Assembly (NCBI GenBank): GCA_945787445.1
Contig: CALZHT010000013.1
Coordinates: 1 to 54,078 of the forward strand
Reading direction: 5' to 3'
Source: an uncultured Desulfobulbaceae bacterium
GTDB taxonomy: Bacteria; Desulfobacterota; Desulfobulbia; Desulfobulbales; CALZHT01
Length of the DNA: 54,078 nucleotides
Shown here in pieces: positions 1-54,078 of this stretch (position 1 is the stretch's first letter; each line of letters starts with the position of its first letter). Both the position numbers and the translations under genes were made by a program. Under the pieces are notes generated by a model, which worked only from the letters and a program-made list of their open reading frames with translations, did not search any database and was not told the DNA's origin.

Positions 1-1
1 C

Positions 2-3000
2 GATGGCATTGATGACGATTGTGACGGAAGTACGGATGAGGACAACCCGGTTTGCTCCTGTGTCCCGACCGGTTTGGCGGACGACAATTGCGACGGTGTC
101 GACGATGATTGTAACGGCCCCGCCGATGACGCCTATGTTTCACAGGCAACGAGCTGCGGTATTGGTGTCTGCGCCTCGACCGGTTCCACCTCCTGTGTGA
201 ACGGCACAGAGCAGGACAGCTGCACCGCCGGTTCACCGACCGGTGCTGATAACGACTGTAATGGTCTCGATGAGAACTGCAACGGCGTAGCCGATGATGC
301 CTATGTTTCCCAGTCAACAAGCTGTGGTATTGGTGTCTGCGCCTCGACCGGTTCCACCTCCTGTGTGAACGGTGCAGAGCAGGACAGCTGCACTGCGGGT
401 ACACCATCCACTGAGATCTGCGACAACTTGGACAATAACTGCAACGGTACAGTTGACGAGAATCTTACCCGGGCGACGACCTGCGGTGTTGGTGAGTGTG
501 GTTCCACCGGAATCGAGACCTGCAGCGCCGGAACTTGGGGCGGCGATACCTGTACACCCGGCACCCCGACCGCCGAGGTCTGCGACGATCTTGATAATGA
601 CTGTGATGGTGTTATAGACAGCTTTTTCCGGACAACCACCTGCGGTGTTGGTGAGTGCGCCGGTAATACAGGGTCCCAGGCCTGTATGTATGGGGTCTGG
701 GGTACCGACAGCTGTGATCCTTTTGCCGGAGCGGGTATTGAAGGTCCAGGCTCTCAAGATCCGACCTGCAGCGATACCCTGGATAATGACTGCGACGGTT
801 TGACGGATATGAGCGATACCAATTGTCAGGATAATGTTGAAAACGACTGTTTTGACGGTATCGACAATGATGGCAACGGTCTTACCGATTGTGAAGATAT
901 AAATTGCTACGGTAGGACGAGCACTTCCTGCAGCACCGGCCAACTGGGAATCTGTGCCGCAGGAACGATTACCTGTCAGGGGGGGGGCGAGGTCTGTGTG
1001 GCAGACAACCAGCCCCAGGCAGAATTGTGTGACGGCCTGGATAATGACTGTGACGGCACCATAGACGGCACATCCCGGACAGTCTTCTGCGGAGTCGGCG
1101 CCTGTGCAGGCAATAGCGGCACTGAGACCTGTACCGCCGGAACCTGGGGGAATTCCACCTGTGATCCTTTAGCCGGCGCAACTGCAGAAACCTGTGACAA
1201 TATCGACAACAACTGTGACGGTTCCATAGATGAAGGGTTGACAGAACCCACCACCTGCGGTGTTGGTGCGTGTTCGGCAACCGGAAGCAGAACCTGTTCC
1301 GCCGGCAACTGGACCGATACCTGCACGCCGGGCAGCCCGTCCGCTGAAGTCTGCGACGGTCTTGACAATGACTGTGACGGCACGATTGATGGCATTACCC
1401 GGGCCACCACCTGCGGAGTTGGCGAGTGCGGTTCCACCGGTATGGAGACCTGCACCGGCGGCACCTGGGGCGGCAATACCTGCACACCCGGCGCCCCCTC
1501 TTTTGAGGTCTGCGACAATCTGGACAACAACTGCGACGGTGCAGTGGATGAGAACCTGACCAGAACAAGCACTTGCGGGATCGGTGAGTGCGGTGCCACC
1601 GGAATCGAGACCTGTACAAGCGGCGTCTGGGGTGATGATACCTGTACACCGGGTTCTCCTTCTGCTGAAGTGTGCGACGGTCTGGACAATGACTGCGACG
1701 GCGCAGTTGACGGCATAATCCGCCCGTCAACCTGCGGGGTCGGCGAATGTACCGGTAACAGCGGTACGGAGACCTGTGCGGACGGGATCTGGGGCAACGA
1801 CACGTGCGATCCGCTGGCCGGCTCTATTCCTGAAGGTCCGATGGGTAGTCCGACCTGCGGCGACGGTCTGGACAACGACTGCGACGGCATAACCGATATG
1901 GCTGATCCCAGCTGTTCAGCCCCGGTTCCCTTCACCTATACCGAGGATTTCGAAGCCGGTGTGCTGGGACCGGAATGGACCACCAACAGCACGGCCCAGG
2001 GCCGCATCGAGGTGACCACCGCCAATTCTCCCTGTAACGGCGGCTATCATGTCACCATGGATGACTACGCATCAGGCGGCATGCTTTCTCTGAACGAACT
2101 GGTGCTGACCTATGATTTGGCCGGGGCGAGCGGTGTAACCTTGAGCTTCTCTCACAAGGATTTAGGTGATGAAGACCATGTGCTTCCTGATACCTTTACC
2201 GGTTCCGCCAACGGCGACGGTGTTTCCGTAAGTGCCGACGGCGTAACCTGGTACAAGGTGCAGGGCCTTGTCACTGCCGACGGTATCAGCCCTTCCTGCC
2301 GGCAGTTTGTCGTGGATCTGGATGCGGCAATTACTGCGGCCGGTATCAACTATAACGACACCTTCATGATCAAGTTCCAGCAGTTTGATAACTATCCGAT
2401 CACCGGTGGCGACGGCATGGCCTTTGATGATATAGAAATCAGCGGCGCCTCCACCGGCGGCGGGTCCTGCACCGACGGTCAGACCCGGGCCACCACCTGC
2501 GGCACCGGTGAGTGTGCTGCCATCGGCATGGAGACCTGCACCGGCGGCGTTTGGGGTGGTGATACCTGTACGCCTGGTACCCCGTCTACCGAGGTCTGCG
2601 ATAACCTGGACAACAACTGTGACGGTGCCATTGATGAAAACCTGACCCAGCCTACCACTTGCGGGGTGGGCGAGTGTGCCGGCAATACCGGCATCGAAAC
2701 CTGCTCGGCCGGCGCCTGGGGTGGTGACACCTGTGATCCGTTTGCCGGGGCTACAGCAGAAACCTGCGACGGTCTGGACAACAACTGCGACGGTACGGTG
2801 GATGAAGGCTGCGGTTGTACTGAGGGTGCAACCCGGCCCACGGTGTGCGGTTACGGTGAGTGCGCTTCCACCGGTATCGAGACCTGTTCCGGCGGTATGT
2901 GGGTCGGTGATACCTGTACACCGGGCACGCCGTCCGCTGAAATATGCGACGGTCTTGATAATGACTGTAACGGTACAGTGGATGACGGCCTGACCCGGGC

Positions 3001-6000
3001 AACCACATGCGGGGTTGGCGAGTGCGGTTCCACCGGAATTGAGACCTGCACCGGCGGCGCCTGGGGTGGAGATACCTGCACACCCGGCACTCCGTCCGCC
3101 GAAGTTTGCGATAACCTGGACAATAACTGTGACGGCTCCGTTGACGAGAACCTGACCAGATCAAGCAGTTGCGGTGTCGGCGAGTGCGGTTCCACCGGAA
3201 TTGAGACCTGTACAGCCGGGGTTTGGGGCAATGATACCTGTGTACCCGGTACCCCGTCTTCTGAAGTATGCGACGGTCTTGACAATGACTGCGACGGCAC
3301 GGTTGACGGCATGACCCAGGCAACCACCTGCGGGATCGGTGAATGTGCAGGCAACACCGGTATGGAGACCTGCAGCGCCGGTGCCTGGGGCAACGACACC
3401 TGCGATCCGCTGGCCGGTTCATCGGCTGAAGGTCCGCAAGGCCATGCAACCTGTGGCGACGGTCTGGACAACGACTGCGACGGCAGCACCGATATGGCTG
3501 ATCCCAGCTGTTCGGCCCCGGTTCCCTTCACCTATCTGGAAGATTTCGAATCCGGGGTGCTGGGAGCGGAATGGACCACCAACAGCACGGCCCAGGGCCG
3601 CATTGAGGTGACTACAACAAGTGCACCCTGTAACGGCAGCTATCATGTCACCATGGATGACTCCAGATCAGGCGGCTTGATTTCTCTGAACGAGCTGGTG
3701 CTGGCCTATGATCTGGCCGGGGCGAGCGGCGTGACCTTGAGCTTCTATCATAAGGAATACGGTGATGAAGACCATGTCCTGCCTGCTACCTTTACCGGCT
3801 CCGCCAATGGCGACGGTGTTTCCGTAAGTGCCGACGGCGTAACCTGGTACAAGGTGCAGGGTCTTGTCGGTGCTGACGGCATCAGTCCTTCCTGCCGGCA
3901 GTTTGTCGTGGATCTGGATGCGGCAATTGCCACGGCCGGCATCAGCTATACCGACACCTTCATGATCAAGTTCCAGCAGTTTGATAATTACCCGATTACA
4001 GCCGGAGACGGCATGGCCTTTGATGATATAGAGATCAACGGCCTCTCCTCCGGCGGCGGCGGGCCCTGCACCGACGGGCAGACCCGGCCGACAACATGCG
4101 GCACCGGCGAGTGCGCTTCAGCCGGCATGGAGACCTGTTCCGGCGGCGTCTGGGGCGGTGATACCTGTACACCCGGTACCCCGTCTTCCGAAGTGTGCGA
4201 TAACCTGGATAACAACTGCGACGGTGCCATTGACGAAGGTCTGACCAGAGGCACCACCTGCGGTGTAGGCGAATGTGCCGGTAATACCGGTGTGGAGACC
4301 TGCGCAGCCGGTGCCTGGGGTGGTGACACCTGTGATCCCTTTGCCGGCGCCACCGTAGAAACCTGTGATGGATTGGACAATAACTGTGACGGTACGGTGG
4401 ATGAGGGCTGCGGTTGCACCGAGGGCCAGACCCGGCCGACCATCTGCGGCACCGGTGAGTGCTCTTCCACCGGTATCGAGACCTGTTCCGGCGGTATGTG
4501 GGTTGGTGACACCTGTACACCCGGCACTCCATCCGCCGAAGTGTGCGACGGTCTTGATAATGACTGTAACGGCACCGTGGATAACGGCCTGACCCGGGCC
4601 ACCACCTGCGGGGTTGGCGAGTGCGGTTCCACCGGAGTTGAGACCTGTTCTAGCGGCGTTTGGGGCGGTGATACCTGTACACCTGGCATCCCGTCCGCCG
4701 AAGTGTGCGATAACCTGGATAACAACTGCGATGGTTCAGTGGATGAGAACCTGACCAGGTCAAGCAGCTGCGGGGTCGGCGAGTGCGGTTCCACCGGAGT
4801 TGAGACCTGTACAGCCGGGATTTGGGGTAATGATACCTGTATACCCGGCAGCCCGTCCGCTGAAGTGTGCGACGGTCTGGACAATGACTGTGACGGTAGT
4901 ATTGACGGCATGACCCGTGCTTCTACCTGCGGTGTCGGCGAATGTGCCGGCAATACCGGTGTGGAGACCTGCAGCGCCGGTGCCTGGGGCAACGATACCT
5001 GCGATCCGCTGGCCGGCTCATCGGCTGAAGGTCCGCAAGGCGATGCAACCTGTGGCGACGGTCTGGACAACGACTGTGACGGCAACACCGATATGACCGA
5101 TCCCAGTTGTTCGGCCCCGGTTCCCTTCACCTATCTGGAAGATTTCGAGTCCGGTGTGCTGGGAGCGGAATGGACCACCAACAGCACGGCCCAGGGCCGC
5201 ATTGAGGTGACTACAACAAGCACACCTTGTAATGGCAGCTATCATGTCACCATGGATGACTATGCATCAGGCGGCTTGCTTTCTCTGAACGAACTGGTGC
5301 TGACCTATGATCTGGCCGGAGCGAGCGGGGTGACCTTGAGCTTCTCTCACAAGGAATACAGTGATGAAGACCATGTCATGCCAGCTACCTTTACAGGTTC
5401 CGCCAATGGTGACGGTGTGGCCGTAAGTGCCGACGGCGTGATATGGTATAAGGTGCAGGGTCTTGTTGGTGCTGACGGCATCAGTCCTTCCTGCCAGCAG
5501 TTTGTCGTGGATCTGGACGCTGCGATTGTTGCGGCCGGCATCAGCTATAGCGACACCTTCATGATCAAGTTCCAGCAGTTTGATAATTACCCGATCACAG
5601 CAGGAGATGGCTTTGCCTTTGATGATATCCAGCTTACCGGTGAGAATTCAAGCGGCGGACCCTGCATCGATGGTCAGACCCGTCCCACAACCTGCGGCAC
5701 CGGGGAGTGCGCTTCCACAGGAATTGAGACCTGTTCCAGCGGCATTTGGACTGGTGATACCTGTACTCCCGGCACTCCATCTGCCGAGATCTGCGATGGT
5801 CTGGATAACAACTGTGACGGTTCTGTTGATGAAGGTCTGACCAGAGGAACCACCTGCGGAGTCGGTGAGTGTGCCGGCAATACCGGCATGGAAACCTGTG
5901 CGGCCGGTGCTTGGGTTGGTGATACCTGTGATCCTTTTGCAGGTGCAACCGCCGAGGTTTGCGACAACCTGGATAACAACTGCAACGGCAGTGTTGATGA

Positions 6001-9000
6001 AGGTCTGACCAGAGGTACTTCTTGTGGTGTCGGCGCCTGTACCGGCAATACCGGCATTGAGACCTGTACAGCCGGTACCTGGGTTGGTGATACCTGTGAT
6101 CCGTTTGCCGGCGCCACTACTGAAGTGTGCGAAGGCAGTGTTGATGAGAATTGCGACGGTACGGTGGATGAGGGCTGCGGTTGCACCGACGGCCAAACCA
6201 GACCGACAAACTGCGGTACCGGTGAGTGCGCTTCTACAGGAATAGAGACATGTTCCGGAGGTGTCTGGGGCGGTGATACGTGCACACCTGGAGCCCCTTC
6301 TGCAGAAATCTGCGACAACCTGGACAATAACTGCGATGGTTCCGTGGATGAAAGTCTGACCAGAGGCACCACTTGCGGTGTCGGCGCCTGTGCCGGCAAT
6401 ACCGGTATTGAGACCTGTACGGCCGGAACCTGGGGTGGTAATACCTGTGATCCGTTTGCCGGCGCCACCGCTGAAGTCTGTGACGGCAGTGTTGATGAGA
6501 ACTGTGACGGTACGGTGGATGAGGGCTGCGGCTGCACAGACGGTCAGACCCGTGCCACCACCTGCGGCACCGGTGAGTGCGCTTCCACAGGAATCGAGAC
6601 CTGTTCCGGCGGCGTCTGGGGCGGTGATACCTGTACACCCGGCACTCCGTCCGCTGAAGTCTGCGATAACCTGGATAACAACTGCGACGGTTCTACAGAT
6701 GAAGGCCTGACCAGGGGGACCTCCTGCGGTGTCGGCGCCTGTGCCGGCAATACCGGCCTTGAGACCTGTACGGCCGGTACCTGGGGTGGTGATACCTGTG
6801 ATCCGTTCGCCGGCGCCACCGCGGAAGTTTGCGACGGCATTGTTGATGAAAACTGCGACGGTACGGTGGATGAAGGCTGCGGCTGCACCGACGGCCAAAC
6901 CCAGCCCTGCGGTACTTCTGATGTCGGCGAATGCCAACTCGGTACCCAGACGTGTTCCGGCGGAACCTGGGGAGCTTGTATCGGCAATATCGAGCCGGCC
7001 ACGGAAACCTGCGATGGTCTGGACAACAACTGTGACGGCACTGTTGACGAGAATCTGACCAGGGCCACCACCTGCGGTGTTGGTGAGTGTGCCGGCAATA
7101 CCGGCATGGAAACCTGTACGGCAGGAACATGGGGTAGTGACACCTGCGATCCTCTGGCCGGAGCAACCGCCGAAGTCTGCGATAACCTTGACAACAACTG
7201 TGACGGTTCCGTGGATGAAGGCCTGACCAGAGGCACCACCTGCGGTGTTGGCGCCTGTGCCGGTAATACCGGTATGGAGACCTGTACAGCCGGAACATGG
7301 GGTAGTGACACCTGTGATCCGTTTGCCGGCGCCACCGCGGAAGTCTGTGACGGCAGCATTGATGAGAACTGCGACGGTACGGTGGATGAAGGCTGCGGCT
7401 GCACCGACGGCCAGACCCGGCCGACGACCTGCGGCACCGGTGAGTGTGCTTCCACAGGAATAGAGACCTGTTCCGGCGGCGTCTGGGGCGCTGACACCTG
7501 TATACCGGGCGCTCCGTCAGCAGAAGTCTGCGATAATCTTGATAACAACTGCGACGGCACTATCGATGAGAATCTGACCAGGTCAAGCATCTGTGGTGTC
7601 GGCGAGTGCAGCTCCACAGGTATTGAGACCTGTGCCGCCGGCATCTGGGGCAGCGATACCTGTATACCGGGTGCACCTTCCGCTGAGGTCTGTGACAACT
7701 TGGACAACAACTGCGACGGCACTATCGATGAGAACCTGACCAGGGCAACCAACTGCGGTGTGGGTGAATGCGGTTCCACCGGAATTGAGACCTGTATTTC
7801 CGGCATCTGGGGTAGTGATACCTGTATGCCGGGTGCGCCGTCAACAGAAGGTCCCTCAGGAGATCCGACCTGCAGTGATACCCTGGATAATGACTGCGAC
7901 GGTATGACAGATGCAGGTGACAGTGATTGTCAAGGTAGCACGCCATTTGATCAGCTTGATGACTTTGCCGGGCTGGCCAACGGCACCCGACCGAACTTCG
8001 GTAACTGGACCGGTGTCAACGGCTCCGACGGCACCATGGGATGGGTTGTCCTTTCCGGATCAACCGGCTCCAGCAGTACCGGGCCGACGGCCGGCAATCC
8101 TGGTCCCTATGTCTACCTGGAAAGTTCAGCTTCCAGCCAGACATATGGTGTCGGAGTAACAGCCGGAAGTTCCCAGTACATTGTCAGCAATGTTATTGAT
8201 GCATCGCAATACAGTTCATTGTCTTTTACCTTTGATTGGAACATGAATGTCGACAACAATGCCGATGCGTCATTACATGTCGATGTCTGGAACGGCAGTG
8301 GTTGGGATCTAGATGTCAGCGGCGGTGCAATCAACACTGGCAATAATGCTGATGTCTGGGTAAACGAAGCGGCAATTGATCTGTCCGGATACAACAACAC
8401 CGATTTCCAGGTTAGAATCAGATACGTTGTCGGCAGCGGCACCATCTATCGCAACGATGTTGCGGTTGATAACCTCCATATCACAGGGACAGTTGGCCCC
8501 TGCACTGATGGGCAAACACGCCCAACCACTTGTGGTGTTGGCGAATGCGGATCCACAGGAATCGAGACCTGCACAGCCGGTGTATGGGATGGCGATACTT
8601 GTTCACCCGGCGCCCCGTCGACGGAAATCTGCGATAATCTGGACAACGACTGTGACGGCACTATAGATGGGATGATCAGAGGAACCACCTGCGGTGTTGG
8701 TGCATGTGCCGCTAATACCGGAACCGAGATCTGTACAGCAGGTGCCTGGGGTAACGATACTTGTGACCCGCTTGCAGGAGCTGTTACTGAAGGACCTTCC
8801 GGTGACCAGACCTGTACCGATTCCCTTGACAATGACTGCGACGGACTGACCGATGCAGGTGACAGTGATTGTCAGGGTAGTAGTTATCCACCTGCCTGCG
8901 ATGCCGGCAATGGCAATGATACCATTGAAACACCGCTGGATAGGGCTGAGTGGGATGACGGGGGTAATGATGGCGAGTTGGAAATCCGGGCCATCAATAA

Positions 9001-9214
9001 CATCGGCACAAGTAACGGTACGCAATTCTTTTTCACATATAGTGAAACCGGCAGTACTGTGTATCCCATGCCGTATGATGGGAGTAACGAATTTAGATTC
9101 AGACAAACCGGCTTTCCATATTCAAACGGCGCAACAGTGACGGTCTGGTCAGAGGATGGTAGCGGCAATATCCAAGATGTTGCCTGCGATGAACCGGTAG
9201 AAGACAAGACCTGA
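2..9214 (+). CDS. Giant Cys/Asp-rich repeat surface protein (5' partial)
   Basis: The frame is open from base 2, so the true start lies upstream; at least 3070 residues are visible. Most of it is tandem units of about 45-55 residues, each with a CGxGEC..TG.ETC segment, a W-G-x-D-TC segment and an LDN[ND]C[DN]G..D motif; I count about 40 of the last. This Asp-rich motif resembles the metal-binding motif annotated in MopE-type proteins and is probably Ca-binding (family knowledge). Three near-identical beta-rich modules of about 180 residues interrupt the repeats (from 1922, 3518 and 5117), and a different MAM/concanavalin-like module lies at about 7940-8500. The last 105 residues (about 8890-9214) match the C-terminus of the cytochrome at 16354-17457. 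Almost every repeat has four or more cysteines, implying heavy disulfide bonding outside the cytoplasm. The exact function is unknown; an adhesin, sheath or matrix protein is inferred. Confidence 0.9.
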   Translation, partial: DGIDDDCDGSTDEDNPVCSCVPTGLADDNCDGVDDDCNGPADDAYVSQATSCGIGVCASTGSTSCVNGTEQDSCTAGSPTGADNDCNGLDENCNGVADDAYVSQSTSCGIGVCASTGSTSCVNGAEQDSCTAGTPSTEICDNLDNNCNGTVDENLTRATTCGVGECGSTGIETCSAGTWGGDTCTPGTPTAEVCDDLDNDCDGVIDSFFRTTTCGVGECAGNTGSQACMYGVWGTDSCDPFAGAGIEGPGSQDPTCSDTLDNDCDGLTDMSDTNCQDNVENDCFDGIDNDGNGLTDCEDINCYGRTSTSCSTGQLGICAAGTITCQGGGEVCVADNQPQAELCDGLDNDCDGTIDGTSRTVFCGVGACAGNSGTETCTAGTWGNSTCDPLAGATAETCDNIDNNCDGSIDEGLTEPTTCGVGACSATGSRTCSAGNWTDTCTPGSPSAEVCDGLDNDCDGTIDGITRATTCGVGECGSTGMETCTGGTWGGNTCTPGAPSFEVCDNLDNNCDGAVDENLTRTSTCGIGECGATGIETCTSGVWGDDTCTPGSPSAEVCDGLDNDCDGAVDGIIRPSTCGVGECTGNSGTETCADGIWGNDTCDPLAGSIPEGPMGSPTCGDGLDNDCDGITDMADPSCSAPVPFTYTEDFEAGVLGPEWTTNSTAQGRIEVTTANSPCNGGYHVTMDDYASGGMLSLNELVLTYDLAGASGVTLSFSHKDLGDEDHVLPDTFTGSANGDGVSVSADGVTWYKVQGLVTADGISPSCRQFVVDLDAAITAAGINYNDTFMIKFQQFDNYPITGGDGMAFDDIEISGASTGGGSCTDGQTRATTCGTGECAAIGMETCTGGVWGGDTCTPGTPSTEVCDNLDNNCDGAIDENLTQPTTCGVGECAGNTGIETCSAGAWGGDTCDPFAGATAETCDGLDNNCDGTVDEGCGCTEGATRPTVCGYGECASTGIETCSGGMWVGDTCTPGTPSAEICDGLDNDCNGTVDDGLTRATTCGVGECGSTGIETCTGGAWGGDTCTPGTPSAEVCDNLDNNCDGSVDENLTRSSSCGVGECGSTGIETCTAGVWGNDTCVPGTPSSEVCDGLDNDCDGTVDGMTQATTCGIGECAGNTGMETCSAGAWGNDTCDPLAGSSAEGPQGHATCGDGLDNDCDGSTDMADPSCSAPVPFTYLEDFESGVLGAEWTTNSTAQGRIEVTTTSAPCNGSYHVTMDDSRSGGLISLNELVLAYDLAGASGVTLSFYHKEYGDEDHVLPATFTGSANGDGVSVSADGVTWYKVQGLVGADGISPSCRQFVVDLDAAIATAGISYTDTFMIKFQQFDNYPITAGDGMAFDDIEINGLSSGGGGPCTDGQTRPTTCGTGECASAGMETCSGGVWGGDTCTPGTPSSEVCDNLDNNCDGAIDEGLTRGTTCGVGECAGNTGVETCAAGAWGGDTCDPFAGATVETCDGLDNNCDGTVDEGCGCTEGQTRPTICGTGECSSTGIETCSGGMWVGDTCTPGTPSAEVCDGLDNDCNGTVDNGLTRATTCGVGECGSTGVETCSSGVWGGDTCTPGIPSAEVCDNLDNNCDGSVDENLTRSSSCGVGECGSTGVETCTAGIWGNDTCIPGSPSAEVCDGLDNDCDGSIDGMTRASTCGVGECAGNTGVETCSAGAWGNDTCDPLAGSSAEGPQGDATCGDGLDNDCDGNTDMTDPSCSAPVPFTYLEDFESGVLGAEWTTNSTAQGRIEVTTTSTPCNGSYHVTMDDYASGGLLSLNELVLTYDLAGASGVTLSFSHKEYSDEDHVMPATFTGSANGDGVAVSADGVIWYKVQGLVGADGISPSCQQFVVDLDAAIVAAGISYSDTFMIKFQQFDNYPITAGDGFAFDDIQLTGENSSGGPCIDGQTRPTTCGTGECASTGIETCSSGIWTGDTCTPGTPSAEICDGLDNNCDGSVDEGLTRGTTCGVGECAGNTGMETCAAGAWVGDTCDPFAGATAEVCDNLDNNCNGSVDEGLTRGTSCGVGACTGNTGIETCTAGTWVGDTCDPFAGATTEVCEGSVDENCDGTVDEGCGCTDGQTRPTNCGTGECASTGIETCSGGVWGGDTCTPGAPSAEICDNLDNNCDGSVDESLTRGTTCGVGACAGNTGIETCTAGTWGGNTCDPFAGATAEVCDGSVDENCDGTVDEGCGCTDGQTRATTCGTGECASTGIETCSGGVWGGDTCTPGTPSAEVCDNLDNNCDGSTDEGLTRGTSCGVGACAGNTGLETCTAGTWGGDTCDPFAGATAEVCDGIVDENCDGTVDEGCGCTDGQTQPCGTSDVGECQLGTQTCSGGTWGACIGNIEPATETCDGLDNNCDGTVDENLTRATTCGVGECAGNTGMETCTAGTWGSDTCDPLAGATAEVCDNLDNNCDGSVDEGLTRGTTCGVGACAGNTGMETCTAGTWGSDTCDPFAGATAEVCDGSIDENCDGTVDEGCGCTDGQTRPTTCGTGECASTGIETCSGGVWGADTCIPGAPSAEVCDNLDNNCDGTIDENLTRSSICGVGECSSTGIETCAAGIWGSDTCIPGAPSAEVCDNLDNNCDGTIDENLTRATNCGVGECGSTGIETCISGIWGSDTCMPGAPSTEGPSGDPTCSDTLDNDCDGMTDAGDSDCQGSTPFDQLDDFAGLANGTRPNFGNWTGVNGSDGTMGWVVLSGSTGSSSTGPTAGNPGPYVYLESSASSQTYGVGVTAGSSQYIVSNVIDASQYSSLSFTFDWNMNVDNNADASLHVDVWNGSGWDLDVSGGAINTGNNADVWVNEAAIDLSGYNNTDFQVRIRYVVGSGTIYRNDVAVDNLHITGTVGPCTDGQTRPTTCGVGECGSTGIETCTAGVWDGDTCSPGAPSTEICDNLDNDCDGTIDGMIRGTTCGVGACAANTGTEICTAGAWGNDTCDPLAGAVTEGPSGDQTCTDSLDNDCDGLTDAGDSDCQGSSYPPACDAGNGNDTIETPLDRAEWDDGGNDGELEIRAINNIGTSNGTQFFFTYSETGSTVYPMPYDGSNEFRFRQTGFPYSNGATVTVWSEDGSGNIQDVACDEPVEDKT
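1922..5650 (+). repeat. 1.6-kb higher-order tandem repeat within the giant gene
   Basis: The three beta-rich modules start at 1922, 3518 and 5117, so the period is 1596 and then 1599 bp. Each complete period carries one module followed by six Cys/Asp-rich units. The third period departs from the pattern after the module. Modules two and three are nearly identical at DNA level over long stretches, indicating recent duplication or gene conversion. Such repeats may also be collapsed or expanded by assembly. Confidence 0.85.
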
Positions 9215-9253
9215 TAGTTCGTAAGAAATTGTAACTCAGAGCAAAAACTATGC

Positions 9254-9297
9254 GAAAATGAAAGGTTGCCTTTTCATAGAGGCTGCCTTTCATTTTC
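9254..9297 (+). terminator. Hairpin after the giant gene
   Basis: Arms GAAAATGAAAGG and CCTTTCATTTTC, with a partly paired inner segment, start about 40 bases after the stop codon. The hairpin ends in a T-rich arm rather than a long T tract, so it may terminate transcription in both directions only weakly. Confidence 0.55.
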
Positions 9298-9508
9298 GTC
9301 CGTTAATCATCATTTATGGGCATGTTACTCCCCGCGGTCTCGCCCGCAAGGGGGTTCACATAACTTAGACAAGCACAGGTAAAGAACATAAACAGCGGGA
9401 AATACACTTTATATAAAAGTAGAAACGATCGCTGATAGTCTATAGCGTGAGCCATTTCCTCATTTTTTGTGGTGAGGATTGTAAATAGAAATTTTTTCGT
9501 CCAATGAA
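9298..9508. other. Intergenic segment without a recognisable gene
   Basis: No supported open frame was found. A CCCCGCGG...GCAAGGGGG stretch near 9333-9354, followed by an ACAAGCACAGGTAAAGAACAT-like stretch, resembles a decayed copy of the palindromic element seen at 15993 and 44392. The resemblance is weak. Confidence 0.35.
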
Positions 9509-9636
9509 CTGATGCCACGTTGCATGCAAAGAGGTAACAAGGCGGCAAGGAGAAGGCTCCGGAGGCGTATATGAAATACGTCGAGGAAGCCGACGACGCA
9601 GCCAACAAAGTTAGAATTTGAATGCGACTTGGCATG
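9509..9636 (+). mobile_element. MITE-like element, copy 1 (128 bp)
   Basis: The ends are imperfect inverted repeats: CTGATGCCACGTTGCATGC at the left and TTTGAATGCGACTTGGCATG at the right. The interior contains GAGGTAACAAGGC and a 40-base core around GAGGCGTATATGAAATACG. The same element occurs inverted at 47653-47811. It has no coding capacity for a transposase. It sits about 30 bp before the start of the protease-cytochrome gene and after the giant gene's terminator, so it occupies that gene's promoter/leader region. Confidence 0.7.
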
Positions 9637-9665
9637 AAATCCTTTTCGAGCGTAAAGGTGAAATT

Positions 9666-12416
9666 ATGTTCTTAAGATTTCCAGCTATCGTAACGGCCGT
9701 TTTTACAACTCTTTCACTATTCTGCCTGCCCATGGACTTGCAGGCCCAGGCCCGGGAGCGGTCAGTGATTGTGGTGTTCAAGCCGCAATCGCAATTAACC
9801 GAACATGTCTTTATCCGCCGGGCAAAAGGGGTGGCTCGCCGGGTACTGCGCCATAGACTGGGGCTTTCTGAACGGGCCATAGTTCAGGGGGCGGGCGGCG
9901 CTGTAGACCGCACCTTTCATATCATTCCCGCCATGAAAGTAAAAATTCCCGAGCGGGCGATCAACCGTTTACGGAACAATCCGCGCATCGCCTATATAGC
10001 AGACGATGCTCAGGTCATGGCAATTGAACCGGAGGTCGTATCAGCACAGGCCACTCCGGAAGAATATGCCAACTCCTGGGGCGTACAGCGTATAGGCAGC
10101 GAGATCCCCCACAGCCTTAATTTTACCGGAAGCGGCGTCAGGATTGGTGTGATTGATTCAGGTATTAATTATAACCACATTGACCTGGCGGCAAACTATT
10201 TTGGCGGCACCAATATCATCTATAATACGACGGATCCTTTTGACGACACCACCAATAAGCATGGCAGCCATGTTTCCGGCATTATCGCCGGTATTGATAA
10301 CGGCACCGGTGTGGTCGGCGTGGCGCCGGAAGCCATGCTCTATGCGGTGAAGAGTTTGGATGGGGCAGGTTTCGGCACGGTTGGTAATATTATCGATGGT
10401 GTACAATGGGCGGTGGACAACGGCATGGATATCGTCAATATGAGCGTCGGCCTGGGTGTGTTCAACCAGGCCTTACAGGATGTCTGCGATGCGGCCGACA
10501 ATGCGGGACTGCTCCTGGTTGCGGCAGCTGGTAACAGCTTTGGCCAGGCGCTGTTTTATCCGGCGCTCTTTCCCTCTGTTATGGCCGTGACCGCTACAAC
10601 CTCGATTGATGTTATAGCGGGAATGTCGCCGCGCGGTCCGGAAGTGGAACTTTCTGCGCCGGGCACCGCGATATATTCCACCACATCCACCACCACCACG
10701 GATAACTACGGCTTTTTGTCCGGCACTTCCCAGGCTGCTCCCCACGCTGCCGGCACCGCCGCCTTATTGCTCTCCGCCGGAATTGCCGACAGCAACGGCA
10801 ACGGGAGGGTAAATGATGAGGTGCGCACGATTTTACAGAATACGGCGGAGGATTTGGGAGATGCCGGCAGAGACGACGTTTTCGGTTTCGGTCTTGTTGA
10901 TGCGGAAGCGGCAATCCTCGAAGCGCTGGCCTTACAGACTTCTATGCCGCCGGCGCGTCAGAACATCGGCATGCCTGATACGGTTTTCGATCAAATGGCT
11001 GAGGCGGATTGCCGGTTCTGTCATAGAAATGACGGGACTGCCCCGGACGGGGTGCCGGTAAATATCACCCAGCTTAATCACCGGCATCACAACCTGATCG
11101 GAACTGTGGTTCCCCCGGATACGATAGCACCGAATCCGGCAGACCCAGAAGGTAACTATGAATGTTTCACCTGCCATACTGCGGTGTGGAATGATGTCCT
11201 CGGGGCCATACAATTCGAGCCGTTTAATGATTGTACCCAGTGCCATGTGCAAACCGGCAGTCTTACGGTCCATCACGCCACTGACCTGGCGCAAGGTGGA
11301 GCATGTGCCGCATGCCATGGCTATATTGTCGATCCAACCACCCCGCCTGACCAACGGTCGGAAATTCGCACTTACCCGGGTAGTTCCGTTACTCCATGGC
11401 CGAGTGACAAACCGGACGGCGCCCTCGCTGATCCCGCTGATCCCACTTTAGTGCAGGGCATGGCCGGCAACTGCGATTATTGCCATAACAACCAGGAAAA
11501 TACTCTCCCTGACTTTATCGGCGGTATTCTCGATCCGGTGAGCGGCATCAATATATACAGAAATGAAGATACCCACCACTCCACCGGCTTTGGCGATGAT
11601 CCTACCAAATGCACCTGGTGCCATTATGCAACACCACCGACAGATACAAGATTGCAGCCGCTCATCAGGCCCTGTCAGACATGCCATGATGTCAGTACGC
11701 TTCATAATATTCAGGTTGATTCAGACGGTGACGGCGAGGTTAATCCCGGCACGGAAACCGCCTACTACGGTCATATCGGCGACCAAAATGATTGCTGGGG
11801 GTGTCATGCCGGTGTAAGCCCGATGGCTGCCCCGGAAAGCGGCCCCACCATTCCGACTATTCATAGTATTAATGCAACCGCCAGTCTGATTGAAGGCCAG
11901 ACCGTAACCCTCATAATCAGTGGCGCAAGTTTAACCAATAATATTCTCAATCCTGCAACCGGCGCCTACGACATCACCTTTACCAGCGACCTGGCAATCA
12001 CCGATGACAGCGGCAATACCACTGTGCTTGAGCCCAACAGCCTAACTGAAAGCACCATGGAGGTTGATGTCACCTTGGGGGCAGGCAACTACAGGATTGC
12101 CGCGGTTAAAGGCCGGCATAGAAGTAATACCATGGTCATTACCGTTGCCGATGCAGTTTCATCCCTGTACGCGATCTGCAGAGGAACTGCTGTTACAGTG
12201 AAGGGCGAGGGCTTCTCCATGTATGTCGACGTAGTGAATTCAGGCACCGGCATAACCGCTGTTGACCGTGCCGGCACCCCGGTGGACTGCCAGGTTGAGT
12301 CCTGGACTGATAATATCATCCTTTCTACATGCAGTGCCTGTCCCTCCACAGTGACTGTCGATTCAATCTGGGGTGCCACCGTTAAACGGACCCGTATAAT
12401 TACTCGCCCACGCTAG
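9666..12416 (+). CDS. Subtilisin-like serine protease fused to an octahaem cytochrome domain
   Basis: The protein has 916 residues. I chose the ATG at 9666 because it follows an AAAGGTG ribosome site and begins directly with a signal peptide (about residues 1-28); an ATG 48 bases upstream lies partly in the MITE end. Residues about 30-120 look like an inhibitor/propeptide. The peptidase S8 domain follows, with triad D164 (VIDSG), H199 (KHGSHVSG) and S355 (SGTSQAAPHAAG). From about residue 449 to 711 there are eight CxxCH haem-binding motifs: CRFCH, CFTCH, CTQCH, CAACH, CDYCH, CTWCH, CQTCH and CWGCH. A beta-rich, IPT-like C-terminal domain ends the protein. The triad and haem motifs are all intact, so both halves should be active. 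Export through Sec and haem attachment by the cytochrome c maturation machinery are expected. The haem part resembles the cytochrome at 16354-17457. The substrate is unknown; the giant neighbour is an obvious candidate. Confidence 0.9.
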   Translation: MFLRFPAIVTAVFTTLSLFCLPMDLQAQARERSVIVVFKPQSQLTEHVFIRRAKGVARRVLRHRLGLSERAIVQGAGGAVDRTFHIIPAMKVKIPERAINRLRNNPRIAYIADDAQVMAIEPEVVSAQATPEEYANSWGVQRIGSEIPHSLNFTGSGVRIGVIDSGINYNHIDLAANYFGGTNIIYNTTDPFDDTTNKHGSHVSGIIAGIDNGTGVVGVAPEAMLYAVKSLDGAGFGTVGNIIDGVQWAVDNGMDIVNMSVGLGVFNQALQDVCDAADNAGLLLVAAAGNSFGQALFYPALFPSVMAVTATTSIDVIAGMSPRGPEVELSAPGTAIYSTTSTTTTDNYGFLSGTSQAAPHAAGTAALLLSAGIADSNGNGRVNDEVRTILQNTAEDLGDAGRDDVFGFGLVDAEAAILEALALQTSMPPARQNIGMPDTVFDQMAEADCRFCHRNDGTAPDGVPVNITQLNHRHHNLIGTVVPPDTIAPNPADPEGNYECFTCHTAVWNDVLGAIQFEPFNDCTQCHVQTGSLTVHHATDLAQGGACAACHGYIVDPTTPPDQRSEIRTYPGSSVTPWPSDKPDGALADPADPTLVQGMAGNCDYCHNNQENTLPDFIGGILDPVSGINIYRNEDTHHSTGFGDDPTKCTWCHYATPPTDTRLQPLIRPCQTCHDVSTLHNIQVDSDGDGEVNPGTETAYYGHIGDQNDCWGCHAGVSPMAAPESGPTIPTIHSINATASLIEGQTVTLIISGASLTNNILNPATGAYDITFTSDLAITDDSGNTTVLEPNSLTESTMEVDVTLGAGNYRIAAVKGRHRSNTMVITVADAVSSLYAICRGTAVTVKGEGFSMYVDVVNSGTGITAVDRAGTPVDCQVESWTDNIILSTCSACPSTVTVDSIWGATVKRTRIITRPR

Positions 12417-12447
12417 GGCCGTGGCATCAACTCAAATTCGCTGAAAC

Positions 12448-12480
12448 AGGACAGGGAGGAGTAAGTCTTCTTCCTGTCCT
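12448..12480 (+). terminator. Hairpin after the protease-cytochrome gene
   Basis: Arms AGGACAGG and CCTGTCCT enclose a loop of about 17 bases, 32 bases after the stop codon. No long T tract follows, so its strength is uncertain. Confidence 0.5.
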
Positions 12481-13107
12481 CATATCTATAAATTTATTTC
12501 TTGCAGTGTAATTAGAAAACATAGCCTGTAGTGTTTGGAGATAAGAGTCCGCATGAGTAAACCGCGAAAGTGAGTCTGTCGCGTTGTGATCAGGGAAAAA
12601 CCTGACAAGAAATTCACCAAAATTTCCGTTATTCTGAAGAAGATATTGCTGGTTTTTGAAATTTTTTTTGGTTTTGCAGTTTTTCTTTATTAATGTAAAG
12701 AAAACATAACAACTTGAATATATAAGATAATTGAAAATAATTTTGATGTGGCGTGCATTTTGCACTCAATAATAAGGATTTAATCTGCTTGTCATAATTG
12801 CAAAGTAATGGTAATTACTACATTCAGTTCAAAATTCTTTTCAAATAATTACTATGGGACTTTCATGTTCATTGTTATGAACATGATTGGCGCTTCTATA
12901 TACCCTGGAGGGTGAGACAAGCGCATGTAAAAGAAAAAAAATTCCTTTTGTACGGAAGATTTTCATTGGCTTGTTGTGACGAAACAGAAATTTCTAGCTC
13001 AAATGTGGCCGCAAGGAGTTTCAATTATATTTTTTGCAAGTCTGTCAAGACTGAAGAACTGAATAAGATACGCTTTCCGATAAACTTTTTCGTCAGGGGG
13101 GAGGAAA
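12481..13107. other. AT-rich intergenic region with a perfect palindrome
   Basis: About 630 bases without a convincing gene. A perfect 9-bp inverted repeat (CATGTTCAT, 4-base spacer, ATGAACATG) lies at 12864-12885, about 220 bases before the next start; this size and symmetry would suit a dimeric regulator site. At about 12916-12955 an AAGCGCATGTAAAA...TTTTGTACGGA stretch is a degenerate copy of the 75-bp element at 15993 and 44414. Two open frames here (12427-12765 minus and 12912-13196 plus) look accidental. Confidence 0.5.
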
Positions 13108-15899
13108 ATGAAGAAACTATTAGCAATCACTATTATGGTATGGCTAATGATCTGCAGCGTAAGTGCAAGCCAGGCAGGCGAGCCGGAAATTTATGACTGG
13201 GGATTTAATATCGATGGCACTTCCTATTGTATTGATGCCTGTGATTTTGATTCGGCTGATAATAGCGATCCACTTAGCCTTCTACCCTCCTTTATCGATA
13301 TTTCAGAATTTGACCTTGCAATGGATTTTGGTGCCTCTGTTGGCACTGGCATTGGAACAATCACGATAACTCTTTGCACTGATACCTTGGACCCATTGTG
13401 TTTAGAGCCTGTAACTCCTGGGGAGCATACTGTGGTGGTATTTCTCAACCATGATATCTTTGACCTCGATCCTACTCCTGATCATGTATATTTTGTGAAT
13501 GAAACCGGAGCCATCTTTGGCACCCCTGAGCTGGGACAGAAATGGGAGATAGATGATCCTGATTTTGGCAATATTATTAATCACTTTTTTATCACGGAAA
13601 GAAGTGATCAAACTATAGCAGGTTCTCAGCTTGACAATGATGTTTTTGATGGGTTTACGGATACGGAGAGCGATGTCTCAATGGCAATGAGCTGGGATTT
13701 TTCTCTTGCCGCCGGTGAACAAGCTGTCATCACAGTGGTTGCGGATCTGGCTGCACCACCTACTCCACCTTATCTGACTCAAACTGATATGTATGACGAC
13801 ACTAATATCTATCTTTCAAGTTCTATCGAATTTATCGGTGGACAACCACAAAGCGAGGTTGACTGCTTAGACGGGATAGATAACGACGGTGATGGCCAGA
13901 CTGACTGTGCGGATTCTGATTGTAATACAGATCCGAACTGTGTCGAATGTCTAGTCGATGCAGACTGCAATGACGGTCTTGCCTGTAATGGCCCGGAAAC
14001 CTGCGATGCCAACGGCAGTTGCCAGGCCGGTACAGCATTAGTCTGTGATGATGGCAATGCCTGTAACGGTATTGAGACCTGTGATGATGCGGTCGGCTGT
14101 GTGGAAGGCACAGCACCAGTCTGTGATGACGGCAATGCCTGTAATGGTATCGAGACCTGTGATGATGCGGTTGGGTGTGTAGACGGCACAGCACTGGTTT
14201 GTGATGATGGTCAGTTCTGTAATGGAGTAGAGACCTGTGACGCGACAGGCGGTTGCCAGGCCGGAACACCTCCATGCCCCGAGGGTCAGTGCAACGACAG
14301 TTTGGATGCCTGTGTCGAATGTAGAACCGATGCAGACTGTAATGACGGTCTTGCCTGTAATGGCACGGAAACCTGTGATGCCAGCGGCAGTTGCCAGGCC
14401 GGCACAGCGTTAGTCTGCGATGACGGCAATGCCTGTAACGGTATTGAGACCTGTGATGATGCAGTTGGGTGTGTAGACGGCCCAGCACTGGTTTGTGATG
14501 ATGGCAATGCCTGTAATGGCGTTGAGACCTGTGATGATGCGGTAGGCTGTGTGGAAGGCACATCACCAGTCTGTGATGACGGCAATGCCTGTAATGGAAT
14601 GGAGACCTGTGATGATGCGGTAGGCTGTGTAGACGGCACAGCGCCGGTCTGTGATGACGGTCTGTTCTGTAACGGGGTAGAAACCTGTGACGCTGCAGCC
14701 GGTTGCCAGCCCGGCACATCGCCATGTCCCGATGGCAAGTGCAACGATAATTTGGATGCCTGTGTCCAGTGTGATACAGATGCCGACTGCGATGACAATC
14801 TTGCCTGTAACGGCACGGAAACCTGTGATACCAGCGGTAATTGCCAGGCCGGTACACCGCTGGTCTGCGATGATGGCAATGCCTGTAATGGAATGGAGAC
14901 CTGTGATGATGCGGTAGGCTGTGTAGACGGCACAGCACCAGTCTGTGATGACGGTCTGTTCTGTAACGGGGTAGAGACCTGTGACGCTGCAGCCGGTTGC
15001 CAGCCCGGCACATCGCCATGTCCCGATGGCAAGTGTGACCGCCATGTCCCGATGGCAAGTGTGACGAGAATCTGGATGCGTGTGTTGATTGTAGAGCCGA
15101 TGCCGACTGCGATGACAATCTTGCCTGTAACGGCACGGAAACCTGTGATACCAGCGGTAATTGCCAGGCCGGCACGGAGTTAGTCTGTGATGACGGCAAT
15201 GCCTGTAATGGTGTTGAGACCTGTGATGATGCGATTGGCTGTGTGGACGGCACAGCGCTAGTCTGTGATGATGGTCAGTTCTGTAATGGAGTAGAGACCT
15301 GTGACGCGACAGACGGTTGCCAGGCCGGAACACCTCCATGCCCAGGCGGTCTCTGTGATGATAACCTGGATACGTGTGTCGAGTGCGAACCAGGTGCAAC
15401 CCAGGGATGTGATACTGGTAAGGCGGGTGTCTGCGATGCGGGTATTCAGACCTGCGGCGCCGATGGCTTCTGGGGCGGTTGTGTGCAGAATACCCAATCA
15501 TCCACCGAGATTTGTGGCGACTCCTTAGACAACGACTGCGACGGTACGATCGATTGCAATGATTTTGATTGCAGTTTTAATGAAGCTTGCACGATCGACG
15601 AATGCTCTTCCCTGAACCGGGAGGCTTGCAAGAAGAGCGATACTTGCAGATGGGACTGGAAAAATAAAATTTGTACTGTAGATATCGATGATAAAGACGA
15701 CAGCGACGACAGTGACGACAGCGACGACAGTGACGACAGTGACGACAGTGACGACAGCGACGACAGCGACGACACTGATCACGACGATGACGACCATGAC
15801 TATGATGATGAGGAATGCTCCGACTTAGACAAGGATGATTGCAGAAATACCAAAGGATGTTATTGGTATAGATATAGAGGTGTCTGCAAGGAGATCTAG
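13108..15899 (+). pseudogene. Secreted Cys/Asp-rich repeat protein, frameshifted by a 26-bp duplication
   Basis: The start at 13108 has a strong GGGGGAGG site and a signal peptide (about residues 1-23). A non-repetitive N-domain of about 230 residues follows, then an Asp-rich metal-binding-like motif near 13857, then many units of the type VCDDGNACNG.ETCDDAVGC. In the current sequence the frame runs into unrelated residues after 15039 and stops at 15183. The correct sequence resumes in another frame from 15066 to 15899. Without the tandem duplication at 15014-15065 there would be a single frame of about 920 residues. The last part contains an LDNDCDG motif, a run of about eight Ser-Asp-Asp units (15702-15776), an Asp/His-rich stretch and a final Cys-rich segment. 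The gene is either a pseudogene, phase-variable, or intact with an assembly error. It belongs with the giant protein upstream by composition, but its repeats are different. Confidence 0.85.
15014..15065 (+). repeat. 26-bp perfect tandem duplication causing a frameshift
   Basis: The 26 bases at 15014-15039 recur exactly at 15040-15065. Because 26 is not a multiple of three, reading leaves frame at the second copy. Deleting one copy rejoins the two halves as ...CPDGKCDENLDACVDC..., which matches the neighbouring repeat units. Confidence 0.95.
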
Positions 15900-15992
15900 A
15901 AAATTCGCTCTTAATGGTTGATGCTTTGGTGAATGTGGCCTGTAGGTCATGGTCACCAAAGGGATACCAACGATAATGTAGTGAACACGAAC

Positions 15993-16067
15993 AGCGAGCG
16001 CATGTAAAATAGTAAAAAAGTACCATACGTACGGAGATTCCCCGTGGCAAGAAGCGGGGAGCTTCAA
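15993..16067 (+). repeat. 75-bp dispersed palindromic element, copy 1
   Basis: It begins AGCGAGCGCATGTAAAATAG and ends in a CCCCGTGGC..GAAGCGGGG palindrome followed by AGCTTCAA. The copy at 44414-44488 has the same length and differs mainly in the palindrome. Both are preceded by GAACACGA. The function is unknown; it could be a transcribed hairpin or a remnant of a mobile element. Confidence 0.75.
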
Positions 16068-16084
16068 TTAAATGAAGGTATGAC

Positions 16085-16147
16085 AAAATACCCCGCGGCC
16101 TGTATGATTAAACCGGATCAACGTTTTACAAGCAGCGCGGGGTATTT
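16085..16147 (+). terminator. Long-loop hairpin in the space before the heptahaem gene
   Basis: Arms AAATACCCCGCG and CGCGGGGTATTT are separated by about 38 bases. A weak T-rich stretch follows. It may terminate transcription or be another palindromic repeat. The rest of 16148-16353 shows no gene. Confidence 0.45.
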
Positions 16148-16353
16148 CATTTTAAGCCTTGGTTTCGACGCAGAGAATGGAGGTCAACCTTGTTTGCTGA
16201 AGAGATAGGATTGTGAAATGGGTTAGTCAGTTGGATAATTAGTCTGATTGCAAGAAATCCAAGACTGTTCGTTTTGGTGGGCCAAATAGCAGCGAAAATT
16301 TTTGGAAAGGATGTTTTTGCGAACAGGCTCTTGAAATTAGAGGGGAAGGGGAG

Positions 16354-17457
16354 ATGATACGGGCAAAATTGTTTTGGGCGGCAATTTTATTGTTGATTGT
16401 GTCGGCAATGGCATTAGGTGATTTTTTACCTTATTCTTTCATTGGATTCAGTCCTGGATCAGCCATTGCCCTTGATTTAACGGAAGGCGACTGCAGATGT
16501 TGCCATGATACAGGGGTGCCGGACCGGCACCATGCTCTTGTCCCAAGAGCAAACTATCAATGCACTGACTGCCATGAGATGGTCTGGAATGCAGTGTTGC
16601 AGCAGTATGAGCCCACAGTGGTCAGAGACTGCCTCCTATGCCATGTAGCATCATTGGCAGACCGGCACCATATTTCTGCTCAGAATAACAATGCGGAATG
16701 TATGAGTTGTCATGCCCTGGTATGGGACGACGCCACCCAGTCCTATTTTATTCAATTTACTAATAATTGCCAAGTGTCAGTCCCGGCAGATGATCAAGTA
16801 ACTGCACAATCGACCGACCCGAATTCCGGACAAACGGGGGACCAGGTATCCGCACAAGCAGTGAATCATTATGATGTACATACTGTTGGGGCTTCAGCGG
16901 ATTGTATAGCATGTCATCAGCAAAATCTTATTGACGAGCATACCCTGCCGACAGGCGACCAGCGCTGCGTTCTCTGCCACAACAGTAATATCCTTCAGGT
17001 GCAAGATGCTCTTGCCCAGAGAAATTTAGACTGTATAGCATGCCATGTTGCAGTCCCGCATAACAATTACTGTGGTCAGGGCAACGGCAATGATACTATC
17101 TTCCTACCGATCAATGAAGCTGAATGGGATTACGATGATGGTGAAGCCGAGCTGGAAATAGAGGTTGATAACATAAATGGCAACAGCAACGGCACAAGGC
17201 TCTATTTCATGTATAGTGAGACAGGTAGTGAAGTCTATCCCTTGTCCTGGGACTATGAGGATAAAAGCTGGGAATTCGAAGCGGAAGGCCTGCCCTATGC
17301 AGACGGAGCAACAGTAACTGTCTGGTCAGAGGATGGTAATGGCACAATTCAGGATATTGTTTGCTCGCAGCATGTAACTTTAGAAGGCGGCTATTGGCAA
17401 GATGACAGCGATTGGGCCTATGATAGCGAAAGTGACAGCGAAGATGATAGCGATTGA
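16354..17457 (+). CDS. Secreted heptahaem c-type cytochrome with shared C-terminal domain
   Basis: The protein has 367 residues. The start at 16354 follows GGGGAAGGGGAG; a long hydrophobic signal segment spans about residues 7-40. Seven CxxCH motifs are present: CRCCH, CTDCH, CLLCH, CMSCH, CIACH, CVLCH and CIACH. HH pairs and further histidines between them are possible distal ligands. The first three haem sites and their spacing (HRHH..L, NY.C..CH..VWN.VL) repeat those of the protease fusion at 9666-12416. A low-complexity Gln/Thr/Ala segment splits the haem region. From about residue 247 the protein has the same domain that ends the giant protein (GNGNDTI, AEW, YSETGS.VYP, GATVTVWSEDG). It ends in an Asp/Ser-rich tail. 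A role in extracellular or surface electron transfer is inferred. Confidence 0.9.
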   Translation: MIRAKLFWAAILLLIVSAMALGDFLPYSFIGFSPGSAIALDLTEGDCRCCHDTGVPDRHHALVPRANYQCTDCHEMVWNAVLQQYEPTVVRDCLLCHVASLADRHHISAQNNNAECMSCHALVWDDATQSYFIQFTNNCQVSVPADDQVTAQSTDPNSGQTGDQVSAQAVNHYDVHTVGASADCIACHQQNLIDEHTLPTGDQRCVLCHNSNILQVQDALAQRNLDCIACHVAVPHNNYCGQGNGNDTIFLPINEAEWDYDDGEAELEIEVDNINGNSNGTRLYFMYSETGSEVYPLSWDYEDKSWEFEAEGLPYADGATVTVWSEDGNGTIQDIVCSQHVTLEGGYWQDDSDWAYDSESDSEDDSD

Positions 17458-17558
17458 GATGATTGGATTTTTATAAAGCGATACGGATTGATAAGCAACA
17501 GCTATATATTCTTTATACAGTAATTGGCAACGCGGCAAGAAGGTTCCTTTTTGCCGAT

Positions 17559-17620
17559 AAAAAAAAGGGGCCTCCAGGAAATTCAGGGCTGATAAATAAC
17601 CCCGAACACCTACAGGCCCG
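17559..17620 (-). terminator. Terminator of the DsbA-like selenoprotein gene
   Basis: On the minus strand, GGGCCT with AGG pairs with CCT and AGGCCC around an inner GGG/CCC hairpin. A run of eight T follows immediately. It lies about 50 bases after the stop codon of the minus-strand gene. Confidence 0.65.
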
Positions 17621-17671
17621 ATTCTATTAGCGATATGTGCGCTGGTAGCCTATCTCGGAATGGCGCAACTT

Positions 17672-18523
17672 TTATTTTTTCAGCTTCTTCAATTCAGAGT
17701 CGATAATTTTTGAAAAACCGGCAACGCTTCTATTTTTCAGCTTGCGGCCATTGACGAAGATGGTGGGCGTGCCTCTGACTCCGGCCTTTTGGCCCTCCTG
17801 AACATCCTGCATCATTTTCTGTCGCAATTTTTCATCCTGTAAGTCCTTTTCAAAGCGTACCATATCCAGGCCTACTTCACCGGCCAGTTCCTTTATCTTC
17901 GCATCATTTAGCTTGTTGAAATTTTCAAAAAGCTTATCGTGGAACTCCCAGAATTTTCCCTGGCGATCAGCTGCCAGTGTTGCTATGGCAGCGGGCTGGG
18001 CAAATTTATGATTCCTGAGCGGGAAATTTTTAAAAACTAGATTAACGTCTTGCGGATATTTCTCAAGCACCTGCCTGAGTAAGGGAAGAACCCTTGCGCA
18101 GTAAGGTCATTGGAAATCGCTGAAAACAGTGATATTCACCGACGCATCTTTTGGCCCCTCGATCGGTGAGCCAGCCACAGTGAGTTGGACCACGAAATCC
18201 AGGGAGATGAGCTGGACATTCTTTTTTGTCTGGTCGGTAACGAACAACAGGTCGCCCTGTGGTGAGACCTCGATAAACTTTGCATCCTTTCCCACATCAA
18301 CAGTCCCTTTAACCTCCCCCTGAACAGAAAGAATCTGCACTTTACCGTCATCGGTCAGAATGTAAAAGGAACTCCCGTCCGCCGACACCGCAGTGTCGAT
18401 GGGCACGCCTTCAGCCTTGATGGTTTTCAGGACTTCCCATTCGACCCGAGCCTGGGCCCCGCCTCCCAATAGGGATGCGGCAAACGAGAATATTGTAAAA
18501 AATAACAAAATCCTATGCACCAT
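17672..18523 (-). CDS. DsbA-like thioredoxin-fold selenoprotein (Sec139, U-P-Y-C)
   Basis: It reads as one 283-residue protein if the TGA at 18107-18109 encodes selenocysteine. The start follows AAGGAGGAAACAG; a signal peptide spans about residues 1-25. Residues 27-120 contain two or three beta-propeller-like segments (VSADGSSFYIL, VSPQGDLLFV). The DsbA/thioredoxin-like domain (from about 130) reads FSDFQ-U-PYC, where the family normally has C-P-Y-C. Downstream it keeps the PLRNHKFAQPAA helix and the cis-proline loop RGTPTIFVNG. The frame on both sides of TGA is identical and the protein is fully conserved after it, arguing against a decayed gene. A candidate SECIS hairpin follows the TGA. 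It would be a periplasmic thiol-disulfide oxidoreductase or reductase. It lies convergent with Cys- and haem-rich exported proteins that would need such an enzyme. Confidence 0.88.
18070..18106 (-). promoter_or_regulatory. Candidate bacterial SECIS hairpin after TGA (DsbA-like gene)
   Basis: Starting right after the TGA, CCT..CTG...AAGGG pairs with CCCTT...CAG..AGG, with symmetrical internal loops and a TTCTT apical loop. The apex lies 16 bases beyond the TGA, within the distance expected for SelB binding. The loop lacks the classical G unless the top G-C pair opens, so this is a candidate only. Confidence 0.5.
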
Positions 18524-18686
18524 TCTGTTTCCTCCTTCTAATTTGAGAACATGGTTAGTAAACTATGTGCGAGAACTTCACCGTCCTCCATAACTCCATT
18601 GCCTTTAACCTTATTAATTAAATGACCTGCAACGCCCACTAGAACAGAAAATAATCTCCAGTTCAACCGATTTCTCTCAAGCAAAA

Positions 18687-19747
18687 AGGGACGTTCTTGC
18701 TTTATTGACTTAAGTAGTGATGCCTGATATATTCTGTCATGCCAAGAAAGCCTCGATTAGATATTCCGGGATTGTTGCAGCATGTTATTGTAAGGGGGAT
18801 TGAGAAGTGCAAAATCTTCCTTGATGATTACGACCGCAGGAGGTTTATCGATAGATTTTCTTCCCTGCTTGTCGAGACCGGCACGGAGTGTTTTGCCTGG
18901 TCTCTGATGCCCAACCATTTCCATCTACTTTTACGATGCAATAAGATAGAACTTTCCCGATTTATGCGAAGGCTTTTAACCGGTCATGCAGTTACATTTA
19001 ATCACCGGCACGACCGGTCCGGGCACCTTTTTCAAAACAGATACAAATCCATAATCTGTGAAGAGGATACCTATTTTCTGGAATTGGTCCGGTATATTCA
19101 TCTTAATCCTTTAAGGGCTGGTATGGTTCTGGAACTGGATGTTCTCGATAGCTATCCATGGAGTGGACATGCGGGCTTAATGGGCAAGCAAAAGCTTTCT
19201 GGGCAGGCAGTGGATGAAGTGCTGCTCCAATTTGGGAATAACCTTTCAGATGCCGGCTGGAAATATCGGCAATTTATTGCTGAAGGAGTTTCCCAAGGCC
19301 GACGCCCGGAACTAGTAGGCGGAGGTCTGCGCAGGAGTCAAAAGATTGCCGGCATAGAGGAGGAAATTGCGAGTCATGATTATCGTGTATTAGGAAGCAG
19401 CAGGTTCGTTGATAAACTTCGCCTGCAAGAGGGTTTTCAGTCAATTGTTATACCTAGATTCACTTTACCAGAAATACAGAAAATCGTTAGTGGTCTATTT
19501 AAAGTAGATCCCAAGGCTATCCTTTGGCGGACCAGAAAAAATTCTCCCTCCGAAGCAAGGGCGGTGTTCTGTTTTGTTGCCGCTCGTATGCTTGGTGTGT
19601 CGGCCACCGAGGTGGGAAAATTTCTTTCCATGGGGCCATCTTCAGTAAGTCGGGCCGTTCGGCGTGGTGAACTGATTTTACAGGATAGCTCAGTAGTTAA
19701 AAAGGGTCTGGACAGGGCGTTAAAGCAATAAAGCAAGAACGTCCCCT
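18687..19747 (+). mobile_element. REP-associated tyrosine transposase element with terminal inverted repeats
   Basis: The left end has GGGACGTTCTTGCTTTATTG at about 18688-18707. The right end has its complement, CAATAAAGCAAGAACGTCCC, at 19726-19745. The two 20-base arms match exactly. The right arm overlaps the transposase stop codon. The arms flank a single transposase gene, as in single-gene Y1/IS200-like REP-transposase elements. Confidence 0.8.
18739..19731 (+). CDS. REP-associated tyrosine transposase (RAYT, Y1 family)
   Basis: The protein has 330 residues. The N-terminal half has the Y1-transposase core: the PRKPRLDIPG start typical of RAYTs, the HUH metal motif in MPNHFHLLLR, and the catalytic tyrosine in YIHLNPLRAG. 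The C-terminal third (about 240-320) contains a DnaA-domain-IV-like helix-turn-helix (ARMLGVSATEVGKFL..SSVSRAVRRGE), a common extension of this family. No clear ribosome site precedes the ATG. RAYTs cut and join single-stranded DNA at hairpins; many are domesticated. The gene is intact and enclosed by inverted repeats. Confidence 0.92.
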   Translation: MPRKPRLDIPGLLQHVIVRGIEKCKIFLDDYDRRRFIDRFSSLLVETGTECFAWSLMPNHFHLLLRCNKIELSRFMRRLLTGHAVTFNHRHDRSGHLFQNRYKSIICEEDTYFLELVRYIHLNPLRAGMVLELDVLDSYPWSGHAGLMGKQKLSGQAVDEVLLQFGNNLSDAGWKYRQFIAEGVSQGRRPELVGGGLRRSQKIAGIEEEIASHDYRVLGSSRFVDKLRLQEGFQSIVIPRFTLPEIQKIVSGLFKVDPKAILWRTRKNSPSEARAVFCFVAARMLGVSATEVGKFLSMGPSSVSRAVRRGELILQDSSVVKKGLDRALKQ

Positions 19748-19768
19748 GGTTGATTTCGCCCTAAGGGG

Positions 19769-21565
19769 CTAGGTCTGATCGGATTTGAGGACGGCCAGGA
19801 ACGCTCGTTGGGGGATCTCCACGTTGCCTACGGTTTTCATCCGTTTTTTGCCTGCTTTCTGTTTTTCCAGGAGTTTGCGCTTTCTGGTGATATCGCCGCC
19901 ATAGCATTTTGCGGTCACGTCTTTGCGCAGGGCCGAAATATTGGTGCGAGCGATTATGGTGGAGCCGATGGCTGCCTGAATGGCAATCTTAAACATCTGC
20001 CGCGGGATCTCCTCCTTGAGTTTCTCACAGGCATTGAGGCCGCGATCTCTTGCCTTTGACTGATGGACAAGCTGGGAAAGGGCATCCACCCTTTCACCGT
20101 TCACCAGGATATCCAGTTTGGCGAGATCGCTTTCCCTGTAGTCTATGAGTTCGTAGTCAAAAGATCCGTATCCTTGTGTGATGGACTTGAGCTTGTCATA
20201 AAAGTCATAAATGACTTCAGCCAGAGGAAGTTCACAGACGAACTCAATACGCCCCGGGATTGGATAGTGGTACCGGGTATTTTCGCCACGCCGCTCCATG
20301 CAGAGGGTCATCAGTGGTCCCATGTATCTCTCTGGAATATGAATGGTTGCCTTGATATAAGGCTCTTCGGTCCGCGTAACTTTCGAAGGATCGGGAAAGT
20401 ATGCAGGGTTGTCGACCTCTTGCATGGAGCCGTCCTGGAAATAAAAATTGTATTTAACCGAGGGCACCGTGAGGATCAGGGGTATGTTGTATTCCCGTTC
20501 AAGCCTTTCCTGAACAACTTCGAGGTGAAGCAGGCCAAGAAAGCCGCAGCGGAAACCGAAACCAAGGGCGGTGGAGGAGTCCTTCTGGAAGGTAAGGGAT
20601 GCATCATTGAGTTTCAGTTTTTCCATGGCGGCGGCAAGATCTTCATAATCATCGGTAGTAATGGGATACAGTGAAGAAAACACCACGGGTTGGACTTCCT
20701 TGAAGCCGGGCAACGGCTTGAGACAGGGATTGGCCTTATGGGTTATGGTGTCGCCGATTTTGGTATCGTTTACCGTTTTTACCCCGGCGATGATGTACCC
20801 TACCTCCCCGGCGGAAAGGATTTTCCGAGATTCCCTTTTTAACCGGAAGAGACCAACTTCTTCAACTTTGTATGTTGCGTCATTAAATAGAAACTTGATA
20901 ATATCGCCGGATTGTATTTGCCCCTGGAAGATGCGGCACGATATGATGGTGCCCCGGAAGGAGTCGTAGTTTGCGTCAAAAATGAGCGCTTCAAGGGGAC
21001 CAGCAGGGTCTCCCTCCGGCGGCGGCAATTGGGTCACCACCGCCTCCAGAACATCTTCAATCCCCAGGCCGGTCTTGGCGGAACATTTGTGGATGGTAGC
21101 ACTATCCAAACCCAGATCTTCATCGATCTGCAGGGCGAGTCCGTCCGGGTCGGCGGCCGGGAGGTCAATTTTGTTGATTACCGGAATAATGGTGAGATCA
21201 TTCTCCATGGCAAGATAGAGGTTTGCCAAGGTCTGCGCCTCAATGCCCTGGGATGCGTCAACCAGCAAGAGCGCCCCTTCGCAGGCGGCCAGGGCGCGGG
21301 AAACCTCGTAGCTGAAATCCACATGTCCCGGGGTGTCTACGAGATTTAAAATGTATTCCTTACCGTCCCTTGCCTTATATGGCAGGCAGATTGATTGGCT
21401 TTTAATAGTAATGCCCCTTTCACGTTCAATGTCCATACTGTCCAGCAGCTGGTCATGGAATTCGCGATCGGTTACCAGGCCGCAATGTTGGATAAACCTG
21501 TCCGCCAGGGTGGATTTGCCATGGTCAATATGGGCAATGATGCTAAAATTTCGTATATTTTTCAT
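19769..21565 (-). CDS. lepA: Elongation factor 4 (LepA) GTPase
   Basis: The protein has 598 residues, the usual LepA length. GTPase motifs are intact: AHIDHGKST (G1), DTPGH (G3), NKID (G4) and SAKTG (G5). The LepA-specific C-terminal domain ends in the KAGKKRMK...PQRAFLAVLK region. It acts on stalled or mistranslocated ribosomes and in ribosome biogenesis, in the cytoplasm or at the membrane. It is divergent from rpoH. The often-adjacent signal peptidase gene lepB is absent. Confidence 0.97.
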   Translation of the reverse strand: MKNIRNFSIIAHIDHGKSTLADRFIQHCGLVTDREFHDQLLDSMDIERERGITIKSQSICLPYKARDGKEYILNLVDTPGHVDFSYEVSRALAACEGALLLVDASQGIEAQTLANLYLAMENDLTIIPVINKIDLPAADPDGLALQIDEDLGLDSATIHKCSAKTGLGIEDVLEAVVTQLPPPEGDPAGPLEALIFDANYDSFRGTIISCRIFQGQIQSGDIIKFLFNDATYKVEEVGLFRLKRESRKILSAGEVGYIIAGVKTVNDTKIGDTITHKANPCLKPLPGFKEVQPVVFSSLYPITTDDYEDLAAAMEKLKLNDASLTFQKDSSTALGFGFRCGFLGLLHLEVVQERLEREYNIPLILTVPSVKYNFYFQDGSMQEVDNPAYFPDPSKVTRTEEPYIKATIHIPERYMGPLMTLCMERRGENTRYHYPIPGRIEFVCELPLAEVIYDFYDKLKSITQGYGSFDYELIDYRESDLAKLDILVNGERVDALSQLVHQSKARDRGLNACEKLKEEIPRQMFKIAIQAAIGSTIIARTNISALRKDVTAKCYGGDITRKRKLLEKQKAGKKRMKTVGNVEIPQRAFLAVLKSDQT

Positions 21566-22043
21566 CTGTTATTGTATGGTTGCTGGAAAAAGTAGAAATG
21601 TGCTCCGGCGCTATGGAGGCTCAAAAAGGATAATCCCGCAAAAAGTCGGGAAAACGGTTAACGTGCCATATAATTTCAAATAGTTACAATGTGCCCTGAG
21701 CGCAAGCGAAGAAATCCTCTTGGGGGATAATACATCGATGAACCGGTAATAGCTTGGTATAAAGCACCTGCTGTAATTATTGCTCCTTTCCTAATAAGGG
21801 ATCAAGACGGCCAACGCGTCCGCGCAGCAGACAAATCGTATTTTTATGATTTCATCAAAAAATGTAAAACGCTAATAATTACCATATCTTTGTTAAGAAA
21901 CAAATACATTTCTTTTACTGTAATTTGGTGGAGCATGGAATAATCGCATACATTCTACGAACTTTTACCGGGAATACATATCTTTTAAAGACTAGGTGGT
22001 TTGTTGTCCAAAAGCATTGACGTTTCCCGCCGTACCATACATA
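21566..22043. other. Divergent intergenic region between lepA and rpoH
   Basis: About 480 bases that should hold the promoters for both genes. No convincing protein frame or RNA gene was seen. A GGCCAACGCGTCCGCGCAG stretch near 21809 is locally GC-rich in an otherwise AT-rich region. Confidence 0.4.
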
Positions 22044-23030
22044 ATGTCTGACATGAATAATGACGCTGATACCATAGTAATTTCCAAAAAGCATGACGAT
22101 CCGGAAAAGCAAGAGATCCATCCTCTAGTGACCTTGCCCGATGACAATACCCTGCCGGTAGTCAGTCATCCCGCCTTACATCGCTACCTGCAGGAAATCA
22201 GCCAGTATGAACTCCTCTCTCGAGAAGAAAGCGATGAATTGGCTAAACGGTTCACTGAAACGGGTGATCAGGAGGCAGCCTATAAATTGGTTACCGCCAA
22301 TCTAAGGCTGGTTGTCAAGGTGGCGATGGATTTTCAGAAATACTGGATGCAGAATTTTCTCGATCTCATTCAAGAAGGAAATATTGGTCTGGTACAGGCA
22401 GTGAAAAAATTTGATCCATACCGCGGAGTCAAATTCTCATACTATGCTGCCTATTGGATTCGCGCCTATATTCTTAAATTTATCATGGATAACTGGCGGC
22501 TGGTCAAGATCGGCACAACCCAGGCGCAAAGGAAGCTGTTTTTCAGCTTGAATAAAGAAAAGAAGCTCCTCGAGGCACAAGGCTATAAACCGGAAGTCAA
22601 GCTGCTGGCCCAGCGTTTGAATGTCAAGGAAAGTGAAGTTATTGAAATGAGCCAGCGTATGGACAGCCGGGATGTTTCGCTTGAAAGTCCTCTTAAAGAG
22701 GATTCAGACGATGAACAGAAGAATTTTCTTCCGGATGAAGGGCCATCTGTCGAATCAGTCGTAGCGGAGAAAGAATTTAAGGAAACAATGGCCGTTGTGA
22801 TCGAAGGTTTTAAGAAGACCTTGAATCCCAAAGAACTAGCCATTCTGCAAGATAGGCTGTTAAGCGAAGAGCCGTTGACCCTCCAGAATATTGCAGATAC
22901 ATTTAGTATTTCCCGGGAAAGAGTGCGGCAAATTGAGGTCAACCTGATTGCAAAGATAAAAAAATATTTGGAAAACGAGGTGCCGGATATCAGGAATTTC
23001 CTTGATGACCGCGACAATCCCAGGCCATGA
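22044..23030 (+). CDS. rpoH: RNA polymerase heat-shock sigma factor (sigma-32 type)
   Basis: About 328 residues from the ATG at 22044; upstream GTG (21996) or downstream ATG (22053) starts are possible because no clear ribosome site exists. Region 2 (LVTANLRLVVKVAMDF, FLDLIQEGNIGLVQAV.KFD, AYWIRAYI) is followed by QRKLFFSLNKEKK, the RpoH-box signature. Region 4 has a helix-turn-helix (TLQNIADTFSISRERVRQIE). It directs transcription of heat-shock chaperone genes. It heads a same-strand run of four genes with 32-67-base gaps. Confidence 0.9.
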   Translation: MSDMNNDADTIVISKKHDDPEKQEIHPLVTLPDDNTLPVVSHPALHRYLQEISQYELLSREESDELAKRFTETGDQEAAYKLVTANLRLVVKVAMDFQKYWMQNFLDLIQEGNIGLVQAVKKFDPYRGVKFSYYAAYWIRAYILKFIMDNWRLVKIGTTQAQRKLFFSLNKEKKLLEAQGYKPEVKLLAQRLNVKESEVIEMSQRMDSRDVSLESPLKEDSDDEQKNFLPDEGPSVESVVAEKEFKETMAVVIEGFKKTLNPKELAILQDRLLSEEPLTLQNIADTFSISRERVRQIEVNLIAKIKKYLENEVPDIRNFLDDRDNPRP

Positions 23031-23097
23031 ACGCGATCAACGACCGTTCATCCGAAATAGGACGTACAGTAAAAATTTACATGAAGGACTTGAATAT

Positions 23098-24291
23098 ATG
23101 AATGTGCCTTTGCTTGATTTGAAAGCACAACTCGCACCACTCCGTGACGAAATAGTAGAGGCAATAATTGAAGTTGTCGATTCCGGCCGTTACATCATGG
23201 GGCCGAAAGTGGAGGAAATTGAAAGTCATGTAGCGCAATACTCTGGTACCAGGCACGGTATTGGAGTGTCAAGCGGCACAGACGCTCTTCTTGTCTCTCT
23301 CATGGCTTTGGGCATTGGTCCTGGCGATAAGGTATTGACAACTCCCTACACATTTTTTGCAACCATGGGAAGCATCCTGCGACTGGGTGCCAAGCCGGTT
23401 TTTGTTGATATTGACCCGGTGACCTATAATATTGACCCTGGCCCCATGGAAGAAGCCCTTGCAAAGGATGCCCAGACCACAGGCGAGATAAAGGCGATCA
23501 TGCCCGTCCATCTTTACGGCCAGTGCGCTGATATGACTAAAATTCTGGCCCTGGCCGAGCGTTTCAATCTTCCGGTCATTGAAGATGCGGCACAGGCCAT
23601 CGGCACTGAATGTCCGATGAAGGAAGAGGAAGGATTCTGTCTGCGGCGCGCCGGCTCCATGGGAAATGCAGGATGTTTTTCATTTTTCCCGAGCAAGAAT
23701 CTTGGCGCCATTGGCGACGGCGGTATGATTGTCGTAAACGATGACAAATTGGCTGAAAAAATCAGGATCCTCAGGGATCATGGTGCTTCACCCAAGTATC
23801 ATCATGCTTTCATTGGCGGGAATTTCAGGTTGGACGCACTGCAGGCCGCGGTGCTCAAGGTGAAACTTCCCCATCTGCCGGAATGGCATAAGGCCCGCCG
23901 CCGTAATGCATCTCTCTATAGTCGTCTATTTGAAGATTCCGGCCTGACCGATTCAGGGACGATTCAGACTCCGTCCGCGGTTTACAAGTTTGCCTATCCG
24001 GATTATGAAGATTCAGATGATATTCATATTTTTAACCAATACGTGATCCGCGTCCCTGACCGGGATGGATTGAAAGCTTTTCTCCATGAAAAGGGAGTTG
24101 CCACCGAAATTTACTACCCCCTCCCTTTGCATATGCAGAAATGTCTTGCTGGAATGGGCTATAATGAACTCTCTTTCCCTGAGGCTGAAAAAGCGGCAAA
24201 AGAAACTTTGGCCTTACCGATTTACCCTGAGTTGACCGATACAATGCTGCACTTCGTTGTTGAGCAGATACATGCGTTTTATACTCAATGA
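23098..24291 (+). CDS. DegT/DnrJ/EryC1 family PLP-dependent sugar aminotransferase
   Basis: The protein has 397 residues from the ATG at 23098, which follows GAAGGA; the open frame extends upstream into rpoH, but this start gives the family's usual N-terminus (NVPLLDLKAQ). Family motifs are SSGTDAL, the PLP-phosphate region, VIEDAAQAIG and the lysine motif FSFFPSKNLGAIGDGG. These enzymes transaminate nucleotide-linked keto-sugars for lipopolysaccharide or exopolysaccharide. It precedes a large TPR/outer-membrane protein, fitting a surface-glycan role; the substrate cannot be read from sequence. Confidence 0.9.
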   Translation: MNVPLLDLKAQLAPLRDEIVEAIIEVVDSGRYIMGPKVEEIESHVAQYSGTRHGIGVSSGTDALLVSLMALGIGPGDKVLTTPYTFFATMGSILRLGAKPVFVDIDPVTYNIDPGPMEEALAKDAQTTGEIKAIMPVHLYGQCADMTKILALAERFNLPVIEDAAQAIGTECPMKEEEGFCLRRAGSMGNAGCFSFFPSKNLGAIGDGGMIVVNDDKLAEKIRILRDHGASPKYHHAFIGGNFRLDALQAAVLKVKLPHLPEWHKARRRNASLYSRLFEDSGLTDSGTIQTPSAVYKFAYPDYEDSDDIHIFNQYVIRVPDRDGLKAFLHEKGVATEIYYPLPLHMQKCLAGMGYNELSFPEAEKAAKETLALPIYPELTDTMLHFVVEQIHAFYTQ

Positions 24292-24328
24292 TTTTTTATA
24301 GAGAAAGGCAGTAGTATATAACATAGAG

Positions 24329-27300
24329 ATGATTATTAGATTGCTCCGAAAAGACTTGGCCAAGCTGCAAGCTGATTCAGCGTGCAAATGTCTGGTCAGG
24401 AAAGATATTCGGCCACTTGTCAAGTTGGCCGTTTTTTTTATTGCCTGCGCAGCGCTGGTGCCCTTTTTTGCGGCGATGTGCACTGAGGTATCAGCTGCTG
24501 CCGGGGAAGAGGTGTACCTGCCACTGAAGAACGCCTATACTGAGAAATGGCCTTTACTCGTGCCGGAACGTCAGATCATACAAGGGCTCCACGGGCAACC
24601 TTCATGGAAAATTCTGTGGGATGAAGCGAGGAAGTCGGCAAAGGAAGGGAAATATGAAGAAGCTTCGATTAAATATGAAACACTCATATCCGGCAACATG
24701 TTCCTCAAGGAACCACAGTGGGAGCTTGCCAGAATATGGTTTTCCATGCTGCAATTTGACAAGTCCGCAGCATTACTCGAAGGGCTTATTGAGGATGATC
24801 CTGAGCGACTTGATTATGTAAAACTCCTTGCCAAAATCATGCGCGAAAAGAGAAATTTCAGCAAGGCCGAGGAGTTGTATAAAAAAATACTCACTAAAGA
24901 ACCGGGAAACGTTGCTGCACTCTCAGACCTATTCTTTGTTTATCGTAACACTGGTCAAAAAGAAGGGGCATTAATGTGTTTAGAAGAGATGTATCACCAG
25001 CGGCCGGCAGATTTTCGGATTCGTCGGGCCTTGGTTGAACTTACTTTTGAACAGGGCCATTTTCAGAAAACAAGAAGATATATTACAGAACTTGTTGAAG
25101 CCGAAGAGGCTGACCTGGGAATCATTTCCAAGGCGGCTCAAACCCATGACGAACTTGGCCTTGAAAACCTATCAGTACCGTATTGGCAAAGGGTGTTAAC
25201 CATTGAACCGGAAAATAAAGAGGCACACCTGCGTCTTGCTTCCTTTTATGAAAAGGAAGCAAGGGTGAATGAAGCACTGCCTCACATGCTAGTATTGTTG
25301 CGCTATGAACCTGCAAACACTGTGTTGCTGAAAAAAATTGGCAGGATTTATCAAGAAACAGGCCGTTTTTCCCAGGCGATGTTGTTTTTTAAAAGATATT
25401 TGACAATCGAGCCCTCTGATCGAGAAGTCCTCCGAGCAATGGTCCATATTCATGCCGCCCAGGGGAACAAGGACGAAACCATTGCCTATATTGAAAAATA
25501 TTTGGCCGTGCCGCCCGAAGAAGAACCGGTAGACTTGAAAAAGGCGGCCAGGAGATACGATGCTACAGGCAAATCCCGTGACGCCCTTCCCCTTTACAGG
25601 CATCTTTTGACCATAACCCCGGATGATCCGGATATCATAGCTGCACTGGCATCAGATATCATGGCAATCGAAGACGAGGAAAGGTCACTCTCAATCTGGC
25701 AACAACCTGACCGTTTGATTGCCAAGGGAGTAGAGGTGTACCGCTCCATGGCAGCCCTCCTTGAGAGCCTGGGAAGGAAGAATGATCTGTTACAGGTATT
25801 GGAAGTTATTCACGAACTCGATCCGGCAGATGAACGGACAACTATGAAGCTGGCCCTCTTGTATTCCGAGAGGGAGGAATATAATAACAGCTTGAAATAT
25901 TTTAAAGAACTTGAAGAGGCCGGCCAAAAGACATCTCTTCTCCTGATGAAAAGAGGGATTATCCTGGAAGAATTGGGAAAATATGAGCGCGCCTTAAAAG
26001 ACTTTGAAGAGCTTCTCGTAAGCTCTACTGATTGGAAGATTGAAGAATTAGGAAAATCACGGAGCCAGGTAATGGTCCGTTGTCTGCGGTTGGCTGGTGA
26101 ACTGGGGAAGCTTTCCGTTGTCAGAAAACATCTGGCGAGACTTAAAGAAGAACGTGGCGGAAAAGTAGATACTGAAACGCACTTCATTATAGGCCGTGCA
26201 TTTGTTAAGTGTGGTGCTTTTCAGGATGCAGAACAGGAATACCGTCATATTCTTACAAATACAGGAGTTAATGGTTCTAAGGAGACAAAACTCAAGGTTT
26301 TATTGGCAATGGCTGATCTCTATGAGGCGGCCTTTATGCCCTATGAGGTTGAACAAGCATTACGATCAGCCTTGGCCTTGAATCATAGGGAGCGTCTCGT
26401 TCTTAAACGATTGTTTGCGCACGGTGTGCGGGAAGAGAGCCGTTCCGAAAATGCGGAAGTCTGGCTGAATAAATTGTATTCGCTATTGACAGGCGACAAA
26501 TGGGAATACTGGCTCTTGTTTGCCCGAATGAGTGACAAAAGAGGCAATCATTGGGTTGCTGCTGATATTGACCGCGAGGTCCTTGCCGGTATGCTCGAGG
26601 AGAGTGCAGACCCGCAATCCGGAGGTGTTTTACCTGCCAGCATTCAAGAAGTCCATTTGGATTTAGGACGTTTCATGATTGCAACCGATGAATTACAGCA
26701 GGCTGAAAAACACTTGGTACACGTTGGTGATGATCTTGACCTGCAAAATCGTATAACCGCTCTTGCTTTGTTGCAGAAGCTTTATAAAGATATGGGCGAC
26801 ATGGGGAAATATGAAAATGTCTCCCAAAGAATTAATCAAAACAATGGTGACCTGAGAACGTTGCTCCTGCTAGCTGAGAAGTATGGTGAAAACGGGATGT
26901 TCCATGAGATGCTCGCCACAGCACAGGAGGCCTATAAAAAAGCGCCGGATTCGATCAAGGCCGTTTTTTTGATTGTAATAGCAAAAGAAGAACTAAACGA
27001 TACTGAGGGTGCCATAGAAGATCTTCTCCACTTGCATCAAGAATATCCGCGCAATACCAGGGTGTCGAGTTGGCTGCCCCATCTGCTCTATAAAGATGGA
27101 GAATTTGACGAAGCCCTGGAGCGATGTGAAGATGTGCTGGCAAGCTTTTCATCCCGACCCGATATACTCCTGTTGAAGGCTCGCATCCTGTGGTCCCAGA
27201 AACTATGGCAGAAATCGATTACCACATATCAGAAGTATCTTGAACCCGGCGTGGACCAGTTGCTTGAGGAAAAATTCAAAGCTGCGGATATTACTGTGCC

Positions 27301-28639
27301 CTTAAGCCCCAAGCGCAACGCATTACTGGAGTTGTTGAAGATATCTCCCCTGAAACAGCAAAGCCTTGCAGAGCGTTATTTGCAGGCCTCACACGCCGTT
27401 GAATTTGATAATGAGGAAAAAAACAACATTAATAGAGCAGCAGCCCCTCTATTTGCTCGTTATCGCTGGCAGCAGAGATTTGCAGATGAAATGGCGGCAA
27501 GGAATTCCATGAAACGGCGGGAATATATCCAGGCGGTAAAACAGTTTGAAGTCCTGGTAAGCAAATACCCCGACGAAGATGTGCTTATGTTTGACCTTGC
27601 GGGATTGTACAGCCATTTTGACAGATTGGGCGATGAAGCGGCGATTTATGAGAAAATAATGGTTTTTAATCCTCATTTCGCAGGTCTGGAGGAAGCAATG
27701 CTTAGAAATAGGGTTAAACGCCGTCCCAGGGCTGCAATGAATCTCGGTTTCAGCTCAGAAGAAGGATATGATGATTATATATCAATAAAGCAACAATGGA
27801 CGCAACTGTCCCTCTGGTCTTCCCCCTATATCAGGCAGGAGCTTGATTTTTCATTAAAGAATAACAGTTATAGTTCGGTAAATTCCAATACAAAGGTGAG
27901 ATCAAACAGGGCCTTTTTATCCTATCACTATAAATTTTTAAATGGCATGTCTATTGCCGGAGGAGGGGGTGTCGAGGCCCTGGGAAGCGGATATTCAGAT
28001 ACATTTCTTGTTTTCACCGAATTTAATGGGAAATTGGGGGACAGGCTGGACAGTCATATATCTTTTACAAGGGATGTGGTTGCAGACACCATAGCAAGTT
28101 TACAGAGAAATATTGTCAGTCAGGATTTTGAAGCGGGTTTTTCAGTGGATCTATCTCCCCGTTTAATAGCAGGAGCGGATTATGGCTTTACGGATTTTTC
28201 CGACGACAATCGAACCAAGGGTTATGATTTCTGGACTTCATACATAGTGCATTCTGAACCAAAATTGTTTACTGTGGGGTATTCTTTTACGTACAAAGAT
28301 TCACTGGAAGGCCCGCAAGAAGGAGGTCTGATCCTGGCGGACGGTTTCGCTGCCGAGGATCATCCGTACTGGGCGCCGAAAAATTACTGGATTAATGAGT
28401 TTAATCTTTTTTATAAATTCCAATTTTCGGATGACTATCTGGCCAGGGGCGCGCCGCGTTACGTCACTATTGAATATGTTCTGGGCTATGATGCAAAAGG
28501 TTTTGGACATCAAACATTGAAAGCAGGAGCTGTGTTGGAGCTTACCGCCAATCTCATTGTTGAATCGGGCTTCGAGATAATCTCCTCACAGATTCATAGA
28601 ATGGATGAATTTTATGCCGCCGCCGTATATCGGTGGTAG
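24329..28639 (+). CDS. 1436-residue TPR protein with C-terminal outer-membrane beta-barrel (PelB/BcsC-like architecture)
   Basis: A hydrophobic signal/anchor segment lies at about residues 30-55. Tetratricopeptide repeats then fill about residues 90-1130 (many W..A/L..G..Y.....A.....P units). From about residue 1150 the sequence changes to alternating hydrophobic/polar strands rich in aromatic residues, ending ...FYAAAVYRW with a terminal aromatic residue, as expected of an outer-membrane barrel. Exopolysaccharide exporters such as PelB, BcsC and AlgK/E use this layout. No synthase gene is adjacent, so the transported polymer is unknown. The DegT aminotransferase immediately upstream (37-base gap) supports a glycan role. 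The precise family is uncertain. Confidence 0.75.
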   Translation: MIIRLLRKDLAKLQADSACKCLVRKDIRPLVKLAVFFIACAALVPFFAAMCTEVSAAAGEEVYLPLKNAYTEKWPLLVPERQIIQGLHGQPSWKILWDEARKSAKEGKYEEASIKYETLISGNMFLKEPQWELARIWFSMLQFDKSAALLEGLIEDDPERLDYVKLLAKIMREKRNFSKAEELYKKILTKEPGNVAALSDLFFVYRNTGQKEGALMCLEEMYHQRPADFRIRRALVELTFEQGHFQKTRRYITELVEAEEADLGIISKAAQTHDELGLENLSVPYWQRVLTIEPENKEAHLRLASFYEKEARVNEALPHMLVLLRYEPANTVLLKKIGRIYQETGRFSQAMLFFKRYLTIEPSDREVLRAMVHIHAAQGNKDETIAYIEKYLAVPPEEEPVDLKKAARRYDATGKSRDALPLYRHLLTITPDDPDIIAALASDIMAIEDEERSLSIWQQPDRLIAKGVEVYRSMAALLESLGRKNDLLQVLEVIHELDPADERTTMKLALLYSEREEYNNSLKYFKELEEAGQKTSLLLMKRGIILEELGKYERALKDFEELLVSSTDWKIEELGKSRSQVMVRCLRLAGELGKLSVVRKHLARLKEERGGKVDTETHFIIGRAFVKCGAFQDAEQEYRHILTNTGVNGSKETKLKVLLAMADLYEAAFMPYEVEQALRSALALNHRERLVLKRLFAHGVREESRSENAEVWLNKLYSLLTGDKWEYWLLFARMSDKRGNHWVAADIDREVLAGMLEESADPQSGGVLPASIQEVHLDLGRFMIATDELQQAEKHLVHVGDDLDLQNRITALALLQKLYKDMGDMGKYENVSQRINQNNGDLRTLLLLAEKYGENGMFHEMLATAQEAYKKAPDSIKAVFLIVIAKEELNDTEGAIEDLLHLHQEYPRNTRVSSWLPHLLYKDGEFDEALERCEDVLASFSSRPDILLLKARILWSQKLWQKSITTYQKYLEPGVDQLLEEKFKAADITVPLSPKRNALLELLKISPLKQQSLAERYLQASHAVEFDNEEKNNINRAAAPLFARYRWQQRFADEMAARNSMKRREYIQAVKQFEVLVSKYPDEDVLMFDLAGLYSHFDRLGDEAAIYEKIMVFNPHFAGLEEAMLRNRVKRRPRAAMNLGFSSEEGYDDYISIKQQWTQLSLWSSPYIRQELDFSLKNNSYSSVNSNTKVRSNRAFLSYHYKFLNGMSIAGGGGVEALGSGYSDTFLVFTEFNGKLGDRLDSHISFTRDVVADTIASLQRNIVSQDFEAGFSVDLSPRLIAGADYGFTDFSDDNRTKGYDFWTSYIVHSEPKLFTVGYSFTYKDSLEGPQEGGLILADGFAAEDHPYWAPKNYWINEFNLFYKFQFSDDYLARGAPRYVTIEYVLGYDAKGFGHQTLKAGAVLELTANLIVESGFEIISSQIHRMDEFYAAAVYRW

Positions 28640-28671
28640 CTGCATATTGATTTTTTAGGAGGATTTTATTT

Positions 28672-29154
28672 GTGAACCGGATACCATTTTCTAAAACTGG
28701 GTACACCCAACTCCGTGAAGAGTTGAAGAGATTACATAAAATTGAACGACCGGAAGTTATCAAGTCCATTGAGCGCGCCAGGGAACACGGCGATTTAAAG
28801 GAGAATGCAGAATACCATGCGGCCAAGGAAAGGCAGGGCTTTATCGAAGGCAGAATTCAGGAACTGCAAAATAAACTGGGCCGGGCCGAGGTGATTGATT
28901 GCACCACTGTAACATGCGAGAGGGTTGTTTTTGGCACAGTAGTCACTCTTTTGGATCTGGAAACAGAGGGTGAAGTTTCTTATCAGTTGCTCGGGCCTGA
29001 AGAGTCTGAAGTGAAAAATGGCTCCATTTCCGTGGTGTCACCGTTGGGTAGGGGCCTGATCGGCAAATGTGTCGGTGATGAAATTTCTGTAAAGACTCCT
29101 GGAGGAGTGAGGGAGTGGGAGATTCTAGAAATTGGCCCGTCAAACAAAAAATAA
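28672..29154 (+). CDS. greA: Transcription elongation factor GreA
   Basis: The protein has 160 residues with a GTG start after AGGAGG. The coiled-coil N-terminus has the conserved GDLKENAEYHAAKE tip, and the C-terminal FKBP-like domain has the SPLGRGLIGK segment. It stimulates cleavage of backtracked RNA by RNA polymerase. It is the last gene of the rpoH run. Confidence 0.96.
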   Translation: MNRIPFSKTGYTQLREELKRLHKIERPEVIKSIERAREHGDLKENAEYHAAKERQGFIEGRIQELQNKLGRAEVIDCTTVTCERVVFGTVVTLLDLETEGEVSYQLLGPEESEVKNGSISVVSPLGRGLIGKCVGDEISVKTPGGVREWEILEIGPSNKK

Positions 29155-29262
29155 GCTGTTAGCAAACTGCGTAGCCACACCAAATTGAAAAGTAAATAAA
29201 AATGTTTGGCGGCTGGGCTGGGCCTGCTATTGACTGGCGAAAGACGGTTGCAAGAAGAGAGA

Positions 29263-29877
29263 TCAGGAAGCCTTGGATAAGGTTTTATTAACTCCAGGTT
29301 TACCAATGCCAGCCAGGAAGATATTACTTATCTGTTTGGCAGCTTCTTCAATGGTGTAAGGATGTTTCGGGGAAAGAATCCATAACCTTGAGGTCTCATC
29401 CAATGCTCCGAAAAATGCACGTTTGGCAATGCCGGGTAGGAGATCTTTCCGGAAAATCTCCATTTCCTGGCCTTTATGCAGTATACCTGAGACGATGTCT
29501 ACGTACTCAATAAACTTGGTATTGCGGTATTCCTTCATAAATTTATTGCTCTGCCGCAATTCAACCTGAAGCACTTCTGCCAGTTCCCGCTTTTCTTCCA
29601 TTAATTTCAGGTGGTGTAAAGCAAAGATTTCCAGCATCTTCCTGGGATCGTTTTCGTCATCGATGAGCTGCTTTACATGAACGATGATTTTGCCGATTTC
29701 CTCTTCAAAGAGGGTGATGAGAATATCATACTTGTTATTGAAGTACAGATAAATAGTACCGTCGGCGACCTGTGCTTCCTTGGCGATATCAGAGATTCTG
29801 GCGTTAAAGAAACCTTTACGGGAAAGGACTTTGATAGCCGATTGAATGATCTTTTGGTGTTTATCAGAAGTTCTCAT
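29263..29877 (-). CDS. TetR/AcrR-family transcriptional regulator
   Basis: The protein has 204 residues. The N-terminal helix-turn-helix is typical (ISDIAKEAQVADGTIYLYFNNK). The C-terminal ligand domain has no recognisable ligand signature; its layout resembles FadR/AcrR-type regulators of fatty-acid or stress genes. A candidate operator lies about 75 bases upstream of its start, suggesting autoregulation. Confidence 0.93.
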   Translation of the reverse strand: MRTSDKHQKIIQSAIKVLSRKGFFNARISDIAKEAQVADGTIYLYFNNKYDILITLFEEEIGKIIVHVKQLIDDENDPRKMLEIFALHHLKLMEEKRELAEVLQVELRQSNKFMKEYRNTKFIEYVDIVSGILHKGQEMEIFRKDLLPGIAKRAFFGALDETSRLWILSPKHPYTIEEAAKQISNIFLAGIGKPGVNKTLSKAS

Positions 29878-29950
29878 CTTTTCAGAGAAGATGCGATATC
29901 TCTTTCACAATATTAGTAAATTGTTTCTTGGAAAAGATATTTTAAAAACA

Positions 29951-29968
29951 TGAATGAGCGTTCATTTA
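29951..29968. promoter_or_regulatory. Candidate TetR-family operator
   Basis: AATGA-GCGT-TCATT is an imperfect palindrome with one mispair. Half-sites of this kind are common for TetR-family fatty-acid regulators. It lies between the tetR-type gene and purDE, closer to the former. Confidence 0.5.
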
Positions 29969-30249
29969 TTCCGCCCATGATAAAAAGGCTGTAAGAAGCT
30001 GTCAAGCATAAAATAAGGTTTTTCCCCTTAAATTATATGGCGCTGAAGAAAATATCCCGCCAGTTCCGGCAGACAAGGGTTTTGCTCATTATTTCCCGCT
30101 TTTTTCGATGAATTTGTAAAAAATAGTTTTTTTTGTCAACCGCTGGTATTAGAATCGAGCCGGTACAAAAACCTAAATTGAGGAAGAAACTTGGAGATGA
30201 ATTTGAAAGCTAGAAGCGTTTTGTTCAAAGACTTACAGAGGTGAATTTC
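29969..30249. other. Upstream region of purDE
   Basis: AT-rich and without a recognisable gene. A T-tract followed by TTGTCA near 30133 could be a -35 element, but no good -10 element was seen at the right distance. Confidence 0.3.
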
Positions 30250-32016
30250 ATGAAGGTATTGGTGGTTGGGTCAGGCGGAAGGGAGCATACCCTGGTTTGG
30301 AAGCTCAAACAAAGCAAACGGGTTAAGAAAATATTTTGTGCTCCGGGTAATGCCGGTATTGCTGAGATTGCAGAGTGCATTGAAATAGGTGCCGAGGATA
30401 TTGACAAGCTTGCCTCTTTTGCCAAGAAGAAAAAAATTGATTTGACGGTTGTTGGGCCCGAAGTGCCCCTTACTCTGGGGATAGTCGACCTCTTTCAGGA
30501 AAAGGGTCTCAGCGTTTTTGGCCCTTCCAAGGGCGCCGCCGCCTTGGAAGGCAGCAAGGTATTTACCAAAAATCTCATGGAAAAATATGGCATCCCTTCA
30601 GGGTATTATAAGGTGTTCGAAGACCGTGAAGATGCGGTTTCCTATATCAAGAAGCAGGGAGCACCCCTGGTTGTAAAGGCTGACGGATTGGCTGCCGGCA
30701 AAGGCGTAATTGTCGCCCAAAGCGTTGAGGAAGCGGTGAAGGCTGTTGATGAGATCATGTTGGCAAAGGCCTTTGGCGATGCTGGTAAAAAAGTCGTTGT
30801 CGAAGAGTTTCTAGTAGGCGAGGAGGCGTCTTTCATTGCATTCACGGATGGCGAGACTGTGCTGCCTCTGCCTACATCCCAAGACCATAAAGCAATATAT
30901 GATGGGGATAGGGGGCCGAATACCGGAGGAATGGGGGCGTATTCGCCTGCGCCTGTGGTGACTGATCTATTGCACCGGCAGGCGATGGATCAGGTTATGA
31001 TTCCCACCGTCAAAGCAATGGCCGCTGAGGGAAAATCTTATAAAGGCATGCTGTATGCCGGTTTAATGATCCATGAGGGAGAGATCAAGGTCCTAGAATT
31101 TAATTGTCGTTTCGGCGATCCCGAAGCCCAGCCTCTGCTCATGAGGGTAAAGACCGATCTGGTTGATATCCTTGAAGCAGTGGTAGAGAATCGGTTGCAT
31201 ACGGTCGAGTTGGATATTGACCCGCGTCCCACCGTTTGCGTGGTAATGGCTTCAGGAGGGTATCCCGGCAGTTATGAAAAGGGCACGGTAATCAAGGGGC
31301 TCAAAAAGGCTGGAAAAGAAAGTGATGTGGTTGTTTTTCATGCTGGTACATCGAAAAAAGGCAGACAGATAGTGACCGCCGGTGGAAGAGTACTGGGCGT
31401 AACCGCCATTGGCAAGGACCTCCCTGATGCCATTGCCAAGGCATATCGTGCTGTCGGCCATATTAGCTGGGATGGCTGTTATTACCGAACGGACATAGGG
31501 CATAAAGCTCTGCGGCGGCGAACGGTCGGCCCGGAAGTGGGTATTGTTATGGGAAGTGATTCTGACTTCCCTGTTATGCGGCCGGCCATGGATTTTTTGA
31601 AGAAAGTGGGGATTTCCTATGAAGTTACCGTAGCCTCTGCTCATAGAACACCGGAACGCGCCGCAGCATATGCGAGGATTGCAAGGGATCACGGTTTTAA
31701 AGTAATTATTGCCGGTGCCGGCATGGCGGCACATCTTGCCGGGGTGCTTGCCGCACATACTACATTGCCTGTAATCGGGGTGCCGATAGATTCATCTTCC
31801 TTGAATGGATTGGATTCCCTCCTTTCCACGGTGCAGATGCCGCCCGGTGTTCCAGTGGCAACCATGGGTATTGGCAAACCGGGCGCCAAAAATGCAGCTA
31901 TTCTTGCCCTGCAAATTTTAGCGGTCGCAGACAGCGAAAAAGCGCTGCAGCTCGATGAATTTAAAAAACAGATGCAGGAAGAGGTGGAAGCAAAGGCAAA
32001 AAAAGTAAGAGGATAA
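30250..32016 (+). CDS. purD: Fused PurD-PurE: GAR synthetase plus AIR carboxylase/mutase
   Basis: The protein has 588 residues from the ATG at 30250, which follows AGAGGTG. Residues about 1-420 are phosphoribosylamine-glycine ligase: VGSGGREHTL, KADGLAAGKGVIVA, the ATP-grasp core and FNCRFGDPEAQ. Residues about 430-588 are a complete PurE domain: GIVMGSDSDFPVM, SAHRTPER, AGAGMAAHLAGV and VATMGIGKPGAKNAA. So steps 2 and 6 of purine synthesis lie on one chain. PurE normally works with PurK or alone (class II); which class this is cannot be decided here. tsaC and an Hpt gene follow closely. Confidence 0.94.
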   Translation: MKVLVVGSGGREHTLVWKLKQSKRVKKIFCAPGNAGIAEIAECIEIGAEDIDKLASFAKKKKIDLTVVGPEVPLTLGIVDLFQEKGLSVFGPSKGAAALEGSKVFTKNLMEKYGIPSGYYKVFEDREDAVSYIKKQGAPLVVKADGLAAGKGVIVAQSVEEAVKAVDEIMLAKAFGDAGKKVVVEEFLVGEEASFIAFTDGETVLPLPTSQDHKAIYDGDRGPNTGGMGAYSPAPVVTDLLHRQAMDQVMIPTVKAMAAEGKSYKGMLYAGLMIHEGEIKVLEFNCRFGDPEAQPLLMRVKTDLVDILEAVVENRLHTVELDIDPRPTVCVVMASGGYPGSYEKGTVIKGLKKAGKESDVVVFHAGTSKKGRQIVTAGGRVLGVTAIGKDLPDAIAKAYRAVGHISWDGCYYRTDIGHKALRRRTVGPEVGIVMGSDSDFPVMRPAMDFLKKVGISYEVTVASAHRTPERAAAYARIARDHGFKVIIAGAGMAAHLAGVLAAHTTLPVIGVPIDSSSLNGLDSLLSTVQMPPGVPVATMGIGKPGAKNAAILALQILAVADSEKALQLDEFKKQMQEEVEAKAKKVRG

Positions 32017-32047
32017 AAGGTCTCTCCTTAGCATTGGTCGCTTTCCG

Positions 32048-32686
32048 ATGAGAACCGTTTCCATGCATAAAAATAGGGGGCTGGAGTCCATTCTTAATGA
32101 GGCGGTGACCGTTTTGCGTACCGGCGGAGTTGTCGCTTTTCCGACGGAAACATATTATGGCCTGGCGGTTGATCCTTTTAATACTGCTGCTCTGGAACGG
32201 TTGTTTCAAGTGAAAAAAAGAAGTTTTGATAAGCCGGTTTTGACCTTGATTAAAGAAGAGCAACAGCTGGAATTACTTGTAGAAGAGATACCTTCACTTT
32301 TTCAGCCCCTGATGCGAAAATTTTGGCCCGGGCCATTATCACTCGTCTTTAGGGGCCTGCATTCATTGCCGCCTTTACTTACATGTAATAATGGTACGGT
32401 AGGGGTACGGATCTCCTCTCATCCTTTAGCGCATCAACTGGTAGCAGCATTCGGTGGGCCAATTACTGCGACCAGCGCCAACATATCAGGAAAATCTCCT
32501 GCTGAACATGCAATAGATGTCGCGGAACAGCTGGGAGGCAGCATTGATCTTACACTTGATGCTGGAAAGACATTCGGTGGCAAAGGATCAACCATTATTG
32601 GACAAAAAGAAGCGCACCTTGTGCTCATCCGCGAAGGTGCAATTTCCTTTAATGAAATAGTAGAAAAGTCTGGAAAAGGTATTTGA
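32048..32686 (+). CDS. tsaC: Threonylcarbamoyl-AMP synthase (Sua5/YrdC family)
   Basis: The protein has 212 residues, a single YrdC domain: GGVVAFPTETYYGLAVD, KKRSFDKP, FWPGPLSLV, VRISSHPLAHQL and TATSANISGK. It makes threonylcarbamoyl-AMP from threonine, bicarbonate and ATP for the t6A modification of tRNA. Its partner tsaE lies about 1 kb away on the other strand. Confidence 0.93.
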   Translation: MRTVSMHKNRGLESILNEAVTVLRTGGVVAFPTETYYGLAVDPFNTAALERLFQVKKRSFDKPVLTLIKEEQQLELLVEEIPSLFQPLMRKFWPGPLSLVFRGLHSLPPLLTCNNGTVGVRISSHPLAHQLVAAFGGPITATSANISGKSPAEHAIDVAEQLGGSIDLTLDAGKTFGGKGSTIIGQKEAHLVLIREGAISFNEIVEKSGKGI

Positions 32687-32732
32687 TAAAAAATATTGAT
32701 TTAAATTTTTTAATTTTTTGAAAGGAGTAAAG

Positions 32733-33059
32733 ATGCCGGATTTACTATGGGACCGCGCTTTTGCTTTGGAACAGTCTGGGGATGATGAAGAGATTCTGGC
32801 TGAATTACTGGACCTCTTCAAGGAGTCTTCTGCCGAGGATCTTACCAGAATAAAGGATGGTATTAAGGAAAATGATCCCGAAACGTTGGGAAACGCCGCC
32901 CATAGCATCAAAGGCGCTTCGGCCAGCCTAGGCATAGAAGGGATACGGATTGTAGCCTACGAGATGGAAAAGGCGGGTCGGGACGGTGATCTTGACAAGG
33001 CTATAGGCTTTCTTGTCGACCTGGAGTCCCTGATTGGCCAACTTGACCAACTGAAATAG
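32733..33059 (+). CDS. Histidine-phosphotransfer (Hpt) domain protein
   Basis: The protein has 108 residues; the ATG at 32733 follows AAAGGAG. It is a four-helix Hpt domain with the phospho-accepting histidine in AAHSIKGASASLG. Stand-alone Hpt proteins shuttle phosphate between a hybrid kinase and a response regulator. The only kinase in the window is the hybrid at 45098-46993; a partnership is possible but unproven. Confidence 0.9.
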   Translation: MPDLLWDRAFALEQSGDDEEILAELLDLFKESSAEDLTRIKDGIKENDPETLGNAAHSIKGASASLGIEGIRIVAYEMEKAGRDGDLDKAIGFLVDLESLIGQLDQLK

Positions 33060-33076
33060 TTCGCCAGGTTGGTCAA
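33043..33076 (+). terminator. Hairpin overlapping the end of the Hpt gene
   Basis: TTGACCAAC and GTTGGTCAA form nine pairs around a 16-base loop that includes the stop codon. No T tract follows. Confidence 0.4.
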
Positions 33077-33127
33077 ACCCTAAGTCAGAAATATCTATGC
33101 TTTTGCACCCATAAAACCGGGCGTAAA

Positions 33128-33373
33128 CTCCGATGTTGTGAGTTGCTCACGATAATTAGTCCGTGGCTGGATACTCCTTCCAAGTGTTGCTGAAGCCGCT
33201 GAGGCGTTAAACATCGTGGTGCGGCAAGTTCGGTCAGACAATACGGGTTTTGTCCGTGTTTCGAACTGGGCTTCCGGCAGCAACACTTTCCAGGAGCACC
33301 CAGCCACTCCCTGCGAAGTTTGAAAACACAACGGCGCAGTCCCGCATTGAAATACTAAAATGCGGGACTGCGC
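33128..33373. repeat. Long imperfect inverted repeat with a strong terminal hairpin
   Basis: GTGGCTGG...AAGTGTTGCTG (33163-33193) pairs with CAGCAACACTT...CCAGCCAC (about 33278-33307). GATGTTGTG-like outer arms and an inner AAGTTCG/CGAACT pair extend the fold. Directly after it, GCGCAGTCCCGCATT and its exact complement (15 pairs, 10-base loop) lie at 33334-33373. This could be a structured RNA with its terminator or a decayed palindromic element. A 78-residue minus-strand open frame is probably a by-product. Confidence 0.6.
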
Positions 33374-33439
33374 TGATAGAGTAATTAAAAAAGCGGCAAT
33401 ACTAATCGATAGTACTAATTTAATTTCCGGCTCAGCCGG

Positions 33440-33548
33440 CGTAAGCGATTACAGGGGTCTCATATCCGCGAAAGAGGCCGGTGAACTGTACTGGTGCTAC
33501 GTGAACAGGCCGATGACAAAGGAGATGTGGCCCCTGTGATCGCTTACG
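33440..33548. repeat. 18-base inverted repeat around a 73-base centre
   Basis: CGTAAGCGATTACAGGGG at 33440-33457 and CCCCTGTGATCGCTTACG at 33531-33548 match with one mispair. The space between has no clear coding function. It could be a small mobile element remnant or a structured transcript upstream of the convergent tsaE. Confidence 0.55.
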
Positions 33549-33619
33549 GAACAGGCATTTCAAGTTTCCACGGCTCGTTGCACCCCGTGATGAGTTATCA
33601 GCCTGCTTATGATCCCTGC

Positions 33620-34090
33620 TTACTGATTGAGAGCGGCAAGTATTTTTTCGTATTGAGGACCATGGGCTGTAATAATGAATGTCCTTTCAGTTTCTCCAAC
33701 AAGGAGTATTTCTATATGCAGGCGGTTCTCAGGCACCAGATTTCCCAGCCGATCGGACCATTCTACCACTGCCAGGCCATTTCCATATAAATAGTCGAGA
33801 AAACCAAGGTCTTCAATCTCGTCCTCCCCCGTTAAGCGATAGAGATCCATGTGATACAGCGGTATCCGACCTGGATACTCATGCAGCAGGCTGAAGGTCG
33901 GGCTGGTGATGTAATAGGATTCCGGCACTGCCAGGCCGCGGCCTATTGCCTGAGTGAGTGTTGTCTTTCCTGCACCAAGGTCTCCTGCCAGAGTATAGAT
34001 GTTGCCGACTTGAGCAAGTTCACCCAGTTTTTTGCCGCATGAGACGGTCTGCGCAAGGGACCTTGATTGTATGGTGACCTGTTGTCGCAT
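33620..34090 (-). CDS. tsaE: tRNA threonylcarbamoyladenosine ATPase TsaE
   Basis: The protein has 156 residues. The Walker A motif is GDLGAGKTT; the family motifs TSPTFSLLHEY, HMDLYRL and VVEWSDR are present. It is the ATPase partner of TsaB/TsaD in t6A synthesis. Confidence 0.95.
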   Translation of the reverse strand: MRQQVTIQSRSLAQTVSCGKKLGELAQVGNIYTLAGDLGAGKTTLTQAIGRGLAVPESYYITSPTFSLLHEYPGRIPLYHMDLYRLTGEDEIEDLGFLDYLYGNGLAVVEWSDRLGNLVPENRLHIEILLVGETERTFIITAHGPQYEKILAALNQ

Positions 34091-34208
34091 GTCCGGGTTT
34101 TTTTCTTAAGGTTGGCGGGCCGGTATTCCCTGTTGGCTTTTACCACAAGTTTAGATAACTTGATCTCGGCAGATATTTAGTTGATACCAAAAATATCAGC
34201 TTAAAAGA

Positions 34209-34306
34209 AGTGCCTAAAGTTCGAAGTGCCTAAAGTTAAAGGATTTATCTTATAAGAAAAGTGCCAATAATTTTAGGCACTTTAGGCACTTCGAACTTTA
34301 GGCACT
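34209..34306. repeat. Palindromic array of AGTGCCTAAAGT units
   Basis: AGTGCCTAAAGT-TCGA-AGTGCCTAAAGT at 34209-34236 recurs as an exact inverted copy ending at 34306, with one further unit inside. The centre is about 35 AT-rich bases. Repeats built of GTGCCTAAA units are seen in several bacterial genomes; no transposase is linked here. Confidence 0.75.
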
Positions 34307-34382
34307 GTATAGGTATCATCGCAAAATCCGAGAACATTTTGTAACTCCTTGAAATTACCCTTCTAACTAAGGAGTTCTGAAG

Positions 34383-34652
34383 TTATTGTCTTTTGTGGCA
34401 AAAAAGACAGCGGTATTTGGGGGGATGGTCTTCAGGTAATGGTGCGACACCTTCAGGATTATGGCATTGTTCACAATTCTTTTCCGCTTCCTTTTTTTCC
34501 ATTTTGAAAAACGGGGCATGATCCTGATCATCGGGCAGTTTGGCAGTGGTTTCAGGGGGGGCGTTCCAGAGAAACAAAAAGATCCCGCCGCATATTAGTA
34601 GAAAGAGCACATTGAAAATGATGCTTTTTTTAGATTTGGTTAGTTCCGGCAC
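34383..34652 (-). CDS. Small membrane-anchored dihaem cytochrome
   Basis: The protein has 89 residues with a GTG start after AAAGGAG. One transmembrane helix spans about residues 11-30 (IIFNVLFLLICGGIFLFLW), then a periplasmic tail with two CxxCH motifs (CEQCH and CLFCH) and extra histidines. It resembles small NapB/NrfH-like electron carriers only in layout. It shares its strand with the flavoprotein gene at 34758-35774, about 100 bases upstream, so the two may be co-transcribed. Confidence 0.85.
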   Translation of the reverse strand: MPELTKSKKSIIFNVLFLLICGGIFLFLWNAPPETTAKLPDDQDHAPFFKMEKKEAEKNCEQCHNPEGVAPLPEDHPPKYRCLFCHKRQ

Positions 34653-34757
34653 AGTATTCTCCTTTGTTATTCATAGGAAACCATCCTCCCACCCAAATTA
34701 GGGGCCGGCTTCATCGCCGGCGCGTAGTTATTTTGCATGCAACCCCATATCGGTTGA

Positions 34758-35774
34758 TCAGCTTCCCATTTCAAGGACAGAAAAATCAAGAATTCCCAGA
34801 CGCAGGGCGAGAACGAGCGATTCCATCAGCAGAGTGCAGCGCCTTTTGCCCTTGGCGGATAGTTTCAAAAATTGAAGATGTCTGCTGTGGTTTTGCAGGA
34901 GTCTGTCAAGTTTCTTCCCATTCGAATTTTCATTTGTGATAGCTTGGGCCACAGCTTCACCCGAGATAATGGCCGGGTATATGCCCTCGCCGGTGAGCGC
35001 CGATGCCAGACCGGCCGCATCGCCCACCAAATAGAAATTATCGAACTGCCATCCCTGGTAATCAAAATTAATAAGGGCTGCTTCCAAGCGGCAGCGGCCC
35101 AAATCAATACCATGTTTTTGCGCCCATTGGTAGAGAGTTTTTTGGAGTGCCTTGGGTTTGATGGTGTTTCTCATTGCATAAATACCGACAGAAGCCTGAT
35201 TTTTATGAGGAAAAATCCAGGCATAGCCGTTGCCGAAGAGATTGGTGTTGAGGTGCCATTCCATTGCGTCAAATCGCCGGTCCACATGACATTGGATGCC
35301 TATTCCCATATTAGGTGATGGGATTCCCAGGTGCTTTCGTACCAGGGAACTGCTGCCGTCTGCTCCAACCAGGTTCTGGAAGCCAAAATCCCCTTTGTCC
35401 GTGACAATATGACTATTGTGGATATGCCGTACATGTGTTCCCTTCATGAATTTGACTCCGGCGGTCACAGCCTCTTCAAGCATCCATTGCCCAAGTCTCT
35501 CTCTGTTGACCGTAGAAATAATCGGGGCATGGGACACAATTGAGGTTTTCTGCCAGTTCGTAAAGATTTGTTGGGTGTTGAAAGATCGTTCAATAAGGTG
35601 TTCAGGGATGTGCCGGGAAAACCCTCCCCAAGTTACTCCTCCGGCGCAAACTTTTGGTCCCACACGCTTTTTCCTCTCAACGAGAAGGACCTCTGCGCCA
35701 TTCCGGGCGAGCATGGTTGCACAGGATAGGCCGCCTGGACCGGCTCCTACCACTATTGTATGAAAGGTTTTCAT
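34758..35774 (-). CDS. Geranylgeranyl-reductase-family FAD-dependent oxidoreductase
   Basis: The protein has 338 residues. The N-terminal FAD-binding motif is VVGAGPGGLSCATML; the second motif, FYLVGDAAGLASALTGEGI, binds the flavin as in geranylgeranyl reductases. VCAGGVT stands where the family has its P/K-C-G-G motif. Members saturate prenyl chains of quinones or lipids or act as other flavin oxidoreductases; the substrate here is not evident. Confidence 0.88.
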   Translation of the reverse strand: MKTFHTIVVGAGPGGLSCATMLARNGAEVLLVERKKRVGPKVCAGGVTWGGFSRHIPEHLIERSFNTQQIFTNWQKTSIVSHAPIISTVNRERLGQWMLEEAVTAGVKFMKGTHVRHIHNSHIVTDKGDFGFQNLVGADGSSSLVRKHLGIPSPNMGIGIQCHVDRRFDAMEWHLNTNLFGNGYAWIFPHKNQASVGIYAMRNTIKPKALQKTLYQWAQKHGIDLGRCRLEAALINFDYQGWQFDNFYLVGDAAGLASALTGEGIYPAIISGEAVAQAITNENSNGKKLDRLLQNHSRHLQFLKLSAKGKRRCTLLMESLVLALRLGILDFSVLEMGS

Positions 35775-36167
35775 TTTTTTTCAAATACCCCTGCAAATCG
35801 CCGGATTTTTCCTGCCTGATGGGGGTATACAATCAGATCCCCGGCAAAGTAATTATAAAAACTTCTTGAATGAATGGCCTTATAATATAAAGAAAACAAC
35901 AAATAGAGGGTATATTTTTTTTCAGAGGGGAGTGTCTATTGCTGTTATCCTTTTTCACCATAAAGCCATAAATGTTGATACCACGATTATCCAAAAAAGA
36001 TAATTGGATATCCTGGGAGGATATAGTAGTCTTTATAAATTGGTTTAGGTAATGATATACGTTGTCGTTTCCGTTCAGTAATTATCATTTTGATATTTTG
36101 TGGTAAATTATCTTAACCCTGTCTATCGTCATTTTAAGCATTCGATACGGACAAGAAGAGGATATCT
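35775..36167. other. Intergenic region between the flavoprotein and M23 genes
   Basis: About 390 AT-rich bases separating divergent genes. It should hold both promoters. No open frame, RNA gene or repeat was recognised. Confidence 0.4.
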
Positions 36168-37538
36168 ATGGCTAGAAAAGGTAAGGAGAGGAACAGAAGG
36201 GGAGGGGCAAGCTTCCTTTTCCCCTTGATAATTATAATCGGTGTTGTGGCGGTTATTGCTGTTCTTCTGGTGAAACTGTTTGAACAGGAGAAGCCACAGC
36301 TCAGCATAACAAGTGATTTTTCCCACTTCGGTGCCAGCAAGACCATCGATTTTACCGCCACAGATGGAAAAAGCGGTATTCAAAACATAGAAGTGTTTTT
36401 ATCTCAGGGCAGTGAAAAAATAAAAGTTTATGAGAAAAATGTTATCAGGGCAGGTTTTATTATTGAACAGGGGCCGGAACGTCTTGAGGATTCATTTACC
36501 GTGCAGACAAAGTCACTGGGATTGAGCGAAGGCCGCGCGGATCTTCATTTCACCATCCGTGATTTTTCCTGGTGGAACTGGATGAAAGGAAATGAAATAA
36601 CCCTTTCCTATCCAACCATCATTGACACCGAGGAGCCACGAATCACTATTCAGAGCTCTCCCCGGTATGTCAAACCCGGTGGAGCCGGGGTCGTTGTGTA
36701 TAAGGCAAACGAAGAGGTTACCGATCACGGCGTAACGATTAATGGGTATTTTTACCCAGGGTATCCTCTGTCCGAGAAGGGCGGGGCACGTTATGTCGCC
36801 TACATCGGAATCCCTTTTGATACGGAACGGTTTGAAGGGATTCAGATAACAGCGAAGGATAAAGCAAAAAATGAGGGTTTTGCCACATTTGGCATGATCC
36901 TGCGCAAAGCCCCCTTAAAGCTTGACCGTATCAATGTGTCTGATAATTTTTTACGTTCTAAACTGCCTGAAATCATCCAGCATTATCCTGAGGTGAGCGG
37001 TTCGGATATTGAAAAGTATATTTTTATTAATAACAAAGTGCGCGCCTTGAATTATGAAACAATTCAGGAAGTGTGCAGAAATTCCATACCGCAAAGGTTG
37101 TGGCAGGGGCGTTTTAGCAGACTGTCCAGAAGCAGCAGGCGCGCAGGGTTCGCGGAACATCGAACCTACTATTATAACGATAGGCAGATTGACAAGCAGC
37201 ATCACCTTGGAATAGACCTTGCTTCAGTACGTCATGCCGAAGTGAAGGCGGCAAATCGGGCCCAGGTTGCTTTTGCCGACAATCTTGGCATATATGGCAA
37301 CACTGTCATCCTTGATCACGGCCAGGGTGTGTTTAGCCTTTACTCCCATCTGAGTCAGATCAAGGTACAGAAAGATGATCGGGTCAACGAGGATACGGTT
37401 CTCGGTTTAACCGGAACCTCCGGGCTTGCCGGAGGAGACCATCTTCATTTCAGCATGATTGTTAATGGTATTTTTGTCGACCCGCTAGAATGGTGGGATA
37501 GCCATTGGCTTAAAGTCAATATTTTGAGTGCTATTTAA
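36168..37538 (+). CDS. Membrane-anchored M23 (LytM) family metallopeptidase
   Basis: The protein has 456 residues. One transmembrane helix lies at about residues 16-38 after a basic N-terminus. Two beta-rich, Ig-like segments follow. The C-terminal peptidase M23 domain (about 345-445) keeps the zinc motifs HLGIDLAS and HLHF. It should act on peptidoglycan in the periplasm. The retained zinc ligands argue for an active enzyme rather than an EnvC/NlpD-like activator. Confidence 0.92.
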   Translation: MARKGKERNRRGGASFLFPLIIIIGVVAVIAVLLVKLFEQEKPQLSITSDFSHFGASKTIDFTATDGKSGIQNIEVFLSQGSEKIKVYEKNVIRAGFIIEQGPERLEDSFTVQTKSLGLSEGRADLHFTIRDFSWWNWMKGNEITLSYPTIIDTEEPRITIQSSPRYVKPGGAGVVVYKANEEVTDHGVTINGYFYPGYPLSEKGGARYVAYIGIPFDTERFEGIQITAKDKAKNEGFATFGMILRKAPLKLDRINVSDNFLRSKLPEIIQHYPEVSGSDIEKYIFINNKVRALNYETIQEVCRNSIPQRLWQGRFSRLSRSSRRAGFAEHRTYYYNDRQIDKQHHLGIDLASVRHAEVKAANRAQVAFADNLGIYGNTVILDHGQGVFSLYSHLSQIKVQKDDRVNEDTVLGLTGTSGLAGGDHLHFSMIVNGIFVDPLEWWDSHWLKVNILSAI

Positions 37539-37597
37539 CAGCCTACCGAATAGAAGGTTTTAAGGGTGATTTATTTTAATCGCGTTTTAGAATCCCT

Positions 37598-37667
37598 TGT
37601 CATTTCGAGCACAGCGAGAAATCGTATTGCCCAGGATAAGATTTCTCTCGTTCGTTCGAAATGACAG
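37598..37667. repeat. Palindromic TGTCATTTCGA repeat
   Basis: TGTCATTTCGA...GAGAAATC and GATTTCTC...TTCGAAATGACA form a 70-base imperfect palindrome. This sequence type occurs as a dispersed intergenic repeat in many bacterial genomes. Downstream (about 37795-37840) lies a TTTTCTTTGCTTGCC..AAAGAAAAGGAACC stretch of another common dispersed type. Confidence 0.7.
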
Positions 37668-37921
37668 ACATGGCAAGAGTCAGTAGGTTATGTCTCGTAT
37701 CGTCTGGGTAGCTGAGAAAAGAATGTAATGAACAAAACAATTTACTCTTAAGATCGTTTTGATCAAGCGCTCTCTATCAATCTGTTCTTTTTCTTTGCTT
37801 GCCTGAAAGAAAAGGAACCAAAAAGAAAGGGCAGTCACGTCAATTGCGGGACTCGGTTGGGTGAAATGGCAAAAGAAAAAAGCTTGACTGCCTTCCAGAA
37901 TTTTTACGAGTTTGCCTACAA

Positions 37922-39820
37922 TTGTCTACGATAAAAATCCTACCAGAAAATTTGGCAAATCAGATTGCCGCCGGCGAAGTTGTGGAGCGGCCCGCCTCGG
38001 TTGTTAAGGAGTTGATGGAAAATTCCATTGACTCTGGAGCACGCCATATTACTGTCCAGATAGAAGGGAAAGGCACCAGGCTCATCCGTGTTATTGACGA
38101 CGGGCAGGGCATGGATCAGGATGATCTTCTGCTCTGCCTCGAGCGGCATGCAACCAGCAAGGTCACAGCCCAGGAGGAGCTTGACGCTATCAATACCCTC
38201 GGTTTTCGAGGGGAAGCCCTTCCAAGTATTTCGTCTGTTTCCCGCCTTACTATAACCTCTTGTCCGGCAGGATCATCCTTAGGGGCAAGGGTTGAAATAC
38301 GATACGGTAAGGTTCTCAAAGTACATGACATGGGCTGCGCCAGGGGAACGGTTGTGGAAGTCCGAGACCTGTTCGGCAATGTTCCTGCACGAAGAAAATT
38401 TCTCAAAACAGCCAAGACCGAGCTTCTTCACATAGAGGAAGTGGTAAGCAACTATGGTTTGGCCTGTCATGATCTGGGCATATCGTATACTGTAAACAAT
38501 CGCGTAATCATAGACCTTCCGGCCCATGGTGACTCTCTGGAAAGCAGGGTGGGGCGTCTGCTCGTTCCACAGAATAATCGAAAATTAATTTCTGTTGCAG
38601 GGTTCGCAGGGAAAGGGATCAAAATAAACGGTTTCATAATTCCGCCTGATGAAGCCTATGGAGGCAACCGAACTCTTCGTCTCTTTGTTAACGGCAGGTC
38701 TGTTCGCGACCGCATGATTCACCATGCTGTCGTAGAAGGCCTCACTGGTTTTTTAATGAAAGGACGGCGGCCGGCTGGTGCGTTATTTATTGATCTTCCT
38801 CCATCCTCCGTTGATGTTAATGTTCATCCCACCAAACAGGAGGTTCGTTTCCATAAAGCGCATAGTATTCATGAGCTTGTTGCTTCTTCGGTGAAAGATG
38901 CCTTGGCTGGATACCAGAAAGACTTGAAATATGCGGTTTTCGGGGACCCTCAACCTTATCGTACCCCACATGAAGATCAAGCCGCTGCAAAGAAAGACAA
39001 TGGAGCTTTGCACAGAGACGCAGAAGCGCAAACCAGCAAAACATGGGCCCAGCCGTCGCTGGTTTTTGCGGCGCGTCTTAGCGAACCTGATAGGATTTTG
39101 GGTGAAAGTGCAGGGAGCCGCCAATCTCATTTGGAAGATACTATAGAAGTTCCAGATCCGTCAGGGCTCGCGCCTTCGCAATCCCTTGCCGCCCCTTCAT
39201 CCGGTGACCCCGGAAAGTTTACAGAGGGAGCCTGCCCGGCGGTTCTTAAACCCATCGGCCAGATTTTCAATGCATATATTCTCTGTGAGAGCGCAAAGGG
39301 ATTGGTGGTGATCGATCAGCATGCGGCCCAGGAGCGTTTATTGTTTGAAACCTTGCGAAAACAATTTTTTCAGAGATCAGTTGCAAGCCAAACGCTTTTA
39401 TTTCCTATGGTAATTGAAGCCACAGTATCGGAACAAGAAATACTGCAGAAATACGGGGAAATGATGGGCCGGTTCGGCATAGAAATTCAGGAATTCGGTG
39501 GAGAAAGTTATGCAGTAAAGGCCATCCCGGCGCTTATGGCGCATGTGCCCCCTGAAGAGATCGTTTATGGTGTTATGGGGCAGTTTTCGGGAACTACAAA
39601 TGAAACAGCGGATTTTTCTGCCCGGCGCATAGAGCATATTCTAGCCACGATGGCCTGCAAGGCGGCTATCAAGGCAGGTGATCCCTTGCAGTTTGAAGAA
39701 ATCAGTCATTTCCTGGAGCAACTTCATGATGCGGATGTGTTTTCGCATTGCCCCCATGGCCGCCCCGTATTTAGGTGTTTTAGTCGCGAAGATATCGGCA
39801 AATGGTTTTACCGAACCTGA
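37922..39820 (+). CDS. mutL: DNA mismatch repair protein MutL
   Basis: The protein has 632 residues. The TTG at 37922 is chosen because it gives the canonical start (IKILPENLANQIAAGEVVERP); no good ribosome site is visible. GHKL ATPase motifs: ELMENSIDSGA, DDGQGM and GFRGEALPSISSVS. The C-terminal domain carries DQHAAQERLLFE, which fits the MutL endonuclease motif DQHA(x)2E(x)4E, plus ACKAAIKAGD and CPHGRP. It is therefore probably a nicking MutL, as expected in bacteria without MutH. Confidence 0.96.
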   Translation: MSTIKILPENLANQIAAGEVVERPASVVKELMENSIDSGARHITVQIEGKGTRLIRVIDDGQGMDQDDLLLCLERHATSKVTAQEELDAINTLGFRGEALPSISSVSRLTITSCPAGSSLGARVEIRYGKVLKVHDMGCARGTVVEVRDLFGNVPARRKFLKTAKTELLHIEEVVSNYGLACHDLGISYTVNNRVIIDLPAHGDSLESRVGRLLVPQNNRKLISVAGFAGKGIKINGFIIPPDEAYGGNRTLRLFVNGRSVRDRMIHHAVVEGLTGFLMKGRRPAGALFIDLPPSSVDVNVHPTKQEVRFHKAHSIHELVASSVKDALAGYQKDLKYAVFGDPQPYRTPHEDQAAAKKDNGALHRDAEAQTSKTWAQPSLVFAARLSEPDRILGESAGSRQSHLEDTIEVPDPSGLAPSQSLAAPSSGDPGKFTEGACPAVLKPIGQIFNAYILCESAKGLVVIDQHAAQERLLFETLRKQFFQRSVASQTLLFPMVIEATVSEQEILQKYGEMMGRFGIEIQEFGGESYAVKAIPALMAHVPPEEIVYGVMGQFSGTTNETADFSARRIEHILATMACKAAIKAGDPLQFEEISHFLEQLHDADVFSHCPHGRPVFRCFSREDIGKWFYRT

Positions 39821-39855
39821 AGGTTTATGCTCTGGAGCCTGAAATTACATATACT

Positions 39856-39998
39856 ATACATGACGCAAAAAGTTCTTGCCGATTGAACGGGCAAGGAACG
39901 AGCGAGGAGCCGGTGGAGTCCCGCTGTAGCGGGATGAGCAGGCACCGCAGCAAGTGACGCAGCATGGCAAGATGGATAGGACTTTTTGCGTCATGTAT
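39856..39998. mobile_element. 143-bp MITE-like element with 18-bp perfect terminal inverted repeats
   Basis: The left end ATACATGACGCAAAAAGT (39856-39873) and the right end ACTTTTTGCGTCATGTAT (39981-39998) are exact complements. The inner part has a CCCGCTGTAGCGGG hairpin and further GGCAAG/CTTGCC symmetry. There is no coding capacity. It lies between mutL and the sucrose-phosphate synthase gene. Confidence 0.75.
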
Positions 39999-40127
39999 AA
40001 AACCGCATCCCTGTCATTTTCCCAATCATCCTGATTGCATTTGAGGAAAAATCGTATAGGATAAAGACGTTCGAGCTGATTTTGATGAAATCGTAAAAAA
40101 CACGATTATCCAGGTTAGGGAGTGATT

Positions 40128-42314
40128 ATGGCTGCATCCGGTTTGTACGTTCAGCTTTTCAGTGTACATGGCTTGGTCAGAGGAGAGAATCCGGAATTGG
40201 GTCGTGATGCCGATACAGGAGGTCAGGTCAAGTATGTTCTAGAACTTGCGGAAAATCTTGCCAACCACCCTGAAGTTGACCAGGTGGATCTGTTTACCCG
40301 CTTAATTGAAGACAAAGTAGTCTCGGGCAGATATTCTCATCCCTTTGAGCCATTGTCTGACAAGGCGCGGCTTGTGCGCATTCAATGCGGCGGCAGAAAA
40401 TATATTCGTAAAGAGCTGCTATGGCCCCATCTTGATGAATTTGTTGATAAAACCCTGAAATTCATTAAAGCGCAGGGGCGGGTGCCTGATTTATTTCACG
40501 GCCATTATGCTGATGGCGGGTATGTTGCCAGAGAACTTGCCAACATATTTGGAAGACCCTTTGTGTTTACCGGACATTCCATGGGGCGCCACAAGAAGAA
40601 CAAGCTCCTATCCGAAGGAATGAGAAATGAGGAGATCAACCGGCGCTATCGCATTGATTATCGAATAAAAACAGAAGAAAGGATCATTAAGGATGCTGAC
40701 CAGATTATCACCTCCACCAATCATGAAATAACAAATCAATACAAACTGTATGAGAATTTTGATCAGGGTAATTTTGTTGTCATCCCTCCAGGGATCGATG
40801 TGGTTACTTTTTATCCCTATTATGCCTCTCAACTTGATATATCATATAATTCAGAAGTAACAAAACAGGCCCACATGGCCCTGCTCAACGAGTTGCAGCG
40901 GTTTTGGGAAGGCCCGCAAAAACCGATTATCCTTGCACTCTGCCGCCCGGACCACCGAAAGAACATTTCCGGGCTTATTAAGACATATGGTGAGAGCAAG
41001 GAGCTTCAGGCTATTGCCAACCTTGCCATTTTTGCCGGCATCCGCAAGAACATCAACGAGATGGAAGAAAACGAACGCAATGTTCTCACCGAGATGCTGA
41101 TGCTCATGGACCAGTATGATCTGTACGGCAAACTTGCCATCCCTAAGAAGCATGATTTCAGCATTGAAGTACCCGAGCTTTATCGATTGTGCGCGGAAAG
41201 CCAGGGTATCTTTGTTAACCCGGCCCTGGTGGAACCTTTTGGCCTGACCCTCATAGAAGCCGCCTCCTGCGGCGTGCCGATTATCGCCACCAAAGACGGT
41301 GGTCCGGCTGACATTATCGGCAATTGTCAAAACGGCATTTTGGTGGATCCCACAAATCAGGAGGAAATCGCTAATGCCTGCAAGAGTATCCTGGTGGATC
41401 AGGAATTATGGGAAACATATTCACGAAATGGGATTAATGGGGTAAGGGAGCATTATTCATGGGAATCGCATTGCAAAAGCACCATGGAGGCATTTAAGGG
41501 TGTCCTTGCGGATTTACCGGACACCGGTGATGCAAAAATGGAGAGGAGAATTGTAGCAATCGGCCCAAGACTTACCCAGGTCAAACGTCTAATAATCTCA
41601 GACATAGACAACACCTTGGCGGGTGATGAGGAGGCGCTGCAGGATCTGCTGGAGATTCTGCAGACAAACAAAGAAACAGTGGGATGGGGAGTGGCCACCG
41701 GCCGTTGTTTGGACATGGCCTTGGATGCCCTGAAGGAATACGCCATCCCGGTTCCGGATATAATAATCTGTTCAGTAGGCACTGAAATTTTCTATGGTCC
41801 ACGATTTTCACCTGATAATGGTTGGCAACAGCATATTGCCCATCAATGGAAGCCGGATTTAATCAAGGAGGAATTGAACAAACTTGATTTTCTTGAAATG
41901 CAGGAACCCGAAACCCAGCGCAGATTTAAGATCAGTTATTACATAGAAAACGATCCTGAGTTGCTTGCCAGGGTACACAATGCCCTGCACCAGAGAAGAA
42001 TCCGCTACAATCTGGAATTTTCTCTCGGCCAATTTTTAGATGTCCTTCCCTACCGGGCCTCAAAAGGCAAGGCAATCCGATATCTAAGCTATAAGTGGGG
42101 AGTCAATCTGTATAATATAATGGTTTGTGGCGATTCCGGTAATGATGAAGATATGCTGCGGGGAGACACCCTGGGCGTAGTTGTTGGTAATTACAGTGAA
42201 GAGCTTGATAAGCTCAAAGGACTTAAACGGTTGTATTTCAGTGAGAAAGAATACGCTGCCGGCATTGCGGATGGTATACGGTATTACAGATTTCTGGAAA
42301 ATATTAAGGATTAG
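40128..42314 (+). CDS. Sucrose-phosphate synthase with C-terminal HAD phosphatase-like domain
   Basis: The protein has 728 residues; the ATG at 40128 follows AGGGAG. The GT-B glycosyltransferase part (about 1-470) begins GLYVQLFSVHGLVRG, has the DTGGQ loop and the GT4 donor site NPALVEPFGLTLIEA. Residues about 485-728 are a HAD-IIB domain with ISDIDNTLAGD and GDSGNDEDML. The acidic catalytic residues are present, so it may both make sucrose-6-phosphate from UDP- or ADP-glucose and fructose-6-phosphate and remove the phosphate. Sucrose would serve as a compatible solute or carbon store. Confidence 0.93.
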   Translation: MAASGLYVQLFSVHGLVRGENPELGRDADTGGQVKYVLELAENLANHPEVDQVDLFTRLIEDKVVSGRYSHPFEPLSDKARLVRIQCGGRKYIRKELLWPHLDEFVDKTLKFIKAQGRVPDLFHGHYADGGYVARELANIFGRPFVFTGHSMGRHKKNKLLSEGMRNEEINRRYRIDYRIKTEERIIKDADQIITSTNHEITNQYKLYENFDQGNFVVIPPGIDVVTFYPYYASQLDISYNSEVTKQAHMALLNELQRFWEGPQKPIILALCRPDHRKNISGLIKTYGESKELQAIANLAIFAGIRKNINEMEENERNVLTEMLMLMDQYDLYGKLAIPKKHDFSIEVPELYRLCAESQGIFVNPALVEPFGLTLIEAASCGVPIIATKDGGPADIIGNCQNGILVDPTNQEEIANACKSILVDQELWETYSRNGINGVREHYSWESHCKSTMEAFKGVLADLPDTGDAKMERRIVAIGPRLTQVKRLIISDIDNTLAGDEEALQDLLEILQTNKETVGWGVATGRCLDMALDALKEYAIPVPDIIICSVGTEIFYGPRFSPDNGWQQHIAHQWKPDLIKEELNKLDFLEMQEPETQRRFKISYYIENDPELLARVHNALHQRRIRYNLEFSLGQFLDVLPYRASKGKAIRYLSYKWGVNLYNIMVCGDSGNDEDMLRGDTLGVVVGNYSEELDKLKGLKRLYFSEKEYAAGIADGIRYYRFLENIKD

Positions 42315-42399
42315 GCATAGATGGTAGGCAATGGTTACCTGAAGTCATCAATCCAATATCGACACGCTCATCCCGGCAACGTGGAGGAATGAAGAGGAT

Positions 42400-43254
42400 A
42401 TGATTGTTTCTGTTGGTGAGGTGGTTTGGGACATTTTCCCTGATGGGAAAAAGGTTCTGGGTGGTGCGCCTGTAAATGTTGCCTACCATTTAGCCTCCCT
42501 TGGCCTTGATATGAAAGTCATAACCTGTGTCGGAGATGACGAGCTTGGTGCCTTGACCTTGCAGGAACTTGTCGGTCTTGGTCTTTCCCTTGACGGTGTT
42601 CAGAAAGGGGAACTGGCCACCGGCCAGGTGCAGGTGAGTATTGATGAGGACAATGAGCCTCATTTTGATATTGTTGCGCCGGCTGCCTGGGATGCCATAG
42701 GAGTTGAAGATGCTTTAAAGGTTGTGGGAGACAGGCGGTTTGATATGGTCTTCGGGACCCTGGCCCAGCGGGATGCGCGCAGCCGATCAGTGATCAGGGC
42801 TCTGTGGCGGAAAGCAACACGAAGGTTTTATGACGTCAACCTCCGTCCTCCCTTTACAACCAGGGACCTTGTCATTGAATCTTTGCAAGCAGCGGACCTG
42901 GTCAAACTTAACAACAATGAACTGCTGATTATAGCAGAATGGCTGTCCTTAGGCGTTCAAGAAAAAAGAGACATTGGCCGGATAGTATTGGAGCGCTTCG
43001 ATTTGACCGCCGTTGTCGTTACTGAAGGCGAAGCCGGCGCTTGGCTTGTAAGTCCGGAAGGATATTTTGAAGACGGAGGTGTTGCGGTCACTGTGGCTGA
43101 CACTGTAGGTGCCGGCGATTCGTTTTTTGCCTCTTTGATTGAAGGGTATGTTCATTCCAGACCCTGGCCTGAGGCGTTGCATCGGGCAAACAGGCGGGGA
43201 GCCTTTGTGGCATCGCAACAGGGAGCGACTCCACCGATGCCGGATACTATTTAA
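42400..43254 (+). CDS. PfkB-family sugar kinase, probable fructokinase
   Basis: The protein has 284 residues; the start follows AGAGGAT. N-terminal motif GGAPVNVAYHLASLG; C-terminal signature DTVGAGDSFFASLIEGY with the catalytic aspartate. Adjacent to the sucrose-phosphate synthase (85-base gap), it is best read as a fructokinase returning fructose to fructose-6-phosphate. Confidence 0.9.
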   Translation: MIVSVGEVVWDIFPDGKKVLGGAPVNVAYHLASLGLDMKVITCVGDDELGALTLQELVGLGLSLDGVQKGELATGQVQVSIDEDNEPHFDIVAPAAWDAIGVEDALKVVGDRRFDMVFGTLAQRDARSRSVIRALWRKATRRFYDVNLRPPFTTRDLVIESLQAADLVKLNNNELLIIAEWLSLGVQEKRDIGRIVLERFDLTAVVVTEGEAGAWLVSPEGYFEDGGVAVTVADTVGAGDSFFASLIEGYVHSRPWPEALHRANRRGAFVASQQGATPPMPDTI

Positions 43255-43454
43255 TTTCCGAATTGCATAAATGTGTTCCAAAATCCATCAAGCCTATGAA
43301 TTTCCTGATAGGAATTAGGTAAAAGGATAGGTTCATAAAAAAGTCTTTGCGGCTCTCATAATTCAGTGCTATTAATCATCTCCTTGACAGTTTTTATGTT
43401 GGTAAGAATTTTGTAACTTCTTCAAATAATTCATGGAATGAGGAATGAGTATCT
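43255..43454. promoter_or_regulatory. Upstream region of purC with a weak promoter candidate
   Basis: TTGACA at 43384-43389 is followed after 17 bases by AATTTT, a poor -10 box. It is the only TTGACA-type element near a gene of this length. No riboswitch-like structure was recognised. Confidence 0.3.
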
Positions 43455-44345
43455 ATGACAACTCCAGTAGTGCAAACCAAATTTGATAGTTTGACTTGTA
43501 TTCATCGCGGCAAAGTGCGCGATCTTTATGAAGTGGAAGACAAGCTCCTTATGGTGGCTACCGATCGAATATCCGCGTTTGATGTAGTAATGAATGATCC
43601 CATCCCCGATAAGGGTGCGGTATTAACGGCCCTGTCCCTCTTCTGGTTCGATTATCTGCAGGATATTGTGCCCAACCATCTTATTACACCTGATGTCGAT
43701 CAATACCCTGATGTCTGTGCACCTTACAAGGAGCATTTGCGCGGCAGGAGCATGCTGGTCAAAAAAGCGAAAACCGTTCCGGTGGAATGTATTGTCCGAG
43801 GCTATTTGTCAGGTTCTTTCTGGAAAGCGTATCAGAAAAATACAACGGTGTGCGGCGTGGAACTTCCTAAGGGCATGCAGGAGTCAGACAAGTTTCCAAA
43901 GCCTTTGTTTACTCCGTCGACAAAGGCGGAACATGGACAGCATGATGAGAATATTGCCATCGCGGAAATGGAGAAGCTCATCGGCCCTGAGGAATCCAAA
44001 AAAATAATGGATATTTGTATCCATCTTTATGAGAAGGCGGCAGATTATGCTCTGAGCAAAGGGATTATAATTGCGGACACAAAATTCGAACTGGGATGGT
44101 TTGATGGCGAACTTATCCTCATAGATGAGGTGCTGACTCCTGATTCTTCACGTTTTTGGCCGCAGGCGGAATATCAGCCAGGCAAGGGCCAGGCCAGTTT
44201 CGATAAGCAGTTTTTGCGTGATTATCTATCTTCCCTGGACTGGGATAAATCACCACCTCCCCCTAATCTGCCGGATGAAATTGTGGCCAAGACAGCTTCA
44301 CGATATCAGGAAGCTGTCCGGAGAATAACCGGCACGAGTTTCTGA
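43455..44345 (+). CDS. purC: Phosphoribosylaminoimidazole-succinocarboxamide synthase
   Basis: The protein has 296 residues, the longer PurC form. Motifs: HRGKVRDLYEV, ATDRISAFDVVMNDPIPDKG, VECIVRGYLSGS, DTKFELGWFDGELILIDEVLTPDSSRFWP. It condenses CAIR with aspartate in purine synthesis, two steps after the PurE domain encoded about 12 kb upstream. Confidence 0.96.
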   Translation: MTTPVVQTKFDSLTCIHRGKVRDLYEVEDKLLMVATDRISAFDVVMNDPIPDKGAVLTALSLFWFDYLQDIVPNHLITPDVDQYPDVCAPYKEHLRGRSMLVKKAKTVPVECIVRGYLSGSFWKAYQKNTTVCGVELPKGMQESDKFPKPLFTPSTKAEHGQHDENIAIAEMEKLIGPEESKKIMDICIHLYEKAADYALSKGIIIADTKFELGWFDGELILIDEVLTPDSSRFWPQAEYQPGKGQASFDKQFLRDYLSSLDWDKSPPPPNLPDEIVAKTASRYQEAVRRITGTSF

Positions 44346-44391
44346 CCTAAATTGAGCGTTTCAAATTTTGAACACGATTAGCGAGTGCATT

Positions 44392-44488
44392 CCCCGCAGC
44401 TTGCTGCGGGGTTAGCGAGCGCATGAAAAATAGTAAAAAAGTACCTTACGTACGGAGATTCCCCGCGGCTTGCCGCGGGGAGCTTCAA
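44392..44488 (+). repeat. 75-bp dispersed palindromic element, copy 2, with an extra hairpin
   Basis: CCCCGCAGC-TT-GCTGCGGGG (44392-44411) is followed by the 75-base element at 44414-44488. That contains CCCCGCGGCTTGCCGCGGGG and ends AGCTTCAA. The copy at 15993-16067 shares nearly all bases outside the hairpin. A GAGCGTTTCAAATTTTGAA stretch just upstream (44353) resembles the hairpin at 48905. Confidence 0.75.
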
Positions 44489-44764
44489 AAGAAATTTATT
44501 TTGTTGTTTATAAGGTTTTCCTTCCACTTTCCCCATAATAATTGAGAAGAGGTGCATCATGGTATTTTATATTTGACACCACCATTTTCGCCATGTATAT
44601 TAATTAGAAATTAGTAATTTAATTAACTTCTAATGTTTAATGTTGGTGTTTACCATCGGAGTGATCGGAATTGGAAGGATTTTCAAAAAAATTGCATGGC
44701 ATTGACAAAGGCATGCAGAAGGATCCTTATCTTGCAACCCTGACGAATTTAGGAGGAAAATTCT
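44489..44764. other. Upstream region of tusA
   Basis: AT-rich, with no open frame. TTGACA at 44702-44707 could be a -35 box but lacks a good -10. AGGAGG just before the tusA start is a strong ribosome site. Confidence 0.35.
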
Positions 44765-45007
44765 ATGAGTGTTGAAACCCTTACAGCTGACATGGTCTTA
44801 GATACACAAGGATTAAGCTGCCCCATGCCAATGCTGAAAACCAAGAAGACCATGGGCAAAATCGAGTCTGGTAAGATTTTAGAAGTAATTGGTACTGATC
44901 CCGGCTCAAAAAATGATATTCCTGAATGGTGCACCAAATCCGGTCATGAACTGGTTGGTGACAAGGAAGAAAACGGCGTTTTTCATTTCTTTATCAAAAA
45001 ATCTTAA
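44765..45007 (+). CDS. tusA: TusA-family sulfur-carrier protein
   Basis: The protein has 80 residues with the signature GLSCPMPMLKTKK, whose cysteine carries persulfide sulfur. The cysteine is encoded by a normal codon. Members move sulfur for tRNA thiolation, molybdenum-cofactor synthesis or dissimilatory sulfur metabolism. It stands alone before a strong terminator, so the pathway is not shown by context. Confidence 0.93.
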   Translation: MSVETLTADMVLDTQGLSCPMPMLKTKKTMGKIESGKILEVIGTDPGSKNDIPEWCTKSGHELVGDKEENGVFHFFIKKS

Positions 45008-45040
45008 GAAAAATACTATCTCCCCAACCCCCTTCTTAAC

Positions 45041-45084
45041 AAAAAGGCCGCATCCGCTGTATCTGGCGGATGCGGCCTTTTTTT
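45041..45084. terminator. Strong bidirectional terminator between tusA and the kinase gene
   Basis: A GGCCGCATCCGC stem pairs perfectly with GCGGATGCGGCC, with an A run on the left and a T run on the right. It serves tusA on the plus strand and the kinase on the minus strand. Confidence 0.92.
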
Positions 45085-45097
45085 GCGCCTTGGGTGC

Positions 45098-46993
45098 CTA
45101 ATTACTATGGAGAATAGTGTGTATTTTATTTGTAAGTTCTGATGGAACAAAGGGCTTTTGGATAAATTCGATTTCCGGCTCCAAAATACCGTGTGAGGCA
45201 ATGAGGTTATTAGTGTATCCAGACATATACAGCACATGTATTTTGGGGAAAATCGCCTGGATTTTACCAACCAGCTGTTTACCATTCATCCCGGGCATGA
45301 CAACATCGGTGAGGATGAGATCAATAGTGTTGTTAAAGGTTGAAACGAGTTCGATGGCCTGTTCTCCTGAGTCCGCTTCAATAACCTGATATCCAAATTT
45401 TCGTAGTATGGTAACTGCTAATTTCCTGACACTCTCATCGTCTTCCACGAGGAGTATCGTCTCACTCCCATAATTGGATTCAGTATCGGTGCCATCAATA
45501 ACTTTTTCAGTCTCTTGTGATAACTTTTCTGTCAAAGTGGGGATAAAAATCTTGACCGTGGTCCCCATGTGCTCGTCAGTGTAAAGGTTGATATGCCCTT
45601 CATGCTGGTGGATAATGCCATGCACCATGGCAAGACCTAAACCCGTTCCTTTTTCATTTCCTTTGGTTGTGAAATAGGGCTCAAAGATCCTTTCTTTTAT
45701 CTTTTCGTTCATACCGGCACCACTATCAGATACCACGATCAGAACATAGGGACCAATAAAGCGTTCTCCGCAGCTGAGGCATATCGAATCCGCAGTAGAC
45801 ACATTCATTGTCTCGATCATCAGGGTGCCGCCTTCGGGCATTGCATCGCGTGCATTAACTGCTAGGTTAGTGATAATCTGTTCGATTTGGCTCTGATCGG
45901 CTGAAACACGCTCTAAATCCTCGGCAAGATAGAGTTTAAGGGTAATATTTTCTTCCATAAGACTTTGAAACATCTTGGCGATGTTTTTCACCAGTTCATT
46001 TATATCCAATTCTCTGGTCTGCAGAATCTGACGCTTGCTAAAAGCCAAGATACGCCGAATCATTTCAGAGGAACGTTTTGCACAGCGTTTAATCTCTATA
46101 AGTTGATTGGTCAATGCTTCGTTGTCTTCCGCCCTCAGAAGAGCGAGTTCGGTATAACCGAGGATAGGCGTCAGCGCATTGTTGATATCATGGGCAATAC
46201 CTCCGGCAAGGGTGCCGATTGATTCAAGCTTCTGGGCATGGAGCAACTGTTCTTCCAGTTCCTTCTGGAAGGTAATATCACGAGCTACATTAAGTTTGAC
46301 CCGGGTGCCGTCAATCCAACGCATTGGTATTTCAAGGAGGTTGAATTTACGGTCGGAAGAAAGAAAAGTAAATTCACGGCTGATGTTTTTATCTTCACGT
46401 AAAATAGAAGCCAAATTGCAATCTTCGCAAGGTTCTGCCAATTCCTTTAATACGGCAAAACATGATTTCCCCAATTCCATTGAAGGAACGAGTTCCTGCA
46501 TCTTGCGGTTGAAAAAATTGATTTGATAGTTCTCAGTGACTATATAGACGGCATCCTCCATACCGTCAAAAATTGATCGTAGGCGGTCATAGCTTTTCTG
46601 TGCCTCAACCTTCTGAGCATTGGCCTCGGCAAGGGCCAACGTGGATTGGTCAATTTGGAGTTTCACCTGCCGTTGCCGGTCAAAATAAATACTAAAGGCA
46701 AAGATTGTGACAAAGGTCATGGTGTTGCCTGCCCCGCTGAAAGGAGCAATCATCTGCCATGTTTCCGGCCACCCGGCAAAGAGGAGGCCTTGTTTTACCA
46801 AATGTCCGAAAGAGCGGAAGATTGCAAAAGCGCCAATGGCGAGGGTGAGCATGAAAGCATAATGCCGGAATACATCGTCCGGGCTTTTATTGCTCCAGCC
46901 CCAGGAGAGATGAATGCACCTTATGGCAATAAAAAAAGCGGTGATTGATCCCAGAACGTCAACAGTGATTATAGGCCACCAGGGAGCAATCAT
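45098..46993 (-). CDS. Hybrid sensor histidine kinase with receiver domain
   Basis: The protein has 631 residues. Three transmembrane helices lie in about residues 8-105, followed by a short coiled coil and a PAS domain (about 130-250) with a CEDC pair. The HisKA box is GGIAHDINNALTPILGY, the N box NLAVNARDAMPEGG, and G boxes DSGAGM and GTGLGLAMV. The receiver domain (about 505-625) has its phospho-acceptor in LILTDVVMPGMNG. There is no output domain, so it needs a phosphotransfer partner. Its start overlaps the stop of the upstream membrane-protein gene by four bases, implying coupled translation and a shared sensing task. Confidence 0.94.
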   Translation of the reverse strand: MIAPWWPIITVDVLGSITAFFIAIRCIHLSWGWSNKSPDDVFRHYAFMLTLAIGAFAIFRSFGHLVKQGLLFAGWPETWQMIAPFSGAGNTMTFVTIFAFSIYFDRQRQVKLQIDQSTLALAEANAQKVEAQKSYDRLRSIFDGMEDAVYIVTENYQINFFNRKMQELVPSMELGKSCFAVLKELAEPCEDCNLASILREDKNISREFTFLSSDRKFNLLEIPMRWIDGTRVKLNVARDITFQKELEEQLLHAQKLESIGTLAGGIAHDINNALTPILGYTELALLRAEDNEALTNQLIEIKRCAKRSSEMIRRILAFSKRQILQTRELDINELVKNIAKMFQSLMEENITLKLYLAEDLERVSADQSQIEQIITNLAVNARDAMPEGGTLMIETMNVSTADSICLSCGERFIGPYVLIVVSDSGAGMNEKIKERIFEPYFTTKGNEKGTGLGLAMVHGIIHQHEGHINLYTDEHMGTTVKIFIPTLTEKLSQETEKVIDGTDTESNYGSETILLVEDDESVRKLAVTILRKFGYQVIEADSGEQAIELVSTFNNTIDLILTDVVMPGMNGKQLVGKIQAIFPKIHVLYMSGYTNNLIASHGILEPEIEFIQKPFVPSELTNKIHTILHSN

Positions 46994-47487
46994 GAGATTT
47001 CCTTGACATCCCTTGACCAGAGCTTGAGTGCGGTCAAGAGATAAAGCAGGGCGGGGATGAGGACGAGATGATCAAGTTTGGAGAGATAATAGAATAAACC
47101 CAAAAAATTTTGTATCTGGAAACCGGTTTTTTGGCCATCAAAAATGAGAAAATTATCGGCTGCAGAGCCGGTATCCATCCAGTGGCTGGAGAACGTCAGA
47201 ATATTCCAGACAATTGCAAGCCAGAGGAACTTGGTGAAAGCTGACCAGCCTGTTTCCCTGCCATAGCCCCTGACCTTAATCAACATGATCACAATCCCGA
47301 GCATGAAAAGCAGGTGCCCCAGTTCATGGGAGACCAATCCTTCCGCCCCTCCATGGGGTTGCACGGCCCAGCCGTTTACAGGGGAAAGTACAGTGGCTGC
47401 TATGGCAGTAATAAGAAGGTTGTTTATTTTTGGTCTTTCTGGTTGGGCTGATGTTGTTGACACAGAGGGGAACGATGGAAAAGGCAT
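46990..47487 (-). CDS. Small membrane protein coupled to the histidine kinase
   Basis: The protein has 165 residues with about four transmembrane helices (near residues 23-43, 55-75, 86-104 and 125-150). A conserved-looking loop before helix two reads PHGGAEGLVSHELGHLLF. HELGH matches the zinc motif HExxH, but haem or metal sensing through these histidines is as likely as proteolysis. The ATGA overlap with the kinase gene points to a two-protein sensor. No clear ribosome site is visible. Confidence 0.8.
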   Translation of the reverse strand: MPFPSFPSVSTTSAQPERPKINNLLITAIAATVLSPVNGWAVQPHGGAEGLVSHELGHLLFMLGIVIMLIKVRGYGRETGWSAFTKFLWLAIVWNILTFSSHWMDTGSAADNFLIFDGQKTGFQIQNFLGLFYYLSKLDHLVLIPALLYLLTALKLWSRDVKEIS

Positions 47488-47652
47488 AATCGATTATTTA
47501 CTTACATAAGTAGTAGTGATAAGACCTTCAAATAATTAAAATTTACCAATAATTTACTGGTTTAGCAAGAATTCTCTAGCCCGCTCAATAAGGTAATGCA
47601 AACCATCGTGTTTTCAGGCCTGATAGTTTGTTGTTAATAACCTTACTGTAGC

Positions 47653-47811
47653 CTGATACCAAGTCGCATTCAAATTCTAACTTTGTCCGCCTCAAGGGGG
47701 GATTGAACTGAATTGGCTGCGTCGTCGGCTTCCTCGACGTATTTCATATACGCCTCCGGGGCCCTCCTCCTTAGCGGCCTTGTTACCTCTTTGAATGCAA
47801 CTTGGTATGAG
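47653..47811 (-). mobile_element. MITE-like element, copy 2 (159 bp, inverted relative to copy 1)
   Basis: The ends CTGATACCAAGTCGCATTC and TTTGAATGCAACTTGGTAT are near-perfect inverted repeats (20 of 22 positions). Its interior matches the element at 9509-9636 in inverse orientation, apart from about 27 extra bases near 47687-47713. A small minus-strand open frame across it (47670-47855) is a product of the element. Confidence 0.75.
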
Positions 47812-47895
47812 ACCCGATTTTCCCCGTCGGGCATCATGTTGAGGTGAAATCCCATTGATTAGATTGACTGGTGGGTGAGGAGCCGTTAATCAGGA

Positions 47896-48849
47896 TTACA
47901 ACACTGTTTCAGCAAGCTTTCTAAGGAGTTCTTCTTGTTTTTTTGTAAGTTTTTTGGGGACCTGGACCGAGATCTTTACAAAAATATCACCCCGGGAACC
48001 TTTGGGGCTTGAGGGCAGACCATGCCCTTTGAGACGAAGTTTTGCGTTGGGCTGGAATCCTGCCGGGACCTGGACCTTAAGGTTTTTTCCTTCCAGAGTG
48101 GGGACCGAGATCTCAGCGCCCAGAGCTGCTGAAGTAAAGGGAATTTCTTTCTCGATGATCAGATTGTTTTTTTCCCGAGTAAATACACCGTGGGGCTGTT
48201 CCCTTACCAGAAGATAGAGGTCACCTGGCGGACCGCCTGTTGGTGATGGCGATCCTTTGCCGGCAACGCGCAGTTTTTTGCCATCCTGGATACCTGCCGG
48301 AATTTTAACCGAGACTTTTTCGCCGCCGGCGCCTAATGCGATGGTCTTTTCCGCGCCGGTCAGCACTTCATGCAAGGTGATCGGCATTTCAAGGCTCAGA
48401 TCGTTTCCTCTAATATGACGGGCTTGTTGAGGGCCTTGGTATCCATATTGCGCATCATGGCCTGGGCCGCCCATGCCGCCGCCAAAGAAAGCATCAAAGG
48501 GGCTGCCTCCCATGGTCGATCTTTGGTATCCACCCCTGGTGCTGAAACCTCCACCGCCAATATTGATCCCGAATTCCCGGAGGATGGAACCCAGATCAAA
48601 GTTTTGAAAAATATCTTCCTGGGAAAAGCGTTGCTGAAAATCTGCAGAGCCGTAAGTGTCATATTGTTGCCGCTTTTCTTTATCCGACAGGACAGCATAT
48701 GCTTCACTGATTTTTTTAAACTTTTCCTCAGCCTCTTTGTCTCCCTTGGTACGGTCGGGATGGTATTTCAAGGCAAGTTTCCTGTATGCCTTTTTTATTT
48801 CTTCCGGGGTGGAGGATTTTGATACCCCGAGTATCTCGTAGTAATCCAT
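47896..48849 (-). CDS. CbpA-type DnaJ co-chaperone (type II J-protein)
   Basis: The protein has 317 residues. The N-terminal J domain has the HPD triad (KYHPDRTKG). A Gly/Phe-rich linker (about 85-145) and two C-terminal substrate-binding beta domains follow ([30 protein letters not shown]). There is no zinc-finger domain, which separates it from DnaJ. It stimulates DnaK; rpoH in this window would be its expected regulator. Confidence 0.92.
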
Positions 48850-48904
48850 GAGTTTCTAAGACTGTGCTCTTAATCTTAAGATTTTAGTTTTACGATCCTA
48901 ACCT

Positions 48905-48929
48905 GAGCGTTTCAAAAATTGAAACGTTC
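48905..48929. terminator. Hairpin upstream of the CbpA-type gene
   Basis: GAGCGTTTCA and TGAAACGTTC pair with one G-T wobble around a 5-base loop. A related GAGCGTTTCAAATTTTGAA occurs at 44353. The rest of 48930-49207 has no supported gene; a 73-residue minus-strand frame there looks unconvincing. Confidence 0.45.
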
Positions 48930-49207
48930 CAGGATTTTCGATTTCATCCCGCTTTGCGGAATCTTGTCAGAGGACATTTCGCGCACCCCAAGTCCATTTC
49001 CTTGAGGCGCATCTTTGGGAAACTCGAAAATCGCTCCATGTAGGACAGTTCAAATTCCGGTAACATACGGTTTGGGAATAAAATTGGATGGGAATTATAC
49101 CAAGTAAATCCCCGGAAGCTGTTCCGGATCATTGTCTCCATTGTATGGAAGCATCTTCTCCGCATTCTGTTACCGGTTTAATTCCAGCTGAGGTGCGTTT
49201 GTCCGAT

Positions 49208-49618
49208 TTAAAAAGGCACATCATCACCCATAGATGGCTCAGGGTAGGGCGGTTCTTCGATTTGAGAATCGGATCGACCTTCCGCCCCTGATCCACGGGC
49301 GGAGAGCATTTTCATTTCCCTGGCCACGATTTCCGTGGTGTAACGGGTGTTGCCGTCGCGGTCATCCCATTTTCTTGTTTGCAGGCGCCCCTCAATATAC
49401 ACTTTGGAACCTTTGGAAAGATATTCTCCACATATCTCTCCCAGACGGGCAAAGGCAACGATTCTGTGCCATTCGGTATTTTCTTCCTTTGACCCATCCT
49501 GTTTCTTCCATACTTCGGTCGTGGCAATGCGGAAATTGGCAACCGCTGTGCCGTTTTGTGAATACCGGACTTCAGGGTCTGCACCGAGGTTTCCAATTAG
49601 GATGACTTTGTTAATCAT
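49208..49618 (-). CDS. ssb: Single-stranded DNA-binding protein
   Basis: The protein has 136 residues; the start follows AAGGAG. It has one OB fold ([28 protein letters not shown]-like segment) and a short acidic tail ending DDVPF, the tip that docks partner proteins. It binds ssDNA in replication and repair. Confidence 0.96.
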
Positions 49619-49847
49619 TTTTACTCCTTACAGATTGAGGAATTCGCTTCCGATTTATAAAAATTACATTCAATTGGTCCGGGTACCGCCTTCAGGGACA
49701 AAGCGAACAGCCCGGCCTCACCGTAACATATCCTTGAAATTTTGGTGCAATTTTTCCCGCAGTATATATCAGTGTGGCTATTAATCATATAAGAATTGGT
49801 TGGTATAAAATCAATGCAGAAAAAAGAGGCATCCATTGATAAAAAAA

Positions 49848-51014
49848 TTATGTAACCGCTTCTACTGCCCGGTCCAACATGGCAGGCAGGCCACCATGAT
49901 CTTCAGGCACAAAACCGAAAATTTCCTGCCAGATTTCATCGCTCTCCATGCAGAAGTATAAACAGGTGCTGTCAGCTACCTTTTCTCGCATGAGTGCATA
50001 GAGTTTTTTATACATTTCCACCCGGAGTGTCCTGAAATAACGATATTTATTATCAAGGCCCAAAACGAATTCCTCATGAAAGAATTTGGAGTTTGGGAAT
50101 CTTCTGAGAGCTATATGCTTTAAGTGAGGGAGAAAACGTAAAGTTCCCATGCTGATCCATACAATCCGGTCTTTGGGAACGGTGTCCAAGAGTTTGTCGA
50201 TGGTTTCAGCATACCCCTGTTCCCAACCCGGGTGAAAGATGATGGGGTCGAAGTGAAAGGCCAATTTATAGCCCCAATCTGCGCACCTGTTTGCCGCGGC
50301 AAGCCTTTTTTCCAAGGATGCAGTTTTGCGTTCTTCCCTGTTCATGATCTGCGGGGCATTGAGCGACCAGGAAACAATGGTGCGGCCTTTATGGTTCAGG
50401 TTCTTCAGGTTGTTGATCACGGAAGTTTTGGTCTTGAGTTCGAGAACCGCATTGCTTTTATCCCGCATGTGTTCGACCAGCATCTTGCTTAAGCCCGTAA
50501 GGCCATCCAGGGCCAAGCTGTCAGTGAATTCGCCGGTGCCGATCCGCAAGAAACGATGGGGTTCATTCTGTAATGCTGCATCAATTTCTTTGAGGAGGTC
50601 ATCTGTATTGACAAAAAAGGAGAGATGGGGATTATTCATATACGCCTGCAAGATACAGTAAACACAATCCATGGGGCAGTTCATACCAATATTAAGGACC
50701 TGGTAATCGCAACAGCGGTATTCCCGGGTAGCAGGGCATGGCTTCAGGAATTTCCCATGGTTCCGGCAAAGAAGCAGGGTCTGTTTCCCTTTGCGCAGGT
50801 TGTCAGGATATGGTGCATCACCGCATTCCGGCAATGATCCGTCAGGTATTGTTTTATGGGGAATCTCCCGGGCGCGCTCCAAGATTGCCTGAGTATATGG
50901 CAGATGGAGGCAGCTTTCTTCAACATAGACAGTTTGGATATGCTTTATCGGGTCGCGGCCTGAACCTGCAAGACTCTCCGTAAATGTACTATGATCCCGG
51001 GATGAAATGTTCAT
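49848..51014 (-). CDS. Spore-photoproduct-lyase-like radical SAM protein
   Basis: The protein has 388 residues. The cluster motif CPMDCVYC fits CxxxCxxC; it lies near residue 113, as in SplB proteins. Other family-like segments are YRCCDYQVLNIGMNCP, GTGEFTDSLALD, SWSLNAP and AFHFDPIIFH. SplB repairs a thymine dimer in spores, but homologues occur in non-spore-forming bacteria and their role there is unclear. No spore genes are nearby. Confidence 0.87.
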   Translation of the reverse strand: MNISSRDHSTFTESLAGSGRDPIKHIQTVYVEESCLHLPYTQAILERAREIPHKTIPDGSLPECGDAPYPDNLRKGKQTLLLCRNHGKFLKPCPATREYRCCDYQVLNIGMNCPMDCVYCILQAYMNNPHLSFFVNTDDLLKEIDAALQNEPHRFLRIGTGEFTDSLALDGLTGLSKMLVEHMRDKSNAVLELKTKTSVINNLKNLNHKGRTIVSWSLNAPQIMNREERKTASLEKRLAAANRCADWGYKLAFHFDPIIFHPGWEQGYAETIDKLLDTVPKDRIVWISMGTLRFLPHLKHIALRRFPNSKFFHEEFVLGLDNKYRYFRTLRVEMYKKLYALMREKVADSTCLYFCMESDEIWQEIFGFVPEDHGGLPAMLDRAVEAVT

Positions 51015-51221
51015 CCGACTACTTTAATGCATTGAGCAGGGTGCTCCAATGGGAAATATACACTTTCTGGATATTATGCATAAATGATAGGGGAATTTCA
51101 TCAGTTATGTTCTGATTCTCCTTGATTTATGGTGGAAACAACCGTATGTTTTAACTTTGATATTCAGGATATCCTACTGGTTTGAAGCAATAATGTTCTT
51201 TTTTCAATAAAAAGGATTGCC

Positions 51222-53081
51222 ATGAAAATGTTACGCGTGCAGCCAGATAAAACAATTGTTCTGCTGAATTTAAAAACCGCGATCCTGCTATGGGTTGCCG
51301 CTATTGTGATTTTTCTTTCAGCCCCTGTATCACAGGCCCTTGCCGAATGTATTCAGGGCGATTGCCAGAACGGCAGCGGCACCAGAACGTATTCAGGCGG
51401 AGGTCAATATATCGGCCAGTTTAAAAGTGGCCAGAAACATGGCAAAGGCAAAAGGGTTTATGCAAGCGGCGCTATCTATGATGGGGACTGGGTGAACGGC
51501 TCGGAACACGGTCAAGGCACCTATACCTTTCCTGACGAAGGTAAATATGTAGGGGAATTTGAGGAAGGTAAAAGAAGTGGTCAGGGAACCCGGACCTTTG
51601 CAAACGGTGATGTATATTCAGGATCATTTAAAGATGATCTCTTTCAAGGCAAGGGAACATTCACCTACGCCAACGGAACAAAATATGTGGGTGATTTCAA
51701 AGATGGGGAGCCCAACGGCCCCGGCAGGATCACCTCACCAGATGGCGGCAAATATGAGGGGCAATGGAAGGATGGCACCTATCACGGCAGCGGTACATTT
51801 ACCTTCCCTGATGGTCTGCAACATGTCGGTACATTCAGCAACAACCAGCCCGAAGACCAAGGGAAAAGGATTCACCCTGAGGCCGGCCAGTATATCGCAG
51901 AATTTAAAAATAGCGAAGAACAGGAAGAATGGACAAGGGTCTACCCTGATACTACTAAGTATATTGGTGAGTTTAAGAATAGCAAAAAGCACGGAGACGG
52001 TATCTATTATCATGCCGATGGTGGCACATACAAAGGGAAATGGCGGGACGGCAAGAAACATGGGGAAGGAATTGCTCTATTCCCTGATGGCGGCAAGTAT
52101 GAGGGCCGTTTTCGGGAAGGCAAGTTCTATGGGTATGGCAAGAGGACGTATTCGGATAAAAGGGTATACGAAGGCTTCTTTGAGGAGGATCAGCCTAACG
52201 GTGAGGGAGTCATGACCTTTCCGAACGGCGACACGTATACAGGGCAATTCAAGGACGGTAATTTTTCCGGCAGAGGGGTGTTCACATTCGCCAAGGGTGG
52301 CGAATATGATGGTGAATGGCAAGATGATAAATACCACGGCCAGGGAACTATGACCCATCCTTCGGGCTGGAAATATACGGGGGAATTCAAAAACGGCCAG
52401 TTTGATGGTCAAGGTCTTATCAACTTTACGGATGGTAGTGAATATGAGGGAGACTTCAAATTCAGCGTCTTTAACGGCCAGGGGACCTTTACCTATGCGG
52501 ATGGCAAAAAATATTCCGGCATGTATAAAGATGGAAAGTTCGACGGATATGGTATCTTGACCCTCCCTGATACCGGTATCTACGAAGGTGGGTTTAAAGA
52601 AGGTCAGTTCGACGGCCAGGGGAAACTCGAGTTTGAAAACGGCACCAAATATGAGGGTGAATTTTTGACCGGCAAATTTCACGGCAAAGGCCAGTTGATT
52701 TATGCAAACGGCAACCGGTATACCGGTGAGTTTAAAAACGGTCTGTATGATGGCAAAGGCACTCTCTTCCTTCTTGGTGCTGCGGAATATACCGGGCAAT
52801 GGCAGCAAGGCGAGGCCAAGGGCGAAGCGTTTATTTCCTATGATAATGGCGACGTGTATGACGGCATCATGAAAAATGGCAAGCGCCAGGGAAAAGGAGC
52901 CTATGAGTTTCTTGACGGCTCACGGTATGTCGGCACCTTCGATAATGATATCTTCAATGGCAAGGGAGCATATACGTTTTACAACGGCAGTGAATACGTC
53001 GGGGGATTTAAAGACGGCAGGGCCAGTGGCAATGGCACCTTTACCGACATTAACGGCAGAGTATCCAGCGGAGTATGGTAA
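51222..53081 (+). CDS. Secreted MORN-repeat protein
   Basis: The protein has 619 residues; the ATG follows AAAGGATTGCC. A signal peptide spans about residues 20-42 (hydrophobic stretch ending QALA). From about residue 45 to the end it is built of about two dozen MORN repeats of 23 residues (Y.G.FK.G..HGKGT.T..DG). Bacterial MORN proteins are mostly uncharacterised; envelope scaffolding is a guess. The gene is monocistronic with its own terminator. Confidence 0.92.
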   Translation: MKMLRVQPDKTIVLLNLKTAILLWVAAIVIFLSAPVSQALAECIQGDCQNGSGTRTYSGGGQYIGQFKSGQKHGKGKRVYASGAIYDGDWVNGSEHGQGTYTFPDEGKYVGEFEEGKRSGQGTRTFANGDVYSGSFKDDLFQGKGTFTYANGTKYVGDFKDGEPNGPGRITSPDGGKYEGQWKDGTYHGSGTFTFPDGLQHVGTFSNNQPEDQGKRIHPEAGQYIAEFKNSEEQEEWTRVYPDTTKYIGEFKNSKKHGDGIYYHADGGTYKGKWRDGKKHGEGIALFPDGGKYEGRFREGKFYGYGKRTYSDKRVYEGFFEEDQPNGEGVMTFPNGDTYTGQFKDGNFSGRGVFTFAKGGEYDGEWQDDKYHGQGTMTHPSGWKYTGEFKNGQFDGQGLINFTDGSEYEGDFKFSVFNGQGTFTYADGKKYSGMYKDGKFDGYGILTLPDTGIYEGGFKEGQFDGQGKLEFENGTKYEGEFLTGKFHGKGQLIYANGNRYTGEFKNGLYDGKGTLFLLGAAEYTGQWQQGEAKGEAFISYDNGDVYDGIMKNGKRQGKGAYEFLDGSRYVGTFDNDIFNGKGAYTFYNGSEYVGGFKDGRASGNGTFTDINGRVSSGVW

Positions 53082-53131
53082 AAAACAGCAAGCAAGTCCA
53101 CTAGCCAAGAATAGGCCCAAGGTAATCAGAT

Positions 53132-53168
53132 AAAAAAGCGCTGGGGAATGAATCCAGCGCTTTTTTTT
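53132..53168 (+). terminator. Rho-independent terminator of the MORN gene
   Basis: AAAAAAGCGCTGG and CCAGCGCTTTTTTTT form a perfect stem around a 9-base loop, with a T run of eight. Confidence 0.93.
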
Positions 53169-53409
53169 GTTCATGATTACGCCCCGGTGTTTGGACCTGA
53201 GGAGGCAAGATGACAAATGCTATTAATTAGCTGGTCTTCGCCAAAACACCGGAGCCGTTCTCTAACTACAATGTATGTATTGTAGGTGTCTTTTGCAACA
53301 GATGTCAAAGACCAGGATACTATTGAAAACATCAGCAATGTACGTTGGGCTTCCTACCGCATGCTAACTTTTACTGCAATTATTCTTTGCCGCCGGCTGG
53401 ATCGGAATC
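53169..53409. other. Intergenic region with no clear gene
   Basis: A GGAGG followed by ATG at about 53211 opens only six codons before a stop, so it looks like a broken gene start. It could be the former start of the RDD-like remnant downstream. Confidence 0.35.
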
Positions 53410-53580
53410 ATGAGGTCATTCTTCAGCGAGGAAAGACCTTTTCCCGATCCTGCTGAAATGATGAGCATATTTGGTCTGATGGCAGGAGGAATATTGTGGA
53501 TTCTCCTCTGCCTTGGTGTTTTTGCCTTTTTAGAAGGAAGATGGGGTGTGACACCTGGTAAATTCATAATAAAAAGCTGA
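53410..53580 (+). pseudogene. Probable remnant of an RDD-family membrane protein
   Basis: A 56-codon frame reads through a hydrophobic helix (LMAGGILWILLCLGVFAFL) to EGRWGVTPGKFIIKS, which resembles the conserved W-G-x-T-P-G-K segment of RDD proteins. It then stops where the family continues. The preceding helices are missing or out of frame. No ribosome site is visible. Confidence 0.45.
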
Positions 53581-53612
53581 AAAAAATTGGATCTCATGAG
53601 CGGGCAAAGCTT

Positions 53613-53930
53613 TTAAATCAACAAAAATCCGGCCTTTTTCCACCCTTCGACGCCGCCCTCGAGAGCCTTGGCATTGATAAAACCAAGCTCGTTGTATTTG
53701 ACCGCTTGACCAGCGGCACTAGCTTCAGCAGGTCAAGCGCAGTAGAAGATGATCTCCTTGTCCTTGGCAAGACTGGGCACCATCTCCCTGAAAACTGCGA
53801 AGGAAATCGCCCCGTCCAGGTGATTCTTGTTGAATTCCTTATCACTGTCGTAAGCACAAACCAGAAGTGCTTCATTGGCCTGCACTTTGGCCCTTGCCTC
53901 CTCACAATCTATTCGTACCGCTTCTGCCAT
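53613..53930 (-). CDS. Rhodanese-like selenoprotein (C64-A-Sec66)
   Basis: Read through the TGA at 53733-53735 this is a complete 105-residue single rhodanese domain. The start follows AAAGGAGA. The segments DSDKEFNKNHLDGAISF and KEIIFYCA are typical, and the part after TGA (PAEASAAGQAV, GFINAKALEGGVEGWKKAGF) is the normal end of the fold in the same frame. The catalytic loop reads FYCA-U-PAEAS; related proteins have a C-x-C-P arrangement there (recalled family knowledge). It would transfer sulfane sulfur or reduce persulfides using a Cys/Sec pair. No signal peptide is seen, so it is probably cytoplasmic. A candidate SECIS lies downstream of the TGA. Confidence 0.87.
53701..53717 (-). promoter_or_regulatory. 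Candidate bacterial SECIS hairpin (rhodanese-like gene)
   Basis: On the minus strand CCGCT-GGTCA-AGCGG forms five pairs plus a G-T wobble. The apical loop begins GGTC, as in the E. coli fdhF SECIS, 21 bases after the TGA. Position and loop fit SelB recognition. Confidence 0.65.
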
Positions 53931-53975
53931 GATCAGTCTCCTTTACCCTGAAATTTTTGTGTGTGACGAATTGTA

Positions 53976-54078
53976 TTATGAGTTCTTTCCTTGCATGATG
54001 GCAGTGGCCATTTCCACATCAGCACGACTGCCGATAAAAAGAGGTGTCCGCTCGTGGAGGTCCTTGGCCTTGATGTCA
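53976..54078 (-). CDS. fbp: Fructose-1,6-bisphosphatase class I, C-terminal fragment
   Basis: Only the last 33 codons are in the window; the gene continues beyond 54078. The segment KDLHERTPLFIGSRADVEMA matches the C-terminal end of class I fructose-1,6-bisphosphatases. This enzyme makes fructose-6-phosphate in gluconeogenesis, which would also feed the sucrose-phosphate synthase elsewhere in the window. Confidence 0.75.
   Translation of the reverse strand, partial: DIKAKDLHERTPLFIGSRADVEMATAIMQGKNS

Follow-up and report, generated by a model that had tools for sequence, protein, structure and literature searches.

The gene on the minus strand at positions 17672 to 18523 of the window (the whole stretch of DNA that was analysed, 54,078 nt long) is predicted to encode a selenoprotein, in which the in-frame UGA at codon 139 is almost certainly decoded as selenocysteine (Sec) by means of SelB and a hairpin with an AGGU loop, so that the DsbA/ScsC-like domain carries UPYC as its active site. 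Computation strongly supports the Sec codon, the SECIS element and the fold. Taken as a whole, the best explanation of the data, which is that of an exported thioredoxin-superfamily selenoprotein with a redox role and a propeller-based oligomeric form, is considered very likely, while the parts of this explanation differ in strength and are graded separately below. The features of the gene, all on the minus strand, are as follows.

18531..18537 (about), minus strand: Shine-Dalgarno-like AAGGAGG upstream of the ATG, read from the sequence
17672..18523, minus strand: selenoprotein gene of 283 codons with one in-frame UGA and a TAA stop, from the sequence and homologues
18521-18523, minus strand: ATG start
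18449..18523, minus strand: putative signal peptide, about residues 1-25, ending in GGGAQA and followed by RV, assigned by eye from the sequence
18185..18451, minus strand: N-terminal domain, residues 25-113, two WD40/YVTN-type beta-propeller blades, from profile comparison with the PDB and a model
17675..18190, minus strand: DsbA/Thioredoxin_4 domain, residues 112-283, with the UPYC active site and G251-T252-cisP253, from Pfam, structure and conservation
18107..18109, minus strand: UGA decoded as selenocysteine 139, the homologue codon being TGA or Cys
18081..18095 (about), minus strand: AAGGG-UUCUU-CCCUU, the first hairpin past the UGA, preceding the SECIS element, loop without G
18062..18079, minus strand: SECIS hairpin CUCAGGC-AGGU-GCUUGAG, 7 bp, loop AGGU, from fold energy, covariation and published rules
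17672-17674, minus strand: TAA stop codon

When the TGA is read as Sec, a single protein of 283 amino acids is obtained, with U139 located within the sequence SDFQUPYC, while without recoding a mechanical list of open reading frames contains two pieces, 18107-18523 and 17672-18070. The first-pass annotation had proposed that the TGA at 18107-18109 takes the place of the first cysteine of a CPYC motif, that the frame is open on both sides of it, that a complete thioredoxin-like domain follows it and that gene calling with the standard code would cut the gene in two. Each of these statements was borne out, with the TGA at residue 139 and the domain recognized by the Pfam Thioredoxin_4 and DSBA profiles. 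The N-terminal sequence is signal-like, which makes export of the protein probable, and residues 1-20 of this region had low pLDDT in the structure model. The presence of two separate pieces in the list, together with the fragmented draft state of the source assembly (227 contigs), could suggest that the TGA is a true stop, created by a nonsense mutation in a pseudogene or by a sequencing error, and that the two frames are remnants. This explanation is very improbable and is refuted by the comparative data, because the TGA is shared by 68 distinct homologues, which belong to many genera, and lies only at the position of the catalytic cysteine, because the downstream domain is conserved, and because the SECIS element covaries and is lost in the Cys copies.

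The comparison rested on 113 distinct homologues that share the two-domain architecture, nearly all of them from one class, in which relatives are present in 249 of 258 genomes. The codon at the site of residue 139 was TGA in 68 homologues and a Cys codon in the other 45, and the earlier proposal that homologues should be checked for cysteine at this residue thus gave Cys or Sec in every case. The motif search alone assigned 67 TGA, 31 TGC and 13 TGT codons, and two copies that it missed were assigned separately, L211 as Sec (ULYC) and L161 as Cys (CAFC). No internal in-frame TGA was found elsewhere in the gene among the 113 homologues, and this alternation between TGA and Cys at one codon excludes chance. 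The frame also remains open under genetic codes 4 and 25, as would be expected if TGA had been reassigned to a standard amino acid throughout the genome. However, in the homologues TGA is found only at the redox cysteine and as the terminal stop, the tRNA with the UCA anticodon is tRNA-Sec, and the SECIS element, which follows the TGA and fades in the Cys copies, would be superfluous under a reassigned code, so that such a reassignment is the least probable of the explanations considered here. In plasmid records only distant relatives of the redox domain were found. As a separate observation, single open reading frames with tandem DsbA domains are present in L082 (SXOX01000152.1), from a proteobacterial metagenome-assembled genome (MAG), and in L087 (JALTMC010000139.1), from a Myxococcales MAG, with an in-frame TGA at the first active-site cysteine in all 3 domains of L082 and in 3 of the 5 of L087, so that the two are possibly triple-Sec proteins.

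The selenocysteine machinery, the absence of which had been named in the first-pass annotation as an argument against Sec, was detected in the genome of the gene's own assembly in all its parts, which were tRNA-Sec with the UCA anticodon (71.5 bits), SelB (356 bits), SelA (638 bits) and SelD (340 bits), the latter with its own in-frame TGA within the motif CGUAAKI. A second DsbA-like gene of the same genome (L018) has a TGA at the matching site, in the sequence DFQUPHC, and the UGA form is also present in a relative that can be cultured, Desulfopila sp. IMCC35008 (L054), in the sequence TDFEUPYC. In the class, 215 of 258 genomes have a SelB match above the cut-off, and hence missing machinery does not explain most of the Cys forms; among 15 genomes without full SelB that were rechecked, tRNA-Sec was found in 10. 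Two MAGs that are 92-94% complete (G156 and G157) carry the UGA form (L148 and L203), and neither tRNA-Sec nor SelB was detected in them, which is probably due to assembly gaps. Matches to the SelB profile of about 400 amino acids in several genomes were rejected; in the one case that was looked at, a 396-aa open reading frame lies beside one of 694 aa, and these sizes are typical of EF-Tu and EF-G.

The selenocysteine reading, which the first-pass annotation had put forward, is thus supported by the machinery and the homologues, and also by a SECIS element with covariation. The published rules for bacterial SECIS elements are a loop of 3-9 nt with a G at loop position 1 or 2, a spacing of 16-37 nt and an energy of at most -7.5 kcal/mol (PMC13188914). 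In the gene studied here the hairpin is formed by nucleotides 28 to 45 after the TGA, with a spacing of 34 nt from the UGA to the loop and an energy of -8.6 kcal/mol (z -3.1). The data showed that these rules hold for 61 of 67 Sec genes, for 1 of 44 Cys genes and for 7 of 265 background windows from the same genes (Fisher p = 5e-23 for Sec versus Cys genes). Even though six Sec genes miss the strict rules, all 67 have at least 6 of the 7 stem pairs and an AGGU or AGUU loop, while the Cys genes mostly have 2 to 5 pairs and varied loops, despite encoding similar peptides. Compensatory changes were observed at four of the seven stem pairs, and the covariation score was reached by none of 500 shuffles and was above those of all slid versions. 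The mean fold z was -2.83 in Sec genes versus -0.43 in Cys genes.

The hairpin directly after the TGA, probably the one that had been noticed earlier, does exist, at about 18081-18095, but it is not the best SECIS candidate. Conservation is seen instead in the hairpin that follows it, at 18062-18079, and the pairing of the first hairpin is less conserved than that of the second. In a 66-nt fold of the RNA of the source gene an alternative structure was preferred, the first hairpin competed with the SECIS hairpin, and the latter was outside the minimum-energy form. A genome-wide search with the pattern TGA N24-36 GCAGGTGC, which was left out of the evidence because it takes into account neither frame nor pairing, gave 42 matches versus 4 for the reversed control. 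An Rfam search of the window gave no match at the gathering threshold.

The part of the protein that contains U139 belongs to the DsbA/Thioredoxin_4 group, as shown by Pfam matches above the cut-off (Thioredoxin_4 6.2e-29, DSBA 2.9e-22), a thioredoxin fold with inserted helices and a cis-proline. The AlphaFold2 model of the protein had a pLDDT of 92.8 and a pTM of 0.81, and the closest structures to the catalytic domain, by VIA-align Z, were BdbD (3eu3, 23.4), Wolbachia alpha-DsbA2 (22.6) and ScsC proteins (21-22). The GT-cisPro sequence, which is common to five disulfide isomerases (PMC6450060), is conserved in the family (G in 62, T in 63 and P in 64 of 64 members). An N-terminal oligomerisation segment of at least 50 residues has been described as the most telling mark of isomerases versus oxidases (PMC6450060), and the N-terminal extension observed here is about 85 residues long. 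GT-cisPro and this extension are indicative features, from which we propose that the protein acts in the cell envelope as an oligomeric isomerase or reductase, and a function resembling that of the oligomeric isomerases (ScsC, alpha-DsbA2, DsbG) is more likely than that of the oxidase DsbA. Hence, the earlier description of a DsbA-like redox protein holds for the fold, as seen in Pfam and in the structure, but with regard to function an isomerase is likelier than a DsbA oxidase.

The propeller-like nature of the N-terminal extension, also suggested previously, was confirmed as two WD40/YVTN blades by PDB profile matches and by the model. The family profile matched 2ymu (8.6e-25), 1l0q (1.1e-24) and the two-bladed WD40 fragment 6r5x (0.0088), and a separate model of the N-terminal 89 residues (pLDDT 94.2) aligned to propeller chains with Z of about 10 over 74-86 residues. 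The extension is conserved throughout the family. Since a closed beta-propeller has at least four blades per chain, and only two are present here, a single chain could not close the ring. Two-bladed WD40 fragments make eight-bladed tetramers in the laboratory (PMC6805158). By analogy, the two-blade fragments of several copies could form one closed propeller and so give rise to an oligomeric isomerase, an idea that we regard as tentative and somewhat doubtful. Its more specific form, in which a homo-oligomeric isomerase would be built on a composite propeller of eight blades from four chains, or six from three, with several Sec sites around the ring, is a little more doubtful still. If this were true, it would be a natural propeller built from two-blade fragments that holds a selenoenzyme together as an oligomer, and the assembly of this domain would offer a new route to a multi-site disulfide isomerase.

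It is also possible, though rather unlikely, that the selenoprotein is a monomeric oxidase of the DsbA type, whose blades serve for binding of a substrate or partner rather than for oligomerisation. The DsbA-family fold, the naming of Sec relatives as DsbA-like in the literature (PMC1088965, PMC1794560) and a possible pairing of the blades with another protein are consistent with this explanation, but in place of V-cisP, which is frequent in oxidases, the protein has GT-cisP, and its 85-residue N-terminal domain points to isomerases. Moreover, VKOR was looked for in the genome and none was found.

In the preferred explanation, which is the isomerase, SelB and Sec-tRNA(UCA) almost certainly bind the AGGU hairpin that starts 28 nt past the UGA, and UGA 139 is decoded to give the UPYC active site. 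In the cell envelope the selenolate would be the attacking residue and would shuffle or reduce disulfides in exported proteins that are rich in Cys or contain haem, while Cys142 would resolve; this step is somewhat more probable than not. The two-blade fragments would bring several copies into one closed propeller, and the resulting oligomeric isomerase would be similar in principle to dimeric DsbC and DsbG and to trimeric ScsC. The electrons would probably come from a membrane protein of the DsbD/CcdA type, and three DsbD_TM matches are present in the genome.

The source gene lies alone, with a REP-type transposase gene on one side and, on the other, a multihaem cytochrome gene that is on the opposite strand, and examination of the neighbouring open reading frames agreed with the earlier remark that Cys- and haem-rich proteins are encoded nearby. 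One of them, the adjoining gene at 16354-17457, has 7 CxxCH motifs and weak matches to ExtN/ExtO of selenite reduction, and one ScsC binds copper(I) (PMC8900818), which could suggest that the selenoprotein serves in metal or selenite/tellurite handling or in maturation of the neighbouring multihaem cytochrome. This is improbable, because the cytochrome gene is on the opposite strand, the near neighbours were not found beside homologues, and the ExtN/ExtO scores were 21-22 bits versus a cut-off of 200. A YbeY-like gene follows downstream on the same strand, at a distance of about 1 kb, in 74 of 111 loci, often with a PhoH-like gene between it and the selenoprotein-family gene, and upstream in many relatives there are trigger-factor/ClpP/ClpX-like genes (all these names rest on inspection of the sequences). 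The source copy is outside this shared neighbourhood, and therefore no operon partner is proposed for it. A promoter and terminator scan gave nothing informative, and no inverted repeats of at least 12 bases were found.

Other genes of the window, all on the plus strand, were also observed. At 74-9214 there is a 3046-aa open reading frame with about 20 Cu-binding MopE-type repeats, and at 9618-12416 a subtilase (S8) domain is fused to a multihaem cytochrome region in a single protein. Two open reading frames with Cys-rich repeats, 13108-15183 and 15243-15899, look like one gene split by a frameshift, as judged from the continuation of the repeat into the second. The transposase gene adjoining the selenoprotein gene, at 18739-19731, encodes a Y1 transposase of the REP-associated type joined to the C-terminal helix-turn-helix domain of DnaA.

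The exchange between Sec and Cys was followed on a tree of 112 proteins, made by a quick method with the Sec/Cys residue masked, which needed 24 switches, at least 13 of them forced by strongly supported branches. The Cys copy L163 (G114:C1) is nested in a Sec clade and has a perfect SECIS hairpin, and it is likely that its TGA became TGC only recently and that its SECIS is a relic. Three other Cys copies, L152, L166 and L207, are near Sec copies in the tree and have kept the SECIS in part, suggesting that, like L163, they arose by recent changes from Sec to Cys. With one class, SelB in most genomes and at least 13 switches, the family is a natural experiment on the retention and loss of Sec, and in these bacteria many genes for exported redox proteins would each be cut into two false genes by callers that use the standard code.

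DsbA-like and DsbG-like selenoproteins with UxxC were described by Zhang and Gladyshev in 2005 and 2006 and are still included in current tables (PMC1088965, PMC1794560, PMC13188914), so the principle is not new; in the deep-Sep study, 22-46 selenoprotein genes are given for each of three Desulfobulbia genomes. These UxxC proteins, also from deltaproteobacteria, resemble the present family in their Dsb domain of thioredoxin fold, in which Sec occupies the first position of the active site, while no propeller-blade extension, and no account of a large Desulfobulbales family with repeated Sec/Cys switching, was found in those papers. The less ordinary feature is the conserved two-blade extension, an architecture for which no description was found in the main texts of the largely open-access literature that was searched. 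The best NCBIfam match, over the redox domain of all 64 members scanned, was NF041057, the Rcas_1661 family thioredoxin-like (seleno)lipoprotein, with a score of 78.8 bits against a cut-off of 190, which places the protein outside this equivalog; its N-terminal domain is outside the match, and no lipobox was seen in the protein. Bacillus BdbD was the best single structural match (1.9 A over 171 residues), but it is a Cys enzyme whose solved chain has only 186 residues and lacks the propeller-blade domain. ScsC of Proteus mirabilis and Caulobacter, Wolbachia alpha-DsbA2 and BcfH, which are among the closest folds (Z 20-23), have an N-terminal oligomerisation segment before the catalytic domain, and ScsC and alpha-DsbA2 share GT-cisP; on the other hand, these are Cys and not Sec enzymes, and for their N-termini trimerisation segments, not propeller blades, have been described. 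The N-terminal domain instead shares two four-stranded blades with 1l0q, 2ymu and 6r5x, while it differs from WD40/YVTN propellers in that each chain has no more than two blades and is joined to a redox domain.
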